A DNA stretch of 64,000 nt. Origin: Halorussus salilacus (GTDB lineage Archaea > Halobacteriota > Halobacteria > Halobacteriales > Haladaptataceae). Below the pieces are notes generated by a model. It was not told the origin of the DNA. It saw only the letters and a list, made by a program, of their open reading frames with translations, and made no database searches. Each line of letters opens with the position of its first letter. Positions within the stretch are counted from its first letter, which is position 1. The position numbers and the translations under genes are program-made. The DNA lies in contig NZ_CP099995.1 in assembly GCF_024138125.1 (NCBI RefSeq), positions 62,001-126,000 of the forward strand, given 5' to 3'. Positions 1 through 64,000 of this stretch are shown piece by piece.

Positions 1-706
1 GGTAAGTCGGATCGCTCACAACTTTCTCTCTGATTCTCTCCCACAGTTCTTCAGGCACATCGAGCTGCTTGCCGCTTGTCTGCACCTCCCGTAGGTCTTC
101 CAGGTCGATATCGTAGGCTTCCTCGTCGTAGTCGGCGTTGAACGCGGCATCGGCTGCCTCGAGATCGGTCGCATCATCGGGAACATCGGGTGCCGACTCG
201 GACTCGTTGATTACTGCCCGAAGATCATACTCCTCGTACGCCTCCAGCACATCATCGACGAAGTCCCAGTATTCCTCAATAGAAGCCGTCTGCCTGTTGG
301 GTACGTCATAGCCGAGGGCCTCCATTCCCGCGACTGCACGCTTGTTGAGAATCGCGTACGTGTCTGGGGCGAGGACATGAAGTAATTCGGTCGCTGTGGC
401 CCAGCCGAACCCATCGAGTTCCAGTACATCTTCCAGTGCGTCCGAATCCTCGAGAGCTCGTTCAACAGTGCTGGCGACTTCCTCGGGTGACTGCTTGTCG
501 AATACGATGTCGTCGACATAGTAGTCGATACTGCGCCGGGGCTCGGTTGCCCAGAAGCCGTCGTGGGCCACCAGTTCCGCAAATGCGTCACGCGTTGGAT
601 TATCGAGGAAGTTCTTGGCTAGCTTGCGCTTCTCTGCGATGTCGTCATTCCGGTCGGGATAGTATGCCATCGTTGAATCCTCCACTCTGTTTTGAGTAGT
701 AGCCAT
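1..706 (-). CDS. McrB-like protein, N-terminal part (partial)
   Basis: The reading frame is open from an ATG at 706 to the left edge, so only about 235 N-terminal residues are visible and the C-terminus is missing. The visible part is acidic and helical. It carries a segment reading GWATATELLHVL followed by AILNKRAVAGM, which I recall from N-terminal regions of haloarchaeal McrB-like AAA proteins; no P-loop lies in the visible part, so this is an inference. A second ATG at 670 (reading MAYYP) is an alternative start. A TATA-like element with a neighbouring inverted repeat lies 45-70 nt upstream. If it is McrB-like, it would be a nucleotide-driven, modification-dependent restriction component, which fits the nuclease and helicase genes next to it. 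Sequence to the left of the window would decide. Confidence 0.5.
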   Translation of the reverse strand, partial: MATTQNRVEDSTMAYYPDRNDDIAEKRKLAKNFLDNPTRDAFAELVAHDGFWATEPRRSIDYYVDDIVFDKQSPEEVASTVERALEDSDALEDVLELDGFGWATATELLHVLAPDTYAILNKRAVAGMEALGYDVPNRQTASIEEYWDFVDDVLEAYEEYDLRAVINESESAPDVPDDATDLEAADAAFNADYDEEAYDIDLEDLREVQTSGKQLDVPEELWERIREKVVSDPTY

Positions 707-750
707 TTTCTCTCAAGACTAATACTCAACACAACATCGTGGATGTAGAT

Positions 751-777
751 GTATATAGTTTTCTCTAGTTAGAGAAA
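751..777 (-). promoter_or_regulatory. Promoter with inverted-repeat operator
   Basis: Read on the minus strand, a TATA-like box (ACTATATAC, 751-759) is immediately preceded by an inverted repeat with arms TTTCTCTA (760-767) and TAGAGAAA (770-777) separated by 2 nt. The repeat covers the position where the archaeal BRE would sit, so a bound protein would block TFB. It lies about 45 nt upstream of the ATG at 706. The repressor is not identified. Confidence 0.45.
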
Positions 778-941
778 CTAGAACCTCTAATCAGAAAAAT
801 CGCAGAGAAATACAGGCTCTCTCCGGGAAATTCGCGGTGGGTTTGCTCTGAATCTCTGACTCCAGTAGAGAAGCAGATTTCCTGCGGTCCAGACGGCAAC
901 TTAATATCCAATATTCTTGACCAGGGCACGGGCTCAAAGGA

Positions 942-1535
942 TTAGAGCTCACTTGGAGGAAGGAGCTCACAGAGAACGGGTGCTTGGTCAAGAAGCGAGT
1001 CAAAGAGCCGCTCAGTAGGTCGATATAACGCGTGGTGCTCATCGACGATGTAGGAAGATTCCTCACCACCTGGTTGGGAAAGGAAACCGCTCTGAAGAAG
1101 TGGAGTGAGCGTGGTATCCAACGCAGCATCGGCACGCCCAGACTCTATTTCCAGTGTACGACGCGTGAACTGTGAGCGGAAATTACGTGTGCAGCAGCCT
1201 AGCACATGGGCACGTCGATCAGCAAATAATTCATTGAGTGCCGTTCGGTGCGTGCGAGTCCAATAGTCGTCAAGGCTGACGTAGGTTCGGACGATCGGAG
1301 AGAGGTCATTGAGTGATCCGTCGGCGTGAACGATGCCAAGATCGTTGAGGGCGTGACGGTCGTGAGTGTTGAGTGACTCACCGAGCGGATGAAGGACTGT
1401 TTGGAGGGCATCGTGGTACCGCGACGTTAGAAACTCTCCAGCAACGACGTGGGAATTGCCGATATTACGGGTGGGGTGGATTGCCTCGTGGTGATCCGGA
1501 TTTCGGTGTTCGACGTGGGTTCGTGGATAGGTCAT
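942..1535 (-). CDS. Small protein of unknown function downstream of the MrfA-like helicase
   Basis: A 197-residue protein starting at the ATG at 1535 (reading MTYPRTHVEHR); a further upstream start would be TTG at 1562. I do not recognise the family. The first 25 residues contain TYPRT and then HEAIHPT, two short strings reminiscent of the motifs around the active site of type IA topoisomerases, but the spacing is far too short for that fold, so this may be chance or a relic. The rest is Leu/Arg/His-rich and probably helical, with a Cys-Cys pair near residue 113. It follows the helicase gene by 87 nt on the same strand and is likely the last gene of that operon, so it may assist the helicase or exonuclease. 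Confidence 0.5.
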   Translation of the reverse strand: MTYPRTHVEHRNPDHHEAIHPTRNIGNSHVVAGEFLTSRYHDALQTVLHPLGESLNTHDRHALNDLGIVHADGSLNDLSPIVRTYVSLDDYWTRTHRTALNELFADRRAHVLGCCTRNFRSQFTRRTLEIESGRADAALDTTLTPLLQSGFLSQPGGEESSYIVDEHHALYRPTERLFDSLLDQAPVLCELLPPSEL

Positions 1536-1622
1536 CTGCGACCTCACACAACGTGCTGGCAAACATTAGCATACCGGGCCTGCAAGAACTGAGGCTACAG
1601 TATCGACCCCGCTTACTCGGGA

Positions 1623-4190
1623 TTATGAGATCGAGGCAGGCGGTCGCTGTTCTTCAACAGGGGTCACTTCGCTATCTGTCTCTGGGAGGTGTTCGTTGAG
1701 GTCATCCTCCTCCTGATCACCGAGCAGATGCTCGAGGACGTCCGCAGCTGCAGGAGAGTACAGCGGGCGGTTGTCGTTTCCGCAGCGGTCGTCCATCGTA
1801 CAGGCGGGACACCCTTCGTCACGGCCACACGAACAATCAACGATGAGGTCGTGGGCACGCCGGGCGACGTCTTCGAAGTGCTCGTAAATCGAACGTGAGA
1901 ACCCGAGACCGCCCTCGATACCGTCGTAGATGAACCAACCACTTTTCTCGGGATTTCCAGGAAGCCGATTCGTTGCGAGGCCACCGATGTCACCGCCATC
2001 GACTTTCAGTTCAAGTGGCGAGACGGCGATCATCGCGTGTTCGACGGCGTGAATCCCACCAAGGTACCCGTGAAGCCGCGGTGGGAGGTTGATGCATTCA
2101 GGATTGTGGTACTCCGAGTGCTTGTTGAGCATCGCCCGTTCGATGTCGTTGGGAGTCTCGGCCCAACACAGCTGGGTTCGCATTTCTAACGGGGGCACAC
2201 CAGTTTCATTGCCCAGCTCAAGTACGTCCCCGCTTCCGATTTCTCGCTTGAGGTACGTGCTATAGTGGACAGATACCGTTCCATACCCCCAGTTGAGCGT
2301 GAACGGTCCGACCTCGCGTGAGTCCTCGACGACCGTGTCGTAAATGTTGACCTGGCCTTGGGACTGTGTGTAATAGCTCACATTCGCTTTCTCGAGCGAG
2401 ATGTACGGCTGTGGGATGTCCTCTCGGAGTTCGACGACCTGATACTGCTCGCCCTGGTGGAGAACAGTTGCACCTTCGTGGTAGTCTCTGTAGGCCCGGT
2501 CACGGCCGATCGGTTGGTGGTCAATCGATCCATCGCCAGCTAGTCGGACGTCGAAGGTGTTTCCGCCGGAGGAGTACAGGCTGATCGCATCCTGTGGGCG
2601 GTCGCGATGGGCGTACATCACGCCGCTATCGAGCGATCCTTCGAGGTCGCCCTTACGTCGGCCGTACTCCACGGCACGTTCCAGTCGTTCCTCGCCTCCG
2701 AAATCCTCTGCATCATCCCGTGTGAGGGGGAGTTCCTGCGCGGCGCAGTTGAGTTGCTGGAGGTACACGGGATTGTTGTCGAGGTCGACGACGGCGCTCT
2801 CGTGGTCTTCTTCGAGGACGTACTCCGGGTGCTGGAGAATGTACTGGTCGAGCGTGGAGTGGCTCGGAACGAACACTGAGAGCGCATCTCGTGTTCCTCT
2901 GCCCGATCGACCGATTCGTTGCCAGAACGACTGGCGCGACCCCGGATAGCCCATGAGGACGGTCCCATCGACGCCGCCGATATTGATACCGACTTCCAGG
3001 GCACTCGTCGTCGAGACGCCGTCGAGGTGTCCTTCCTTGAGTTGGTACTCCGTCCCCCGACGGGACTGTTTGCCGTGTCCGGCATGGTAGGATGCGAGGT
3101 CCGGTCTTCCCTGATATCGGTTCTCCGGGTCGGTGATGAACCGCTTCGCACGGTTGACAGACAGTTCGGTGAGCTTCCGCGAGTCACAGAACAGGAGCGA
3201 CTGAACGTTCTTCTGGCACATATGCGCCCACACTTCTGGGGCTTCGACCGTCGCAGGACGCTTCGACAGCGCCGGAGAGTCAATGTCGTCAGTGAGACCG
3301 TCGTCACCACTCATGGGGGGGTCCCAGAACACGAGGTGACGGATGCCTCGCGGTGATCCGTCTTCGTCGACGACTGCCGCGGGCTCACCAGTGAGTGCGA
3401 GAGCGTGTTCTGTGGGATTGCCGATCGTCGCCGTCGTGAGAACGTACTGCGGATCGCCGCCGTAGTAATCGATGATCCGTTGGGCGCGTCGGAGGATCCA
3501 GGCGACGTGCATCCCGCCGAGGCCAGTCCACATGTGGGCTTCATCGATAACCACTAGCGAGCAGTTCGAGTGGAAGTCTGCCCACAGGTGGTGACTCTCC
3601 AGATACTGATTCAGCCCGACGAAGTTCGTGATTACGACGTTGCACTCATCGCGGATGCGAGACTTTTCCTCGCTCTTCGTGTCACCGTCGTAGACGCCGA
3701 CACTGATATCCAGTCCAAGCGTGTTACGAAGGAACTCGTTGAGTTCTTGCTCCTGGTCGCGACTGAGCGCCTTCGTCGGATAGACGATAAGTGACCGCGT
3801 CTCTGGATCCTCAAGGTATTGACGAGCGATGTGAAGACCGTAGACCAGCGTCTTCCCCGAGGATGTACTGGTCGCTACACACACGTTGTCACCGCGGTCG
3901 AGTACCTGGAGAGCCTCTGCTTGGTGGCTCCACGGGTCGAATTCGAGGTTTCGAGCGATCTTGGGCGGAAGCACGTCCTCAGCTGGAACGGTCTGTTCCT
4001 CACGAGCGGGAATCTCGAAGTTCTCGTGAACCTGCCCGAAGTAGCGGTTATTCGGGTAGGTACTCTCGAGCTCCTCGCCGGTGAGTTGGAGGATGTCCGT
4101 CTGGATATCGATGTCACCGTTGTTGGTGTTGTCCTCCGGGTTGGTCGTGAGGTCTGTCTGGCTGTGGTCGGTATCGTGGTCGTCGTGCAT
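1623..4190 (-). CDS. DEAD/DEAH helicase with C-terminal DUF1998 (MrfA/YprA-like)
   Basis: An 855-residue superfamily 2 helicase. Visible motifs in order: Walker A TSTSSGKT (107-114), DEAH within VVIDEAHMW (216-219), TTAT (252-255), and motif VI QRIGRSGRG in the second RecA domain. The C-terminal third ends with a four-cysteine cluster (CSCG, CPAC and C-G-N, about residues 785-805), the metal-binding DUF1998 hallmark of MrfA/YprA. In Bacillus, MrfA is a 3'-5' DNA helicase that works with the exonuclease MrfB in mitomycin-lesion repair; DUF1998 modules also occur in DISARM. Here the gene starts 2 nt after an MrfB-like exonuclease gene, so the two are translated together. The first 60 residues are acidic and low-complexity, typical of haloarchaea. 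Role inferred: unwinding damaged or foreign DNA for the exonuclease. Confidence 0.88.
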   Translation of the reverse strand: MHDDHDTDHSQTDLTTNPEDNTNNGDIDIQTDILQLTGEELESTYPNNRYFGQVHENFEIPAREEQTVPAEDVLPPKIARNLEFDPWSHQAEALQVLDRGDNVCVATSTSSGKTLVYGLHIARQYLEDPETRSLIVYPTKALSRDQEQELNEFLRNTLGLDISVGVYDGDTKSEEKSRIRDECNVVITNFVGLNQYLESHHLWADFHSNCSLVVIDEAHMWTGLGGMHVAWILRRAQRIIDYYGGDPQYVLTTATIGNPTEHALALTGEPAAVVDEDGSPRGIRHLVFWDPPMSGDDGLTDDIDSPALSKRPATVEAPEVWAHMCQKNVQSLLFCDSRKLTELSVNRAKRFITDPENRYQGRPDLASYHAGHGKQSRRGTEYQLKEGHLDGVSTTSALEVGINIGGVDGTVLMGYPGSRQSFWQRIGRSGRGTRDALSVFVPSHSTLDQYILQHPEYVLEEDHESAVVDLDNNPVYLQQLNCAAQELPLTRDDAEDFGGEERLERAVEYGRRKGDLEGSLDSGVMYAHRDRPQDAISLYSSGGNTFDVRLAGDGSIDHQPIGRDRAYRDYHEGATVLHQGEQYQVVELREDIPQPYISLEKANVSYYTQSQGQVNIYDTVVEDSREVGPFTLNWGYGTVSVHYSTYLKREIGSGDVLELGNETGVPPLEMRTQLCWAETPNDIERAMLNKHSEYHNPECINLPPRLHGYLGGIHAVEHAMIAVSPLELKVDGGDIGGLATNRLPGNPEKSGWFIYDGIEGGLGFSRSIYEHFEDVARRAHDLIVDCSCGRDEGCPACTMDDRCGNDNRPLYSPAAADVLEHLLGDQEEDDLNEHLPETDSEVTPVEEQRPPASIS

Positions 4191-4192
4191 TG

Positions 4193-5650
4193 TTAGAAGT
4201 CCATGAGTCCGGTCTGCGTGGTGTTTTCATCAGCAGGAACGCTGGCACGCTTGTGGCCAGGTGTCGCCTCAGCAATCGATTCGTAGACTGCAGCCAGCTC
4301 ACGGACGTCTGCCTCACAGTATGCCCGTGCAGTGTCCCAGTCTACGTTTCGAGCGCGCTCTGGAGACACGAGAAGCCGCTGGATGGTCTTCGCCAGTGAT
4401 TTCCCATCCACGGCGGCAGCAGCCGAGTCGCGCCCATGCCCGAGAGCCTCAGCGACGTCTTCAACCCGGTTCGTCCGACCGGGGAGGATGGCGTTGTCTT
4501 TTCGCACGGCCCAGTCGAACAGGTCGTACTCGAACACGGAGTCCGACCAGTAGTCTGCGTACTCCGGTGCGTGTCCTCGGATGAATCGGCTGAGGTGTTT
4601 GAAGTCGAAGTTGTGGCCGTTCCACGCGATGAGGGACGTGCGATCGTACTCGCTGGCTAGCCACGCAACAAACTCTCGGGTGGCTTTCCCTGGGCTGTCT
4701 CGTGACGGTTCCGTATCGATGAAGTCCACGTACTCGTCTGTTTCAGGGTCGTAGACCCCGATGAGCCAGATGATACTCGGGTTGAGGCCGTCAGTCTCGA
4801 TATCAATGAACAGCGGACTGTAGTCTGCTGCGGGGACGGCTTCGTCTGTGAGACGGATCACGCATCCTTCGGACAACGCGTGGGCGCTCTGGCGGATGCT
4901 CTGCGCTTTCGACTCACCGATACCTCGAACCTCACGAAGATCGCGTTCCGTCGCGGCTGCGACGTCGTCACGCGTCTCATACCCATTCCGAGAGAGCTTC
5001 GGGGCGGTTCCCTTGCCCACACCCGAGAGCGCTCGGAGGCCGAATTTATCCGCCGGTGTCGTGGACAAAGCGATGCGGCCACCCGAATCAAGCGAAAGGC
5101 AGGCGAGTTCGGGTGCCCCTTGCCGACGGGTTGGAGCAAGCCCGCGGACGGGAAGGCGAACGCTCTCGTCGTCGACGTCGGCCTTCCACACGAAATCGTA
5201 ACTAGCCTCCATGGCTCCGGTGAGGAACGTCGCTTCTCGGTCGGTTCGGTGTTGGAAGCGAGCGAGGTGTTCGAGGCCATCGAGCGAGACATCTAAAGAG
5301 ACCGAGTCGGCGCTCGTCTGTATCTCATCACAAATGACGTAGTCGACGTCGTCTGGAATCTCTTGCCCGCTGGCGCTAGAGGCTCCACCAATGAAGTCGA
5401 GCGACCTGACGATGGACACAGTAATCCCGTCAACAGTCTCAGTGTGAACCGCGCTCCCCCGAGTGTAAATTACCGGGCACGAGGCGGTACGCTCGACAGT
5501 GCTTACGGTTCGCATATCCAACTTTTCTTCGACAATGTAGATGAGATCCGCATCGAAGTAATCGACGAGATCTTCGATGGCGGTCGTCGTAGCGTCGACT
5601 AGCGCGTCACACCGGAGAGCAAGCAGACGTACTCCAAGGTCGCCCGCCAT
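4193..5650 (-). CDS. RNase H-fold 3'-5' exonuclease with helix-hairpin-helix (MrfB/YprB-like)
   Basis: A 485-residue protein. Residues 204-256 form two helix-hairpin-helix units (LSGVGKGTA and VRGIGESKA). They are followed by an RNase H-like exonuclease domain with DEDD-type acidic residues: DIETDG (283-288), NGHNFDF (344-350), and YCEADV (444-449). This is the YprB/MrfB architecture: a metal-dependent 3'-5' exonuclease. The N-terminal 200 residues are a divergent domain I cannot name; they contain ICDEI (106-110), like a Walker B strand, but no P-loop. The gene is followed 2 nt later by the MrfA-like helicase, matching the bacterial mrfAB pairing. It is preceded, in frame and one codon away, by the stop codon of a leaderless 22-codon reading frame that starts at the promoter-proximal ATG, so its own start at 5650 may be reached by re-initiation. 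Confidence 0.82.
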   Translation of the reverse strand: MAGDLGVRLLALRCDALVDATTTAIEDLVDYFDADLIYIVEEKLDMRTVSTVERTASCPVIYTRGSAVHTETVDGITVSIVRSLDFIGGASSASGQEIPDDVDYVICDEIQTSADSVSLDVSLDGLEHLARFQHRTDREATFLTGAMEASYDFVWKADVDDESVRLPVRGLAPTRRQGAPELACLSLDSGGRIALSTTPADKFGLRALSGVGKGTAPKLSRNGYETRDDVAAATERDLREVRGIGESKAQSIRQSAHALSEGCVIRLTDEAVPAADYSPLFIDIETDGLNPSIIWLIGVYDPETDEYVDFIDTEPSRDSPGKATREFVAWLASEYDRTSLIAWNGHNFDFKHLSRFIRGHAPEYADYWSDSVFEYDLFDWAVRKDNAILPGRTNRVEDVAEALGHGRDSAAAAVDGKSLAKTIQRLLVSPERARNVDWDTARAYCEADVRELAAVYESIAEATPGHKRASVPADENTTQTGLMDF

Positions 5651-5653
5651 GTC

Positions 5654-5722
5654 TCAGTGGGTGGTTGTCCCCTGGCCCGGTTGGCTATCAGCAGGTTGTC
5701 CCTCGTTTCGCGTGTTGGTCAT
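5654..5722 (-). CDS. Leaderless 22-residue leader ORF, in frame with the exonuclease gene
   Basis: The ATG at 5722 lies 22 nt after the 25-nt promoter element at 5744-5768, exactly the distance seen for the ubiquitin-like gene, so it is probably the first translated codon of a leaderless mRNA. It reads MTNTRNEGQP and ends in THHTGA-like context at a TGA (5654-5656). One codon (GAC) later, in the same frame, comes the ATG of the exonuclease. It is either a leader peptide that couples translation or the original N-terminus of the exonuclease cut by a nonsense change. Both are inferences. Confidence 0.5.
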   Translation of the reverse strand: MTNTRNEGQPADSQPGQGTTTH

Positions 5723-5743
5723 ACACTCACTATCGTAACCCTC

Positions 5744-5768
5744 TGGCTTATACTTTCTGACTAGCAAC
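5744..5768 (-). promoter_or_regulatory. Promoter of the exonuclease/helicase operon
   Basis: On the minus strand the element reads GTTGCTAGT, six variable bases, GTATAAG, then CCA. It matches the promoter at 10964-10988 at 20 of 25 positions without gaps. The TATA part lies about 28 nt upstream of the ATG at 5722. The conserved upstream half, GTTGCTAGT, sits where the BRE or an activator site would be. Confidence 0.7.
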
Positions 5769-5902
5769 TCTGCGATGTCCCTATCTTGGGACTTAGACGA
5801 ATTCAAAAGTGGGTCTGCGGGGGTCCGTGGTAGCTATCAATCACTATGCTCTCACCAGCCAGTGGATCTATAGAGTACTGAAATAACTGAGTATAGTCTT
5901 CC

Positions 5903-8380
5903 CTATGGCTGAACAGGAACCTCTAACAGTTGCTTCAGAAGACGGATTGCGAGCCGCTTGTTTAGCGTCCGATTCGCATTCCCACATTGCGGCGAGTGAA
6001 CGCACGATGGACACCCGCCTTCACAGGGACAGCTAGAGAGCATTTCCAACGTGCGCTCAAGCATTGTCTCCAGCTTCCCGAACGCTTCTCGAGTAAGTCC
6101 TACTCCACCTGGATGACCATCGTGGACGAAAATCGTGCTCCATCCAGTGTGTGGATGATACTCGGTCGAGAGTCCACCGACGTCGCGACGAGCACAGAGA
6201 ATCTCGAGTGGGAACAAAGAGATCAGTGCGTGCTCCAAAGCGTGAATACTCGCGAGAAATCCGTCCTCTTCCTCACTCGCAGCTTTGATGTCCTGCTCGA
6301 TCTGCGGCGGAATTGTGAAATAGAGCCCACGGGTGCGAATTGTCCGTTCAGGAAGCGGCTCGTCGAAAGCCCGCTCGACGCCGTCCTCATCTGATGGGTG
6401 GTCATAGAGCATGTATCCCGTCACTTCTTCGGCGACGGTGAGATCCGCAAATCCAACAGAGACAGTCTCCTGTGAGGCGAGACCGCCCGTCTTGAGCTCC
6501 TCTTCGATAGTAATTCGTTTCTCAGTGAGTGGACGGGTATACCCCATCGTGTTCACTGACTTCAGGAGCACACGGTCAGCATCGAATTCTGCCTCCGTCA
6601 CACGATACGACTCCTTTTGATGATGATAGATTGCACCGGGGTGTGCATCACGAAGCGCATCGCCAAACGGCAGCGAGGTAAGTGTCCTATCACGCAGTCG
6701 ATCATAAAGTTCGATTTGCCGATCATCGATAGAGCGGATGTCCATCGTGTGTTGCGGGCTGTCCTCTCCCATGTACTTCCACCGAGGACCGGTTCGAGAG
6801 CTAAATCGCTCTAGTTGGTCCGCGTCATCAAGAGACGCAACAGTCGCCGGATATTCAGCGCCAAAGTAGGTGTCATCACTGGTGCGCAGGAACAGCTCTT
6901 GAGCCGCACAGCAGACGTGGTCATCTAGTATTTGGGTGTTTGCGGGGTTGACTGCTGCTTGTTCAGGGTCGCCGTCGAACAGGAGATCCGGATTCGCCAT
7001 ACAGTACTGGTCTAACGGATTCGGGCTTGCTACGAGGACAACAAGACTCGGATTTTCTCCACGTCCTGCCCGCCCAGCGCGCTGGAATGTGCTCATGCTT
7101 GTTCCTGGATGCCCGTCGAGAAGGACGACGTCGAGACTACCGACGTCGATGCCGAGTTCGAGTGCATTCGTACTCCAGACACCTCGAATGGATCCATCGC
7201 GAAGCCCCGCCTCGATGGTGGTCCGACGTTCGTCCTGGAGTGCTGAGTGGTATGCAGTAACCTGGTCCGCTAGCTCGTGTTCACCACGCTTTCGAAGCTT
7301 GCTATCGCACCAGTTTGCGTACTGCTCGGTTCCCTGTCTGGCCCGTGTGAAGACGAGCGTCTGATACCCTCGTTGAACAAGATCGCAGAACAACCGCACC
7401 GTTTCTGGGTGATGGGAACGGCGCTCTCCGCCTATAATCTCGTTGTGGTGGGGTACTTCAACCGGGCTTGATGGTGGTGGGCTCGCTTCGGAACTGCCTT
7501 CCGCATTTGAAGGTGGTCCATCGGCTGTCGCCGATTCTGCCTCCAGTTCCTCGTCTTCTCTTAGCGGTGGATTCCAGAATACCCACTGGCGAGGGCCTGT
7601 CGCACTGGCATCGTCGTTGATTAATGAGAACTGGCTGGGTTGCTGTCCAGTGACTGCTGCTGCGTGTTCGATTGGATTCCCGATAGTTGCAGAGCAGCAG
7701 ATGTACTGGGGAGTAGAATCGTAGTACTCTGCCAAACGGGAGAGACGACGGAAAATTAGTGAGACGTGGCTTCCGAATATCCCTCGGAACTCGTGTACTT
7801 CGTCGACGACGACCGTCTCGAGCTGTTGGAAGAGCCACTTCCAGTGTTTTGGTGATTTAGAATATGGGAGCAAGCTTTTATGAATCATATCGGGGGTGGT
7901 CAAGAGAACATCTGGTTGGCGGGCCCAGACTTCACGTTTCTCGGAGTCCGTCAGTAGTCCTGTATATGTCGCAACGTCGACGCTCTGACTCCCCTCAAGA
8001 CTTGCGGCAATCTTGGAAATAGTATCTCTTTGATCGTTAATCAGAGCGTTCATCGGTGCGATATAGAGCGTCTTACCGTGGTGATCAAGAGCGCGCTCGA
8101 GTGCTGGCACCGTATAGGCGAGACTCTTACCGCTAGCTGTCGGAGTAGCGAGTACGACATTGTCTCCGTCTCGGACGACTTCGATTGCGTCCGCTTGGTG
8201 TTGGAAGAGTTCGTTGATATCGTGACGAGAGAGTGCGCTCGCTAACCGGTGATCAAGATCGATTGGTGAGGTTTCGGCCGAGGCCCCTGGCGTTCGCTCC
8301 TGATGGGTGATTTGCCCCTCGTAGTAGGGCCGGTTTCTAAGCCACTCGATTGTCTTCTCCACGGACGATTCTCGATTCAC
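5903..8380 (-). CDS. Second DEAD/DEAH helicase with C-terminal DUF1998, in the ubiquitin-like operon
   Basis: An 825-residue superfamily 2 helicase. It has Walker A TPTASGKS (79-86), DEVH within VVVDEVHEF (193-196), SATIG (motif III), and QRAGRAGRG (motif VI). The last 50 residues carry the cluster CPCEGGCPSC and C-G-N, the DUF1998-type metal site. Between the two RecA domains lies an acidic, Pro/Ser-rich stretch of roughly 40 residues (about 275-315), probably a disordered linker. It is a paralogue of the helicase at 1623-4190 but has no exonuclease partner of its own. It starts 33 nt after the JAMM/E1 gene, so it is the last gene of the conjugation operon. Inferred role: DNA or RNA remodelling that is controlled by, or targeted for, ubiquitin-like modification. 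Confidence 0.87.
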   Translation of the reverse strand: MNRESSVEKTIEWLRNRPYYEGQITHQERTPGASAETSPIDLDHRLASALSRHDINELFQHQADAIEVVRDGDNVVLATPTASGKSLAYTVPALERALDHHGKTLYIAPMNALINDQRDTISKIAASLEGSQSVDVATYTGLLTDSEKREVWARQPDVLLTTPDMIHKSLLPYSKSPKHWKWLFQQLETVVVDEVHEFRGIFGSHVSLIFRRLSRLAEYYDSTPQYICCSATIGNPIEHAAAVTGQQPSQFSLINDDASATGPRQWVFWNPPLREDEELEAESATADGPPSNAEGSSEASPPPSSPVEVPHHNEIIGGERRSHHPETVRLFCDLVQRGYQTLVFTRARQGTEQYANWCDSKLRKRGEHELADQVTAYHSALQDERRTTIEAGLRDGSIRGVWSTNALELGIDVGSLDVVLLDGHPGTSMSTFQRAGRAGRGENPSLVVLVASPNPLDQYCMANPDLLFDGDPEQAAVNPANTQILDDHVCCAAQELFLRTSDDTYFGAEYPATVASLDDADQLERFSSRTGPRWKYMGEDSPQHTMDIRSIDDRQIELYDRLRDRTLTSLPFGDALRDAHPGAIYHHQKESYRVTEAEFDADRVLLKSVNTMGYTRPLTEKRITIEEELKTGGLASQETVSVGFADLTVAEEVTGYMLYDHPSDEDGVERAFDEPLPERTIRTRGLYFTIPPQIEQDIKAASEEEDGFLASIHALEHALISLFPLEILCARRDVGGLSTEYHPHTGWSTIFVHDGHPGGVGLTREAFGKLETMLERTLEMLSSCPCEGGCPSCVHSPQCGNANRTLNKRLAIRLLKQLLEVPVQP

Positions 8381-8413
8381 GTGATCGTATGTTGTGATTG
8401 TCTATTTTTCGCT

Positions 8414-10180
8414 CTACTGAGACGATTCCTTCGAGCTTCGGTTCACGAGACGAGCGACATACGCAGTAATGCGCTGAAAGACGCCCCTCTCTGTTTGCTC
8501 TTCATCATCCGGTTCGGCGGTCTCTCGTTGCTGATCGCCCTCTCTGTGTTCTTCAAGGACCTTCCGGAATGTCGGATCGGGCTCAGTCGGCAACTCGTAG
8601 TGGTCACCCCGTGCGAGTGCTTCTTTCCGGGCGCAGTCCTCCTTGCACGAGATCCGTTTTTCATTATTGCTATCTTCTTGCCAGCCAACCGTACCAAAGA
8701 GAGCATCGTACTCCTGACTGCCAACGAGAGCTTGTGAGGTGATGCCGACTGCAAGCGCTTGGAAACGAAGGGCCAAGAGTGATGCCACGAGCCCGTTGTT
8801 CGTGGCCACGGAGGCCGCCCGCTCATCACCTTCGCCATCATCTGCCAGCTCTTCACCGTCATCCAGACCTTGGACGTATCCCGCTCCACGGGCGGCATCT
8901 GGCTCTCTGTCGTGAATCACGCCCTCTTCCTCATCTCCGTGGAACCAGTGGCCAGTACACTCAAGACAGGGATGTCCTGGCCCCGTAGCGGAGATGAGCG
9001 ATCTAGACCCGATGTCGAGTTCATCCTTTTCGTCATTCGGGATGAGCTCGGTCCCTCCGTCAAGAACGGGAATGAGGTGAGCATGCGAAACCTCGTCAAG
9101 GAGGAATCGAACCCAGTGCGTGTCAGCGGCGTTGATGATGACATCGCAGTTGAGTAGTTGTGGAAGGCAAGCGTGCTCCTCGTCTTCCTCGACTACGCTT
9201 CCGTACTCTGCCTGTGCGGTGAATCGCGGGTTCGTCGCCGACCGCTCCGCGACTTTCTTTGCCACCTCGACTTTCGGCTTACCGACATCATCAGCTGTAG
9301 CGCCGTAAGACCGATTGAGGTTCGCACGTTCGAGGTAGTCGAAGTCGACGAAGACCGTTTCTTCAACGCCGAGACGCGCTAACTGTTCGGCGAGGAGCGA
9401 ACCGACGCCTCCGAGACCTACGACTCCAACGCGGAAGCCAGCAAGCGTCTGTTGACCGCGTTCCCCCCAGAGCTCTACCGTTGAATCCTGAGCTTCCGAG
9501 TCGATCGCTCCGCCCGTACCAGCCGGCCCAGCAGCATCCCTGATCGTTGGGAGCTTTTTGATTCGTTCACCTACAACTCGGACCGCTGTTGCGTGCGTGA
9601 ACTCACCTGTTTCCTCTCCGGTACGGCTTTCCCCTTCAGCCTTTGATGAGTTCGGGTAGACGAACTCATACGCCCGAACCGACCATTCGCGTTGGCCAGT
9701 CTCGGCGTTAGGACGATCTGTCACGATACCCGCTGCGAGCGGGACCTCCGAGCCGAGATTCAGACCGATGTCGTACAGTTCTTCTTTGTCAGCTATTTTG
9801 TCGGGACCAGACGGAGTCGCACCGCTTCCCGGATGGGTGTGGATGAAGATCAGACCCGCTCCTGGCACTTCTGCAGCCTCGTTGATTGCTCGCAGCGTAT
9901 AGTCTGGGTGGAACTTTAGCTGGCCGTCGAAGTAGACGTCTCCCGGCCCCGGTTCGACGACCTTCTGTAACAGGTACGTCGTCCTTTTGTCTCCCGTGCT
10001 CGGGGTGATGATTCCGATCGCTCCTCGCTCGGGTAAACCATGCAGATGGTGACCTTCTGGCGGCTTCAGGAATCCATCAAGTGTCTCCCATGTCTCTTCA
10101 CTGAGCGCAAACTGGAATTCTGCCGCCTGACTGGGTGGCGACTTCTCACCGACTGCACGGGCACGGTACGCTCCTGTCAT
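8414..10180 (-). CDS. JAMM protease fused to E1-like ThiF adenylyltransferase
   Basis: A 588-residue two-domain enzyme. N-terminal JAB/MPN metalloprotease: candidate catalytic Glu51 and the zinc motif HTHPGSGATPSGPD (His114, His116, Asp127). C-terminal E1/ThiF domain: nucleotide loop GLGGVG (255-260), the VDFDYLERANLNR segment with the Asp and Asn-Arg residues used in ATP binding (278-290), and Lys303. A CLEC pair (405-408) and a later CKEDC pair probably hold a structural zinc. Known prokaryotic relatives activate a ubiquitin-like protein by adenylating its C-terminus, while the JAMM domain trims or removes it. An acidic loop of about 40 residues follows the CLEC pair. The gene lies one base after the E2-like gene and 33 nt before the helicase. 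Which cysteine, if any, takes the thioester is not clear to me. Confidence 0.9.
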   Translation of the reverse strand: MTGAYRARAVGEKSPPSQAAEFQFALSEETWETLDGFLKPPEGHHLHGLPERGAIGIITPSTGDKRTTYLLQKVVEPGPGDVYFDGQLKFHPDYTLRAINEAAEVPGAGLIFIHTHPGSGATPSGPDKIADKEELYDIGLNLGSEVPLAAGIVTDRPNAETGQREWSVRAYEFVYPNSSKAEGESRTGEETGEFTHATAVRVVGERIKKLPTIRDAAGPAGTGGAIDSEAQDSTVELWGERGQQTLAGFRVGVVGLGGVGSLLAEQLARLGVEETVFVDFDYLERANLNRSYGATADDVGKPKVEVAKKVAERSATNPRFTAQAEYGSVVEEDEEHACLPQLLNCDVIINAADTHWVRFLLDEVSHAHLIPVLDGGTELIPNDEKDELDIGSRSLISATGPGHPCLECTGHWFHGDEEEGVIHDREPDAARGAGYVQGLDDGEELADDGEGDERAASVATNNGLVASLLALRFQALAVGITSQALVGSQEYDALFGTVGWQEDSNNEKRISCKEDCARKEALARGDHYELPTEPDPTFRKVLEEHREGDQQRETAEPDDEEQTERGVFQRITAYVARLVNRSSKESSQ

Positions 10181-10181
10181 G

Positions 10182-10673
10182 CTATCCCGTTTCGAAGCCT
10201 GCGTCGATCACTTCGATTGCACGCACAGCGTGCTCCGGTTTTTCTGGCTTAAAATTCAGGTGTGACCACCGCAGGCTGAAGGTGATTCCCTGATCGACTC
10301 CCAAGTCGTTCTGAAGATACTTGTCTTGGTCACGACGGGCCGGATTGTTGTCTTCCCATCCCTCTCGATCGGCACGTTCGACTGGCGGGACAGTCACAAC
10401 CCAGTGAGGATCGCTGTTGACGAAATTCTCAGGGAGGAAAATGTACACCTCCGCTTGCTCTGGTGTGTAGGGGTGTTGATACACAGTGAAGTCGAACTCA
10501 CCAAGCCAGACTGCGATTTCCCCGTCGTGTCTTCCAACCGGGATTGCTGGTGTGTGTCTTTCTCGGAGGGCCGAAAGCGCCTTCTGAAACGAAGGTTTCA
10601 GATTCTCTTCTGCAAGCCTGGCTGGTGGGGAAGGCCCATCCATCTCGCCCGTCGACGTTTCGCCTTCACTCAC
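10182..10673 (-). CDS. E2/UBC-fold-like protein without cysteine (Prok-E2_E-like)
   Basis: A 163-residue protein between the ubiquitin-like and JAMM/E1 genes. The segment VYIFLPENF followed by a Pro-rich VTVPP and then FSLRWSH...PEHAVRAIEVI resembles the prokaryotic E2 family found with multi-ubiquitin operons (Prok-E2_E, from memory). It has no cysteine at all, so it cannot form an E2 thioester in the usual way; it may be a scaffold, or histidines (in RWSH or DPHW) may have another role. The start ATG overlaps the stop of the ubiquitin-like gene by 4 nt (ATGA), and the next gene begins one base after its stop, so the three genes are tightly coupled. The family assignment is moderately sure; the missing cysteine is read directly. 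Confidence 0.72.
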   Translation of the reverse strand: MSEGETSTGEMDGPSPPARLAEENLKPSFQKALSALRERHTPAIPVGRHDGEIAVWLGEFDFTVYQHPYTPEQAEVYIFLPENFVNSDPHWVVTVPPVERADREGWEDNNPARRDQDKYLQNDLGVDQGITFSLRWSHLNFKPEKPEHAVRAIEVIDAGFETG

Positions 10674-10942
10674 GACCGACCGCTCCCCTTCGGGACAATT
10701 CGGAAGAACTTCCGATTCTCGTCACTGAGGTTGACGGTGTCGGAGTCCTCGAACTGAGTGTCTTTGGGCTTGTTCTTTCCTTCCAGAGCGTAGAGCCACT
10801 TCTGGTCGGTCTTATCCTCGTCTGTTCCTGCGTCGATCATAATCGTCTCTGCGGTCTGAACGGGGTCGTCGAACCGAATCGTCGTATTCCCGATGTGGAT
10901 CGGGTACGTCCGGTTCTCCTCCCCTTGGTTTTCAGCTCCCAT
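10670..10942 (-). CDS. Ubiquitin-like modifier (multiubiquitin-domain family)
   Basis: A 90-residue beta-grasp candidate starting at ATG 10942, which lies 22 nt from the promoter element and so is probably leaderless; the longer frame upstream runs through the TATA box and is unlikely. The pattern YPIHIGNTTIRFDDP, then TAETIMIDAG, then WLYALEG, then DTVNLSDENRKFFRI follows the multiubiquitin domain (one copy here). The C-terminus is ...PKGSGRS, without the usual Gly-Gly. It could be used after trimming by the JAMM domain, for instance after GSG, but this is inference. It is the first gene of a four-gene operon with E2-like, JAMM/E1 and helicase genes. It is presumably the protein tag of this system. 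Confidence 0.8.
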   Translation of the reverse strand: MGAENQGEENRTYPIHIGNTTIRFDDPVQTAETIMIDAGTDEDKTDQKWLYALEGKNKPKDTQFEDSDTVNLSDENRKFFRIVPKGSGRS

Positions 10943-10963
10943 ACCACTACATCTATTCTGCGA

Positions 10964-10988
10964 TGACTTATACCTTGCCACTAGCAAC
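10964..10988 (-). promoter_or_regulatory. Promoter of the ubiquitin-like conjugation operon
   Basis: On the minus strand it reads GTTGCTAGT, six variable bases, GTATAAG, then TCA, ending 22 nt before the ATG at 10942. It is the twin of the element at 5744-5768. The TATA position (about 10967-10974) predicts transcription starting at or next to the ATG. Confidence 0.72.
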
Positions 10989-11182
10989 ATTCGAAACACG
11001 CTAAATTAGAAATTACATCTCTACGTTGGGGGATGCTATGGTGTAGATCAATCGAATTTGACTCCCCAGTGTACGAAATCCGCCAGCTCGAGGGCCAAAC
11101 GACAATCTATGGAGTGCATTCAGCAATGTTGAGTTCCACGAGAAGGTCACATCGCGTCCGCCGATCTACACAAGCTTCCTGG

Positions 11183-12048
11183 TTACCGCTTCAGAAGGCT
11201 ACGAGCGCGTGAGAGGAATCCTTCTCGCGGATCGCCGGTAGTCGTCTCCCCAAGCCAGTCGAAGAACTCGTCCGGCGTCTTAATGATCAAATCGAGCCCC
11301 CGCTTTTCAATTCGAACCGTCATCGGAGGGTCGCGCTTGTACTCGTGGAGTTCGAAGTTCATCGACTCTGGGAAGGTCACCTGTAGAGTATCGCTGTCTT
11401 TAGCAATTTCGACGTCCTCTCGGTCGATGAGGTTTCGCCAGCGCTCTCTGCCAGTGTCATAAGCTTGCTCAGCCGGTTCGGTTGGGAAGTAGTCTGGCAG
11501 TGGACGGTCGGCATGCTCATAGAGGCCCTGCATGGCCGCCCTCACTTCCCGAAGTGCGTCAGAGTCAGTTCCCAGCTCGAGATCGCGGTTGAGATACTCG
11601 TACCCAAACCACTGGAAAATCGGGTTCTCCGTGTCGATTAGACGGTTTACTTCAGCTTCCCCCTGATGTGAGGTCATGAAATTCACGTCGAATCGGAGGA
11701 TCTTAGCACGGTTACGGAACCACTCTCCAGGGCGCTTATCGTTCGAGATGAAGGCGAACATCGGATAGGCCGTTTCGCCGGTCCATCCACTCCAATAGTT
11801 TCGAAGCGTATCCAGCGAGTTCACCTTCTGCTTGGTGATGTCGTCGACGACGACGGGGAACGACGTGTGTGCTGAACGCAGATTCCGGACTTTTCGCTTC
11901 CCAATTTCGTCTGCGTCGACGGGTGCTTCGACACGGTTTCCACTGATCAGAGACAGGGCAAATCGACAGAATGTCCCTTTTCCTCCATTTGACTCGCCAA
12001 AGACGTAGAGGTACGGGAGCGCCTTGTCGAGGTTAATCCCGTGCTCAT
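11183..12048 (-). pseudogene. C-terminal part of a P-loop ATPase, cut by an insertion sequence
   Basis: About 288 codons of an ATPase whose N-terminus has been lost. Visible: a Walker A-like GESNGGKGTF soon after the junction, a Walker B-like FPVVVDDI, and a FAFISNDKRP segment that could carry a sensor residue. I cannot name the family; it may be a helicase-like or PLD-associated ATPase of haloarchaeal plasmids. At 12049 the sequence changes to the end of an IS6-type element, and the reading frame continues into the transposase remnant, making an artificial fused frame of 438 codons up to 12499. No matching N-terminal half is visible beyond the insertion, so a deletion must have followed. It is unlikely to be functional unless the fused frame is expressed. 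Confidence 0.65.
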
Positions 12049-12708
12049 GGTAGTATTCAGATACGCTGATTCCATACGAAGGCGAACGCTTGAAGCCACT
12101 TTCGACGGTATCTGCTTCGGCGTGACTGAAACAGTTCGAGAACTGGTTAGTTCGTCGTTTTACTTCTCGGAAGACACGTTCGACGCTATTCCGATTCCCA
12201 TGGTGTTCATACTGTAATCGGAAACCGTGTCGAGCAAGTGCCGCCTGCAAGCACGGCGCAGAATCGACGAGAAAGAGCGCGTCATCGACGAGATGTTTCT
12301 CACAGAGTTCGGTAAGGAACATCTCGGTAATCACTTGATTTCTCGTCGGAGCGAGCTTCATGTGCAGCAGGCGGTTCGTGTTGGGACCGGCCGCAGCGTA
12401 CAGCCAGAACCGGTCGTCGTTCAGCTGGATCACGATCTCGTCAACCGCGACGTGATCCGGGTCTGCGCCATTAAGCGGCTGGAGTTCTGCCTTCTGCACC
12501 CCGTATGACCGGTTGTTCGATAGCGATTGACACCCAACCTCTCAAGAATAGAGACAATCTCCGAATGTGAGGGTCCTGCCAGATGGAGTCGGATACCGAG
12601 TTTCATCGCAGGCTCGGGTATCGCCTCCCGCTCCACAAACTCTAACTCGAAAGAGTCACTACCTCCGTTGAGGCGGGCGACATCGTTGAGGACATGGAGC
12701 GAATTCAC
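12049..12708 (-). pseudogene. IS6-type transposase remnant (frameshifted)
   Basis: Compared with the intact transposase at 35865-36500, this copy aligns over its whole length but in two or three frames: an N-terminal part (about 12510-12708, containing FELEFVEREAIPEPAMKL) and a DDE part (about 12130-12499) with VAVDEIVI, FLVDSAP and NSVERVF, that is, all three catalytic acidic residues. The last codons are shifted again, so WLQAFAF is read in another frame. The element's end at 12049 (GGTAGTATTCAGATAC) resembles the intact inverted repeat; the opposite end is not recognisable. The insertion split the neighbouring ATPase gene. Confidence 0.75.
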
Positions 12709-12850
12709 GAATCACTCCACCCGGTTCACGCGGCTTCGACCCCCTTACGATGGGGTATGCCTCCAGGATGATCGAGTGCGACGTTAACGTTTCCGACCAG
12801 CGGTGCTGGGAGGTGATCGGCGACTGTTCGTCAAGGAGGTCACCACCGTC

Positions 12851-13291
12851 ATGGAGAACTTCTCCAGGGCGATCGGAAACTGCACGAGATGCGGGAAACG
12901 ATTCGACGTGCCGATCGTCGATGGCGAACTGGCCGTCCTGTATCCCATCGTCAGAGGCGAACCGAACGGGTTGGACGAGGGTGCGACCACCAAGGTCGAG
13001 TTCCCGAATCCTACCGACTCCGAGATGTTGACGATGATATTCCTGTCGGTTACCCCACTTGATCCCAAAGAGACGACTGCCAAAGGATACGTCCCACCTG
13101 AGTCGGCCACAACCTGGCTGAGCGCGGGCGAGACGACGATCCAAACCTTCGATCTCTCTAGCGAGGTCGTCTACGATACCGACTACGTCGTACACCGGTT
13201 CGTCATCGGGAACCTCTGGCCGTACATGGGAGTTGGCATGTTGCGAGCAGGTAGCGAGCCCGGGCTCAAGCCCTCGCGCGTCCTCGGCTAA
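12851..13291 (+). CDS. Unknown small protein with a single CxxC
   Basis: A 146-residue frame. The ATG at 12851 is preceded by AAGGAGG about 10 nt upstream, a good ribosome binding site, which favours it over an earlier in-frame start. The N-terminus has CTRCGKRF, half of a zinc ribbon, followed by beta-strand-like segments (ELAVLYPIV, MIFLSVTPL, YDTDYVVHRFVIG). I do not recognise the family. A long frame on the other strand (12659-13477) overlaps it; the plus-strand frame is preferred because of the binding site and its residue make-up. It ends 270 bp before the sugar isomerase gene and could be the first gene of the small-molecule cluster. Confidence 0.5.
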   Translation: MENFSRAIGNCTRCGKRFDVPIVDGELAVLYPIVRGEPNGLDEGATTKVEFPNPTDSEMLTMIFLSVTPLDPKETTAKGYVPPESATTWLSAGETTIQTFDLSSEVVYDTDYVVHRFVIGNLWPYMGVGMLRAGSEPGLKPSRVLG

Positions 13292-13561
13292 ACCATACCT
13301 CGTGGGTACGTGTCGAGCCCTTCTTGGAGAGCCGGAGTTACCAGGACCAGCTAGGACTGTCTTACCGGTGGTGGAGTACCGCCGCGTAGTGTGGATTTCC
13401 TTCACGTTTCCGTAGAAACCGACGACACCGACGTTCGAATCGAGAAGTCTCTCGTGCTGTTGCATATCCAGATGCACGTAAGATTATTAATTGAGATAGA
13501 AACGCCCCAACAACGATATCGAATGTGATAAACATAATGGATTACTCGAAATAAACTGAAT

Positions 13562-14365
13562 ATGAATATTGGTGTAATCTCGGGAGAGGTCGGTGACACC
13601 GACGAAGTCCTCGATTTTTGGCGTCAAACGGACATCGACCACGTGGAAGTGCGAATGGTCGATGGAGACAACGTCGCAAACCTCTCTCTAGAGACTGTCG
13701 AAGTAGTAGCGAATCGGTTCGACGAGATAGGTATCGACGTCCCGTGCGTTGCGAGTCCGATTCTGAAAACGTCGCTCGTTGGTGGTGACGACAACCCATC
13801 CGAGTACGTCAACTACGACGCCAAGTTTGGCGTCTCCGAACAGAGGGAACTCGCCGACGACATCGGCGAGAAGGCAAACCTTCTCGGCGCCGACTACGTA
13901 CGAATCTTTTCGGGGTGGAACGAAGATTGCGACTGGGAAGAGACGTTACCCCCTCTGCTGGAGTCGGTCTCGTCAATCCTATCCGAATACGGAATACAGC
14001 CGCTCCTCGAACTAGATCACATGTGTAACGTGACGACTTACGAGCAATTCGAACGAATAAGCGACCGCGTGTCAGGAGACGTCGGTGTTCTCTTCGATCC
14101 TGGGAACTACGTTCTCTCCGGTCGGGATGACGTACTCGCAGAACTCGACCGAATCGGCGATGGCGTAACCCACGTCCATGTCAAGGACGTCGCTGACGGG
14201 GAATGCGTACCGCTCGGCGAGGGTGATATACCGTATGCGGAACTCCTTCGACGAATGACCGAGTACGGTATCGAGTCTCTTTCACTAGAAGCACTGAACG
14301 TCGACGTAGAGATGAAATCGGAAGTCCGGAAACTACTGGAACTACTCCCGGATACTGCGCAATAA
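13562..14365 (+). CDS. Sugar-phosphate isomerase/epimerase-like TIM barrel
   Basis: A 267-residue protein of the xylose-isomerase-like TIM barrel family (AP endonuclease 2 superfamily). Metal-binding strand ends are visible: LLELDH near residue 144, VGVLFDPGNY, THVHVKDV, and SLEA near the C-terminus, giving the expected Glu/Asp/His/Glu set. Members isomerise or epimerise sugars, inositols and keto-acids; the substrate here is unknown. The 3' end overlaps the 3' end of the oppositely oriented oxidoreductase gene by 24 nt. TIM-barrel isomerases and Gfo/Idh enzymes often act in the same inositol or sugar pathway, so the convergent pair probably works together. Confidence 0.83.
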   Translation: MNIGVISGEVGDTDEVLDFWRQTDIDHVEVRMVDGDNVANLSLETVEVVANRFDEIGIDVPCVASPILKTSLVGGDDNPSEYVNYDAKFGVSEQRELADDIGEKANLLGADYVRIFSGWNEDCDWEETLPPLLESVSSILSEYGIQPLLELDHMCNVTTYEQFERISDRVSGDVGVLFDPGNYVLSGRDDVLAELDRIGDGVTHVHVKDVADGECVPLGEGDIPYAELLRRMTEYGIESLSLEALNVDVEMKSEVRKLLELLPDTAQ

Positions 14366-15367
14366 CCGGAGGACATCGAGACCCTTTTCGACCGATATTT
14401 CTTGGCGCCCTCCCATCGTCTCCTTGTCTGCGATAATGCGATGCAGATGACGACTGAGGCTGTCGTCATAAATGACCCATTCTCGACGCTCGCCTGCCGA
14501 TTCGACCGTGACTCTTCCTTTGGGCCGTTCCATTCCAGGTATCGGTTCAAACTCACCGGTTATTGTAACCTCGTCGTCGGTAATCTCCGCTACGCGAAGC
14601 CGATCCTCCGATGTGGGGTTGATGAATGAACCGTCCGAGAGCAATCCGTTCGTGGATGTGTAGAGATGTGCGTCAATCTCACCCGAGGATAGGTTCGCCT
14701 GTGCAAACCCTTGCGTCGGTCTGTCCATAGCCGAAATCTGAAACGATGATTCCATAGAGTTCTCGACCTCCCATTGTAATGGATCAATACCTGTGAGCTG
14801 GGATAGTATCGCTATGATGTGGGGGCCTTCGTACCCCCAAACTCCCCAATATCGATCGACATATCGGCCCGATAGATTGTCGATGTATCTGTTTTTGCAA
14901 AACGATATGGAGATGTCCGGAGACGAAACATCGTATATGTCACAAAGTTCGATAATCTTTTCTACGATTTTCGATGACCGATAACTTTCATTCACGTAGA
15001 CGTTGTGTGAGTGGGCCTCCACTAGTCTCTCGATCTGTTCTATGACATTGGGAATACAGATAGGTTTCTCGACTATAATGGGCTTCGATGGAAATGTCTG
15101 GCTAACTTTCTCAAAAACTATGTGGTGGAGATCGGTAGGGACGGCAATATCGATAACATCGAAATTAGCGTCGGATGCGGCTTCGATCTCTTCGTACATA
15201 GGTATCCCTTCTGGAGTTTTTTTTGACTCTTTCTCAACCACCGCTCCCACCTCGACTCCGTCGGGATAACAATTATGGTGCATCCGTCCAGCAGCTCCGT
15301 ACCCGATGAGGAGTACTCGTTGGTCCTTTGCGACACTTGATTGGGCCTGCGAATGAGTAGAAAACAT
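14342..15367 (-). CDS. Gfo/Idh/MocA family NAD(P)-dependent oxidoreductase
   Basis: A 341-residue protein counted from the ATG at 15367; a GTG at 15385 would add six residues, but the TATA box at about 15391-15405 places transcription start near 15367. N-terminal Rossmann fold: VLLIGYGAAGRMHH. Then VEKPI, the conserved Glu-Lys-Pro motif that holds the cofactor and catalytic lysine. The second half is the alpha/beta substrate domain, with YEGPHIIAIL matching the catalytic His region. It oxidises or reduces a hydroxyl of a sugar or cyclitol; the substrate is unknown. It is convergent with the isomerase gene. Codon use is somewhat more AT-rich than in its neighbours. Confidence 0.88.
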   Translation of the reverse strand: MFSTHSQAQSSVAKDQRVLLIGYGAAGRMHHNCYPDGVEVGAVVEKESKKTPEGIPMYEEIEAASDANFDVIDIAVPTDLHHIVFEKVSQTFPSKPIIVEKPICIPNVIEQIERLVEAHSHNVYVNESYRSSKIVEKIIELCDIYDVSSPDISISFCKNRYIDNLSGRYVDRYWGVWGYEGPHIIAILSQLTGIDPLQWEVENSMESSFQISAMDRPTQGFAQANLSSGEIDAHLYTSTNGLLSDGSFINPTSEDRLRVAEITDDEVTITGEFEPIPGMERPKGRVTVESAGERREWVIYDDSLSRHLHRIIADKETMGGRQEISVEKGLDVLRLLRSIRE

Positions 15368-15611
15368 CGTACCTGATACAGTCACGAATTTTATATTTAT
15401 ATTATATAAATTTAGCGCTTTTATTCTATGGGTGTTATGGGCTTGAATCTACCCAGTAAACGGTGCTATGATAGTAACGAGCAAGGTAACAGAATGGGTA
15501 GAGTCGCCCCGGTAGTGCTTCGTTAACAATCCCGTACCAAACATGATTTGAAAGCACTCAACCGACTCATCACTTCGGAGTTGTACTTTTAGGGATGCTG
15601 TCGGACCAAAT

Positions 15612-16240
15612 GGTCGTGTTAAGTTTGGCATTGATTGTGCCAGACAGCGAAGGCTTGGAGCCACGATTCAGCAGTTTGTAACTCGGCGTTGCGGAATGCA
15701 TTCGCAAACGAAGAGGTTCGTCGTTTTATCTCACGAAAAACACGTTCGGCGCTATTCCGATTTCCGTGGCGTTCATACTGAAATCGGAGGCTGAGGCGGG
15801 TGAGCGCAGTGTGCAGATGGTGAGCTCCATCGACCAGAAACGTGGCGTGCTCGACCTGGTGTTTGTCGCGGAGTTCTCTGAGAAACAGCAGCGTGAGTTG
15901 GGTCGTCCGAGTCTGAAACACCATTGACCCGAATCACGGTTTCGTCCACCGCGATCTGATTCGGGCTCGCATCGCTGGTCGGCTGTAGTCCGGCTTTCTG
16001 CACCCAGTTGTGAACGGCTGTGCGACTTCGTTCGACACCCTGTCTTTCAAGCTCCGCAACTGTATTCGAGAGTGAAACTCCCATCAGATGGAGACGAATA
16101 CCCTCTTTAATCGCCCATTCGGGTGTCCGCTTGCGCTCCACAAACTCCAAGTCAATCCACTCGCTAGCACTACTGAGGCGGTCGGTTCTGGTCATAGAGC
16201 AACCGAACCACAACCGCCTCATCCTTAACTGAACACGACC
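15612..16240 (-). mobile_element. IS6-type insertion sequence remnant
   Basis: A 629-bp element with related ends GGTCGTGTTAAG (left) and CTGAACACGACC (right). The transposase is broken: an N-terminal part (about 15930-16194, with IDLEFVERKRTPEW and QIAVDETVI) and a C-terminal part (15619-15924, with ATFLVDGAHH and NSAERVFREIKRR) lie in different frames, and about 20 residues between the first and second catalytic Asp are missing. No target duplication is seen. It lies between the oxidoreductase and shikimate dehydrogenase genes and is inactive. Confidence 0.82.
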
Positions 16241-16290
16241 GTATCGGTCCAAGAAAAATTTTATTACAATTCCGTATCCTTCGTCAATCA

Positions 16291-17190
16291 ATGATTGATA
16301 ACAAGGTCGTCACCGCCCTTCTGGGAGACCCTGTCGAGCACAGCGTGTCACCAACGTTGTACGGTACCTTCGCCGAAGCCATTGGTATCGACGACTATCA
16401 ACATCTCAAGGTACGGGTTCAGAGCGATGTAGACGGTGATCTCGAAAAGGCGATTGAGGGATTGCGAGCCTTCGGTCTCGTCGGATGTAACATCACGCTC
16501 CCCTTTAAGCAGGACACCTTGGAACTAGTGGACGAATTGGATGAAACCGTCGATAAGATCGGGGCGGTAAACACGATCCAGAACGAGGATCATCGGCTCG
16601 TCGGTTACAACACTGACGGTGTCGGGGCGTTGAAGTCAATCGAGGAACGCTCCAGAAAGATCACTTCGAACGACAAGGTGGTCATCTTAGGCGCGGGTGG
16701 TGCAGCCCGCGCGGTTAGCTCGGAGGTGTACGAACGGACCACGGACCTAGTTCTCGTCAACCGAACGCTGGAACGTGCAGAACGGTTGGTGAACGACCTC
16801 GAGTCGTGGGGGGGGAACGGTGCAGAACCCCTGGAGTTGGACGATGAGAACCTACGAGCGGAACTGGTAAACGCAGACTTCGTCCTCAATTGTACGTCCG
16901 TAGGCATGCATCCGGATACGGATGCTACCGTGGTCCCTCCGAGGGTATTAGATCACGTCGACGAGCAGAGAGGCGGACTTGACAATATGATCTTCTGGGA
17001 TGCGATATTCAATCCACTGCAAACGATGTTCCTAGAGGAAGCTGAGAAGCGGAATGCGACGACAATCGATGGGTTGGGGATGATGATATATCAGGGTACG
17101 GAGGCTTTCGAACTCTGGACGGGCGAAACCGTCCCCGAGGAAGCTATCGTAGAGGCTCGAGACCGGATGGAGGAAGAACTACTCTCGTAG
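16291..17190 (+). CDS. aroE: Shikimate dehydrogenase family protein
   Basis: A 299-residue AroE-family enzyme. Substrate motif SVSPTLY (Ser18, Ser20), CNITLPFK with catalytic Lys73, Asn94, and catalytic Asp109 in YNTDG; nucleotide loop GAGGAAR (134-140). It reduces 3-dehydroshikimate to shikimate with NADPH, or acts on a related (amino)cyclitol acid. The TATA-like TTTTATTA about 30 nt upstream suggests a leaderless mRNA. A haloarchaeon normally has a chromosomal aroE with the aromatic pathway. This copy sits alone among small-molecule genes, so it may be a paralogue for a special metabolite. No other aro genes are nearby. Confidence 0.85.
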   Translation: MIDNKVVTALLGDPVEHSVSPTLYGTFAEAIGIDDYQHLKVRVQSDVDGDLEKAIEGLRAFGLVGCNITLPFKQDTLELVDELDETVDKIGAVNTIQNEDHRLVGYNTDGVGALKSIEERSRKITSNDKVVILGAGGAARAVSSEVYERTTDLVLVNRTLERAERLVNDLESWGGNGAEPLELDDENLRAELVNADFVLNCTSVGMHPDTDATVVPPRVLDHVDEQRGGLDNMIFWDAIFNPLQTMFLEEAEKRNATTIDGLGMMIYQGTEAFELWTGETVPEEAIVEARDRMEEELLS

Positions 17191-17528
17191 AGGAGAACCT
17201 CTTCGTCTCGAGGCGGGACTGACGGCCGGTGGAAGCCGCTACCCGCTGGTGTTTGGTCCTCACTGATGAGGGGGTAACTTTGCCTACTTTTCGTATCAGT
17301 AGGCAATGAATGTGGTCCGATGTGTTCGGCCTACTCTCCGGGTCGGTCATGCGTTCACAGCCGAGGACCCGGTTCATGGACGTTCCGCTCAGAACTCAAA
17401 AACATGAGTCGATGTCCGGATTCGGCCGGAAGAGAGTGTGTTGACAGATCCGGGACATCTGAGTCTCTCCGTTGAATGAGAAGTTTTTTACTCATGCCAT
17501 CTATTATAGCAAGTAAGATATTACAAAA

Positions 17529-18752
17529 ATGAAGCTCTATAGTGATTTAAAGACTCCTGACGATTGGGAACTTGAGGTCGTCGAGCGGAAGGGCATAGGG
17601 CATCCGGACACGCTCGCAGATGGATTGGCGGAGACTGTCTCTAATGAGTATGCAGCCTTCTGCGAGGAGAACTTCGATGCAGTACTTCACCACAACATCG
17701 ACAAGCTCTCCTTGATCGGTGGACTCGCCGAGGTGGACTTCGGTGAAGGGGATGAGATCGTCCCATCAAAAGTGATACTGAATGGCCGAATGAGCACTCG
17801 ATTCGGTGACGAAGAGATCGATATCGAGACCTTGATGCGAGACAGCGTCAAAAGGTATCTCAACGACATTCTTCCCAACTTGGACACTTCTCCAAAGATT
17901 GAGATACATACCAACGATTACTCCCACAATCCACACTGGTACAGACCCCGGGACCTCCAGGACGTTCCTGACGCTGAATCACCGCACGCCAACGACACGT
18001 CTACCTGTGTTAGCTATTGGCCGCCGACGCCAGTTGAAGAAGCAGTCCTCGGCATTGAAGCCTTCTTCTACGACGACGACTTGCATCCGCGCTTTGACTA
18101 CGTCGGTCAGGATATCAAGGTGATGGCCAACCGGAACGGCAGTTCGGTTGATTTCACAGTCGCAGTTCCCTTCATCACAGAAGAGACACCAGACCTCAAG
18201 TTTTACGAACGGCATATTGAGGACTTCGAGGAACGGATCGCTATGTATGCCGAAGAGATTATGAACGGCAAGTATGATGCCACTGTGACGATTAATCACT
18301 CCGGCCAGTGGGAGGACGAGTACTACCTCCTTGCGACGGGGTCGTGCATTGAGAGCGGAGAGGAAGGCGTGGTTGGGCGCGGAAACCAGGCCCATGGAAC
18401 GATCTCGATCCATCGGCCTTCCTCGATGGAAGCGCCCCACGGGAAGAATCCTGTCTACCACGTGGGCAAGGTGTACCAAATCATCAGCGATCACCTCTCA
18501 AGGACGATCGCTGGGACGTTCGACTGTCGGTGTACGGTAAACATGACGAGCAAGATCGGTGCGGACCTATATGATCCGGGCAACCTGACGGTCAGAACGG
18601 ATACCGCGATCGACGAGGGCAAACTGGAGGACGTGGTGTACCAGACGTTGCGGAGTAAAGACTGGACCGCGAAGATCGTCGACGAGGGAGCACTCATGCC
18701 GCTGAATCGGATCCGGGAGTTTAAGCAACGAAGCAACGTATCGCCGAACTAG
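17529..18752 (+). CDS. mat: Archaeal-type methionine adenosyltransferase (AdoMet synthetase)
   Basis: A 407-residue protein of the archaeal MAT family, which makes S-adenosylmethionine from methionine and ATP. Visible signatures: ERKGIGHPDTLADGLAE (20-35), HHNIDK, MANRNG, and GRGNQAHGTISIHRPSSMEA followed by GKNPVYHVGKVY. The full family length is present. The stretch after GRGN (QAHGTISIH) differs from the usual RVNGLI-type sequence as I remember it, which suggests a diverged extra copy rather than the housekeeping enzyme. Nearby genes encode a methyltransferase and a deaminase for SAM by-products, so it probably supplies SAM to the cluster. Confidence 0.9.
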   Translation: MKLYSDLKTPDDWELEVVERKGIGHPDTLADGLAETVSNEYAAFCEENFDAVLHHNIDKLSLIGGLAEVDFGEGDEIVPSKVILNGRMSTRFGDEEIDIETLMRDSVKRYLNDILPNLDTSPKIEIHTNDYSHNPHWYRPRDLQDVPDAESPHANDTSTCVSYWPPTPVEEAVLGIEAFFYDDDLHPRFDYVGQDIKVMANRNGSSVDFTVAVPFITEETPDLKFYERHIEDFEERIAMYAEEIMNGKYDATVTINHSGQWEDEYYLLATGSCIESGEEGVVGRGNQAHGTISIHRPSSMEAPHGKNPVYHVGKVYQIISDHLSRTIAGTFDCRCTVNMTSKIGADLYDPGNLTVRTDTAIDEGKLEDVVYQTLRSKDWTAKIVDEGALMPLNRIREFKQRSNVSPN

Positions 18753-19377
18753 AACTGGTTGTGGGCACCACGCGTACGTGACTGACCCAGGGACGATACG
18801 GGTGGGGTCCTTAGGTCCGCTCCACTGAACGTTCCGTACCTCAGCGTGTTCGATAACTGGTTTGGAGAGCGTTCTCGATACCTTGCGGGAACAACTCCGT
18901 TCCGAGGAACGAACGGCCAGCAGGGCGCCATATGAAGCCTGTTAGGAGGTCGTCCGGCTGGCTTTCGAATCTCGATACAATACCAAGTACCAGCTGTTCG
19001 GAGGTAGCTCCTAGACCACGATGGCAATGTGGAAGCGGGTGTTTGGGCCTCGTTTCGTTAGGTTCCAACCGCGAGTGCCCACCCGCGGCAAGCGAGCCGT
19101 AGGTTCCGGCTGACCAGAGGAGTAGTCCCAGTCGGGAGATGCGGCCGGAGAGGTATCGTGAGCCGACGAATGATAACGATGAAACGTATTATCTCAAAAG
19201 AGTATTATATCCTCATTTCCCACGTCCAGAATTCTCGTATATCACAATATAACGTCGTCTCATTACTAAACACTGTTTTATATACAGAAATAATTACTTT
19301 TATAACAAACTATTAATCGTTACTGAAATCGGTCGTGATGGGACACATGTAACCCAACCGTTTCGGAATCTGTGAGC
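18753..19377. other. Intergenic stretch without a recognisable gene
   Basis: About 625 bp between the MAT gene and the next insertion-sequence relic. Short frames on both strands look like shadows. The last 180 bp are strongly AT-rich. I see no RNA gene. Confidence 0.6.
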
Positions 19378-20118
19378 GGCACTGTCTAGTTTCCCTCTTC
19401 AATCGGTGTGCGTTCATCGAGGGCTTGGTGCGGTCGCTGGACATTATAGTAATGAACAAACGACGCAAGTCACTGGCGGACGCCCCGCCGACTGCCCACC
19501 CACGACGAATGGAAGCGGTCAATTCTCATCTTGAGAGTGTGAAACGACTTTTCAATCTGGTTTCGGTCGACATACTCAAGATGACCGCTCAACTCTAATC
19601 GGGAGAGGGCAGTCAGATAGCCTGCGCCATCAACTAGAAACACAGCCTCTGAACAATCGTGTTTCTGGGTGAGGCCGTGGAGGAACGCAGCTGCTGGATC
19701 GGTGCCTCGCCGACCAAACACGGCGACATCGAGCAGCACCTATGTGTCGAGGTCGATTGTAGCATACACCCAAGACCACTCACCGTGAATCCGGACAGCG
19801 GTCTCGTCGACCGCGACCCGCGTCGGCTGCGCCGACGGCGGGTCGCCGATGCTGTCAGCTAGCCGATGTATCCAACTCTAAACCGCTCCATGCGTCCGTT
19901 CGACGCCGAGGAGCCCAAGAATCGCTGCTGTTTCTCTGAGCGAACATCCGGCAGGGTGGAGCCGGACGGCGAACGCCCTGACGGGCGTCGCCGTCCGCTC
20001 CCGCTGCCAACATTCAAGAGTAGCCGTCTCTAACGTCTCTCTGAGCAGGTCTGCGACCTTCATTCCAACCAACCGCACGACCTGCTCATTTCTCAAACTG
20101 CGCTAACTAGACAGTGCC
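19378..20118 (-). mobile_element. Decayed IS6-type insertion sequence with terminal repeats and target repeat
   Basis: A 741-bp element bounded by GGCACTGTCTAGTT (19378) and AACTAGACAGTGCC (20105-20118), perfect 14-bp inverted repeats. Flanks CTGTGAGC and CTGTGAAC are an 8-bp target repeat with one mismatch, the size typical of IS6. The transposase runs from about 20096 to 19388 on the minus strand but has in-frame stops (TAG near 19880 and 19741, TGA near 19471). Readable pieces include TRVAVDETAVRI, AVFLVDGAG, RNQIEKSFHTLK and YYNVQRPHQALDERTP, which is a different subgroup from the element at 35812. It is inactive but structurally complete. Confidence 0.85.
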
Positions 20119-20149
20119 CTGTGAACTCTCCCATCATCGTCGGAATAGA

Positions 20150-20560
20150 TCTCCTTAGCTTGTGTGATGCAGGGCGCTAAGCCCCCTTCCTCAACGAGCG
20201 GCGACCGAAGGGGAGGCGCGAGTAGGGAGGGGATACAGCGTCCGTCATCGGTTTCACTTCCACTGGACGGCTTGGCCTTACTACCCTCGCGGTTCAATGG
20301 GGTAGTAAGACACTCACCACATCGCGTCCGTCGTTCAAACGCGACAAGAAGCGTGCGTCGGACGTGTGGCCCGAGTGTCCATCCGGTAGGAGTGGGACAC
20401 TCCAAACCGCCCGTCGAGGGAAATCGCCTGCGGAGTCTGGAACCGCTGTGGGACCTGTTCCTGCACGTTCCGACACAGAAACAGGAAGCCCCGACCTCAA
20501 CAAGCGAGGGCCGGGTAGGCCCGAGCGCGGTAGGTCGGGGTAGTTCACTAACGCCACCAG
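20150..20560 (+). mobile_element. Probable right-end relic of an IS1341/TnpB-type element
   Basis: There is no intact gene. Around 20340-20545 one frame ends in ...TETGSPDLNKRGPG, like the tail of haloarchaeal TnpB proteins, followed by a GC-rich foldable stretch ending in GGTCGGGGTAGTTCAC, which I recall as the right end of IS200/IS605-type elements in haloarchaea. The 20160-20270 part has another foldable GC-rich repeat. If correct, it would include a relic of the omega RNA region. Based on remembered patterns only. Confidence 0.4.
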
Positions 20561-20597
20561 CGTTTTTGAGAGGCCTCGGATCATCCGACCAAACTCG

Positions 20598-21120
20598 GTG
20601 CTCGTGACTCTCCACCACGCCCTAATCAAAGCCAGCTATGGGGCACCCGAGTGGAACGATCTGTTAAATGAATGCGCTCTGGCGATCGGTGCCGAGCCAA
20701 CGCCATTCCTGCTGTTCATCCATCCAGATACGGCGCCGCCATCCCTCGAGTCTGCCGAATGGACACTGAGCGTGGACGCCTGAAGTCATTACCTGGACGT
20801 CAGTCTCCATAACGTCTTGAAGCCGCTCGTCGATGTGAAAATACCACGCATCGACACTGACGACCTCCACGTAAAGATAGACGTCGACGAGGGGGAGCCG
20901 CCGTACCACGCGCTCTCATAGAGGAAGGAGAGGGGCTCAGGCTCTTGCTGTTCGAATATAGACCCATCGAACGGGAGACGATGACCTTCCGTGTGGAAAG
21001 CGAGGACACGCAAGAAGAATACGCATCCGAACTCCCGATGCTCCGTGTTCGAGCCTTCGACTGCCCGTACTTCTCCCAGAAGACCGAACCACAGGTCAAG
21101 GAGGCTAGGAACATCCCACC
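20598..21120 (+). pseudogene. Decayed paralogue of the 627-residue protein at 36807-38690
   Basis: Three pieces in different frames match the middle of the large unknown protein further right. VTLHHALIKASYG followed by PTPFLLFIHPDTAPP corresponds to VVLHHALIKAGYD and IPFLLFGRPEAVPP. Then a VDVKIPRIDTDDLHV piece matches VDLELPLIDPGDVHV. The end, about 20980-21120, reads DCPYFSQKTEPQVKEARN against DRPFFSKKTERQLENARN. The N-terminal dyad region and the zinc ribbon are missing. The relic lies just before the deaminase gene, so an intact copy may once have belonged to the small-molecule cluster. Confidence 0.8.
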
Positions 21121-21139
21121 GTTCACCCAATTGGCGGCT

Positions 21140-22486
21140 TCAGGCCAGTTCCCTCCCGTCTGCAATGCGTTGGCTGGATTTTCGCGCTGCGTCGTATACT
21201 TCGTCTTCGTCGAACGGCACCAGTTCGCGCTCGGAGACGAGGATGTCTCCCCCGACCAGCACAGTTCGAACGGCCTCACGGTTCGCCGAGTACACGATGT
21301 TCGAGACCGGGTCGTTGACTGGCACGAGCGATGACACCTCGCCATCGAGGATGGCGATATCGGCACGGAACCCAGGTTCGATTCGCCCGGCCTCGACGTC
21401 AAGAATGTCCGCACCGACGCGTGTCGCCATGTCGAGTATAGTCCGACTTTCCACGTCGACGGTACCAAGTCTGCAACGAGAGAGTAGCGTTGCGAGTTTC
21501 ATCTCTTCGAGCATGTCGAGACTGTTGTTCGAAGCTGGCCCGTCGGTCGCCAGCGAGACCGAGACCCCGGCTTCTCTGAGTTCTGAAACCGGACAAAACC
21601 CGGAGCGAAGCTTCATGTTCGCTCCTGGACAGTGGGCGACACCGACGTCTTCCTCCGCCAAGATTTCGATCTCCGACGGGTCCAAGTGGACCGCGTGTGC
21701 AACGTATGCGTTCGCGTCCCAGAACCCGACTCTGTCGAGGTGTTCGACTGGACGAATACCGTGTCGTTCGATCGTGTCTAGAGCGTCTTCTTTAGATTCG
21801 CTAAGGTGTATGTGGATGGGGCAGTCCAAAGTATTCGCAACCTCGGCGGCCCGCTTGAGGAACCAGTCGTCACAGGTGTACGTTGCGTGAGGTGTTATCA
21901 TCGGCGTAACGCGTGGGGTGAATGCATCCCGAACGTGCGTGACGAACCGCTTGGCTTGGCCGAATTGCGCCTCCGACTCCTCTCGCGTTTTCTCCTCGTT
22001 GCTCATCCCGTAGCCGACTCTCGCCCTAATCCCAGATTCGGCGACTGCACGGAGAATCGCCTCTTCTTCGAAATACATCTCTCCGAAGGCGGTAGTCCCC
22101 GACAGTAGCATTTCTGCGATCGCTAGCCGTGCGCCGTTGTACACGTCCTCTGCCGTCATTCGCTCCTCTACCGGCTGAATCTCTTTCCTGAACCACCTCC
22201 GGACCGGGAATCCGTCTGCGAGACCACGAAGCAGGGTCATCGGTGTGTGTGTGTGTACGTTCACTAGTCCTGGAATGACGAAACAACCGGACGCGTCGAT
22301 TTCCTCCCGAGCACTCTCGATCCGACCGACGCGTTCGATTCGATTCCCTCGAATGCCGACATCTGTCTCGACGAACCGTGACCCGACGTATACCGTGCCT
22401 CCGCGAATTGCGACGTCCAGCCGATCTTCGTCATGTTCGCACTCACTCCTCTGGGTAAGGGTTCTTCCGGACTCGGGTTCTCCCAC
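21140..22486 (-). CDS. Amidohydrolase: SAH/MTA/5'-deoxyadenosine deaminase-like
   Basis: A 448-residue metal-dependent amidohydrolase. Motifs: VHTHTPM (metal ligands His78 and His80), HIHLSE (His227), VAHAVHLD (His264/267) and ATDGPASNNSLDM (Asp315), the pattern of the SAH/MTA deaminase family (MtaD, DadD). Such enzymes deaminate adenosine-type by-products of SAM reactions to inosyl forms. The first 20 residues are a poorly conserved extension. Close to the MAT and methyltransferase genes, it is probably used to clear S-adenosylhomocysteine, methylthioadenosine or 5'-deoxyadenosine. A chlorohydrolase-type or guanine-deaminase-type role is less likely because of the NNSLDM motif. Confidence 0.85.
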   Translation of the reverse strand: MGEPESGRTLTQRSECEHDEDRLDVAIRGGTVYVGSRFVETDVGIRGNRIERVGRIESAREEIDASGCFVIPGLVNVHTHTPMTLLRGLADGFPVRRWFRKEIQPVEERMTAEDVYNGARLAIAEMLLSGTTAFGEMYFEEEAILRAVAESGIRARVGYGMSNEEKTREESEAQFGQAKRFVTHVRDAFTPRVTPMITPHATYTCDDWFLKRAAEVANTLDCPIHIHLSESKEDALDTIERHGIRPVEHLDRVGFWDANAYVAHAVHLDPSEIEILAEEDVGVAHCPGANMKLRSGFCPVSELREAGVSVSLATDGPASNNSLDMLEEMKLATLLSRCRLGTVDVESRTILDMATRVGADILDVEAGRIEPGFRADIAILDGEVSSLVPVNDPVSNIVYSANREAVRTVLVGGDILVSERELVPFDEDEVYDAARKSSQRIADGRELA

Positions 22487-22913
22487 ATTTTTGTATCAGG
22501 AACTGGATTTTAAAACGTTCCGGCTTCATGATCTGGGTCCTGCAAAGATCGTCACCAGAAGCCCCCTTGGGGTTTCATCAAGAATCATCTACAAGAGTCA
22601 CCCGCAGACCAGTCTACCTCCATTCGGTCGTCCAGCAGGAACCAAATCGAGCCCTCTGACTCCGCTCGAACGAGCGATTGCTTCCTGGAGTGACTGTGAT
22701 CGTATCGACTCGCGAGGACAATGATCCCCGTCGGTTTGCCCGTCGCCGACCGAAACGTGTCGATGGTACCGGCTACGCGCGTTGGCGTCGATGAGGTCAC
22801 CCTTGGACGAATCATACCTGCTCCAACACGGACTCTGGTCCGACTCGAGTATCTGCCGAGAAACTGGTGCTGCACCGACGAGTCAAGGCCGAGACGATGA
22901 GTGGGTCGGCTGA
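22487..22913. other. Intergenic stretch, possible relic frame
   Basis: A 427-bp gap. A minus-strand frame of 96 codons (22585-22875) has a less shadow-like composition but no recognisable motif or clear promoter. I do not call it a gene. Confidence 0.4.
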
Positions 22914-24059
22914 TCAGTCGATCGCCTCTTTTAAACGAGTCTTCTGTTCTTCGAGTTCAATCTCGACCTCTGCTTTGCTTTTCCCTTCGATGTTCTCGAA
23001 GTACGTCAAGACCCGTAGCAGATAGAACGGCGTGATGACCTCAGCCAACCTGTTCGCCTCTTCTGTGGAGACACTACGGCCATCGATGTACCTGAGGAAC
23101 TGTCCCAGAATGTCGCACCACATTTCGCGGGTTAGGCACTGCTGTTGAATCTTGTTCTTGACAAACCCCGTAGATATGGGCTCGCAGTCGGTCGCGTCTT
23201 CCCCCGACAATTCTGTCAGGAGGCCAACGGCGGTGTCCAGCCGCTCCTCCACCGCTTCTTGTGAGGGCTTATCGACGTAATCAGCTATCGCGCTCGAATT
23301 GTTTATACCTTCGATACTCCGGGTGGTACCAGTATGGTCTCCTCTGCTGAGAAGGAAGAACGTGGTGGCGGCTATCTCTCTAAACATAGGGACCATCTTC
23401 CCAAAACTGGGTTTGTGGATCTTCTTTCCGAGCGAGGATTCTTTCACGTTCAGATCGTTCTCAAGGGCAGTGAGAGAGAAGAAATAGTCGATGCCGTATC
23501 TGTATACTGCCGGCGTCTTTGGGGCCGACAGGAATGTCTTGCAGGCTTCGTAATCCATAGAGAAGTCACCTGCGATGGGCTGTCTTAGATCGCAGTCATA
23601 GATCGCAGAGACGAGTGGATAGCAGAAGTGGTTGGTAGTATTACCTTCGTACCTGTTGCGCTCGTAGTTGGCTGTCACGAAATTCACGTCCGTCTCAAGG
23701 ACGGGCGTGGCCAACTTCTCTATCCACGCTGGCTGCACTGACGTTATGTCGGCATCGATGGTCAGTATGCACACGTTGTCGAAGTCCTCGGCTCTCTCGT
23801 CGGCGTACTCGAGCAGCGAGATGAGGCTCCGGCCTTTCCCGATCTCGGGACCGGGGCGAACATACTCCTTCGGGAAGGTCGTCTCCGTGGCCAAAAAGTG
23901 TTCTCGAGTGTCATCCTCGCTCTGATCGAGGTTAACGATGACGGCTTCCGACTCCGGGAAGTACGTCTCGAGCCCCTCGTCGGCGGTCTGTGTAACGTGG
24001 GAGATGTTGTCTTCTTCATTGAACGAGGGGGTCCCAACGATGATTAAATTCTCACTCAT
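22914..24059 (-). CDS. GT-A fold glycosyltransferase
   Basis: A 381-residue glycosyltransferase. The N-terminus has the family-2-type IIVGTPSFNEEDN. The nucleotide-sugar metal site is ILTIDADI (Asp102 and Asp104), and IAGDFSMDYE (about 162-171) matches the acceptor and GDF motif of enzymes such as mannosyl- and glucosylglycerate synthases (GT78/GT81-like). No membrane segment is visible, so it is cytosolic. It transfers a sugar from a nucleotide donor to an unknown, probably small, acceptor. The start overlaps the end of the methyltransferase gene by 8 nt, so the two products likely act on one molecule. Confidence 0.82.
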   Translation of the reverse strand: MSENLIIVGTPSFNEEDNISHVTQTADEGLETYFPESEAVIVNLDQSEDDTREHFLATETTFPKEYVRPGPEIGKGRSLISLLEYADERAEDFDNVCILTIDADITSVQPAWIEKLATPVLETDVNFVTANYERNRYEGNTTNHFCYPLVSAIYDCDLRQPIAGDFSMDYEACKTFLSAPKTPAVYRYGIDYFFSLTALENDLNVKESSLGKKIHKPSFGKMVPMFREIAATTFFLLSRGDHTGTTRSIEGINNSSAIADYVDKPSQEAVEERLDTAVGLLTELSGEDATDCEPISTGFVKNKIQQQCLTREMWCDILGQFLRYIDGRSVSTEEANRLAEVITPFYLLRVLTYFENIEGKSKAEVEIELEEQKTRLKEAID

Positions 24060-24699
24060 AGGTCGACCTGTCAGGTTTCCGTGCCAGGAAGCAGAAGTTG
24101 TCGCCTCGTTTCGTGAGCTCCATCGGTTCGAACTCGGAGAAGACCTCCATCACTTCGTCTCTTCGGAAGTTGTGATGGGGGATGCCTTCTTCGGGACCTT
24201 CCAGCGGAACGACGGTTCCTGGTTCGACCTTTTCGAACTCTTCACCGTCTTCTTTGAGGTCGACCAGCTTCTGATACGTGGGCAGCTGGACGTAGACCAA
24301 TCCCGACGGCTTCAACACTCGGTACATCTCGGCTACGGCGTGCTCGATCGTTTCCAGGTCGGCGTGGTTGATCGACACCGTCGCGATGGTCGCATCGAAG
24401 TACTCGTCTTCGTAGACGAACTCTTCCGCGAAGTTGGCTTGTCGGACGTCCGCATCGAAATCGGCACTTGCCAGATTCTCCGTCAAGGCGTCGACAGCAG
24501 ATTCCGAGAAGTCGAACCCATGGAGATCGAAGCCATGTCGAGCCAGATACATTAGATGGCGGCCGGCCCCGCAGCCAACGTCGAGGACACGTTCTTTTCC
24601 TTCGTCTTCGAGGATCGACGCGAGTTTGACTATGTCTTCGTCAACGTCTCCGTCTACCCTCTCGTACCAGTCGTCCCAACTCCCTTTCCTTTGCTCCAT
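24052..24699 (-). CDS. Class I SAM-dependent methyltransferase
   Basis: A 215-residue protein with motif I VLDVGCGAGRH (38-48), an acidic residue after the second strand (LHGFDFSES), and motif IV-like FDATIATVSINH. The product of the fold is methyl transfer from SAM; the acceptor is unknown. It is cotranscribed with the glycosyltransferase (8-nt overlap), preceded by an AT-rich promoter (TATATGGTATAA at about 24727-24738). Together with the MAT and deaminase genes it completes a local SAM cycle. Confidence 0.86.
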   Translation of the reverse strand: MEQRKGSWDDWYERVDGDVDEDIVKLASILEDEGKERVLDVGCGAGRHLMYLARHGFDLHGFDFSESAVDALTENLASADFDADVRQANFAEEFVYEDEYFDATIATVSINHADLETIEHAVAEMYRVLKPSGLVYVQLPTYQKLVDLKEDGEEFEKVEPGTVVPLEGPEEGIPHHNFRRDEVMEVFSEFEPMELTKRGDNFCFLARKPDRSTYE

Positions 24700-25274
24700 G
24701 TCTCAAGCCCACAATTAAATAATAATATATGGTATAAAAAAACTCTGGTCTCTATTTCTTATCACTTACATCTAGTAAGTGACTGTGTAGAATATACTTC
24801 TCGATGGCTGTTTAAGAGACTTCACCGGTGGTGATGGCCGGACGTGGCGGTCGTCGAACTGGGGTGGATACAACGTAGCCATCGCTGCAGTCGGAGTCCA
24901 ACCTCGTTCTTGGAGGCTCTTACTCCCTGATAGGTACCCGCGTCGTAAGACGTGTGCTGCCCTGTTCGGTCGTACCGTCAGCGACGACTGCGTCACGGCG
25001 ATCATGAACCAAGTGCCTGCTAAACCACTGGGCTCCATTTCTCATCGTTTCACCCATCGGACCCTGACGTCTCTCGTGTGTCTGGGTACGATTACCCAGT
25101 CGCCGGTGCGACGGGTCTCGCCGCCACTGCTCCTTGATCAAGACCGCTCTGGCTTTGCGTGATCTCGGACCTCGGGGTTGTATCGATAGGGAACAGAACG
25201 GTGGGGGCGTCTCAGTAATGGCTGCAAACAGGGTGCACAGTTGGCGAGTCCATTTGGCAACGCCCGTCTATCGG
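24700..25274. other. Intergenic stretch without a recognisable gene
   Basis: About 575 bp. The first 40 bp hold the methyltransferase promoter. The rest is GC-rich with only short frames on either strand; no motif, repeat or RNA was recognised. Confidence 0.55.
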
Positions 25275-25898
25275 CTACAGATAGGGACGAATGGCCGAAG
25301 AGAGTTCTTTCCAGACGACATCGTGCGGCCGTTCGGCATCGATAGAGATGACGTCCAGTTGGTCGGAATAGTGTTCGATCACCGGGACCGTCTTCTCTTT
25401 ATACACCTCGATTCGATGCCGGATTATTTCTTCGTCGTCGTCGCTACGTTCGACAAGAGGTGCCGCGCAGGAATCACACTGTCCAGTTTGCGCCGGGGGT
25501 TTGTACTCCTCGTGGTAGGATTCATTACAAGAACTGCAGATCTGTCGATTCTTGAGTCGATTTAACGTCGTTTCGTCGCTCACGTGCATGTAGACCATCA
25601 CCGATAGGTCGGTTATCGAGGAAAGATATGATACTTGGCTCATCGTCCGTGGGTAGCCGTCGAGGATGAATCTGCTCTCGTCTCGGAGAATCTGTTCGAC
25701 GACTTCGTTGATCACTTCATCGGGGACGTAGTCGCCAGCTTCGATGTAGTCTGCCGGAGTTCCATAGGGTGTCTCCATCTCTCTGTTCTCTCGAAGAATG
25801 GTCCCGGTTTCGACGTGTCTCACCCCTTCTTGCTTCTCGAGCTTTCTGCACTGGACTCCTTTCCCAGCACCCAACGGCCCGAAAATCAGACCCTTCAT
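25275..25898 (-). CDS. Adenylate kinase-like nucleotide kinase with zinc LID
   Basis: A 207-residue nucleoside monophosphate kinase. P-loop GPLGAGKG (7-14), NMP-site ETGTIL, DGYPRT with the conserved Arg, and a LID with two CxxC pairs (CSSC...CDSC) that binds zinc as in Gram-positive and many archaeal enzymes. It phosphorylates AMP, or a related nucleotide, with ATP. A housekeeping adk usually lies with ribosomal or secY genes, so this copy is likely dedicated to the cluster, for example recycling AMP from adenylylation reactions. A TATATATATT box about 30 nt upstream of the ATG implies a leaderless mRNA. It is divergent from the HPr-kinase-like gene. Confidence 0.85.
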   Translation of the reverse strand: MKGLIFGPLGAGKGVQCRKLEKQEGVRHVETGTILRENREMETPYGTPADYIEAGDYVPDEVINEVVEQILRDESRFILDGYPRTMSQVSYLSSITDLSVMVYMHVSDETTLNRLKNRQICSSCNESYHEEYKPPAQTGQCDSCAAPLVERSDDDEEIIRHRIEVYKEKTVPVIEHYSDQLDVISIDAERPHDVVWKELSSAIRPYL

Positions 25899-26181
25899 CT
25901 ATGTTCTCTTCGTGAGTATTATCACATATATATTTTGGGTACAAAAACGATGAAAAGCAATTCCTTTGGGGGAGTTCTAAATGTCAGGTGTGATGTGCAG
26001 AGCCCAAACGTCAAAATCATCCAGGAAGATTGGTATGCGTCCCTCGATCCCACTGCCATTTCGACGCCTGTCACGGTCTCCACATCGCTATGGAGGGCGA
26101 GACACCGCTACTCCGATCATCACGGATCAATACAGGGAAGCATAAGAACTAAATTTGATAACTAACAGCATAAAAGTAGTA

Positions 26182-27081
26182 ATGCAGTTCGAGTCACATG
26201 GGTCAGTCGTTCAGTTGGATGGTGTCGAATCGGTAGCTTCTGAGGTCGAGGCACGGATGCGAAGGGGGATTCCTGGAGCGAAACAGGTCACCGGCAAGAA
26301 GGCGGACTACACGGTGGAGGTCGAATTGGGAGAGCCGGAGCTCGTCGTCGGCGAGGAACGCGCACTACTTGGTATCACCTCCGAAGAGTATATCACATCC
26401 GACGTGATGGCGCTCGCGTCGCGAGTGTTTGAACGCCTGTACGTCGAGAACGACTGCATATCCATGCACTCGGCGACGGTCGAGATCGATGGGTCGGCAG
26501 TGTTGCTCATCGGGCCAGGCACTGCCGGCAAGACGACGACCGCGTTCAAGATGTGCGAGAAATACGACGCAGGCTACATGTCGGGCGACCGGACTCTGAT
26601 CGATGCCGAACGTGCGATCGCCGGCGAGCAGACCGTTGTTTGTAAGAAGGGATCGCTGTGCTTGGAGTTCGACGCCTTCGATGTCGAACTCCCCTCAGGT
26701 ACCATCGACGAGGAGGGGCTCTGGCAAGAGGGGATCGAGTGTACGCACGCCGAACTCGGCCTCTCCCGGGTCGACGACGAGTTGGATATCGAGGCCATCT
26801 ACTCGGTGATGCGCCTTCCACTGGACGACCGACTTCGAGTCGTGGACTTCTCGCACATCGAAGCTCTCTGGGACGTGTCCAAACAGGCGGTGTACTACTC
26901 TCACTACTACCAACCGCTACTCTATGGGGCTCGGAGCGTCACCCCCGTCGTCGAGGGTCGAACGCAGCAGTCGAAGCGGGTGAGCCTGATCGCAGATCTC
27001 GTTGAGACGGTCGACTGCTACGGCATCACCGGGGCGATGGACGAGATGGCGGAGTTCATCTACCGACATCACTTTGAGTAG
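26182..27081 (+). CDS. HPr kinase-like P-loop kinase
   Basis: A 299-residue protein from the ATG at 26182; an upstream start at 26155 is possible but lies in the AT-rich promoter. It has SMHSATVEIDG (about 94-104) and a P-loop GPGTAGKTT (111-119) followed by GDRTLI, the layout of the C-terminal kinase domain of HPr kinase/phosphorylase. The HPr-kinase family signature is not visible in full. Haloarchaea may have PTS, but this type is also found as stand-alone kinases in peptide and small-molecule clusters. The substrate is unknown, probably a small molecule or a carrier protein. It starts a run of plus-strand genes including the SelD-like and NMNAT-like genes. Confidence 0.75.
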   Translation: MQFESHGSVVQLDGVESVASEVEARMRRGIPGAKQVTGKKADYTVEVELGEPELVVGEERALLGITSEEYITSDVMALASRVFERLYVENDCISMHSATVEIDGSAVLLIGPGTAGKTTTAFKMCEKYDAGYMSGDRTLIDAERAIAGEQTVVCKKGSLCLEFDAFDVELPSGTIDEEGLWQEGIECTHAELGLSRVDDELDIEAIYSVMRLPLDDRLRVVDFSHIEALWDVSKQAVYYSHYYQPLLYGARSVTPVVEGRTQQSKRVSLIADLVETVDCYGITGAMDEMAEFIYRHHFE

Positions 27082-27324
27082 CCCGATTTTAGATGTAAGG
27101 ACCCGTTTCTTATGTCGATGCGGGCGAACTCGCATGGGTCTTTCTCGGTGCAGCGTGCTTGTGATCTACGGCGGTAGCAGCAGCGACCAGCGACGTCGGA
27201 TCGAAGTCGCTGGCGTCTCATGGGTGTCTTTGCCTGTGGTCCAGCCCAGTCCTGACTTTCACCTCATAGAACATAACCATAGATAGAAATAAACGTATGG
27301 GGTAAATTATATCCATTGTGCCCC

Positions 27325-28662
27325 ATGGGAAAAGATACGAACTCTAACTCTCCTGGTGGAAATCGTGGAATAGAGGCTGTTAGATCCATCTGCGGTTGTG
27401 GCGGCAAGACGTCACTTGAGGAGGTCGTCTACCCAGCGCGGCGGAAACTTGGGGAGCGGCTTCGGCAAGTGGGTGTCGAGCTTGGTGACAATGGCGACGT
27501 CGCTATTCTGCCGTTGACCGACGACTGTCGACGCGCGGTCGAGACGATCGAGGCCGACTCCATTGCGTCCCATGATCCGCTTGAGATAGACGGTCCCGTG
27601 TGGACGTTGACCGCTACTCTCGCTGATACGGACCTTGGCGGGAGTGAGCAGCAGTTCGTTGAGACGATCGGTGAGATCTACGAGTCATTAGGGAAGATCG
27701 GGTCGGTGACGATCGGAAAGGGGCACTCGGTCCAACTTAACAAGGCGAGCAAAACGGTGCAGTGGTTCGAGCACTTCGAGCCGGTGGGTCCCAAGCGGGA
27801 GGGACACATCGTCGCCAATATCGATATCATTCACGCGTTTCCGGATCTCTCTGTCCGCGAACAGGCGGCCATCGCATCCTATCACACGCTCAATGATTGT
27901 TACTCGGCAGGCGGTCACGACGGTCGCACGGTCAGACCGATTGTCGTCGTGACGACCGGGAATGACGTCACCCCTGAGGAGGTGGACGAGTGGTACCGGA
28001 GTGTCCTCCCCGACGACATCTCATTGCTTCCGGGCGTCGTTCTCGAACACGATGGGTACGGTTGGTTGTTCGGTGCGACAGCGACGGCGCGTATACCTCA
28101 CGACCCTCCCACTTTCGAACGGGAGATCACGTCAGGGGATCAGGTGTTGCTCCACCGATCGCTGGGGGGACTCGCGATGTACACCGTCGGAATCGAGAGC
28201 TCGGATGCCGAACTGAAGGATGCTGCACGTCGTGAACTGATTGCCGACCATCACCCCGTCGCCGAAGTCATCGCTCAGTACTGTCCGGGGCCCGATGAGT
28301 CGTTCGACCCGTCGAAACACATCAAGTACTCCTCGGATGTCTCGGGTCCGGGGATTCGAGATCTGGAGAAACCGTCGGAGAAACGCGATCTAGCGTTCAA
28401 CATCACGGATATCCCGATATTGAGTGAAACCATCGCTGACCACGTCCACGCGCACTGGACCGTTCCGGACGTCACGGTCGAGACGAATGGACCGATCGCT
28501 GTCGTTGCCAGGCCGACCGTGATTCGAGATATCGAAGCCGATCTGCTGGCGGTATCGCAGGCGGACCCGGTTGTGGTTGGCGAGTACTCGAACTCGGACC
28601 GCGGGACGACGTTGGTCACCCAGGATGTCGAGATTGAGCGTTACCTAGAGAGCCTGTCGTAA
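27325..28662 (+). CDS. SelD-like protein (PurM/AIR synthase superfamily)
   Basis: A 445-residue protein starting at ATG 27325. The N-terminus has ICGCGGKTSL, matching the SelD loop with catalytic Cys and Lys (Cys25 and Lys28 here; the second SelD cysteine is Gly). IVANIDIIHAFPDLS with TLNDCYSAGG follows the SelD TVDFFTP...NALSDVYAMGG pattern, GDQVLLHRSLGG follows the GD-(I/V)LTKPLG pattern, and YSSDVSGPGI follows TDVTGFG. SelD makes selenophosphate from ATP and selenide. It is about 100 residues longer than SelD and some motifs are changed, so it may phosphorylate another substrate. It is one base upstream of the NMNAT-like gene, so the two are coupled. Confidence 0.75.
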   Translation: MGKDTNSNSPGGNRGIEAVRSICGCGGKTSLEEVVYPARRKLGERLRQVGVELGDNGDVAILPLTDDCRRAVETIEADSIASHDPLEIDGPVWTLTATLADTDLGGSEQQFVETIGEIYESLGKIGSVTIGKGHSVQLNKASKTVQWFEHFEPVGPKREGHIVANIDIIHAFPDLSVREQAAIASYHTLNDCYSAGGHDGRTVRPIVVVTTGNDVTPEEVDEWYRSVLPDDISLLPGVVLEHDGYGWLFGATATARIPHDPPTFEREITSGDQVLLHRSLGGLAMYTVGIESSDAELKDAARRELIADHHPVAEVIAQYCPGPDESFDPSKHIKYSSDVSGPGIRDLEKPSEKRDLAFNITDIPILSETIADHVHAHWTVPDVTVETNGPIAVVARPTVIRDIEADLLAVSQADPVVVGEYSNSDRGTTLVTQDVEIERYLESLS

Positions 28663-28663
28663 T

Positions 28664-29212
28664 ATGATCGGACACATTCATGGCCGGTTCCAGCCGTTCC
28701 ACGACGGCCACCTTGAGTACGTGAAGTGGGCTGCCGATACTGCAGATCGATTGATCGTGGGGATTACAAACAGCGACTCGTCTCACACGGAGAAAGAACG
28801 AGCTGATTCAGAAAGACACCGGCCGGAGGCCAACCCATTTCGATACTTCGAGCGCTTCCGGATGGTTCGGGACGCCATCAACGATTCATCGGTCGACGTC
28901 CCAGTCGAGATCCATCCCTTCCCGATCAACAGGCCAGAACTGTGGAAGTACTACGCACCCGAATCGTGTGTCCATTTCGTATACGTCTTGGAAGAGTGGC
29001 ACGAGGTGAAGGTACGACGACTCCGGGAGCGGGATCGTCAAGTGTACACCAAGCGAAAACAACGAGATATCAGTGCCTCACAGATCCGAGAGGCCATGAT
29101 CGATGACGAGGATTGGCGGACTCACGTGCCATCGGCCGTCGTCAACCGTATCGAGGCCATTGACGGGCAGGATCGCGTGACGGAGCTCGCAGCTGGCGAA
29201 CGGCCGGACTGA
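28664..29212 (+). CDS. NMN adenylyltransferase-like nucleotidyltransferase
   Basis: A 182-residue protein of the archaeal NadM type. The HxGH-containing GRFQPFHDGHLEYV (7-20) and ISASQIREAM (136-145) bind ATP phosphates and catalyse adenylyl transfer with release of pyrophosphate. The housekeeping reaction makes NAD from NMN. The middle (EIHPFPINRPELWKYY) fits the family. Situated directly behind the SelD-like gene, it may adenylylate the product of that enzyme rather than NMN. The class II pyrophosphatase-like gene downstream could remove the pyrophosphate formed. Confidence 0.82.
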   Translation: MIGHIHGRFQPFHDGHLEYVKWAADTADRLIVGITNSDSSHTEKERADSERHRPEANPFRYFERFRMVRDAINDSSVDVPVEIHPFPINRPELWKYYAPESCVHFVYVLEEWHEVKVRRLRERDRQVYTKRKQRDISASQIREAMIDDEDWRTHVPSAVVNRIEAIDGQDRVTELAAGERPD

Positions 29213-29448
29213 TGATAGTCCCATCCTCGATCCCAATTTCGGTGACGGCTGGCTCGCCCGTTCTCCGGTCAAGAGACTTCTCTTTGAAGAACCACGTCTT
29301 GTTCCGTGACCCTCGATATGTCGTTAAGCAGTCGAGTCCGGACTGGGGGACGTTCGGATGGATGTGGTGCTGGGGGGTTCCGTGACGTGGTCCGTCGAGC
29401 GGTTCCCCCGGCTCGGAAAGTAGTCTGGCGAGTGACGGTAGGTCTCGA

Positions 29449-30420
29449 ATGAAAAACCTGAAACCCGTCGTGTTAGATGGATCTCCTATGAACCCTCGGA
29501 TTCTGGTCACCGGGTACGAAAGCCCTGACTTGGACGCCGTGGCGTGTCTGCTTGCCTACTCGGAACTCCTACAGTACGAAGGGAAGGATGCCGTCGGTGC
29601 GACGTTCGGCACGCCACATCGGGAAGCGCAATTCGTGCTCGATAGGCTAGATTTGACCGTTCCAGCTACGGAAGAGCTGTCGGATTACGACGAAGTACGT
29701 CTGGTCGACGCATCCGACCGTCGAGGGATCTCGAACGAGATAGATCCGGACGCCGTCACGGAGGTCATCGACCACAGAGAAGCCCACAACCCAGAGGCAT
29801 TTCCGAATGCCACGCTGCAAGTCGAACTCGTCGGTGCAGCGGCCACGCTTGTCGCCGAGCGGTACCGGGAAGCGGGGGCTCCACTGACCGATAAGCTCGC
29901 CAATGTGTTGTACGCTGCGATCGTCTCCAATACACTCGATCTTCGCGCGAACGTGACGACTGACAGAGACGAAGCGGTGGTGGCGTGGTTGCAACGGTCG
30001 GCCGACGTCTCGCAGGAGATTACGGATCAGATGTTCAAGCATAAGTCGAGAGTCGGCGACGAGTCGCTCCGGTCCATTTTCGATAGTGACTTCGCTAGCA
30101 TATCTGTATCGGGAACCGATATCGGGATCGTCCAACTCGAGATTCTCGCGGTGGACGATTTTGTCGACAGTCACCAAGTGGAGATAGTCGAAACCCTCAA
30201 TTCGATGTGCAATGCGCGGGGTCTCGACCACATCCTCCTGATTGGTGTCGACCTGAAGGGTCGATTCGACGTGTTGGTCACCGATAGCAGCCTATTACAA
30301 CGCTCGCTGACTGAAGCACTTGACACGTCGTTTAGTGGCGATGTGGCCGTCACGAACGAACCGATCCTCAGGAAGGAACTAATCCCTAGACTGAGTCGAG
30401 AGATGGCGACACCAGAGTAG
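29449..30420 (+). CDS. DHH-family phosphoesterase, class II pyrophosphatase-like
   Basis: A 323-residue protein; ATG 29488 (reading MNPRILVTGYE) is an equally possible start and better matches the family N-terminus. Metal motifs: ESPDLDA (Asp27 and Asp29 counted from 29449), LVDASD (Asp87) and VIDHRE (Asp108-His109-Arg110, where family members have DHH or DHN). The C-terminal domain corresponds to DHHA2. The Mn-dependent inorganic pyrophosphatase PpaC is the closest pattern, but the changed first and third motifs leave room for another phosphoesterase activity. It is the last gene of the plus-strand series and may drive the adenylyltransferase step. Confidence 0.78.
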   Translation: MKNLKPVVLDGSPMNPRILVTGYESPDLDAVACLLAYSELLQYEGKDAVGATFGTPHREAQFVLDRLDLTVPATEELSDYDEVRLVDASDRRGISNEIDPDAVTEVIDHREAHNPEAFPNATLQVELVGAAATLVAERYREAGAPLTDKLANVLYAAIVSNTLDLRANVTTDRDEAVVAWLQRSADVSQEITDQMFKHKSRVGDESLRSIFDSDFASISVSGTDIGIVQLEILAVDDFVDSHQVEIVETLNSMCNARGLDHILLIGVDLKGRFDVLVTDSSLLQRSLTEALDTSFSGDVAVTNEPILRKELIPRLSREMATPE

Positions 30421-30698
30421 CCAATAGAGCAAGAGGTGTCGTCACCCAGCAACCGTGCATATCGGCGCTACTGCGACCGACCGCCTCCTGAAACCGGGAC
30501 GCAGTCTCGGTCGGTGACCTGTTCGGAATCGTGTCGGGTCGCCCGCGTTGGCGTGGGCTCTTCGAGTGGTTGTCGGGGTCGCCGGTGAGAGGCGAAGGGG
30601 AGGATCCTGATCTTGAGACACTTTTGCCGTTGTATAGACGCTGTGGAAAACGTTTCATTCCGGTGTACTAACTGGCCTCTGAGCCAGACCCATGTAAT

Positions 30699-30965
30699 GT
30701 GCTCTCTCAACTCTCTCGCTTCACAGATCGCCTCGTAACACTGGCGAAGCGTCCTATTTCTATCGATGTCTCACCAGCGGTCAAGAAGGGTGACGGCGGC
30801 TACGCTGACTGTGTGATCGATGCGATACAGGATCTCCGTGAATATCTTAACCCGCCGTATCGACGGCTTCTGGATGTTCTTCACGAGATGCATGCGGTCG
30901 TCGAGAAACGGATCTTGAACCGGACTAGTTACCGGATTTACGATAGTCTGTGTACAGAAACATCA
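30699..30965 (+). pseudogene. N-terminal fragment of an IS5-type transposase
   Basis: About 85 codons reading QLSRFTDRLV and GGYADCVIDAIQDLREYL and RRLLDVLHEM, which I recognise as the start of haloarchaeal IS5-type (ISH) transposases. After about 30965 the similarity ends; the catalytic domain is missing. The immediately preceding sequence (about 30630-30700) also looks like the element's left side. Nonfunctional relic, replaced downstream by the metallopeptidase fragment. Confidence 0.7.
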
Positions 30966-31004
30966 GCTTATGATGGCGGTTTGGCGCAATCTCCTGCGAC
31001 TCTC

Positions 31005-31447
31005 CATTGACCCGCCGTCTGGCTCGTGGCCAGCTGACCGACGCAGCGGATCAGCTCGGCGTGACGGTGCGGATCATTCCGTCCGACGAGTGGACTCACG
31101 GTGAGGCGAAGGGCATCTGCTAGCAGCTGAGTCTCGTCGATATGCAGCCGCGTGTCGAGGTTCGGGATCGGGAGAACGACGCTGACCTCGCCCGGACGCT
31201 GGTTCACGAGTACGCGCACGCCCTGCTCCACTTCGACATCGATGACGACACCAAACGGTCGAAACGCGAAGTCGAGGCAGAAGCTGTTGCGTACGTCGTG
31301 GGCCGCTACTGCGGGCTCGACACGAGTGGCTCGGCGTTTAACCTCGCAGCCTGGGAGTCGGACGATCCCGAGGTTGTTCGCGAACGGCTAGGCCAGATCA
31401 GCACCACGGCTGAGGAGATCATCGACGTGATCGACAGTTCGGCTTAA
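31005..31447 (+). pseudogene. C-terminal fragment of an ImmA/IrrE-type (ArdC-like) metallopeptidase
   Basis: The readable part from 31142 gives 101 residues with the zinc motif LVHEYAHALLH, then EVEAEAVAYVVGRYCGLDTS, the second part of the zincin active site. Just upstream in the same frame lies GVTVRIIPSDEW with an in-frame stop at about 31120, so the protein's N-terminal part is lost or broken. Full-length relatives on haloarchaeal plasmids are ArdC-like antirestriction proteins with an N-terminal single-strand DNA-binding domain. The fragment may still be translated from ATG 31142, but as a truncated peptide. Confidence 0.68.
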
Positions 31448-31535
31448 CCAACGTTGAGGGGGTATCTGCCTACTCTGTTGGTTAATTTTTCTGTGCCCGC
31501 AGAGGGGCGGAGGCATCTTCCGGAGACCACGACCC

Positions 31536-31868
31536 ATGACCGATAGATACCTTTCCGCTGTTCTTGAGGAAGCAGAGCAGATCGCAACGCAGCATAAACA
31601 GGTCGCGCATTCGGCCGAGAATTCGGCGCACGAGTATCTGCGCTACGCGATACTGAAATTGCTCGAAGAGAGGGCGTCAGTTCCGGATATCACGTTCCCA
31701 CGAATCGATGACGTGACCGTTGGATACGGTCTGGATGCGGCGATGTTCGAGAGCTGGGGTACCGACGTCGAATGGTGGACGACCGTCTCCCCGCAGGAAG
31801 TGTGTACGCGCTTTCGGATCTTCTATCCCGCCGAGCACGAGTCAGTTCCCGTCTCACCGTCGAGGTAA
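31536..31868 (+). CDS. Unknown small haloarchaeal protein
   Basis: A 110-residue frame reading MTDRYLSAVLEEAEQIA at the start, helical in the first half (AENSAHEYLRYAILKLLEE) and more beta-like at the end (CTRFRIFYPA). I do not recognise the family. Its stop codon overlaps the ATG of the next gene (TAATG at 31866-31870), so the two are translated in tandem. Location next to antirestriction and transposase debris suggests a plasmid or virus origin. Confidence 0.55.
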   Translation: MTDRYLSAVLEEAEQIATQHKQVAHSAENSAHEYLRYAILKLLEERASVPDITFPRIDDVTVGYGLDAAMFESWGTDVEWWTTVSPQEVCTRFRIFYPAEHESVPVSPSR

Positions 31869-32251
31869 TGAGTGCGCTCGGAGCGTGGCGCGTCTGGACT
31901 GGGAGCGCTGTCGACTGCGACTCCTACGACCACCGCGAGCGGCGCGGAGTCCACTTCTTGTGGCTACAGGGTCACCCGATCAAGGATCTCCTTCAGGAGC
32001 GAATCCACGGGACTGACGCCGTCGCCCTAGATGGAGATTGCACAGGAGACGTTCGCGACCGGATGGTCGCGTCAACTGATGACGGCCAAGTCGACGATCT
32101 CGAACCCCGCACCCGCCGCGCGGTCAACGAGGAGATGTCGGTTTCGTTGCTTGAGAAGGGTGGACGCTACGAGGTACAGTCGGCATCCGGGAATCGCTAC
32201 GACCGTGTGCGAAATGAAATCCAGACCGGCGTCGATATCTCTTCGCCTTAG
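31868..32251 (+). CDS. Unknown protein with a SWIM-protein-like C-terminus, possibly truncated
   Basis: A 127-residue frame starting at the overlapping ATG. It has WLQGHPIKDLLQ near the middle and RTRRAVNEEMSVSLLEKGGRYEVQSASG near the end, which resembles the segment preceding the SWIM zinc finger in haloarchaeal SWIM proteins. The cysteine part is absent, so the gene may be cut short; a decisive comparison was not possible. Its last 4 nt overlap the oppositely oriented gene at 32248. Confidence 0.5.
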   Translation: MSALGAWRVWTGSAVDCDSYDHRERRGVHFLWLQGHPIKDLLQERIHGTDAVALDGDCTGDVRDRMVASTDDGQVDDLEPRTRRAVNEEMSVSLLEKGGRYEVQSASGNRYDRVRNEIQTGVDISSP

Positions 32252-32505
32252 TTCCCCTCGAAGAAATTGTCTATCTGCGCATTGACAACAGATTTGACGA
32301 GATTCTCTTCGTGTTCAGCTTGCTCGAGTCTGATGTCAGGCTGGAGGGTTTCGGCGACCACCTCCGGATCGTCGACGAAGGTATACTCCTTGTGGACTCC
32401 ACTGCCATAGCCACGTCCCCGTTTTTCCGATGTGACGAAGTTGTAGGTCTCAGCTTCATTCTTATACCGTAAGTAGGGTCGGAGTTTAGTAGGACGTTCT
32501 ACCAC
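32248..32505 (-). CDS. Small acidic protein of unknown function
   Basis: An 85-residue frame reading MVERPTKLRPYLRYKNEAE, with a GRGYGSG turn and an acidic helical C-terminus. The residue composition is typical of real haloarchaeal proteins and unlike a shadow frame, but I do not know the family. It is convergent with the preceding gene and overlaps it by 4 nt. The upstream sequence changes to the AT-rich flank of the MATE gene. Confidence 0.5.
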   Translation of the reverse strand: MVERPTKLRPYLRYKNEAETYNFVTSEKRGRGYGSGVHKEYTFVDDPEVVAETLQPDIRLEQAEHEENLVKSVVNAQIDNFFEGN

Positions 32506-33018
32506 TTCATGATGTCTTAGAGATTAACTCTCGTTGCTTTTTGTTCCGTATAGAATATGAGTGCGGCGTCCATAAGCATATTATCACCTCCATTGACGTT
32601 ATTGAATTAATAATTCCCCAAACAAATACTCTTTGGTTTGATCTATAAACAGTATTGAGATAAGAACGTAGTGAAGGCTTTGAGCCGCTATTTGAGTGTA
32701 TGGTGGTACACCAATCAAGAATCGTACCAAAGGGTCTATTTTACGCTAACTAGACAGTGCCCTCTAACCCAATTGACGCTCCTTCCAATCCTGTTATAGA
32801 GTGCTATGAATCACTAGCCTATCCTCTAGCTGTTATCCCCTATTAATAAGATGGCATTTCCTATTAGAATCAAAATATTTAATACTAACCGAACAGACCC
32901 ATTTACTGTGAGTGGCCATATAATTCCACATGAAAGACATACTGGAAATATCGTTGCCACCCATAAGTTTAGATTATTAGAGACTATCCGTAATATATAA
33001 TAAATAATTGATTATAAA
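32506..33018. other. AT-rich intergenic region with a solitary insertion-sequence end
   Basis: Contains no gene. At 32744-32763 it carries CGCTAACTAGACAGTGCCCT, identical to the right end of the element at 19378-20118, but no transposase or second end nearby. The rest is AT-rich and includes the promoter of the MATE gene (AATATATAATAAAT just before 33019). Confidence 0.7.
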
Positions 33019-34440
33019 ATGATTAATGTCGGCTCGGAAGAGATAACTGAAGGGCAACTATACAAAGCGATAATTGGCCTTTCTATTCCGCTGATAATGC
33101 AGAATTTTGTGCGGATTGCTCAACAACTGTCCAATTTATTTTGGCTAGGAAGGTTAAATGAAGAAGCTGTTGCCGCTGCAGGGCTAGCTGGTCCGGTAAT
33201 TGGATTCATGATCACTCTTATCGTGCTTGGACCTTTTGTCGGTACCGAAACCCTAGTTTCACAACGTGTCGGTAATGAAGATTATAGTGGCGCAGAATCA
33301 GCTTTGTTCACAGGAATTGTAGCGTTACTCCTTCTTGGGGCAATAATTAGCTTAATCACATATTTTGGGGCAAGCAGCCTTATTGGTTTTTTAAGCTCTT
33401 TCCAACATACTCCATCAGCAGATAATGTACCTTCATTATCTGTAGCGTATCTGAAAATAACAGCTTTTGGATTCACATTTGCTGCTATCAGTGATGGGTT
33501 GGAGGCTGGCTTCATTGGGTGGGGTGATTCAAAATCGTCTCTTTATTCAAATATTGCATCAGTTGTTGTTGATATCTTACTAGCCCCAGTGTTCATATTT
33601 GGAATAGGTCCTGTTCCTTCACTTGGGATTGCAGGAGCAGCACTATCAACTGTAGCTGGGTACTTAGGGGGGTTAATTCTAGCGTTAATAATCATGTATG
33701 GTGGGTGGAGTGAAGCAAAATTGACTCGCACCAATATTGAATGGAAGATCGAGGAGTACAAAGAGCTGTTGGAGGTTGGGCTTCCCATTACTGGACAAGC
33801 AGTTGCAAGTCAATCAGTTAGCATATTTCTCACATTCCTTACCTTTACAGTAGGCGGAGTTGCAGGTATTGCAGCGTACTCGGTTGGAACACGTGTGAGC
33901 AGTCTCACCCTGCTTCCTGCAAAAGGATTCAAACAAGCTACTCAAAGTGTTGTTGGGCAAAATCTGGGGGCAAATCAACCTAAGCGCGCCAATAAATCGG
34001 TTATTCTTAGTGGCGGAATTATTTTCTCCGTGCTATTTGTATTAGGTCTTATCCAATGGCTAATCCCTACATCCGTAGTCGACCTTTTAGTGCCTTCGTT
34101 AAACAATGAGTCTCGGGAGTTAGCTGCATCATTTGTGAGAATTCTATCATATAGTTATCCTGCTGTAGGCGTGCTTTATATTATTCGTGCTGGATTTGAC
34201 GCCGCTCGAAAAACTCGTGTCACTTTCTGGAGTTCCGTATTAGAGAACTATGGAATCCAGCTACCAATTACCGGGATTGGGTTAGTGTTCGGGTTTGGTG
34301 TTCTCTCAATCTTTTGGGCTGAATCACTCTCACGGATTATCGTCGCTAGTGCTATTGTACTCTATTATTACTACCACTCTAAAAATGGAGTAATGGTTAA
34401 ATCAGCGAAACATGTTAATGTATCCTCTTCTGATGATTAA
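33019..34440 (+). CDS. MATE family multidrug/metabolite efflux transporter
   Basis: A 473-residue membrane protein with about 12 hydrophobic segments. It opens with LYKAIIGLSIPLIMQNFVRI, has the internal QRVGNEDY loop between helices 2 and 3 and a second half that begins ELLEVGLPITGQA, giving the two-fold MATE layout. MATE proteins export cationic or conjugated small molecules using sodium or protons. Base composition is far more AT-rich than the surroundings and codon use differs (for example many ATA and TTA codons), a sign of transfer from an AT-rich relative. A leaderless promoter precedes the ATG. It could export the product of the small-molecule cluster, but it lies 2.6 kb away, past relics. 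Confidence 0.88.
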   Translation: MINVGSEEITEGQLYKAIIGLSIPLIMQNFVRIAQQLSNLFWLGRLNEEAVAAAGLAGPVIGFMITLIVLGPFVGTETLVSQRVGNEDYSGAESALFTGIVALLLLGAIISLITYFGASSLIGFLSSFQHTPSADNVPSLSVAYLKITAFGFTFAAISDGLEAGFIGWGDSKSSLYSNIASVVVDILLAPVFIFGIGPVPSLGIAGAALSTVAGYLGGLILALIIMYGGWSEAKLTRTNIEWKIEEYKELLEVGLPITGQAVASQSVSIFLTFLTFTVGGVAGIAAYSVGTRVSSLTLLPAKGFKQATQSVVGQNLGANQPKRANKSVILSGGIIFSVLFVLGLIQWLIPTSVVDLLVPSLNNESRELAASFVRILSYSYPAVGVLYIIRAGFDAARKTRVTFWSSVLENYGIQLPITGIGLVFGFGVLSIFWAESLSRIIVASAIVLYYYYHSKNGVMVKSAKHVNVSSSDD

Positions 34441-34686
34441 TGACATATATTCTAGATTAATTAAATTCGGTTTGGGCAAGGCACTATCCAGTTATATTCT
34501 CCGCACTCCCCTAATTGGCACCATTTACCGAGCCCCGGCTTAGCTGTTGAGAACCATATTAGAAGACTCAAGACGGTCTTTGTGTGAGAATTCTGGAGTG
34601 CCGCCAATTAGATTCTACGACCTTCTTGTATTTTAACCAAGTTCTATTATTCTAATATATTAGTAATGGTTTTATAAGGTCTGTGT

Positions 34687-35793
34687 ATGAATCTGATTGA
34701 TATGGACGACCGTGTCAAGAAACACGCCGAGATTCTCGTTGACCACTGTACTGACATCGAAGCAGATGACAATGTACTCATTAAAGCACCAGCAGTGGCG
34801 AATGATCTAGTTGTGGCACTTCATGAGCAGATCGGGAAACGTGGCGCACGCCCCATGCTGTCGTGGATGAACATTCAAGCCAGTCGTGCCTATGCTCGAG
34901 CAATGCATGTTGATGACTACCGGACGAAAGACCACAAACTCGCCGCAATGAAACAAACGGACGTAGTGATCATAGTAATGGGTTCGGTGAATGCTAGCGA
35001 GATGAGCGACATCGACCCTGAGAAAACAGCTGCGTCTGGTCGTGTGACCCAGCCCATCCGCAAAGAACGGCGTGAGACAACCCGTTGGGTACTCACTCAA
35101 TACCCCACGGCTGCCGACGCCCAGCAAGCAGGGATGAACACCGCGGCATGGACTGATTTCGTGTACAACGCCATCAACATGGATTGGGAGGCACAACGCG
35201 AACGCCAGGAGCAGCTCGTCGAGATTCTCGACCCAGCTGAAGAGATACGCATCGTGAGCGGCACGGACACCGACCTACGACTGTCTGTCGAGGGGATGCG
35301 AACTGGCAACGATTACGCGAAGCACAATCTACCAGGTGGCGAGACGTTCACGTCGCCAGTCCCTGACTCGGTGAACGGTGAGGTATTGTTCGATATGCCC
35401 CTGACCCGTAGTGGTCGGGAGATACACAATGTTCGTCTTACGTTTAAGGACGGGGAGGTGGTTGACCACGGTGCTCATCAAAACGAAGAAGTGTTGAGTA
35501 GCTTGCTGAACACTGACAAAGGTGCACGTCGCGTAGGCGAACTCGGTATCGGCATGAATCGTGGTATTGACCGCTTTTCCCATAACATGCTATTTGATGA
35601 GAAAATGGGAGATACCATCCACCTCGCGCTCGGCAACGCCATAGAAGAGTGTGTTCCGGCGGATCGTACATTTAACGAAAGTGCGATTCACGTAGATATG
35701 ATTGTAGACATGAGTGAGAACTCGCGCATCGAGGTGGACAACGAAGTCGTACAGCGAGATGGGATATTCTGCTTTGAGGAGGGGTTTAAGTAA
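34687..35793 (+). CDS. M29 family aminopeptidase
   Basis: A 368-residue protein of the thermophilic aminopeptidase T/AmpS (M29) family. Segments such as GETFTSPVPDSVNGEVLFD and ELGIGMNRGI, with HNMLFDEKMGDTIHLALG, carry the conserved Glu and His ligands of the two-metal site. It removes N-terminal residues from peptides in the cytoplasm. The start MNLIDMDDRV has an alternative ATG six codons on. The gene's end is 18 nt before the insertion element at 35812, whose target repeat lies just after the stop. Confidence 0.88.
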   Translation: MNLIDMDDRVKKHAEILVDHCTDIEADDNVLIKAPAVANDLVVALHEQIGKRGARPMLSWMNIQASRAYARAMHVDDYRTKDHKLAAMKQTDVVIIVMGSVNASEMSDIDPEKTAASGRVTQPIRKERRETTRWVLTQYPTAADAQQAGMNTAAWTDFVYNAINMDWEAQRERQEQLVEILDPAEEIRIVSGTDTDLRLSVEGMRTGNDYAKHNLPGGETFTSPVPDSVNGEVLFDMPLTRSGREIHNVRLTFKDGEVVDHGAHQNEEVLSSLLNTDKGARRVGELGIGMNRGIDRFSHNMLFDEKMGDTIHLALGNAIEECVPADRTFNESAIHVDMIVDMSENSRIEVDNEVVQRDGIFCFEEGFK

Positions 35794-35811
35794 TGACATA
35801 GCGAATATGTA

Positions 35812-36508
35812 GGCACTGTTCAGATAAGCGTTGAAGGATGAGGCGGTCGAATTCGTAGTGGTCTATGCCAGAATTCAGCCGCCTCAACGAATGTAGCGAC
35901 TGGATCGAGTTAGAGTTTGTGGAGCGAGAAGCGACACCGGAGCCGCTGATGAAGCTCAGTATCCACCTGCATGCGGCCGGATTATCACTCTCGGATACTG
36001 TTTCTATCTTAGAGAAGTTCGGTGTCAAACGGTGTCGCTCCACTATCCACAATTGGGTGCAGAAAGCCGATCTACAGCCGACTGACGGCAAAAGCCCGAA
36101 TCACGTTGCGGTCGATGAAACGGTGATTCAACTCAACAATCAACGCTACTGGCTGTACGCCGCCGTCGATCCCGAAACTAACGAATTCCTCCACGTCAAG
36201 CTCTATCCGACACGAACTATCGTTGTGACGAAGCAGTTTCTCACCGAATTGCAAGAGAAACACCGCGTCGGTGACGCGGTGTTTCTCGTCGATGGCGCAC
36301 CGTGGTTACAGGCCGCACTCTTCGAGAAAAACCTCCGATTTCAGTATGTTCGCCACGGAAATCGGAACAGCGTCGAACGTGTTTTCAAAGAATTAAAACG
36401 CCGAACCAAACAGTTCGCCAATCATTTCCGCCACGCGACCCACCGCTCCGCCGAAAATTGGTTGCAAACCTTCGCCTTCGCATGGAATCAGCTAATCTGA
36501 ACAATGCC
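35812..36508 (+). mobile_element. Intact IS6-type insertion sequence
   Basis: A 697-bp element with imperfect inverted ends GGCACTGTTCAGATAAGC and GCTAATCTGAACAATGCC. GAATATGTA stands directly outside both ends (35803-35811 and 36509-36517), a target repeat that shows insertion at this site with little later change. It encodes one transposase and appears complete. Confidence 0.92.
35865..36500 (+). CDS. IS6-type transposase, intact
   Basis: A 211-residue DDE transposase. Helix-turn-helix region LSDTVSILEKFGVKRCRSTI followed by VHNW-type motif (here IHNWVQKA), then the catalytic residues: VAVDETVI (first Asp), FLVDGAPW (second Asp), and NSVERVFKELKRR (Glu). The short size and lack of other domains are usual for haloarchaeal IS6-type elements. 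It is the reference for recognising the two decayed relatives at 12049-12708 and 15612-16240. The frame is full length and without stops. Confidence 0.93.
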   Translation: MPEFSRLNECSDWIELEFVEREATPEPLMKLSIHLHAAGLSLSDTVSILEKFGVKRCRSTIHNWVQKADLQPTDGKSPNHVAVDETVIQLNNQRYWLYAAVDPETNEFLHVKLYPTRTIVVTKQFLTELQEKHRVGDAVFLVDGAPWLQAALFEKNLRFQYVRHGNRNSVERVFKELKRRTKQFANHFRHATHRSAENWLQTFAFAWNQLI

Positions 36509-36806
36509 GAATATGTAGCCCCAAACTGATAATGGCTAAGTTATTATATAATATGATTTCCTCAGGGCGCGAAAGAGTGGAGAGGACTACGTATGGAAAC
36601 AAATTGGCCGGTGCAAAGGAGAAGCGGTTTTGCCAGCAACTGTACACAGAGCAGATTCGAAGACAGATAACCGCCTCTCCTGTGCTTTGTTGTATTAGCG
36701 AGAAAGTATCCGCAGAGAGCTGCTGCTACTCGACTTTCTAGGGAAACGCAAATATTTCCCTTCTGAAGCGCAAAGTTAAATATTCTCTGTAGTCAAATTA
36801 ACAATA

Positions 36807-38690
36807 ATGAGGGTCCTTGGATCCGATAATCCGCCGGAGTACAGGCAACTTGCATCGGAAATCGCCGGAGAGAGCGAATCGGTTTATGAGATAACTAATC
36901 CAAAACCGAGCGAAACAAATCTCGTCGTTTCTCCTCCGGATCGGTTGGTTGATTTACCGTTGACTGAGATGTATGAAAGCCTTGCCGCGGAACTTGAAGG
37001 CAGCCCTCGTATAGGAATAATCACAGGACGCACTGTTTCGGAAGCACGGTCGCTGTACTTCGATAGGACACCAGCAGGTGATGAAGATGCCTTAGTGGTT
37101 CGGGGTATTGGAGACGAGCCTGAACTCGGATACGAGGACTCCTTGATACTTACGGGGAGTGATGTTACGGCGAATGGTATCAAAGACATCACGTCCGATC
37201 GCTTTAATTCCTTTTCAATACTCGCGAATGGAAAATATATTCACCAGTTTCTGTCTGGAGATTACCTTTGTGGATTCCCAAGCGATGAACAGGAGTTCGA
37301 ATTTACAGAGCCACAGCCGAATTGCGTGGGCAATGGAGAAATGGACTGCCCAAAGAATGGTAATATCATCAAAGCGGATACCATAGAGGCAGATCACATT
37401 TTTTTGAACGCATGCAATCCTATTCTCTCAGAAACGGCCATATCCCCAGTGAATGTTGGACTGAGCCTTCTGAGTAACGCGACTGCCATGATCGCAAGTC
37501 CGCGAGTTATCCGAGTGGAGTCGTTGCTTGTGGTGCTCCATCACGCGCTGATCAAAGCAGGATACGATGCTGGGGAACGGACGTATCTCTTGAACAGATG
37601 TGCTGAAGGAATCGGTGTTGAACGAATTCCCTTCTTACTCTTCGGCCGACCAGAAGCAGTACCGCCAACGAACGAGTCGGGCGATTGGTCCCTGAACATC
37701 GAGCATCGACCCGGTCGACTAGAAATGCGACTTGAGAACATCTCGGCTCCAATCGTTGATCTAGAGCTTCCTCTTATTGATCCAGGCGATGTACACGTAA
37801 CGATGGACGACGGTGAGAAAGATCTGCCATACCACACCATCTTCAAAGAGGGAGACCATTTCAGACTGCTTTTGTTTGACTGGGGGTATCTCGAAATGGA
37901 GTCGCTGAACATTCAGATTAAGACGGATAGAGTCTCTGACGAATTCGCCTCCGAACTCGAGGCTCTCCGTAGCCCCGACCGCCCGTTCTTTTCTAAGAAG
38001 ACTGAACGTCAGTTGGAAAACGCCAGAAACCTTATCGGAGGTAGTTCGAAATACCGGCGGAGAGCGGCATTCAATACGGATGCCCGCACCGAACTGCGAG
38101 AGCGATATGAGCGCGCATCTGATGAAATTGGTCGCGCTATGGAATCGTTCATCGACGATATGCTAGCTAATCCTCCAAGGCGACTCGAAGCGACGTATCT
38201 CACCGATTGTACGACCGACGATATCGAACACCAGTACGGTGAGTGTCCGTACTGTGGCCGAGCAGTTACACGAAGGACATACCGGGACGTGCTTGGGGTC
38301 ATCGATCGGAACGTGATCGATTGTGTGGAGTGTGCGTACATAGCCGACACTCCATATTCCTTCATGGCCGTATTACTACACGGTACTACTCAAATGGAAG
38401 CGGACAGTACTCCGGAATGGGAACTCCAGTTTCAAAACCCATACGACGAGACAGTTGCCATATCATACGGTATAACTACCTCAGCTGACACGGTCGATCC
38501 CGAATCCGCGTACGATCCATGCCGCGGAAGGGTGACGGTAGAAGCCGGAGATCTCGTTCGGATTCCGATCCAGATAGATGCGACACAATTTGACAAAGAC
38601 TCTCGTGATGGTGATTATCCAGTTCACGCCTATGTAATTGATGAGAAAATGGAAGTTTCAGTCGCAATGAGGTACGCTTGGGTTCGGTGA
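36807..38690 (+). CDS. Unknown 627-residue protein with possible His/Cys dyad and zinc ribbon
   Basis: I do not recognise a named family. Residues 136-200 read SILANGKYIHQFLSGDYLCG and later HIFLNACNP: a His (146) before a turn, and a Cys (203) at the end of a hydrophobic strand, the arrangement of caspase-like or CHAT peptidases; this is only a hypothesis. Residues 240-420 include a LVVLHHALIKAGY helix and two beta-type blocks, and 480-509 hold CPYC and CVEC, a likely zinc ribbon. The C-terminus is beta-rich. An eroded paralogue lies at about 20600-21120. The ATG follows an AT-rich promoter closely, so the mRNA is probably leaderless. No membrane segment or signal peptide is visible. Confidence 0.72.
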   Translation: MRVLGSDNPPEYRQLASEIAGESESVYEITNPKPSETNLVVSPPDRLVDLPLTEMYESLAAELEGSPRIGIITGRTVSEARSLYFDRTPAGDEDALVVRGIGDEPELGYEDSLILTGSDVTANGIKDITSDRFNSFSILANGKYIHQFLSGDYLCGFPSDEQEFEFTEPQPNCVGNGEMDCPKNGNIIKADTIEADHIFLNACNPILSETAISPVNVGLSLLSNATAMIASPRVIRVESLLVVLHHALIKAGYDAGERTYLLNRCAEGIGVERIPFLLFGRPEAVPPTNESGDWSLNIEHRPGRLEMRLENISAPIVDLELPLIDPGDVHVTMDDGEKDLPYHTIFKEGDHFRLLLFDWGYLEMESLNIQIKTDRVSDEFASELEALRSPDRPFFSKKTERQLENARNLIGGSSKYRRRAAFNTDARTELRERYERASDEIGRAMESFIDDMLANPPRRLEATYLTDCTTDDIEHQYGECPYCGRAVTRRTYRDVLGVIDRNVIDCVECAYIADTPYSFMAVLLHGTTQMEADSTPEWELQFQNPYDETVAISYGITTSADTVDPESAYDPCRGRVTVEAGDLVRIPIQIDATQFDKDSRDGDYPVHAYVIDEKMEVSVAMRYAWVR

Positions 38691-38826
38691 TAAATACAGA
38701 GTCGATAGACTATTTATTCCCCCACTCTGGTGGAGTCTATTGTGAACGATGTCTGATGTGCGATCCTAACGGGTTTCACTACTACTCAGTAGCCAGTCGA
38801 AACTTAGTCCAAATATGAATAAAACA

Positions 38827-39372
38827 TCAGCTTTCGATGTTTCTCTTCACTCGTTCCTTCACAATTGGTAACTTGTCACTGAGTTCCTGATGTATGTCCT
38901 CCCCCCCGATATATGTTTTAGAGTTATTAATGAAATAATTCATCTTTTCGATCTGATTCTTTTTTAGGCTTTCGGACCCTCCCAAGCCGTAGTAATCACT
39001 ATTGTCTAGGATATCCGCAGCTTTTACAGCCACCGCACTTCTTCCCAGCTCAAAGCACCTCTTATATATATCGTAGTGTCTTTCGAGATAGTCGTCAATG
39101 TTCTCGTCGAAACTAGTAGCTTCCACGATATTTGCAACGTCTTTTCCAAACTTCGACCGAATCTCGTCGGAAGTAACATCTGTATCTTCTAATAGGTCGT
39201 GGAGAAAGCCAGAGATGACGATGTTCTTTCCGTAATCTCTGTCGTAAAGATCCATTCCTACTCTTGTACTGTGGAGGACCACTGGTTTCGGGTTATTTCC
39301 TGAAGATTCGAACGATTGGACCAGATATTGGACAGCTCGTTCGATTTCTTCATCTTCTTCTTGGTCTCTCAT
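38827..39372 (-). CDS. HD-domain phosphohydrolase, SpoT/MESH1-like
   Basis: A 181-residue protein with the HD metal motif: His34 in VVLHSTRVG, His58-Asp59 in SGFLHDLLEDTD, and Asp120 in VKAADILDN. The HDLLEDT sequence is typical of (p)ppGpp hydrolase-type HD domains. It may hydrolyse ppGpp-like alarmones or another nucleotide; no synthetase domain is present or nearby. The C-terminal helices are Asn- and Lys-rich for a haloarchaeon, and its composition suggests transfer. It is convergent with the 627-residue protein gene 136 bp away. Confidence 0.78.
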   Translation of the reverse strand: MRDQEEDEEIERAVQYLVQSFESSGNNPKPVVLHSTRVGMDLYDRDYGKNIVISGFLHDLLEDTDVTSDEIRSKFGKDVANIVEATSFDENIDDYLERHYDIYKRCFELGRSAVAVKAADILDNSDYYGLGGSESLKKNQIEKMNYFINNSKTYIGGEDIHQELSDKLPIVKERVKRNIES

Positions 39373-40943
39373 CTCAATGACTAATAAGAGATGCAGTATT
39401 AATTTCTTTTTGGTTCTAACTGTCTGAGATGCCTTCGCTGACTACCCAAACGACCTCAGTCCTACTCTTTGTCCTTGTGAGGTTCGCACGTCTACTAACG
39501 GCTGTTTCAGTGGAAGAGGTGTCAAACCAATGGGATTTCAACAGAGTCAAAGGTTACCATCATATCTACTCAAATGCGACTGATGAGAGTGAAGATGAAG
39601 AGATTTCGTCTTGGGCGAAGACTGCTATCAAATACTCCTTGACATTTATAGATTCGCTTCTCTCTTTGGCATACAACACTTCTCAGCTGAGTGGACTTCT
39701 GAAGCCGAAAGACGGCTGGAAACAGGTAAACGCGGGCAATGAGTGAATATTTAAGCACCAGAAGCCGTGGGTTCCGGCGGTAGATCAAGTGGAGATATGT
39801 CACATACGGGATTATTTATAGAGGTGGGCTGATGCGCATACGGCGGTGCATACATAGATCTCAGGGCTTGACGGGATGATCTTCGAACGAAACATGTGTC
39901 TGGAAAATGAGTAGACACTGGCTTCCAGTTCTGTCACAACGAGAAACCGAGTCTACAAAATGCTGAGGAAACGGTGTATCCTAAGAAGATGGACGAAACA
40001 AGCGGAAGTGGTGTGTCAAGAAAGTGGGTGAAGACCTTCGACAGACCCATGTTGAGGCCACGGGGAAGCCAGCACCAGACTTCGGAGCTACTAAATCACA
40101 TATGAATGGGATTACTATTGGAAAATGTGACCGAAGGGAATAAACCGGAGAGAATACATCATGAGTAGTTCCCTGGGCGTGTCGGATTAGCTGGCTGACT
40201 GCCTGATAACGGGTATCGGCTCGATTCGATCTCGATCCAAACAAAAGCAGTCAGAGTCACGAGCTCATGGTTACGAAGGACGGGGACTCAGTGAAACACC
40301 ACCAGATCTACACTGTAGAAGCTGGTTCCGACGGTGAAATTGGTGGCTTCATGAAAGACGAGCCTCTTCCAAACGCTCCGGGAAACTATCGGTCGAAGTT
40401 CTCAACTAGTGAGGAAACGAAGGTTGACACTGAAAGTGAGCTTGCTTGAGATCTCGTCTGTGTCATGCTCACCTGCTGGATTAGAGGTCAAGGAAAGCTC
40501 AGGTTCTTCAACTCGTCAGGAGGCTGTTCAACGACTACTTCGTAGTCCTCTTTGATCTCATCAGCCTTCCCGAATTAGAAAAAGAGGAACTCGATCAGGC
40601 CAAGACCGAGTGCTGGAGTAGGTAGTGACCGACCTGTTCGAGGAACGTCTGGAGGCGCGCGACCTCACAGACGGCGAGTCGACGAACGCGATCGACTAGA
40701 CGCTCTGGATATGAGGGGGACTTACCGACGTAGTAGCACGGATGTATAAGATAACTTACAGTCATCGTCAGAGTGGCCTCGTCCGGGTGAAGGCGGCGAC
40801 CCGTCGTGCGGTCCCTCAGAACCCGAATCAGGGTAGAGTATTCTCCGTTCCTGGGTAGGTGTTGTCTCCTCTCCTCTGTGGATATTGAATTGGAGGAACG
40901 GGAGTGGCTAGAGGGCTCGGCCTACAACGTTCGAATCATGGCT
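39373..40943. other. Long region without a clear gene
   Basis: About 1.57 kb. Plus-strand frames at 39429-39746 (105 codons, hydrophobic start) and 40267-40449 (60 codons) have weak protein-like composition but no motif. Around 40620-40700 a fragment reading VTDLFEERLEARDLTDGEST resembles a coding remnant ending in a stop. The rest shows nothing recognisable; it is probably eroded. Confidence 0.5.
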
Positions 40944-41423
40944 TCAGTATCCGGAGCCACGAAAGTGCCAGTCAGATGCTGCAGGTCCTCCCTTTCCGTG
41001 ATCCTTCGTGTAATGCCTGTTCGTAAACGAGCTGGCTATACATTCCCAGTTGACGGTCGATCCGCAAACGGGCGTCGCTCGCGAACGAGAGGAAATACCG
41101 GTTCGCAAGTGCTTCTGTCGGGCTGCCGTTGAGGAACGTTCAAAGTCGATACGAATCGTACTCAACACTACGATCCGCAGTGCCTCCTTGTAGTCGTCAG
41201 TGGTTTCGACGTAGACTGTTTCGAGAGCGCCGCCGAAGACCTCGGTGCGACTGAGTCCCTGACAGACCGGCCATCGTAGTTTAAACCCACCGCACTCGGA
41301 TTCGCGCTGGATGGCAATGGCTTGCATGTCGTCTGCATCGCTGGTGGCAACCAACGCAGCGTCTCCGTCGTCGGTGCCGTCGAGCTTCAGCGTCCTTGCA
41401 GTCGGAGACAGAAGGAAGTCCAT
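40944..41423 (-). CDS. Unknown protein, perhaps truncated
   Basis: A 159-residue frame. The first 95 residues (starting MDFLLSPTARTLKLDGTDD) are acidic and strand-like, with VALVATSDADD-type and LETVYVETTDDYKEALR segments, and look like a genuine haloarchaeal protein. The remainder is basic and cysteine-containing in shadow-like fashion, so a frameshift or deletion near 41130 is likely. I do not know the family. It sits among remnants, just before the truncated exonuclease on the other strand. Confidence 0.4.
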   Translation of the reverse strand: MDFLLSPTARTLKLDGTDDGDAALVATSDADDMQAIAIQRESECGGFKLRWPVCQGLSRTEVFGGALETVYVETTDDYKEALRIVVLSTIRIDFERSSTAARQKHLRTGISSRSRATPVCGSTVNWECIASSFTNRHYTKDHGKGGPAASDWHFRGSGY

Positions 41424-41546
41424 CCGTTACCGAGTACTTCCAACAGCCAACTGAGTCCGTACGTCCACACGTCCATCGTCTAGGGGAGAGGATACTCCGT
41501 GGGTCTCGATGACTTCTCAATCTAAATTCACTCATCTTAGCCGTGA

Positions 41547-42371
41547 TTCCGACGCTGTCAAATTCATCCCTCCTCACCTGTACCGCCCTTCACGGAGGTT
41601 CGTCGATTCGGTGCAGCCGATGCTATTGCAGCACTGGACATCGAGACGATTACGACTGTTTCCGAGCGAGAACTCGAACCACCGAACTCAGACCATCAGG
41701 AACTACTCTGTACCGGCGTTGGATACCGAGGGAATCCAAGCGAGGAGATTGAGGCTGAGGTCATCTTCCGTGAAGACGAGACGGCTTCTGCGGAACTCGA
41801 CGCTATTGAGGCGGTTGTGAACTGGCTCGATGCGAGGGATGTCGATGTTCTCATCACCTTCGGGAGCGCGTGGTTCGACCTTCCAGTCTTGGTGGGTCGT
41901 GCGGAACGGGCCGCTGCGGAAATCGGTGAGCCTGGACGAGCAGAGAATGTACGTACAGCACTCGAGTCGTACTACCATGCCGACCTTTCGTCGGCAAAGA
42001 ATCGGGTGCTTGGGGAGGGTTCACTCGAGGATATGGCTGAACATGTTGGATCGCCCGCACCGAAGACGCTCTGGACAGATTACGAAACTGGGCTTGAACC
42101 GCAGACGTGGCGCGAGAGCCAGTGGGAGATCATGCGAGAGGAAGACCGCGACCCTCCGTCTGACGATCTTGCGGATCCCACCGTATTCAACAGCGACGTT
42201 CCGTACTTCGGCGAGGCGTGGCTAACGGCTAGCGCAGCAGGAGAGGACAACCGAGCCTCAAACCTGTATGCGTGTCTCGAAACCTATACGCTCGCAGACA
42301 TCCATCCCTTGTTCGCTATAGCTGACGATGAGCGGTCGACCGGTCAACCGTCATTCCCGATGACCTACTAG
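41547..42371 (+). pseudogene. 5'-truncated DEDD-type exonuclease fragment
   Basis: The frame is open from a stop at 41544 to 42371 but has no in-frame ATG until 41817. It contains ALDIETIT, the first acidic motif of an RNase H-fold 3'-5' exonuclease, then VDVLITFGSAWFDLPVLVGR (second motif with Asp), and ends with YTLADIHPLF (third). The essential first motif lies upstream of the ATG at 41817, so a product from that start would be dead. Translation from a nonstandard start is possible. It is convergent with the helicase-nuclease gene and ends within 4 bp of it. Confidence 0.6.
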
Positions 42372-45300
42372 CGGCCTCCGTCTTCTTGACGCCACTCTTC
42401 CCCGCAGGGAAGGGAACTGTGCTGGCACCACCGACAGTGCTCCCCAGTCTCGTACCCGCTGAACGATGTCTCCTTGATTCGATCCATCGTCGTCGACACC
42501 GCTTTTCGTACTGAATCTAGTTCACCCTCATCGAACGAACGGGCCTCGACTTTTGGACCGATATCGCCGACATAGGCGTATCCCGCGCGGGTAATCGGTT
42601 CCTCGTAGAGGTCACGACAGGCGAGCAGGTACAGTGGCAGCTGCTTGTTTTCGTCAATGTCTCGGTGACGCTCGGTGGCTTTGTAGTCGATGACGACCAA
42701 CTCACCGTCCGGGGTCCGATAGACGGCGTCGATAAACCCGACGAGTTCGTGGCCATCCACTTCTAGCTGGAACTCTCGTTCAGCATCGACGATTTCCCAG
42801 CCGCTTAGATCAAGGTCGAAATACCGGTCGATGCATTCCTTCGCGACCGGTAATTCATCCGTGGCACGCCGTTGTCCGGCCAGCCGCTCACAAATAGCGT
42901 ACCATTCTGCTCGCTCTGCTGCCTGTTCCTTCGCAGCGATTTCTGCGGTATCGTGAAACAGAAGCCCGACTATCCGCTGTGAGATACCGTCTCCGCCATA
43001 GCCGTTCTCACGGTAGTCGGAGAACCCGTTGACGACGTAGTCCAGGAAGTGCTGTCGGGGGCACTCCTCGTAGGCCTCAAGTGAGGTGTAACTGTGCTGG
43101 AGTGCCGGGTTTGGGGTCATTGGCCCAGTCAGGGCGTCAATTGAAAATCGTCGGTTCTCAGGTTCTCTCTCGATTGAGCCTTCTATGAGCTTGTTTCCGA
43201 ATGTGATCACGCGGTCTCGTCCGTCTGATGCTGAGAGCTTCTCAGAGCCGTACGTCACTTGTCCAGAGACGTCCCCAACTACTGTGCTCGCGAAAGAGGC
43301 TGTCCAATCAGCATGGTTCGATGGAAGACACTCCTGTAAATCGCGCCAGATTGGGAGGTGACCGTTACTTGGCCGCCAGGGAACGGATTCTGGAAGGATG
43401 CTCTTGACAGCATCGTGTACGGGCCTTTCGTCGTCTGTGTCGTCTTCCTCCCTGCTTCCGTAGAGTACGAGTATCTCTTCGGCACGAGTGATCCCCACGT
43501 GAAGTATTCTGCGAGCCTCGTTGGCATCTTGAGCGACGAGATCTTTGTCGAACACTGATTCTGGACCTTCAGACAGTGCTGACTCGAATGTATCGTAGGT
43601 TCGTGACTCTGGTTCCCACTCGTCAGCGGTCAACCGGGACATCAGAACCACGGGAAAGTCGAGTCCCTTACTCTTGTGAATGGTCATGACATTGACCGCG
43701 TCGTCAGCCAGTTCTGGCTGACTTGTCGGTGCCGACCCGCTCTCCTCGAAGAGCGAGTCATAATGCTGCAGCGAATCGATGAATTGCGGCGTGAGTGGGG
43801 GCTGTACAGCGTCGTTTCCATACTGGTCGATAATCTCGTCCAGCTGCGCCAGGTCACGACGCTCTTGCTTGCTGAGGTACCAATCGATGTTGGTCAGGCG
43901 TTTGAGTTCCCGGTAAAGGTGGCTGAGGGAGGCTGTTTCACGTAGTTTGAGAAGGCGAGAAATGTGTTCTCGTACTTCCTGAATACGGTCGGGCTCATCG
44001 AATACTTCGAGGGGTTGGTTGCATATCCCAGCATATGTACCGTCATCGTGGCTATTGACACGACGCAGATCAGCATCGGTGAGACGGTAACGCATCGTCA
44101 GTACCCGGTTCCAGCTTACGTCGTCTTCTTCGGGACGAGCCAGCGCCTTTAGATAGGCGACGACGGTGCCGACCCCGATTGATTCCGTGGAGAGGTCTCC
44201 CGCAACCTGATAGGGTATTCCTGCCTCGTCGAACTCTTCGAGAATTGGGGTTGCGTGGTCATTATTCCGAACGAGGAGTGCTATCTCCCCTGGATCGTAC
44301 GCCCGATCTAGTGCTTCTGCATCGCCACTCAGAAGATTTCGGGTGACAGTCACCAACTGTTCAGCTCGGTCGCCTTCGTCGTCGGCTTCCTCAACGACTG
44401 CGACCGTGTCTCCGTCGAAATCGGGTTCGTCGACACGCGTGAGCGTTTTCGTACTCCGCCGATCCGCCAACCGATTTAGTGCTTCATTTGCGAGGTCGAG
44501 AATAGGCTGACGTGACCGGAAGTTCTGTTCTAGCGGTTCGTCTTCGAGATCGGGCCCGAAGACGTCGTCGAGTTCGTCAGTGATGTTCGCGACGTTCGCG
44601 CCGCGCCATTCGTAGATTGCTTGGTCGTCATCGCCCACGACGAATAGGCGATCCTCTGAGACGAGGGATGTAATGAGGTCGAACTGGAGACGATCAGTGT
44701 CCTGGAACTCGTCACAGAAAACGTAGTCCCATCGGTCGCCCAGACCCTCTCCGACGTCAGTCTCGAGCAGCTCTACTGTCTTGACCACGAGACCATCGAA
44801 GTCGAGCAGATTTCGCCGGTCGAGCTCTCGCTCGTATGCCTCATACCCTGTGTTCAAATCCAGGGCAGTTTTGCACTCGTCGAGAGCGTTTCGGAGGTAG
44901 TCTGTCAGTTCGAGCTTCAGGTCGTTTGGTATCCCGCTCGGAGCACTACTGTACCCTCCAAGGAGATATTTCGGCAGCTTATGTGCATCCTCGGGAAGCG
45001 ACCGCTCACCAGCCTCATGCTCCTCAAACGCTACTTCGAGTGCGTCACAGAGGTCAACGAGTCGGTCGAGGAAGTCTTTGATGCTCGCCTCTAATCCTTC
45101 ATCGCGGAGGGTATCCCGTTCTGCGACGAGGTCGGCTCGTGTATCCGGGATGCCGTCGAGAACGGTCGAAACTGAACGACCACCAAGATGGTCACTTGCA
45201 ATCTCCTCAACACGGTCTGGCACAGCATCGAGCTCATAGACTTGTTCCGGTGACCCGAGATACTCCTCGATCTCTGCGGGCGAAATCCCACTTCGCTTCA

Positions 45301-45802
45301 TCGACCCGATAAAGGAGAGGAGTTTCGATGCGACGCCGCTCACGTATGAATCTGGGCCGTAGACGTTGGGTTTGACGGCACGGTAGTCGATTTCGTCGAG
45401 GACATCGAGCACGATGACGTACTTTTCAGCATCCGTTGCGATCTCGAAGTCTGGATCTAATCCCGCATCATAGGCATAGTCCGTCAGTATCTCGTTGCAG
45501 ATAGAGTGGTACGTATACGCGTCGACGTCATACCCTGCGGGTCCGAGTTTTGCGTTGAGTTTCTCACGCATCGAATCAGCGGCGTTGTTGGTGAAGGTCA
45601 ACGCGAGAATCCGATCCGGAGAAACTCCGTGCTCGTCAATGAGGTTCTCGATTTTCCGGACCATTGTGAACGTCTTTCCGGTCCCTGCACCTGCGAGGAC
45701 CCGCATGGGATACCGCTCCGACTCGATGATCGTCCGCTGCTGTGGCTTCGGATCCTCATCGTCCTCGATGGTTGGGAGCCAATCAGGCACGTCGTCGCTC
45801 AT
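42368..45802 (-). CDS. UvrD/Rep-type helicase fused to RecB-type nuclease (AddA-like)
   Basis: A 1144-residue protein from ATG 45802, which overlaps the stop of the upstream nuclease gene (ATGA). Superfamily 1 motifs: Walker A AGAGTGKT (38-44), FCDEFQDTDRLQ (motif II), DDDQAIYEWRGA, and NVMTIHKSKGLDFPVV. The last 250 residues are a PD-(D/E)XK nuclease: GFIDAVYRTPDGELVVIDYKAT. One Cys in ECPRQHFLDY and three in CRWCQHSSLPC form the iron-sulfur site known from AddB and AdnA. It would unwind and degrade DNA ends in recombinational repair or destroy foreign linear DNA. It forms a three-gene operon with the next two entries. Confidence 0.9.
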   Translation of the reverse strand: MSDDVPDWLPTIEDDEDPKPQQRTIIESERYPMRVLAGAGTGKTFTMVRKIENLIDEHGVSPDRILALTFTNNAADSMREKLNAKLGPAGYDVDAYTYHSICNEILTDYAYDAGLDPDFEIATDAEKYVIVLDVLDEIDYRAVKPNVYGPDSYVSGVASKLLSFIGSMKRSGISPAEIEEYLGSPEQVYELDAVPDRVEEIASDHLGGRSVSTVLDGIPDTRADLVAERDTLRDEGLEASIKDFLDRLVDLCDALEVAFEEHEAGERSLPEDAHKLPKYLLGGYSSAPSGIPNDLKLELTDYLRNALDECKTALDLNTGYEAYERELDRRNLLDFDGLVVKTVELLETDVGEGLGDRWDYVFCDEFQDTDRLQFDLITSLVSEDRLFVVGDDDQAIYEWRGANVANITDELDDVFGPDLEDEPLEQNFRSRQPILDLANEALNRLADRRSTKTLTRVDEPDFDGDTVAVVEEADDEGDRAEQLVTVTRNLLSGDAEALDRAYDPGEIALLVRNNDHATPILEEFDEAGIPYQVAGDLSTESIGVGTVVAYLKALARPEEDDVSWNRVLTMRYRLTDADLRRVNSHDDGTYAGICNQPLEVFDEPDRIQEVREHISRLLKLRETASLSHLYRELKRLTNIDWYLSKQERRDLAQLDEIIDQYGNDAVQPPLTPQFIDSLQHYDSLFEESGSAPTSQPELADDAVNVMTIHKSKGLDFPVVLMSRLTADEWEPESRTYDTFESALSEGPESVFDKDLVAQDANEARRILHVGITRAEEILVLYGSREEDDTDDERPVHDAVKSILPESVPWRPSNGHLPIWRDLQECLPSNHADWTASFASTVVGDVSGQVTYGSEKLSASDGRDRVITFGNKLIEGSIEREPENRRFSIDALTGPMTPNPALQHSYTSLEAYEECPRQHFLDYVVNGFSDYRENGYGGDGISQRIVGLLFHDTAEIAAKEQAAERAEWYAICERLAGQRRATDELPVAKECIDRYFDLDLSGWEIVDAEREFQLEVDGHELVGFIDAVYRTPDGELVVIDYKATERHRDIDENKQLPLYLLACRDLYEEPITRAGYAYVGDIGPKVEARSFDEGELDSVRKAVSTTMDRIKETSFSGYETGEHCRWCQHSSLPCGEEWRQEDGGR

Positions 45803-46752
45803 CGCTTCACCCCCTCTGCGAGAGATTCTGTGCACATCTCTCGGTACTTGCAGTCGGGACAGGCCTCATCGTGAATGAGTGGGAACGGATCTGGGTCGTG
45901 AGAGCCGCTCGTGATCCCTTCGTGTGCACGTTGTAGGAGATTCCATATCGTGTCATGATACTCTTCGTAGATGTCCGTGGTATCGCGTGGATAGCCTCGT
46001 ACAGAGATTTCATATCCGTCTGGTGTACTTTCGAACGACGTGTGATTCAGGAGACCGTAGAAACTGAATCGAATATTCATCCCGTCCTCGTAGAGGTCAG
46101 ATTGTTTGACGCCCTCGATGTATGTGGCCGCTTGGAATACGTTCTTGACTCTCTTCGGGTCGTGATCCGTTCCGTCTAGATGGTCCTCAAGGACGCTAGC
46201 AGTATTGGACGTAATTACGTCCCTGAGCTTCCGCTTGTAATCGATGACGTGGATCCCTTCGTCCGTCCGGAGAATATTATCGGCTCTCCCACGCAATCCG
46301 AGGCCGTTCTCGACGCAATCGAGCCACTTCTCCGTCGCAACGGATTGACGAGCGTGATCGATGCCGTGGCCACCATCAGGGTCAAAGAAGGTCTTGATTG
46401 CCTCTAGATTTTCGAGGCGCTGGTATTCCTGGTGAGCGTTTGACGCGTACTCGTCCGGAGAGATATGCTCTCTCCATTGCTCAGGGAATGCCTCTACTGC
46501 CCGATCGTAGATGAGCTGGGCGTCATCTTCTGGGCTAGTTGCTTCGCAGACTACCTCGATCGTTCCGTGATAGGCCCGCCCCTGGTTCAGGTACAACCGT
46601 GTCTTCTCTGGGGCGTTGACCTTCTGAACGTACTCATAATCGAACTTCCGCTGGCAGTCCGCGTAGGTCGCGAGACGCGACGGCGAGAGGAAGGTAACGT
46701 CAGTCACGTCGAACCCCTCCGGCAGCAAATTCGATACGTGCTTGCAGTGCAT
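45799..46752 (-). CDS. RecB-family PD-(D/E)XK nuclease with iron-sulfur cysteines
   Basis: A stand-alone nuclease of about 317 residues; the ATG at 46752 (reading MHCKHVSN) is chosen, though the frame extends to 46785. Motifs: SPSRLATYADCQRKFDYEYV at the N-terminus with the first Cys, then RGRADNI and GIHVIDYKRK (the Asp...Asp-Tyr-Lys catalytic core), then CPDCKYREMC, which completes four cysteines for a 4Fe-4S cluster as in Cas4/AddB nucleases. It overlaps the AddB-like gene by about 50 nt and the helicase by 4 nt, so all three are coupled. In this trio it may serve as the second nuclease of an AddAB-like complex that in bacteria is the AddB C-terminus. Confidence 0.85.
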   Translation of the reverse strand: MHCKHVSNLLPEGFDVTDVTFLSPSRLATYADCQRKFDYEYVQKVNAPEKTRLYLNQGRAYHGTIEVVCEATSPEDDAQLIYDRAVEAFPEQWREHISPDEYASNAHQEYQRLENLEAIKTFFDPDGGHGIDHARQSVATEKWLDCVENGLGLRGRADNILRTDEGIHVIDYKRKLRDVITSNTASVLEDHLDGTDHDPKRVKNVFQAATYIEGVKQSDLYEDGMNIRFSFYGLLNHTSFESTPDGYEISVRGYPRDTTDIYEEYHDTIWNLLQRAHEGITSGSHDPDPFPLIHDEACPDCKYREMCTESLAEGVKR

Positions 46753-48763
46753 CACGAAGCTGCTCGCCGCGGTTCCCGCTTTCACTGAGGAGGTACTGAA
46801 TCTCCGAAAGCTCGGCTTCGACCTCGTCGAGAGAGACCGTCACGTCTTGGCTGTGAGAGCGACGAACGTCAGCGAGAGCATTGTCGACCCGAGAGAGCAG
46901 ATATTCTTCCGCTCTTCGCTCGCTCCTGATCTCTGATTCTGTCGCCTCTTTCACCCACGGCAACTGCCGATACGCGTCCGTGAGAAACCGCGACGGCTGA
47001 GCACGTTCTTCCAGTGCGGTGTCTTTGTGATTGTATAGACAGAAGTACAGGCGATCGCCAGCAGCAGTTGCTCCGATGGCGAGCCGCCGCCGTGCATGCT
47101 CTGCATGGTATCGTTGGAACGGGCGGCTTGACGCTGTCGAGGAGGTCGGGAAGGTATTAGTGACATCTTCTGCGTCGACCTGTGTTACGCCCGGATAGTC
47201 CGGCATCTCTGAGAGGCGTTCTTGGGGGAACAACCGAGTCAGGGAAGGTGATCCAGGGTACTCTTCGTCGACGACGTCCAGCAAGAAAACTGCTCGGAAG
47301 GACCCGTTTTTGATCGCCTGTAAGTGATCGACTCGGACACCTCCGTCAAGTTCGGTCGAACTTGTTTGGTTCTGTTGAGGAGCATACTCGTGGGCGCGTT
47401 CAAGCATCGTCGCGAACGACTCCCAGGTCGTTTCGATGAACGGCGTGTCTTCTACGAACTCCGCCATCGCGAACGCCCGCTGAACGTTCCCGAATTGGGC
47501 ACGAACGTTCAGTGGAGACGTCTCCTCAGCGATTCGAACCTTCATGTTTGACTCGGTCGCCCACCGTCGGAGCGGACTTGAGAGGCCCTCCATCTGCTCG
47601 ATAGAGGCCAGAATCGATTCGTCTAAAACCGAGGCTTCCAGCAGCTCTGTTCGAGCGTAGTCATCATCGGCTGCCAGATAGCGAACAACCTGCAGTAACT
47701 CTCGAATAGCGGGATCATCGCCGAACCCCGTGACAGTCGTGGACTCTGTCGGAACCCCTGTTTGCTGGAAGGCACGAAGCGTCTCGATTACTGCGGAACC
47801 GCTCTGCTTCAGTGCGACGGCGAAATCCTCGTAATCCCAGTTCTCTCTATCTCGAAGCCGCTCGATTTCATCAGCGACATTCTTGATCTGTTCGTCGGCG
47901 GTCTCTGTTGGGATGACGTTCACCTCCCCCGCCCCGGGATCTTCGTGAACGGTTTCAATCGCCAGGTAAGCACCCGTCGCAGCCGGACGAGATGGGGGTG
48001 CTGTCCTTGCAGTAGACTCTGTCCTCGAAAATGAGACGTAGTCAGTAATTGGTCCTGGCTCGATCCATGTACGCCGAACACTCGCGTTCTCTTCTGCTAC
48101 ACATACGAGTTCCAACCCATCCGCCACAGTAGCAAGATAGCGACGGTCAAGCGGCAGGAACTCCTCAAACTCGACGGCGAGGACTGCCTCGGCATCGACT
48201 ACGTCGTCTCGTTCTTCGGTCTCCGACAACGCCGCATTCGCCTCAGTGATTAGCTGGCCCCGTTCTAGGTGGTTATGGTCGTCGAGCCATTCGTGGAACG
48301 CTTCGACGAGTTCCGCAACTTCAACTAGCTCTGGTGTCTTCTCGAAGGAAACGTCCTGCCACGTGGCAGTTTCCATGAGCTGGGCGATATCACTCAGGAA
48401 GGAGGGTTGTTCGGCTGCACGCCGGAAATGCTCACTGTCCCACTCTTGTTCTTCGAGGAACCGATGGACGAGCTCGCGCCGCATTGCGTCTGAGAGAATC
48501 GCTCGGTTATCGGTCTGGTTCACGACGTCGGTCGCTTGCACGACCAGGGACGTGACACGTGGGACAGCTGATCCGGGTGCTATGTCTTTGAGTTCCTCCC
48601 GAAACGTCTCCATGCTCGTCGGAGATCCAGTGATGACGAGGATGTCTTCTAGATTATATTCCTTCAGAAGGGCCTGATATTGCTCAGTTACTGTTGATCT
48701 GGGCTCACCAGTGCCGAATGGAACAGTAATGAGCGTCCCATCGAAATGCTGGACCTCAGACAC
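46700..48763 (-). CDS. AddB-like inactive helicase subunit
   Basis: A 687-residue protein with a superfamily 1 helicase-like plan but no Walker A. Features: FGTGEPRS near the N-terminus, where AddB has GPAGSGKT, EEFLPLDRRYL, and in the second half DHLQAIKNGSFRAVFLLDVVDEEYPG, the AddB/UvrD motif V-like segment. The nuclease domain present in bacterial AddB is absent here and is encoded by the next gene. Degenerate ATPase subunits of this type hold and scan DNA for Chi-like signals. Assignment rests on the context with the AddA-like gene and on these segments. Confidence 0.75.
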   Translation of the reverse strand: MSEVQHFDGTLITVPFGTGEPRSTVTEQYQALLKEYNLEDILVITGSPTSMETFREELKDIAPGSAVPRVTSLVVQATDVVNQTDNRAILSDAMRRELVHRFLEEQEWDSEHFRRAAEQPSFLSDIAQLMETATWQDVSFEKTPELVEVAELVEAFHEWLDDHNHLERGQLITEANAALSETEERDDVVDAEAVLAVEFEEFLPLDRRYLATVADGLELVCVAEENASVRRTWIEPGPITDYVSFSRTESTARTAPPSRPAATGAYLAIETVHEDPGAGEVNVIPTETADEQIKNVADEIERLRDRENWDYEDFAVALKQSGSAVIETLRAFQQTGVPTESTTVTGFGDDPAIRELLQVVRYLAADDDYARTELLEASVLDESILASIEQMEGLSSPLRRWATESNMKVRIAEETSPLNVRAQFGNVQRAFAMAEFVEDTPFIETTWESFATMLERAHEYAPQQNQTSSTELDGGVRVDHLQAIKNGSFRAVFLLDVVDEEYPGSPSLTRLFPQERLSEMPDYPGVTQVDAEDVTNTFPTSSTASSRPFQRYHAEHARRRLAIGATAAGDRLYFCLYNHKDTALEERAQPSRFLTDAYRQLPWVKEATESEIRSERRAEEYLLSRVDNALADVRRSHSQDVTVSLDEVEAELSEIQYLLSESGNRGEQLRDALQARIEFAAGGVRRD

Positions 48764-49005
48764 GCTTATCGTCCCCCGGAGCCACCAGTTGTTCCTCCGT
48801 GGATCGGAGGCTGACCCAGAATCTCCTTGACTGAGAGCCTGCTGCTGATTTGCAGGGTAAGTCGAAAACGAATCTAGCCAAACGGGGACATATCATATTG
48901 AGGGTCCTCACAGTCCACCTACAAGAACGTTGGTGCTACGCTAAAACTGAAATTTGCCTCATCAGGATGCTACATATTTATACTATGCCGGGGTCAAGTT
49001 CCTCT

Positions 49006-50712
49006 ATGACAGACCTATCTGACGGTTCTGATTTCATCGCAGACGCTGAATGGCATAACGAATGGTGGGATACAGGCAATGGTTCACTATCTGAGTTAGA
49101 ACAAACCGCTTCTCTAGACCCCCGATCAGACTTACTCAAAGTACTGCAGTCCATTGATGACGAGCGAGAAGACGGGACTGAGAGTCTCGTGTATCCCATT
49201 TACGGACCGACCGGAATCGGCAAAACGACGCTTCTTCAGCAATTCACCGCTACAATCCTTGATTCAGACACCGTTGACTTCTCTCCCGGCCATCGTGATT
49301 TAGATATCGTCGGCTCCGTTGATCCACGCCAGATCCTCTATGTCCCTCTTGAGGATTCTCTCTACCATCTCGAACCTTCAAGCAGCGCTGTGGAAAAACT
49401 GGAAGACGTTATCGACTATTTCCGTTCTCACGTCGCTCCACGTCGAGGTCGTAAGTACATCATCCTCGACGATATCGGGGCTCTGCGACTCGATGAAGAT
49501 GAACAGAGCGCTCTTCTAGACCTCGTAGATGATGATACCTATCTATTGCTGACCGGCATTGTAGAATCGCAGGTCGACCTGCGTGAGATCTCGGCTTCGA
49601 GCGAGCCCAAAATCAATTATCCTCGTGCGATGCTGCCGATGAAGTTCATCGACACTATCAAGCAGGGAGCATATGATGACTCTGCGTTACTCGAGACAGA
49701 CCCTGATTTTGCTCTTCGCGTGGAGTCCCATCAAACGAGGAGTATGGACGGTGAGGCGCTGATAAAGGATGTCCGGAGTAATTTGTCTGAATCGGAAAAC
49801 TTGGATGACGCAGTCGCGTCGTTAAATCAGCTTTACTTTGAAGCCTTCTCAGACGTTGAGCGAGATGGTCTGTATGAGGCCGCTCGTGAGTACTTGCAGA
49901 AAGGTGGAATATTCCTACGTGCTACGGAAACCCCGGTCAAAAACGAACTCATCCGATCTCATCTGCTCCTGTATCTCTACAAGGAACTCGCAGAGTATGA
50001 ATCGATTCAACGACCTGAGAACCTCCATCGAATCGCTTCATTAGCTGCGAGCCAAGCTGGGAACGAGCTTCGATATACGGATATCAGTGACCAGCTGGAA
50101 GTCGATCGGCGGACTATCGATTCGTATCTATCCGTACTGGATGACGGACTCTCCGTTTCGGAATCCCACGACTTCTCACTTCAACGCCACCGCCGTACTC
50201 GACTCTACCTTCGGAATCCGCGCCACGTTGTACTTCTGTCCCAACGTCAGGAGCACCACGGATTCGAAACATACGAGAAGACCGGATCGCTCAATCACGA
50301 GTTCGAGTACAAGCTAGCTCGGACCGTCGCCTTTGACCATGCGAAACGACTGGCGTGGAGGGTTGGTGGATCGGGAGATGAGGATCCTCAGGTCGAATAC
50401 TTCGAGACTGAGTCGGGGACGGTCGACTACATCCTCCACAATGAGGATGGAGTAGTTGTCCCGTTCGTTCTCTCCTATCATCCACACGCAGGGAATGCTG
50501 ATACAATCGCAGCCGAATTCGATCCGACTGTCGGGAAGCATCCAATACCCGGCGGAGAGGAGCTTTTCGACCTCGATTACGAAGCTCCCTACAGGTTCAT
50601 CATTACGGATAGCCTACCAAAGGAAGTGACGCAGTCGGGTTCACTCGTTGTCGAGCGGGATGGCGTCAACCTCTGTTACATTCCCTACTGGCTGTTCCTC
50701 CTCATCTGCTAA
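49006..50712 (+). CDS. AAA ATPase with DUF4143-like C-terminal region
   Basis: A 568-residue protein. ATG 49006 is chosen because a TATA-like TTTATA lies 25-30 nt upstream, as for leaderless genes; an ATG at 48985 and a much longer frame from 48850 run through the promoter. P-loop GPTGIGKTT (67-75), Walker B KYIILDDIG, then a winged-helix region (YTDISDQLEVDRRTIDSYL) and a C-terminal part with VPFVLSYHP, reminiscent of the DUF4143/PD-(D/E)XK tail of this AAA group. Such proteins are common on archaeal mobile elements; their role is poorly known, and many behave as DNA-bound ATPases in defence or toxin-antitoxin contexts. It is divergent from the AddAB-like operon. Confidence 0.75.
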   Translation: MTDLSDGSDFIADAEWHNEWWDTGNGSLSELEQTASLDPRSDLLKVLQSIDDEREDGTESLVYPIYGPTGIGKTTLLQQFTATILDSDTVDFSPGHRDLDIVGSVDPRQILYVPLEDSLYHLEPSSSAVEKLEDVIDYFRSHVAPRRGRKYIILDDIGALRLDEDEQSALLDLVDDDTYLLLTGIVESQVDLREISASSEPKINYPRAMLPMKFIDTIKQGAYDDSALLETDPDFALRVESHQTRSMDGEALIKDVRSNLSESENLDDAVASLNQLYFEAFSDVERDGLYEAAREYLQKGGIFLRATETPVKNELIRSHLLLYLYKELAEYESIQRPENLHRIASLAASQAGNELRYTDISDQLEVDRRTIDSYLSVLDDGLSVSESHDFSLQRHRRTRLYLRNPRHVVLLSQRQEHHGFETYEKTGSLNHEFEYKLARTVAFDHAKRLAWRVGGSGDEDPQVEYFETESGTVDYILHNEDGVVVPFVLSYHPHAGNADTIAAEFDPTVGKHPIPGGEELFDLDYEAPYRFIITDSLPKEVTQSGSLVVERDGVNLCYIPYWLFLLIC

Positions 50713-50864
50713 CCACTATAGGTCCACTTCCGAACCGATCGAAGCTGAAATTATTTGATGATCTCGGTATTTCACGATGCTGCAAGTGTACACCTAATTC
50801 CCGCCCAATCTATCTCACCCAGAGACAATACATTTTATATTAATAGATTCTGTCGTCAGCACAT

Positions 50865-52775
50865 ATGATGGAGACGCTTGAGGACTTTGTTTCAAAACTT
50901 AACAAGCGGGCGTTTCTGCCGGGACTGCAGCGAGAGTTTGTCTGGAAAGAAGAGCAGATCGCAATGCTCTTCGACTCATTTATCCGCGGGTACCCTGTCG
51001 GTCAGGTAACGCTGTGGGATATCGATAGTGCCGAAGACAACTTCGCCACCTACGAATTCATCCGTAAGTACATCGACGGCGATGGACGGGTACCTCGACG
51101 AGTTCGCGACCGTGACGCCCGACGCTATAACAAGCGCGTTGCAATTGAGGATATCATCTGTGATTATCTCGTCATTGATGGGCAACAGCGACTAAATTCG
51201 GCATACGTTGGCCTCTGTGGTTCGTTGTTCACATATTCGGGTGGGAGTGCCGGCAGTCGGGCAGACGAACGGTTCTGGAGCGAGAAAGTCCTCTGTATCA
51301 ACCTTCTCGGTAGCCCCGAGTACCGCGATGCCGATGGGCTGGGGCTAGCAGGTAACTACGAATTCGAGTTCCGGGGGACGGACACTCTAGATCCCGAAAG
51401 CGAGATTGGCTACGAAAAGACATCATTAAATGACGATGACATCCATCGTCTATGGTTTCCCGTTCACGAATTCGTCACCGAGGGCGGCGCGGAACGAGAG
51501 ACGAGCACGGTGGATCAAGAAGTGGAACAACAGATTGAGAACCTAGAATTGAGTGCGACGGGACCACAGAGACGGGCGCTGCACCGCGTAGCGCAACGAG
51601 TCGTCACGAAATTCCGCCAGAATGTGCTGGGCTACGAACTTCCGAGTACGACGGTCAAGTACTCTTCTCAAGAGGTTCATACGATCTTCTCGCGTATCAA
51701 CCTAGCCGGAGAGAGTCCTCAGCCATACCAGTACACCCAGTCGTTGTTAGCCACCTACTGTCCGTACACCGAAGAAGACGCGTTCCATCCACGCGAGAAG
51801 TTAAAATCGCATATCGAGACACTGTCCGACCGTCACCCAGCTTTCGAGACGGAGATTACGAGACAGTTCCTCACCCGCTGCTTGATTTATCTGATTAATG
51901 AAGATCTCCTTCAGACTACGGTCGAAGCATTCTCGAAAGATGATGAGGTGAAGGCTATGCGCAATAAGTGGATTGCCCCCGACGACATGGGGAACCCACA
52001 CGGCCGCTTCGAAACGGCCATCGACAGAGGCTTTCAAACGGTCGGTAACGTCGGATTGGCGCCGAAGTCGATGCCGAGTATACTTCTCGTCGCCCTCTTG
52101 GCGAAATTCTACTATGAGAATCCTGACGCCGAGGTCAACGAAGCGAACGAACGAGCGGCGTTCCGCTTTGTTGCTAAGTCCCAGTTGCTCAATGCGTTAA
52201 CTGGCTCACAAGCCCGGTCTATGGCCCAATCACTGTCTGATCTTCGGCCAGAAGACGGCTTTGAGACGTTTCCAGGTGACCAGCTGCTTGATGATCTGGA
52301 CCTACACCTCACCGCAGAACACGTAGACAAAGCCGTTGAGAACGCACGCTATGATAATGGTGCGAGCGATGGTGATACATTCACCCACAAAGGTGTCGCG
52401 GCAATCCTCGGGCTGCTTGATGAAGGGCACGCGGATCTTGATATTGAGCGACTCAGCGTTGATCATATCTATCCGAAAGCATGTGCTGATGACATCCCAC
52501 CGGCGGGTCCCGATAGTGACGGAGTCAAGATCCACCGCATTGGTAACCTTCAGCTCCTCGACGCTGCGGAGAACCGTCGGAAGGGCGACACACTCCCCGA
52601 AGAATGGCTCAACGGGCTTGGTGAGGCCGAAGCGGATCATTATCGCACCGTGAACCGCTACCCCGAGAGCATCACCCCGACGCTAGAAAACTTCCAAGAA
52701 TTCGTCGAGCGACGAGAAGCTGCAATGAAAGAGGCGCTCAAGGAGAAATACGCCGTATCGGCGGTCGAACCGTAG
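50865..52775 (+). CDS. DUF262/HNH protein of the GmrSD type
   Basis: A 636-residue protein. The N-terminal DUF262 domain carries LPGLQREFVWKEEQIAMLFD and VIDGQQRL (103-110), the nucleotide-hydrolysing ParB-like signature. The C-terminal part has DHIYPKA and RIGNLQLLDAAENRRKGD, the DUF1524 HNH nuclease. The fusion is the layout of GmrSD and related enzymes that cut modified phage DNA, or of related anti-phage proteins. Its own promoter (TTTATATTAATA about 25 nt upstream) indicates a leaderless mRNA. A second ATG directly follows the first. It is followed by the methylase-like gene after 230 bp. Confidence 0.88.
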   Translation: MMETLEDFVSKLNKRAFLPGLQREFVWKEEQIAMLFDSFIRGYPVGQVTLWDIDSAEDNFATYEFIRKYIDGDGRVPRRVRDRDARRYNKRVAIEDIICDYLVIDGQQRLNSAYVGLCGSLFTYSGGSAGSRADERFWSEKVLCINLLGSPEYRDADGLGLAGNYEFEFRGTDTLDPESEIGYEKTSLNDDDIHRLWFPVHEFVTEGGAERETSTVDQEVEQQIENLELSATGPQRRALHRVAQRVVTKFRQNVLGYELPSTTVKYSSQEVHTIFSRINLAGESPQPYQYTQSLLATYCPYTEEDAFHPREKLKSHIETLSDRHPAFETEITRQFLTRCLIYLINEDLLQTTVEAFSKDDEVKAMRNKWIAPDDMGNPHGRFETAIDRGFQTVGNVGLAPKSMPSILLVALLAKFYYENPDAEVNEANERAAFRFVAKSQLLNALTGSQARSMAQSLSDLRPEDGFETFPGDQLLDDLDLHLTAEHVDKAVENARYDNGASDGDTFTHKGVAAILGLLDEGHADLDIERLSVDHIYPKACADDIPPAGPDSDGVKIHRIGNLQLLDAAENRRKGDTLPEEWLNGLGEAEADHYRTVNRYPESITPTLENFQEFVERREAAMKEALKEKYAVSAVEP

Positions 52776-53004
52776 TCAGTGTTGTTGGCGGAGATTTGCT
52801 TGGAGAATATCTACAACTGACGGAGCGTTAGCAGCGGTATTTTTATTTGCCCCTGACGGGTGCGGGGCTACTCAGAATTGCCTCGTAATGATCGGAAATG
52901 GTTACGAGAGACATCTCCAAGACGAGCTTCGGCGAACAAATCAGTAGAACAAATTTGGTTGCGACTCGGCTGGAATGGCTTGGAATGGAGCTTCAGGTGG
53001 AATC

Positions 53005-53742
53005 ATGAGTTCTCAAATCAAGCCGGGAATCCGTGAGAAGGTGACTAATCCTTTGAACGAGATCTCCGCGAGGACTGGTGATTCGTCTTATCAGGTTTTC
53101 TCTGATTTCCTCGATCTGACTATTTCAAGCTTCTCCGGTGATGAACGGCAATACTCGACTCGAGTTGAGCGATATCGTGCTGACGGCCACGACATGGCCA
53201 CCGTGAAGGACCTTCTTCAACTCCATGCAAAAGCCCTTAGCGGGCTTACCGTTGGGTTAGAAAAAACTAATGAAGATATTCTTGGTTTTATTTATGAACA
53301 TTACTCAACTACCTCAGATAACTTTGCACAGCACTTCACACCTGGCTCAGTTAGTGGTACAATGGCTGAAATAGCGTTCCCAGATGAGGACAAAATCTGC
53401 GATGCTTCGCCTGACGACCCGCTTCTTATCGGTGATCTCAGTGGGTGCGGAAGCGGAAGCCTTCTGTTGAAGAGTGCAGATCGTCTTCAAAATATACGAG
53501 GAGACTGTCCAGCTATCTACGTTGGATGGGATATTGATCCAGACTGCGCGAAGATGTGTGTCATTAACTTCGTGTTGAATGGACTCCCAGGGTATGTGCT
53601 TCAGGGAGATACGCTTCGAGTTCAGGTGAATCGATGCTGGAAAATCGAACCCACAAATCTGTCTCAGGAGAAAATGCCTGTTTCCGAAATCCCCGACAGT
53701 GATCAAAAAGAGATAATCGATGAACTAGCGATAACTGTCTAA
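53005..53742 (+). CDS. DNA methylase-like protein lacking the NPPY motif
   Basis: A 245-residue protein from ATG 53005 (reading MSSQIKPG); a start at 52975 is possible. It has AQHFTPGSVSGTMAEIAF, as in N6-adenine methylases of the HsdM group, and motif I IGDLSGCGSGSLLL with YVGWDIDPDCAKMCVINF as the adenosine-binding strand. After GDTLR, where NPPY/F should follow, it reads VQVNRCWKIEP and then ends within 40 residues. So the SAM site is present but the catalytic motif is not. It may be a truncated enzyme or a SAM-binding regulator; I recall similar short plasmid/phage proteins. Confidence 0.78.
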   Translation: MSSQIKPGIREKVTNPLNEISARTGDSSYQVFSDFLDLTISSFSGDERQYSTRVERYRADGHDMATVKDLLQLHAKALSGLTVGLEKTNEDILGFIYEHYSTTSDNFAQHFTPGSVSGTMAEIAFPDEDKICDASPDDPLLIGDLSGCGSGSLLLKSADRLQNIRGDCPAIYVGWDIDPDCAKMCVINFVLNGLPGYVLQGDTLRVQVNRCWKIEPTNLSQEKMPVSEIPDSDQKEIIDELAITV

Positions 53743-53822
53743 AGAGGGTCAACTCCTCTGATCGGTAGCTACGCCTAACCCTATAGGCCTGTACAGCAAC
53801 TCTCAGAGCTCATGAGGCACGT

Positions 53823-53844
53823 GTATTCCGAATACCCGGAATAC
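53823..53844 (+). promoter_or_regulatory. Inverted repeat upstream of the small operon
   Basis: Perfect 8-bp arms GTATTCCG and CGGAATAC with a 6-bp spacer. It lies 48 bp upstream of a TTTATATA box (53892-53899). It is a likely binding site for a dimeric regulator of the operon that starts at 53923. Confidence 0.45.
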
Positions 53845-53922
53845 GCCGAACGGAGTGTCTATTGAACCTCTTGGCGAAACAGCAAATAGAGTTTATATAC
53901 CAACAAGGAGCACACAGTGACA

Positions 53923-54015
53923 ATGTCGGAGTATGCGGACGCATCACCTATTGACAAAATCACCATGGACCCTGCAGATCTCGATCTTCGAATCTGGTTA
54001 TCTGGAGGGACCTGA
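53923..54015 (+). CDS. 30-residue leader protein, unknown
   Basis: A short frame reading MSEYADASPIDKITMDPADL and ending GGT before TGA. It has a TATA box (TTTATATA, 53892-53899) and an AAGGAG ribosome site 12 nt before the ATG, and ends 3 nt before the next gene's ATG. Its composition is typical of haloarchaeal proteins. No function is known; tight spacing suggests translational coupling. Confidence 0.55.
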   Translation: MSEYADASPIDKITMDPADLDLRIWLSGGT

Positions 54016-54018
54016 GCC

Positions 54019-54807
54019 ATGGATACACCGCTCGGAACCAGCGCCGGACGCCAGAAAACACTTCAGGCCCTCGAAGAACAGACCGAACTCGCTCCAATAG
54101 ACGAATCGGCCAGCATCAACGACCTTATCGACGCGGTGAACGACATCGCCGTCCCACGCGTCCTCTCACCACCGCAGAAAACCGTCGAACAGATCGATGA
54201 GATCCATTCTGCCCTGCCAGAAGACGCACAGCCACACTACGTCAGTGACGACCGGTTGCTCCGCCACATCAACGCGGCCCGCCGCCAGTTCAACGACTGG
54301 ATGGGCAAACGCCGACGGATGGCAGAGATGCCGTCACCGGTGGAGACTGGGCGCGCGAACTACCCGACGCGGCGCGCACAGAAACGTAGCCGCCTCGAAC
54401 AGGAAGCCCGTGGGGAGCTGGAGGTGAAACTCGACCGTGCTCAATCGACAGCGCGTGGCGCAGAGCAACGCGCACTGAACGCTATCGGCTCCTCGGTCGG
54501 GGAACAGACCGACCAGCGACGTGAACAGCAACGAAACGAGCTACGCGAACAGCTATCCGCGGGCGCAATCGTCAAATTCCGCAATCCACAGTTACGGGCA
54601 GGCCGGGTCATTCGGGTGAACAAGAAATCTGTCCGCGTCCAGTATCCCAACCCCCGTGCGGGGACGACTTGCCCAGTGACCGGAAAAGAGGAACCCAATG
54701 AACGGGAGGACCGCGTCCAGTTGGATTCCGAGTACCTGGAAATTCTTGATGCCGAAACAATCGATGAAGCCGTCGCTGCGATCGATGAGATAGAACCCCG
54801 GGGATAA
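54019..54807 (+). CDS. Unknown haloarchaeal protein, coiled-coil middle
   Basis: A 262-residue protein of unknown family. Residues 90-185 are rich in Arg, Glu, Gln and Ala (RRQFNDWMGKRRRM, then EQTDQRREQQRNELREQL), probably a long helical or coiled-coil, basic segment suited to DNA binding. The last 80 residues look beta-rich, with AGRVIRVNKKSVRVQYPN and CPVTGKEEPN, like a small SH3/KOW-type barrel. It is the second gene of an operon with the 30-residue frame. It resembles proteins of haloarchaeal proviruses and plasmids in style. Convergent with hsdR, 45 bp away. Confidence 0.68.
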   Translation: MDTPLGTSAGRQKTLQALEEQTELAPIDESASINDLIDAVNDIAVPRVLSPPQKTVEQIDEIHSALPEDAQPHYVSDDRLLRHINAARRQFNDWMGKRRRMAEMPSPVETGRANYPTRRAQKRSRLEQEARGELEVKLDRAQSTARGAEQRALNAIGSSVGEQTDQRREQQRNELREQLSAGAIVKFRNPQLRAGRVIRVNKKSVRVQYPNPRAGTTCPVTGKEEPNEREDRVQLDSEYLEILDAETIDEAVAAIDEIEPRG

Positions 54808-54852
54808 CAACGGCGATACCCGCGCTACCGGCTGGACATGAAGAAAAAAGCG

Positions 54853-57800
54853 TCAGGCGTCGGGATGATTCTCAATTAGGTAGCCCCGTGCGTCCTCGAG
54901 GAACTGGTCATCCTTGCACAGATCGGGTTTCTCGGCTTCGATCGCGACTACTTCGAGCAAGAGCTTCTGGATGTCCTCACGGGTTCGCTTACTGGTTTCC
55001 CAGTCAGTGTAGGATGTATCGACGCGTTTCGCGAGCTCCTCGTCGACGCGCTTCGCGATGAACTGGGCCTCATCCTCGTCGTCGATGTACTGCGCGAAGC
55101 CCTCGTCGCTGTCGTCCATCAGCGCCGCGAACAGGGCGTGGCCGGATGGTGACAGTCCGCGTTCCTCGGCCTCATCTTCGACCGAGAGGATCTCCTCCTC
55201 CAGTTCGACCAGTTCCTCGTACGCGCGGTCGGCGGTCACCTCGTCGCTCTCCCACTTGTCGACGACCTCTCGGACGCGTTCACTCAGCCGCCGGTACCGC
55301 GGGTGGTGTTCGGATCGGTCGTCGAGATAGTCGTCGGCGGCGCCGGCGACCTCGGTGATACCCTGCTCCGCGTCCATGTCCCGGACGCGTTCGAGGTGGT
55401 CGGCATCGAACTCGACGACCTCGAACTTCTCGTCAAGCCAGTCGGCATTGACCTCGACATTGTTCTCGACGATCTCCTTCGTCTTCTCCCGCAGTCGCTT
55501 CTCCGGCTCACTCTCGCGGTTCATGCTGCGCTGGTACGCGAGGTACACCTGCGTCAGCCAGCTGTACTTCTGCGGGCGACCGGTGTTTTCGTCTTCGAGC
55601 TCACCCATCGGCGCCAGCGTGTCGTATAGGTTCTCAACGTCCCGGTACAGTTCCTTGAACCGGCGGCGGGCCTCGGCGTCTTTCCGCAGGTACGTCAGGC
55701 ACTCGACCACCGTCTCGGGGTTGTCGTCGACGTCGATGTGATCAAATAACGCGACCGCTTCCTCGAGCTTCTCGTCGAACTCACCCAGGAGTTCGTTGAC
55801 GTCCTCTGCGGCCGCTTGCCGGACCTCGGGCGGATAGTAGTTCAACGCCTCCTCGACGTTCCCCTCCGCGAACACGCCAGCGAAGTCGACAATCTCGCCG
55901 TTCTCTTTCCCTTCGTCCGGCCGGTTCGTCCGGGCGATCGCCTGCAACAAGTTGTGATTCGTTAGCGGCCGGTCGAGGTAGATCGTCTTGAGGATCGGAG
56001 CGTCAAACCCGGTGAGGAGCATGCTACAGACGACCAGGATCTTAGGGTCGCCGTCCTCGTCCTTGAACTCCTCCACTATCCGCTCCCGCTCGCTCTTCGA
56101 GGTATGATACGTCCGAGTGATCGGGTTCGACTTCCCGGCCGACGAGATCACGACTCTTACCTCCTCTGGGTCCAGATGCTTCTGCAGTTCCTCGCCGTAG
56201 AGTGCGGCTGCCTTCCGGGACGGGGTGACGACCATGCCCTTCCAGCCGCTGGGCGCCAGCTTCTCCCGGTAGTGATCGACAATTTCCTCGGCGATGCTCT
56301 CGACGCGCGGTCGGAGCTCAGCGAGCGTCTGCTGGTTGATCGTCTCGCGAATAAGCTCGTCCCTTTCGTCGTAGTCGAGATTGCCCGTCGCGGCCTCGTG
56401 CGCCTGGTCCATCACGTCGTCGTTGATCTTCCAGTCACGGTTCCCTTGCCGGAGTTCGAAGTGTACCGGTAGGATCACATCGTCGTTGATGCCGTCCTCC
56501 ATCGAGTAGTGGTGAAGGTACCCCTCTTCGTCTCGCGGCTCTGAGTAATGCTGGAAGGTGTTCCGGCCGGCCTCGGTGTTCTCGTTCACCGGTGTTCCAG
56601 TGAACCCGAAGTGGTAGTAGCTGTGAAGAGCATTGTCGAGTTTGCTACCCAGTTTCGCCTCCATGAACCGGTGGGCCTCGTCCGAGAGGACAACGGTTTC
56701 GTCGTTCTCTTGGATGTTCTCGTCGACGTCTTGGAACAGTTGGACGGTGGTGACGACGACCTGGCTCTGGCCTTCCTCGATCAGTGACTGCAGTTGGTCG
56801 GAGCCGCCGGTGACTATCTCATAGTGCTCGAAGTCGAGGAGCTTCCCGAGGTCGTCTGACATCTGATCCCGCAGGTTCTGCCGGTCCACCAGGATGAGCA
56901 CCTGCGGCGTCTTGATGATGTCCGGCCGGTATAGCAGGTTGCGAGCAGTGAAGAACATCGTGAACGACTTTCCGCTCCCCTGTGTGTGCCAGATCAGTCC
57001 GTTCTCGAACTGGCCGCGCCTGACGCGTCGTAGGATGGCATTCGTACCGTGGTACTGCATGTGCCGCGGGATGATTTTCGCATTGCTGCCCGGCTGTCGC
57101 TGGTAGAATACGAAGTGTTTCACGATGTCCAGCAGCGCCCCCGGCGTCAACAGCGAATGCGTCATCTCCTTGAGCTCGCTCTGGGAGCCGATCGGATCGT
57201 CGGGCTGCCACGGGTTGTAGTGCGTCTCGGGGGCGTCGACGGCACCGTACCGGGCGTGTTCATGGTCCGCGGCGACGTTGAACAGGACCGGAGTGAAGAG
57301 CCGTGGTGCGTCGTTCTCGTAGGTGTGGATGTCGTTGATGGCGTCGGTGACCGTGCTGTCCTGGGTGAGCGACTTGAGCTCGGTGACCACGAGCGGGATA
57401 CCGTTGACGAACAGCACGACATCCGGGATTACCAGTTCGTGCTGACGGACGCGAAACTGGTTCGCGGCAATCAGGGAGTTGTTCTCCGGCGTCTCGAAGT
57501 CGATGAGGTCGACGATTACCTTCTCGGTGGTGCCGTCGGACTTGGAGAGGTTCACTTGCCGCCCCTTCTGCAGGCGTTCCTGGACGTTTCGGTTGGCCTC
57601 GAGCAGGCTGTCGCCGGTGAAATCACGGCGGAGCGACGTGATTACGTCGTCGACGTTGTGGTCTGTGACCGGGTCGTTCAGGGCAATCAACTGCTCGCGT
57701 AATAACTCCCAGTAGACGACCTCGCTCTTGTCGTCGCGGTCGTATTTCGCGTCGAGCTGTACGCCGCCGTCTGGCTCGTCGGGGCCTCCATAAGTACCCC

Positions 57801-57879
57801 AGCCAGCGCCAGCGAGCCAGTCGAGCAGCGCGTACTCAATCTTCTGCTCGTTGAACTCAGGGAAACTATTCTGGCTCAT
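54853..57879 (-). CDS. hsdR: Type I restriction enzyme, R subunit
   Basis: A 1008-residue motor/nuclease subunit starting at ATG 57879 (reading MSQNSFPEF), which overlaps the end of hsdS by 14 nt. N-terminal PD-(D/E)XK nuclease with IPDVVLFVNGIPLVVTELKS; superfamily 2 motor with WHTQGSGKSFTM (Walker A), LSDEAHRF (DEAH), FGFTGTPV (motif III) and LLQAIARTNRP (motif VI). The C-terminal quarter is helical, as usual for contacts with HsdM. The enzyme translocates DNA and cuts at a distance when both strands are unmethylated. Length is normal for the family, without frameshifts. Confidence 0.95.
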   Translation of the reverse strand: MSQNSFPEFNEQKIEYALLDWLAGAGWGTYGGPDEPDGGVQLDAKYDRDDKSEVVYWELLREQLIALNDPVTDHNVDDVITSLRRDFTGDSLLEANRNVQERLQKGRQVNLSKSDGTTEKVIVDLIDFETPENNSLIAANQFRVRQHELVIPDVVLFVNGIPLVVTELKSLTQDSTVTDAINDIHTYENDAPRLFTPVLFNVAADHEHARYGAVDAPETHYNPWQPDDPIGSQSELKEMTHSLLTPGALLDIVKHFVFYQRQPGSNAKIIPRHMQYHGTNAILRRVRRGQFENGLIWHTQGSGKSFTMFFTARNLLYRPDIIKTPQVLILVDRQNLRDQMSDDLGKLLDFEHYEIVTGGSDQLQSLIEEGQSQVVVTTVQLFQDVDENIQENDETVVLSDEAHRFMEAKLGSKLDNALHSYYHFGFTGTPVNENTEAGRNTFQHYSEPRDEEGYLHHYSMEDGINDDVILPVHFELRQGNRDWKINDDVMDQAHEAATGNLDYDERDELIRETINQQTLAELRPRVESIAEEIVDHYREKLAPSGWKGMVVTPSRKAAALYGEELQKHLDPEEVRVVISSAGKSNPITRTYHTSKSERERIVEEFKDEDGDPKILVVCSMLLTGFDAPILKTIYLDRPLTNHNLLQAIARTNRPDEGKENGEIVDFAGVFAEGNVEEALNYYPPEVRQAAAEDVNELLGEFDEKLEEAVALFDHIDVDDNPETVVECLTYLRKDAEARRRFKELYRDVENLYDTLAPMGELEDENTGRPQKYSWLTQVYLAYQRSMNRESEPEKRLREKTKEIVENNVEVNADWLDEKFEVVEFDADHLERVRDMDAEQGITEVAGAADDYLDDRSEHHPRYRRLSERVREVVDKWESDEVTADRAYEELVELEEEILSVEDEAEERGLSPSGHALFAALMDDSDEGFAQYIDDEDEAQFIAKRVDEELAKRVDTSYTDWETSKRTREDIQKLLLEVVAIEAEKPDLCKDDQFLEDARGYLIENHPDA

Positions 57880-59263
57880 AGTTTTTGACCTCGTCGGGGA
57901 TGTCGATCTCCTTCCCGGCGGTGCGGACATCTCCTGAAAGAAGGTCTTGGCGCAGACCTTTTTTCAAACGCTTGAGACCGTCGAGCTGTTCTTTGTTCGC
58001 GATGACGACGTCATCGACCGACTCGATCGCGTCCACCATCTTCTGCTGCTCGTCGAGGCTGGGGAGCGGGATCTCCAGATCAGAAAAGAAATGCAGCTGG
58101 ATCTTATCGTGCGTACTCCCCGCCGACAGTCGTTCGAGCTGTGGAGTAGCGAACTTGAAGAGGTACATCAGATACCGCGGAAGCACGACGCTTTCGTCAC
58201 ATTCGAACGTCACCTGATCTTGGTCGGTCGCCATCTCTTTGCCCAGGATAGCTGTTTCTCCGATGGCGCCTGTGCGGCAGAGGACCAGCGTACCTTCCGG
58301 TAGGAGTTTGGCGCCGGAGTTCTCCAGCCCTTCTTCCGTGATCGTGTCGTCGGTCGTCTCGATGACGGTCTTCTCTAACTGCGTCAGATCGTGGATGTCC
58401 ACCCACGAGATATCGCCGTCCCAGTATTCGTCAACGGATGTCGACGGCGTGTGGCCCGTCTTGATATCGGCGATTTCGTCCGATTGGCGAACCTCCCACT
58501 CTGCGGGAACCCTGTTGGCCCGCGTCATCACGTACGCGTCCTGTTTATCCACCTCCTGCCACTCGGTGTGGTCGTAGTAGCCCTCGGAATAGAACTCCTG
58601 AATGAGTCCCTTTTTTACTCTCGTCGCCTGCGAAACAACATCTTCCGTCGTTTCCAGTGCCTGATCGACGGTCTGGAGGATACCTGCGATCTTACGCTGT
58701 TCATCTAGTGACGGAAGTGGTGTGCTGAAGTTCTCGATCGAACTGATACCCAGATTGTGGTTTCCTGCGGAGGTACTAATCCACCCTGCCATCTCCTTTC
58801 TACCGGAGTGGGAGTTCAGGAATTCCTTCGCGAACACAGGATTGACTTCGTCCCTGTCCACTCGGATTCTGATTAGATAGGACGCAAATATCGAATCCTC
58901 CAGTTCTCCTGAAAACACAGCCGACTGGCCGACATAGTCGGGATTCCCGTTTGTCCTTATTAGGAGTATATCACCCTCCGCCAATTTCAGGCGTTCAAAC
59001 TCTTTGTCGTCTACCGGGGTGTACTTCAGATCCTCTGTAGTTATTTTTCCTCCGACTATGTTAGGGATCCGTAGTGTGGGATAGCCGTTGTTTTCTGTGT
59101 TCGATTTTGTATCAGTACCGTAACGGAAATCGGAAACCAACGTGTGAAAGTTGACTACCTTCCAACCGTCCGGGTAATCAACATAGCTTACCGTGCTCTC
59201 CTCGGACTTGCTATCACTCGAATCACCAGCGAACTGGTCCAGCGTTATCTCCTGTTCACTCAT
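57866..59263 (-). CDS. hsdS: Type I restriction enzyme, specificity (S) subunit
   Basis: A 465-residue protein with the two target-recognition domains separated and followed by conserved helical spacers (PLPSLDEQRKIAGILQTVDQAL, and again PLPSLDEQQKMVDAIESVDD). Each half has a variable DNA-reading domain (about 30-185 and 255-410). It sets the bipartite target sequence, which cannot be read from the sequence. The start overlaps the end of hsdM by 8 nt and its own end overlaps hsdR by 14 nt. A polar Ser/Asp stretch of 25 residues precedes the first domain. Codon usage in the first domain (58700-59200) is more AT-rich than the rest, which suggests domain exchange. Confidence 0.93.
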   Translation of the reverse strand: MSEQEITLDQFAGDSSDSKSEESTVSYVDYPDGWKVVNFHTLVSDFRYGTDTKSNTENNGYPTLRIPNIVGGKITTEDLKYTPVDDKEFERLKLAEGDILLIRTNGNPDYVGQSAVFSGELEDSIFASYLIRIRVDRDEVNPVFAKEFLNSHSGRKEMAGWISTSAGNHNLGISSIENFSTPLPSLDEQRKIAGILQTVDQALETTEDVVSQATRVKKGLIQEFYSEGYYDHTEWQEVDKQDAYVMTRANRVPAEWEVRQSDEIADIKTGHTPSTSVDEYWDGDISWVDIHDLTQLEKTVIETTDDTITEEGLENSGAKLLPEGTLVLCRTGAIGETAILGKEMATDQDQVTFECDESVVLPRYLMYLFKFATPQLERLSAGSTHDKIQLHFFSDLEIPLPSLDEQQKMVDAIESVDDVVIANKEQLDGLKRLKKGLRQDLLSGDVRTAGKEIDIPDEVKNYEPE

Positions 59264-60773
59264 AGTTGAGAGTCTCCATCTGACGCGTCATCCGTGCTTC
59301 AACCTCATCACGCTCGTTCTGCGATTTACGGAGTAGCTCCAGTTCGTCACGGACACTCACATCTTCTTCCGGTTCGGTGGTGTCTACGTAAAGCGAGGTG
59401 TTGAGGTTGTAATCGTTACTAGCGATTTCATCCACCGAGACCGTCCGGCACATCCGGTCCTCGGTGAGCCACGATTCGTACGCTGAAACGATGCGATCAC
59501 GACCTTCCGGGGTCAGATCGTTGTGGTTGCTCCGCTCAACGTAGAACCGCTCGTCGGCGGCGTGAATGAACTGGATCTCGCCATCGCGGTCCGGTCCTTT
59601 GTCACGGTTGAACACGATGACTGCGCTAGGCAGGCTGACGTTCTGGAAGAGGTTACTGGGCAGTTCGATGATGGCCTCAACCAGATCCTCCTTGATCATG
59701 GCCTTCCGGTACTTGCTCTCGTGCTTCCGAAAGAGGACGCCATGCGGGACGACGACCGCTGCCCGCCCCTGCTGGTTCAGCAGCTTCGCGATGTGCATGA
59801 GGAAGGCGTAATCGCCGCGATCCGCACGCGGCAACTTATCGGCCCAGTCGAACCGGTTCCACTTGTCGTCTTTCAGGTCACTCTTGGGCCAGTCGGCCGA
59901 GAACGGGAAGTTTGCGAGGACGTAGTCGAACCCTTCGTCGTCCGATAGGTAGTTCGGGAACTGCGGGTTCGCGAGGGAGTCCTCGCGCCGGATCTCCGCC
60001 TCCAGTCCATGCATGAATGTGTTGACCTGCGCGATTGAGGCGATGTCCGCGTTCAGTTCTTGGCCCGTGACCGTCCACGTGCTCGGGTCGCCGCCCTGCT
60101 CATTGCGGAAGTAGGAGGCCGCGTGGACGAGAAACCCTGCGGAACCAGCGGTGGGGTCGTGGAACGACGCTCCCTTCTCAAAACCGTCCGTGCCGCCGCT
60201 TTTTGCGAGTACGCGGACCATCAGGTCGATGACGTCCGGCGGAGTGAAGAACTGGCCGCCCTCCTTGCCCTCGTCCTTAGCGAACTCCCCGACCATGTAC
60301 ATGTAGGCCTCGCCGAGAAAGTCCTTTTCGACCTTCTCGGTACTCAGCTCGAAGGTGTCGATTCGCTGGATGAGGTCGCGGAGCCGCTGATCGTTGAGCG
60401 CCTCTTCGTCACTGTACGTGACGCGGACGACACCGCGGAGCTGGTCGTTCTCCCGTTCCAGGGCGTCGAACGCTTCGTCGAGGTAGGGAGCGATGTTCTC
60501 GCTGTGTTCGGTGACGGACTCCCACCGGTAGTCCTCGGGAACCGACATTCCGGTGATGGCCTTCCGTGCGAGTTCTTCGTCCCCGGCGAACTGCTCCTTC
60601 TGCTCCTCCAGCCTGTCAGAGAAGGTGTCGTCGATGCTCTTGTAGAATACCAGGGGGAGGATGTAGTTTTTATACCGGGTTTCGTCGACCGCGTTCCGGA
60701 TCGCGTCTGCGCATTTGTACAGCTTCTTACCGAGCTCTTCGGGGGTGACGTCGTTGTATACGTTCTGTGTCAT
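59256..60773 (-). CDS. hsdM: Type I restriction enzyme, methylase (M) subunit
   Basis: A 505-residue N6-adenine methylase. HsdM N-terminal helical domain (about 5-150), then GGQFFTPPDVIDLMV, SAM motif I FHDPTAGSAGFLVHA, and catalytic motif IV written LANFPF, that is, NFPF in place of the usual NPPF. That variant is frequent in HsdM as far as I recall. It methylates adenines in the target read by HsdS and protects the host. First enzyme gene of the operon, 4 nt after the regulator gene. No frameshift; full length. Confidence 0.95.
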   Translation of the reverse strand: MTQNVYNDVTPEELGKKLYKCADAIRNAVDETRYKNYILPLVFYKSIDDTFSDRLEEQKEQFAGDEELARKAITGMSVPEDYRWESVTEHSENIAPYLDEAFDALERENDQLRGVVRVTYSDEEALNDQRLRDLIQRIDTFELSTEKVEKDFLGEAYMYMVGEFAKDEGKEGGQFFTPPDVIDLMVRVLAKSGGTDGFEKGASFHDPTAGSAGFLVHAASYFRNEQGGDPSTWTVTGQELNADIASIAQVNTFMHGLEAEIRREDSLANPQFPNYLSDDEGFDYVLANFPFSADWPKSDLKDDKWNRFDWADKLPRADRGDYAFLMHIAKLLNQQGRAAVVVPHGVLFRKHESKYRKAMIKEDLVEAIIELPSNLFQNVSLPSAVIVFNRDKGPDRDGEIQFIHAADERFYVERSNHNDLTPEGRDRIVSAYESWLTEDRMCRTVSVDEIASNDYNLNTSLYVDTTEPEEDVSVRDELELLRKSQNERDEVEARMTRQMETLNYE

Positions 60774-60776
60774 GTA

Positions 60777-61463
60777 TTACTGGGTCGTCAGGTAGTCGAT
60801 CATCTGCTCTTCGGGCGGTGCTCCAGGAAGGTGATCTTCCAGCTCCTCGTGGGCTGCGCGAAGGCGGGCCAGCATCGCGTACCCGCGGTCAAGCGTGACG
60901 GCGATGAGGAGTAACAGCCGGATCCCGTCGGAGTGGGCGACGTCCGAACCGTCGAAGTTGTGGTTAGTGGTGATGTGGGCGGCGAGCGTCCGGACGAGGT
61001 GGTCGACCGCGAACAGGTAGTCGCGGAGCGTCTGGATCTCGCGGAAGGACAACGCGTACACCAGCACCTCACGCAGGATATCGATCATCAGGCGGCGTCG
61101 GCCGTCGTCACCGTCGGTAACGAGTTGCCGGAGTTCGCCTTTCAATTCGATCCGAATCTCGTTCCGTGCCTCGACGAGATCCGCAAATCCGTTGTTCGCG
61201 GAATCCCGAATGAGGTAACTCTCGAGATGCTCCTTGTAGATGAGCAGGAGCATTTCCTCGTTAACGCGGTATTCTCCGTCGTCGAGGAGCAGCTGGCCTT
61301 CATCGACGAGCGCACTGCACGTCTTTGAGACAGTTCCGCGTGTCACGCTGACCTGTTCTGTGATGTCCTTCTGGCGGGGCGGCACCTCCTGGTCGCGCTC
61401 GAGTGACGCGACTGCAGCAAGGATTTCAAGCCGTGTTCCGCCTTCGCGCATATCTACCGCCAC
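60777..61463 (-). CDS. Winged-helix regulator of the restriction operon
   Basis: A 228-residue protein starting with GTG at 61463 or ATG at 61451. Residues 12-75 hold a winged helix-turn-helix (EILAAVASL, then RQKDITEQVSVTRGTVSKTCSALVDEG), MarR-like. The rest is helical (LVYALSFREIQTLRDYLFAVDHLV), probably for dimerisation or ligand binding. It lies 4 nt upstream of hsdM and is likely to control the timing of restriction versus modification. An imperfect repeat CACAA-AAAG-TTGTG (61461-61474) lies right at the start region and may be its own operator. A TATA-like box (CTATACT) is found near 61520. Confidence 0.78.
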   Translation of the reverse strand: MAVDMREGGTRLEILAAVASLERDQEVPPRQKDITEQVSVTRGTVSKTCSALVDEGQLLLDDGEYRVNEEMLLLIYKEHLESYLIRDSANNGFADLVEARNEIRIELKGELRQLVTDGDDGRRRLMIDILREVLVYALSFREIQTLRDYLFAVDHLVRTLAAHITTNHNFDGSDVAHSDGIRLLLLIAVTLDRGYAMLARLRAAHEELEDHLPGAPPEEQMIDYLTTQ

Positions 61464-61690
61464 AAAAAGTTGTGTGGCCGCACATCACTTAGTGTTTGTG
61501 GTGTTAGATGTGCACTGCTATACTCTGTTTCGGTCTTTCAACATAGGCCTAGAGGTCTTGAAGCGCACAATTATGGGAGATGGGGGAATATATTATTGAG
61601 AATCATACTTTCCTGTCGACCCTCTCTGCGATGAGGTACGCGGATCCCAACAGTAGTTTCATTACATATTCCCCATATTGACAGTAATCA

Positions 61691-64000
61691 ATGGGCTACT
61701 TTGCCGATTATGCTGATCAGATCGATTTTCAGCAGTTCGGCTCGGAAGGTATCAAGGGGGTTCGTTCCTGCCAAGCAGGTGGGTTCTGGGGTGTAAAGAG
61801 CCACTTCACGGCATACGAAGATGAGCCAGCGCTAGTGTCGATGCCGACTGGTTCTGGGAAGACAGCACTGATGATGTTGCTGGCATTTGGGCTGAGTGAG
61901 AAGCAAGTACTCATCGTGACCGCATCTGACGTGCTTCGCACCCAAACTGCAGCGAAATTCGAACGACTCGATGGACTGAGGCAAGCCGGCGTTGTTGATG
62001 ACAAACTCGAGACCCCCTCTGTTGCAACAGTTACCTCCAGGGTCACTGACGAGGAGATGTGGGACGAGTTGGATGAAGATGTTGTAGTTACTCTCCCTCA
62101 CAATATTAGCAAGGTCTATGACTCAGACCAGTATCCAAATTCTATTGTCAGTCCTCCCGAGGAGAAATTTGATCTTGTCTTTTTCGATGAGGCACACCAC
62201 ATCCGTGCTCCCAGCTGGATGGAGCTACTTGAGGCCGTAGACAGTGCTAAGCGAGTTCTATTGACCGCGACTCCATTTCGCCGTGACCGGCAGACGCTAC
62301 CCGGTCGGATGGTGTATCACTATCCCCTGAGCAATGCGATGGAAGAACAGTTGTATCAGCCGCTGTCTTTGACTGAAGTCTCGACGTATCGTGCTGACGA
62401 TCCTGATCGCAAATTGGCAACAATGGCAGCTACCAAGTTAGCAGATATTAGAACGGACTATTCCAGCGCTAAGCTTCTAATACGATGTGACCACATCGAT
62501 ACTGCTCGGGATCTGGAGACGATCTATAGTAATCAGGACTTGGAAGTTGAGGCAATTCACTCCGATCGCACCTCCAAGCAAAATGCGGAGACAATCAGCG
62601 CACTTCGAGAAGGAGATATCGATGGAGTCGTAGCTGTTGGTATGCTTGGTGAAGGGGTTGATATTGCTGATCTGAAGGTTGCAGTGCTTCATCAGCCCCC
62701 GAAGTCGTTTGCGTTCACACTCCAACTCATCGGTCGTGTCACTCGACCCGCAGAGAATGCAGATGTCGCTGCAACAGTCATCGCTGACCCAGACAAGTTG
62801 CGTGAAGCCGGGGTTGATGATGTCGTCAAGCGATTGTACCATGAGGACGCAGGCTGGCGGCAACTTGTTCCAGAACTCGTCGACAAATACATCGAGACGA
62901 ACGTAGCAGCGACTACTGCCGGACAAGATGCGCTCCGAGGAGTCAATGAGCAAGACCTCCAGCCATACCGAAGTACTCGGCTCTACGAGAGTACGGAGTC
63001 TGACGTCGACTTGATAGCTGACATTTCACTTGACGACGACACCATCGTCTACAAACTGCCCCGATCCGATGAGGTGTTTCTTGGGCTGATCACCGAGCAA
63101 ATCGATAAACCGACCTGGGGAACCAGAACCCCGCTGGAATACCGAGAATATGATCTCCATCTCTACTACTATCACGACGGAACCGAGACCCTGTTTGAAG
63201 CTTCTTCATCAGATGAGCTATCGAATCGTATTCGTAGCCAGATAGTATCCGATGAAATCGAGCTATACGGCGGTGAATCGCTCGTCCGAATGCTGCAGGC
63301 AGAGGTCGATATTGAATACCAAGTCGCAGGACTAGCCAACGCACTGGGGCCATCTGGTAGTCTCCCTTCCTACAAAATGTATCTTGGTGACCGGGTGGAA
63401 GGAGCTGTGAGACAAACAGATGCACAGGCCTTCGCCCAAGGCCATGCAGTTGCAGAAGTTGATGAAGAGATCATTGGCATTAGCAACGACCAGGGACGAG
63501 TGTGGTCCACGGGTAGGGAAGGAATTGATGATTTCATTTCGTGGTGTCAGGAACTTGTGAGCAAACTTGAGAGATATGAATTTGAATCTGCCGCACCTAA
63601 ACTTGGGTTAGGCGAGATTAGTCGAATCGACGAGTTCCCCGCAGAACCAGTATACGGGACTCATAATCCTGCGCTTCAGCAACTCAATATTGAGATTGAC
63701 ACGAGCGAAGTATATGAGGAGGGTGGATGGCAACCTATGAAGGAGTCTGCTCTGAGGGATATAAACTATCAGGCCGATGAGCCCACTGCAGTCGAATTTT
63801 CCTATACCCCTAAAGAGACAGCGCAGTCGCTATCTGGTACGTACAACATTGCGGATAATAAACTGACTGGACAACTCGCTAATTGTCAATTCAGGATAGA
63901 TAGTGGAGACAAGATCAGTAAATTGACCGGGGAGGTGTTTTTCAACCGTTATCCGTTGTACTTCTGTACCGGTGACGGGACCCTAGTCTATAACGGACGT
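61691..64000 (+). CDS. Superfamily 2 DEAD/DEAH helicase (partial)
   Basis: The frame is open from ATG 61691 to the right edge, about 770 residues, with the C-terminus missing. Motifs: SMPTGSGKTAL (Walker A, 51-58), FFDEAHHIRAP (DEAH), LTATPFRRDRQ (motif III), AVGMLGEGVDIADL (motif V) and QLIGRVTRPAEN (motif VI). The last 250 visible residues are beta-rich and not recognised. The N-terminal layout is that of type III restriction/ComFA-like and many anti-phage helicases. It is divergent from the restriction operon with a separate AT-rich promoter (TTACATATT near 61660). Downstream genes outside the window would show whether it belongs to a multi-gene system. Confidence 0.85.
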   Translation, partial: MGYFADYADQIDFQQFGSEGIKGVRSCQAGGFWGVKSHFTAYEDEPALVSMPTGSGKTALMMLLAFGLSEKQVLIVTASDVLRTQTAAKFERLDGLRQAGVVDDKLETPSVATVTSRVTDEEMWDELDEDVVVTLPHNISKVYDSDQYPNSIVSPPEEKFDLVFFDEAHHIRAPSWMELLEAVDSAKRVLLTATPFRRDRQTLPGRMVYHYPLSNAMEEQLYQPLSLTEVSTYRADDPDRKLATMAATKLADIRTDYSSAKLLIRCDHIDTARDLETIYSNQDLEVEAIHSDRTSKQNAETISALREGDIDGVVAVGMLGEGVDIADLKVAVLHQPPKSFAFTLQLIGRVTRPAENADVAATVIADPDKLREAGVDDVVKRLYHEDAGWRQLVPELVDKYIETNVAATTAGQDALRGVNEQDLQPYRSTRLYESTESDVDLIADISLDDDTIVYKLPRSDEVFLGLITEQIDKPTWGTRTPLEYREYDLHLYYYHDGTETLFEASSSDELSNRIRSQIVSDEIELYGGESLVRMLQAEVDIEYQVAGLANALGPSGSLPSYKMYLGDRVEGAVRQTDAQAFAQGHAVAEVDEEIIGISNDQGRVWSTGREGIDDFISWCQELVSKLERYEFESAAPKLGLGEISRIDEFPAEPVYGTHNPALQQLNIEIDTSEVYEEGGWQPMKESALRDINYQADEPTAVEFSYTPKETAQSLSGTYNIADNKLTGQLANCQFRIDSGDKISKLTGEVFFNRYPLYFCTGDGTLVYNGR

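Follow-up and report, generated by a model that had tools for sequence, protein, structure and literature searches.

The window (the whole stretch of DNA analysed, 64,000 nucleotides) is part of a 158-kb contig, a haloarchaeal plasmid of Halorussus salilacus. It encodes a SelD-like protein and, one base further on (junction TAA-T-ATG), an NMNAT-like nucleotidyltransferase, as an earlier note on this DNA had described. The two genes and the features around them are as follows:

22914-24059, minus strand: GT2-type glycosyltransferase, best match glucosyl-3-phosphoglycerate synthase (E = 1.6e-8)
25275-25898, minus strand: extra adenylate kinase (Adk) paralogue, 1.4 kb upstream of the SelD-like gene, 56% identical to L019 15831-16451 of genome G019
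26155-27081, plus strand: HprK-like P-loop kinase upstream of the SelD-like gene, with weak HprK-related matches
27316/27325-28662, plus strand: SelD-like ORF of 445-448 aa, a TTG start at 27316 lying upstream of the ATG at 27325
27397-27408, plus strand: catalytic Cys25-Gly-Gly-Lys28 of the SelD-like protein, from alignment with SelD
From 28336, plus strand: D338-V-S-G segment of the SelD-like protein, aligning with the SelD 'TDVTG' segment
Within 27316-28662, plus strand: conserved Asp58, Asp167, Asp191 and Asp338, and a central insertion with GKGHS
28664-29212, plus strand: NMNAT-like nucleotidyltransferase ORF, 182 aa (CTP_transf_like, E = 2.5e-14)
29449-30420, plus strand: DHH/DHHA2 protein resembling Mn-dependent inorganic pyrophosphatase (NF003877, E = 1.8e-47)
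36807-38690, plus strand: 627-aa protein with a C-terminal CxxC zinc-ribbon-like region, 25.7% identical over 622 aa (E = 3.8e-47) to its G019 homologue
L019 16587-18548 and L112 6791-8740, outside the window: homologues in the 627-653-aa protein family

Not all of these genes belong together. The earlier note had seen in the glycosyltransferase an echo of selenosugar pathways, a comparison that fell away: the gene lies on the opposite strand, no SenB model is among its matches, and every related locus compared lacks such a glycosyltransferase, so we rejected it as a member of the unit. The HprK-like kinase gene likewise has no counterpart at the related loci compared, and its membership is therefore doubtful. 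Separately, AroE-like, MetK-like, SAH/MTA-deaminase-like, GT2 and methyltransferase genes form a run at 16291-24699 that could be a SAM-dependent biosynthetic cluster; this run is not conserved together with the SelD-like/NMNAT-like pair.

Profile searches placed the SelD-like protein outside SelD proper. Its sole NCBIfam match was NF038049 (E = 8.2e-51, model positions 14-454 of 465), at 172.9 bits and thus under the 250-bit cut-off of that model, and neither SelD (TIGR00476, cut-off 125 bits) nor ThiL, PurM or HypE profiles matched at E <= 1. NF038049 denotes a 'SelD-related putative sulfur metabolism protein' described in Sulfolobales and Thermoproteales, with thiophosphate as its proposed product (Li et al. 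2014, PMC4210487). Alignment with SelD bore out the earlier note in its claim that CGGK and DVSG are kept: C25-G-G-K28 is the SelD Cys-x-x-Lys motif, invariant across the SelD-like family, and within the superfamily the catalytic Cys is reported to be confined to SelD and its SelD-like relatives (Li et al. 2014, PMC4210487). In the same sequence alignment D58, D167, D191 and D338 occupy the SelD Asp positions for metal/ATP binding (D167 matched by eye across the insertion), the Asp58 position being Glu in the G019 protein. At the position of the essential Asn of SelD (Asn87 in E. coli), the proteins of the window, G019, a Halobacteriales metagenome-assembled genome (MAG) and Halorientalis have His, and that of Halobaculum has Asn. 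The extra length remarked on earlier comes from roughly 90 residues inserted in the middle of the protein, an insertion that has an invariant GK(G/A)H motif and is common to NF038049-type proteins.

The predicted structure (pLDDT 79, pTM 0.83) retrieved only SelD/SEPHS entries at ranks 1-10 of a Foldseek search against the PDB, followed by HypE, ThiL and AIR synthetase at a modest margin (E = 2e-16 vs ~3e-13). In the tree, two NF038049-type proteins form the sister group (100/99) of the haloarchaeal SelD-like proteins (support 99/99), and SelD and the other PurM-type proteins branch elsewhere. Predicted fold, tree and profiles, together with the alignment, thus all favour SelD over a PurM/ThiL affiliation, which we rejected: the window protein is SelD-like, outside SelD by profile, and not PurM/ThiL. 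NF038049-type proteins are also present in two MAGs, one from Omnitrophota (L038 1857-3260) and one from the phylum to which the window belongs (L003); in 2014 the family was stated to be confined to Crenarchaeota (Li et al., PMC4210487).

The NMNAT-like protein has the predicted fold of archaeal NMNAT and keeps the nucleotide-binding motifs of the superfamily (GRFQPFHDGH and IS..IR in the alignment). It scores only 86 bits against TIGR01527, below the cut-off of 181.2, whereas a canonical NMNAT at 258-266 bits is present in each of the seven genomes searched. Each genome checked already has, in its canonical enzyme, a means of NAD synthesis. Where canonical enzymes have the S(G/N)NPLV pocket motif, nearly every operonic NMNAT-like protein in the alignment has (D/E)xWxxxK or a variant close to it (SDWEHDK in Rhodococcus), and following the SH motif these proteins have in common an insertion with a conserved Arg. 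They form a clade separate from canonical NMNAT (support 100/99), and the change in the pocket may have functional meaning.

The SelD-like and NMNAT-like genes (the latter at E < 1e-50) occur in an identical set of seven among 392 genomes of the order. The next NMNAT-like matches, at ~1e-19, are NMNAT-type, and the three that were read all carry canonical motifs. Five of the seven genomes belong to one genus, so that the set represents about three independent lineages rather than seven. A scan of genome contigs with a single protein returned no match; a profile scan returned five loci. The pair is adjacent at every locus read (G019, six Halobaculum plasmids, two further Halobaculum genomes, Halorientalis marina and the Halobacteriales MAG), mostly with a 4-base stop/start overlap. 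The genes are under purifying selection: dN/dS ranges from 0.06 to 0.44, and synonymous changes exceed non-synonymous changes in all Halobaculum comparisons. We are highly confident that the two genes form a functional unit, and the coupling proposed in the earlier note is upheld by the shared genome set, by two types of haloarchaeal cluster and by a Rhodococcus counterpart with a true SelD. An ordinary second NMNAT for NAD salvage, by chance beside a degenerate SelD-like gene, would fit the fold and the conserved nucleotide-binding motifs. It does not fit the strict co-occurrence and adjacency in both archaeal cluster types and in Rhodococcus, the canonical NMNAT elsewhere in each checked genome, the loss of S(G/N)NPLV or the purifying selection, and it is strongly disfavoured.

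In the first cluster type (type A, the window and G019) the pair is accompanied by the extra adenylate kinase and the 627/653-aa protein. G019 carries these as four consecutive genes on the same strand, 653 aa - Adk - SelD-like - NMNAT-like, with Adk directly upstream of the SelD-like gene. A housekeeping Adk was found in all eight genomes searched, and a full-length extra Adk only in the window genome (G000) and G019, within these neighbourhoods. The type A adenylate kinase could recycle AMP from a SelD-type reaction, which we offer only as a suggestion. The 627-aa protein has just one other plasmid match, and Pfam, NCBIfam and PDB searches with the 627-653-aa family gave no match above noise. 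The window also contains a second, partial copy of it (20544-21115); judged by eye, a further ORF (12803-13291) resembles another of its C-terminal fragments.

In the second cluster type (type B, Halobaculum plasmids and Halorientalis) the order is acyl-CoA dehydrogenase (ACAD) - ApgM-like - SelD-like - NMNAT-like, a tight operon in which gene ends overlap or touch. The ApgM-like protein, of the phosphoglycerate-mutase family, retains in alignment the Ser, Asp and His that are the serine and metal-ligand residues of iPGM, and it is the only ApgM in type B genomes. No ApgM was found in the window genome or G019, so no acceptor step is evident in these lineages. SirA-like and Prx-like genes are absent among the annotated neighbours of the six Halobaculum plasmid loci, and a SufS-family cysteine desulfurase is encoded some 9 kb from one Halobaculum locus. 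The strand opposite the Halobaculum operon carries, close by, a separate 2-oxoacid dehydrogenase set (E1 alpha, E1 beta, lipoyl, E2; L028 18238-21382, with equivalents in L029, L032, L033 and L035), which is missing near the operon in strain CBA1158 and H. limi.

A plasmid search with the ApgM-like and NMNAT-like proteins recovered the same partners in Bacteria: five Rhodococcus plasmids encode ACAD - SelD - NMNAT-like - ApgM-like in one overlapping run. Four of these copies are nearly identical and count as about one event. The SelD of this operon is canonical (372 bits against the TIGR00476 cut-off of 125), so that the partners common to both domains stand with a canonical SelD in Bacteria and with a SelD-like protein in Archaea. 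That a canonical SelD fills the same place in the operon is the strongest argument tying the archaeal protein to SelD-type chemistry, which we judge from the sequence comparisons it likely performs.

The same NMNAT-like clade also adjoins a PPDK-like (PPDK_N-type) protein, with no SelD, on four further plasmids:

L078 8983-13346 (Treponema saccharophilum pTS2): NMNAT-like and PPDK_N-type proteins, also a cysteine desulfurase and a viperin-family radical SAM protein
L077 8989-11499, L079 2436-5737 and L081 5801-9137: NMNAT-like and PPDK_N-type proteins

Because of this second context, the substrate of the NMNAT-like protein need not be a chalcogenophosphate; a theme common to both contexts may be that a 'dikinase' produces a phospho-compound and nucleotidyl transfer comes next. 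On one of these four plasmids, Rhodococcus pRJH2, a DHH pyrophosphatase-like protein is encoded two genes after a related NMNAT-like gene. At the NMNAT-like loci of Rhodococcus opacus and pRJH2, the upstream genes were considered as SelD-like candidates and proved not to be such, one being BTAD regulator-like.

The recurring pair points to an undescribed pathway in which a selenium- or sulfur-phosphate would be activated with a nucleotide. Our main reading, to which we give a probability of roughly 50%, is that the two genes would constitute a dedicated two-step unit that makes, and then nucleotidylates, selenophosphate or thiophosphate. By homology, the SelD-like protein would act on hydrogen selenide or hydrogen sulfide with ATP, by means of Cys25/Lys28 and Mg bound to its Asp residues, and yield selenophosphate or thiophosphate along with AMP and Pi. 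The NMNAT-like protein would then move a nucleotidyl group from ATP (or CTP) onto this product, releasing PPi, and the DHH pyrophosphatase-like protein of the window could pull the transfer by removing PPi. By analogy, we put at even odds that the NMNAT-like protein nucleotidylates the product of its SelD-like neighbour, and the selenophosphate- or thiophosphate-type intermediate on which the earlier note had it act is plausible. In Halobaculum, Halorientalis and Rhodococcus only, the ApgM-like protein with its conserved serine would, like PhpG acting on CMP-phosphonoformate, hand the activated chalcogenophosphoryl group on to an acceptor; by this analogy, transfer of the activated group is probably the role of the ApgM-like protein where it is present. 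The ACAD-family flavoprotein would act on the product of this third step, in place of which the window lineage would have the extra adenylate kinase and the 627-aa protein.

Relatives in the PurM superfamily phosphorylate organic substrates, and the SelD-like protein might do likewise (with a thiol or an enol, for example), the NMNAT-like protein adenylylating the product to a dinucleotide-type cofactor in the manner of CoaD/NMNAT, with no free chalcogenophosphate. The large insertion and the Asn-to-His change in the SelD-like protein would suit such a substrate, as would the NMNAT/PPAT fold, which normally acts on organic phosphates, and the pairing of related NMNAT-like proteins with PPDK-like proteins. 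Against it stand the canonical SelD in the same operon place in Rhodococcus and the retention of Cys-x-x-Lys, given that superfamily members other than SelD and SelD-like proteins are reported to lack the catalytic Cys (Li et al., PMC4210487), and we consider this alternative rather unlikely.

Similarly doubtful is a role for selenium only, which overlaps with our main reading but assigns the Se atom another fate: selenophosphate from the SelD-like protein would be the Se donor for a Se-containing small molecule, with the nucleotide as carrier. This would be one more SelD-dependent trait, next to Sec, selenouridine, Se-cofactor and selenoneine. The canonical SelD of the Rhodococcus version speaks for it, as does the existence of orphan SelD genes that are known and unexplained. 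However, no SelD over the cut-off was found in the seven haloarchaeal genomes searched, and the nearest named relatives of the SelD-like protein are proposed to act on sulfur (Li et al., PMC4210487). YqeB over the cut-off was also absent from those seven genomes and from Halorientalis, on which ground we rejected service of a Se-cofactor trait. The absence of YqeB and of SelD over the cut-off served here as a proxy for SelA, SelB and YbbB.

The match of the ApgM-like protein to the PhpG model (NF038358, E = 2e-49) could instead suggest a phosphonate or phosphinate pathway, with the NMNAT-like protein nucleotidylating a phosphonate as PhpF does; PF01467 contains both PhpF and Fom1. The operon proteins score 163.7-185.6 bits against this model, below its 545-bit cut-off. 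PEP mutase over the cut-off was found in none of eight genomes, with no match at all in the window genome and G019, and SelD genes are not known to take part in such pathways, which makes this explanation very improbable.

If our main reading is true, dedicated activation of thiophosphate or selenophosphate would be new biochemistry; hardly any natural small molecules with a P-S bond are known, and a 2019 review lists two. We further propose, tentatively, a pathway in Archaea and Bacteria in which free thiophosphate or selenophosphate is made, coupled to a nucleotide (a natural ADP-beta-S- or ADP-beta-Se-like intermediate) and then attached to a metabolite, as a P-S or P-Se group, by an enzyme of the phosphoglycerate-mutase family. 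Such a pathway would provide a biological route to P-S/P-Se small molecules and explain some of the orphan SelD genes. SelD has been the marker of every selenium-use trait known so far, and orphan SelD genes without a known trait are an open question in published surveys. The conserved operon of SelD or SelD-like protein, nucleotidyltransferase, ApgM-like protein and ACAD offers a concrete, testable hypothesis for such genes and may explain some of them. Our search, which covered open-access papers, found no published description of this operon.

Compared with known systems, the window protein resembles SelD-related NF038049 proteins in full-length similarity, Cys-x-x-Lys and the same insertion, and belongs to a sister clade (100/99). 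It scores below the cut-off of that family, however, and the thermophile genes adjoin SirA-like, Prx-like and sulfur genes, with no adenylyltransferase described (PMC4210487). With SelD (TIGR00476) it shares the catalytic Cys/Lys, the Asp ligands and the predicted fold, but has His at the Asn87 equivalent, the ~90-aa insertion and no match to the SelD model. The NMNAT-like protein shares fold and ATP-site motifs with archaeal NMNAT (TIGR01527), from which it is set apart by its separate clade, its replaced pocket motif and its insertion with a conserved Arg. Selenoneine biosynthesis (SenABC) uses SelD and makes a small molecule, whereas the window is without a SenB-type glycosyltransferase and its nearby GT2 gene is not conserved. 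In phosphinothricin biosynthesis, PhpF makes CMP-phosphonoformate, from which PhpG is named by NCBIfam as transferring the phosphonoformyl group; there too a PF01467 nucleotidyltransferase and an ApgM-family transferase handle a small phosphate analogue, PhpF being likened to the NMNAT-like protein by family and description. Unlike that system, the operon described here contains a SelD gene, and no PEP mutase over the cut-off was found in the eight genomes searched. The known kind to which the locus is closest is SelD-dependent metabolism, and a categorically new reading of it is possible.
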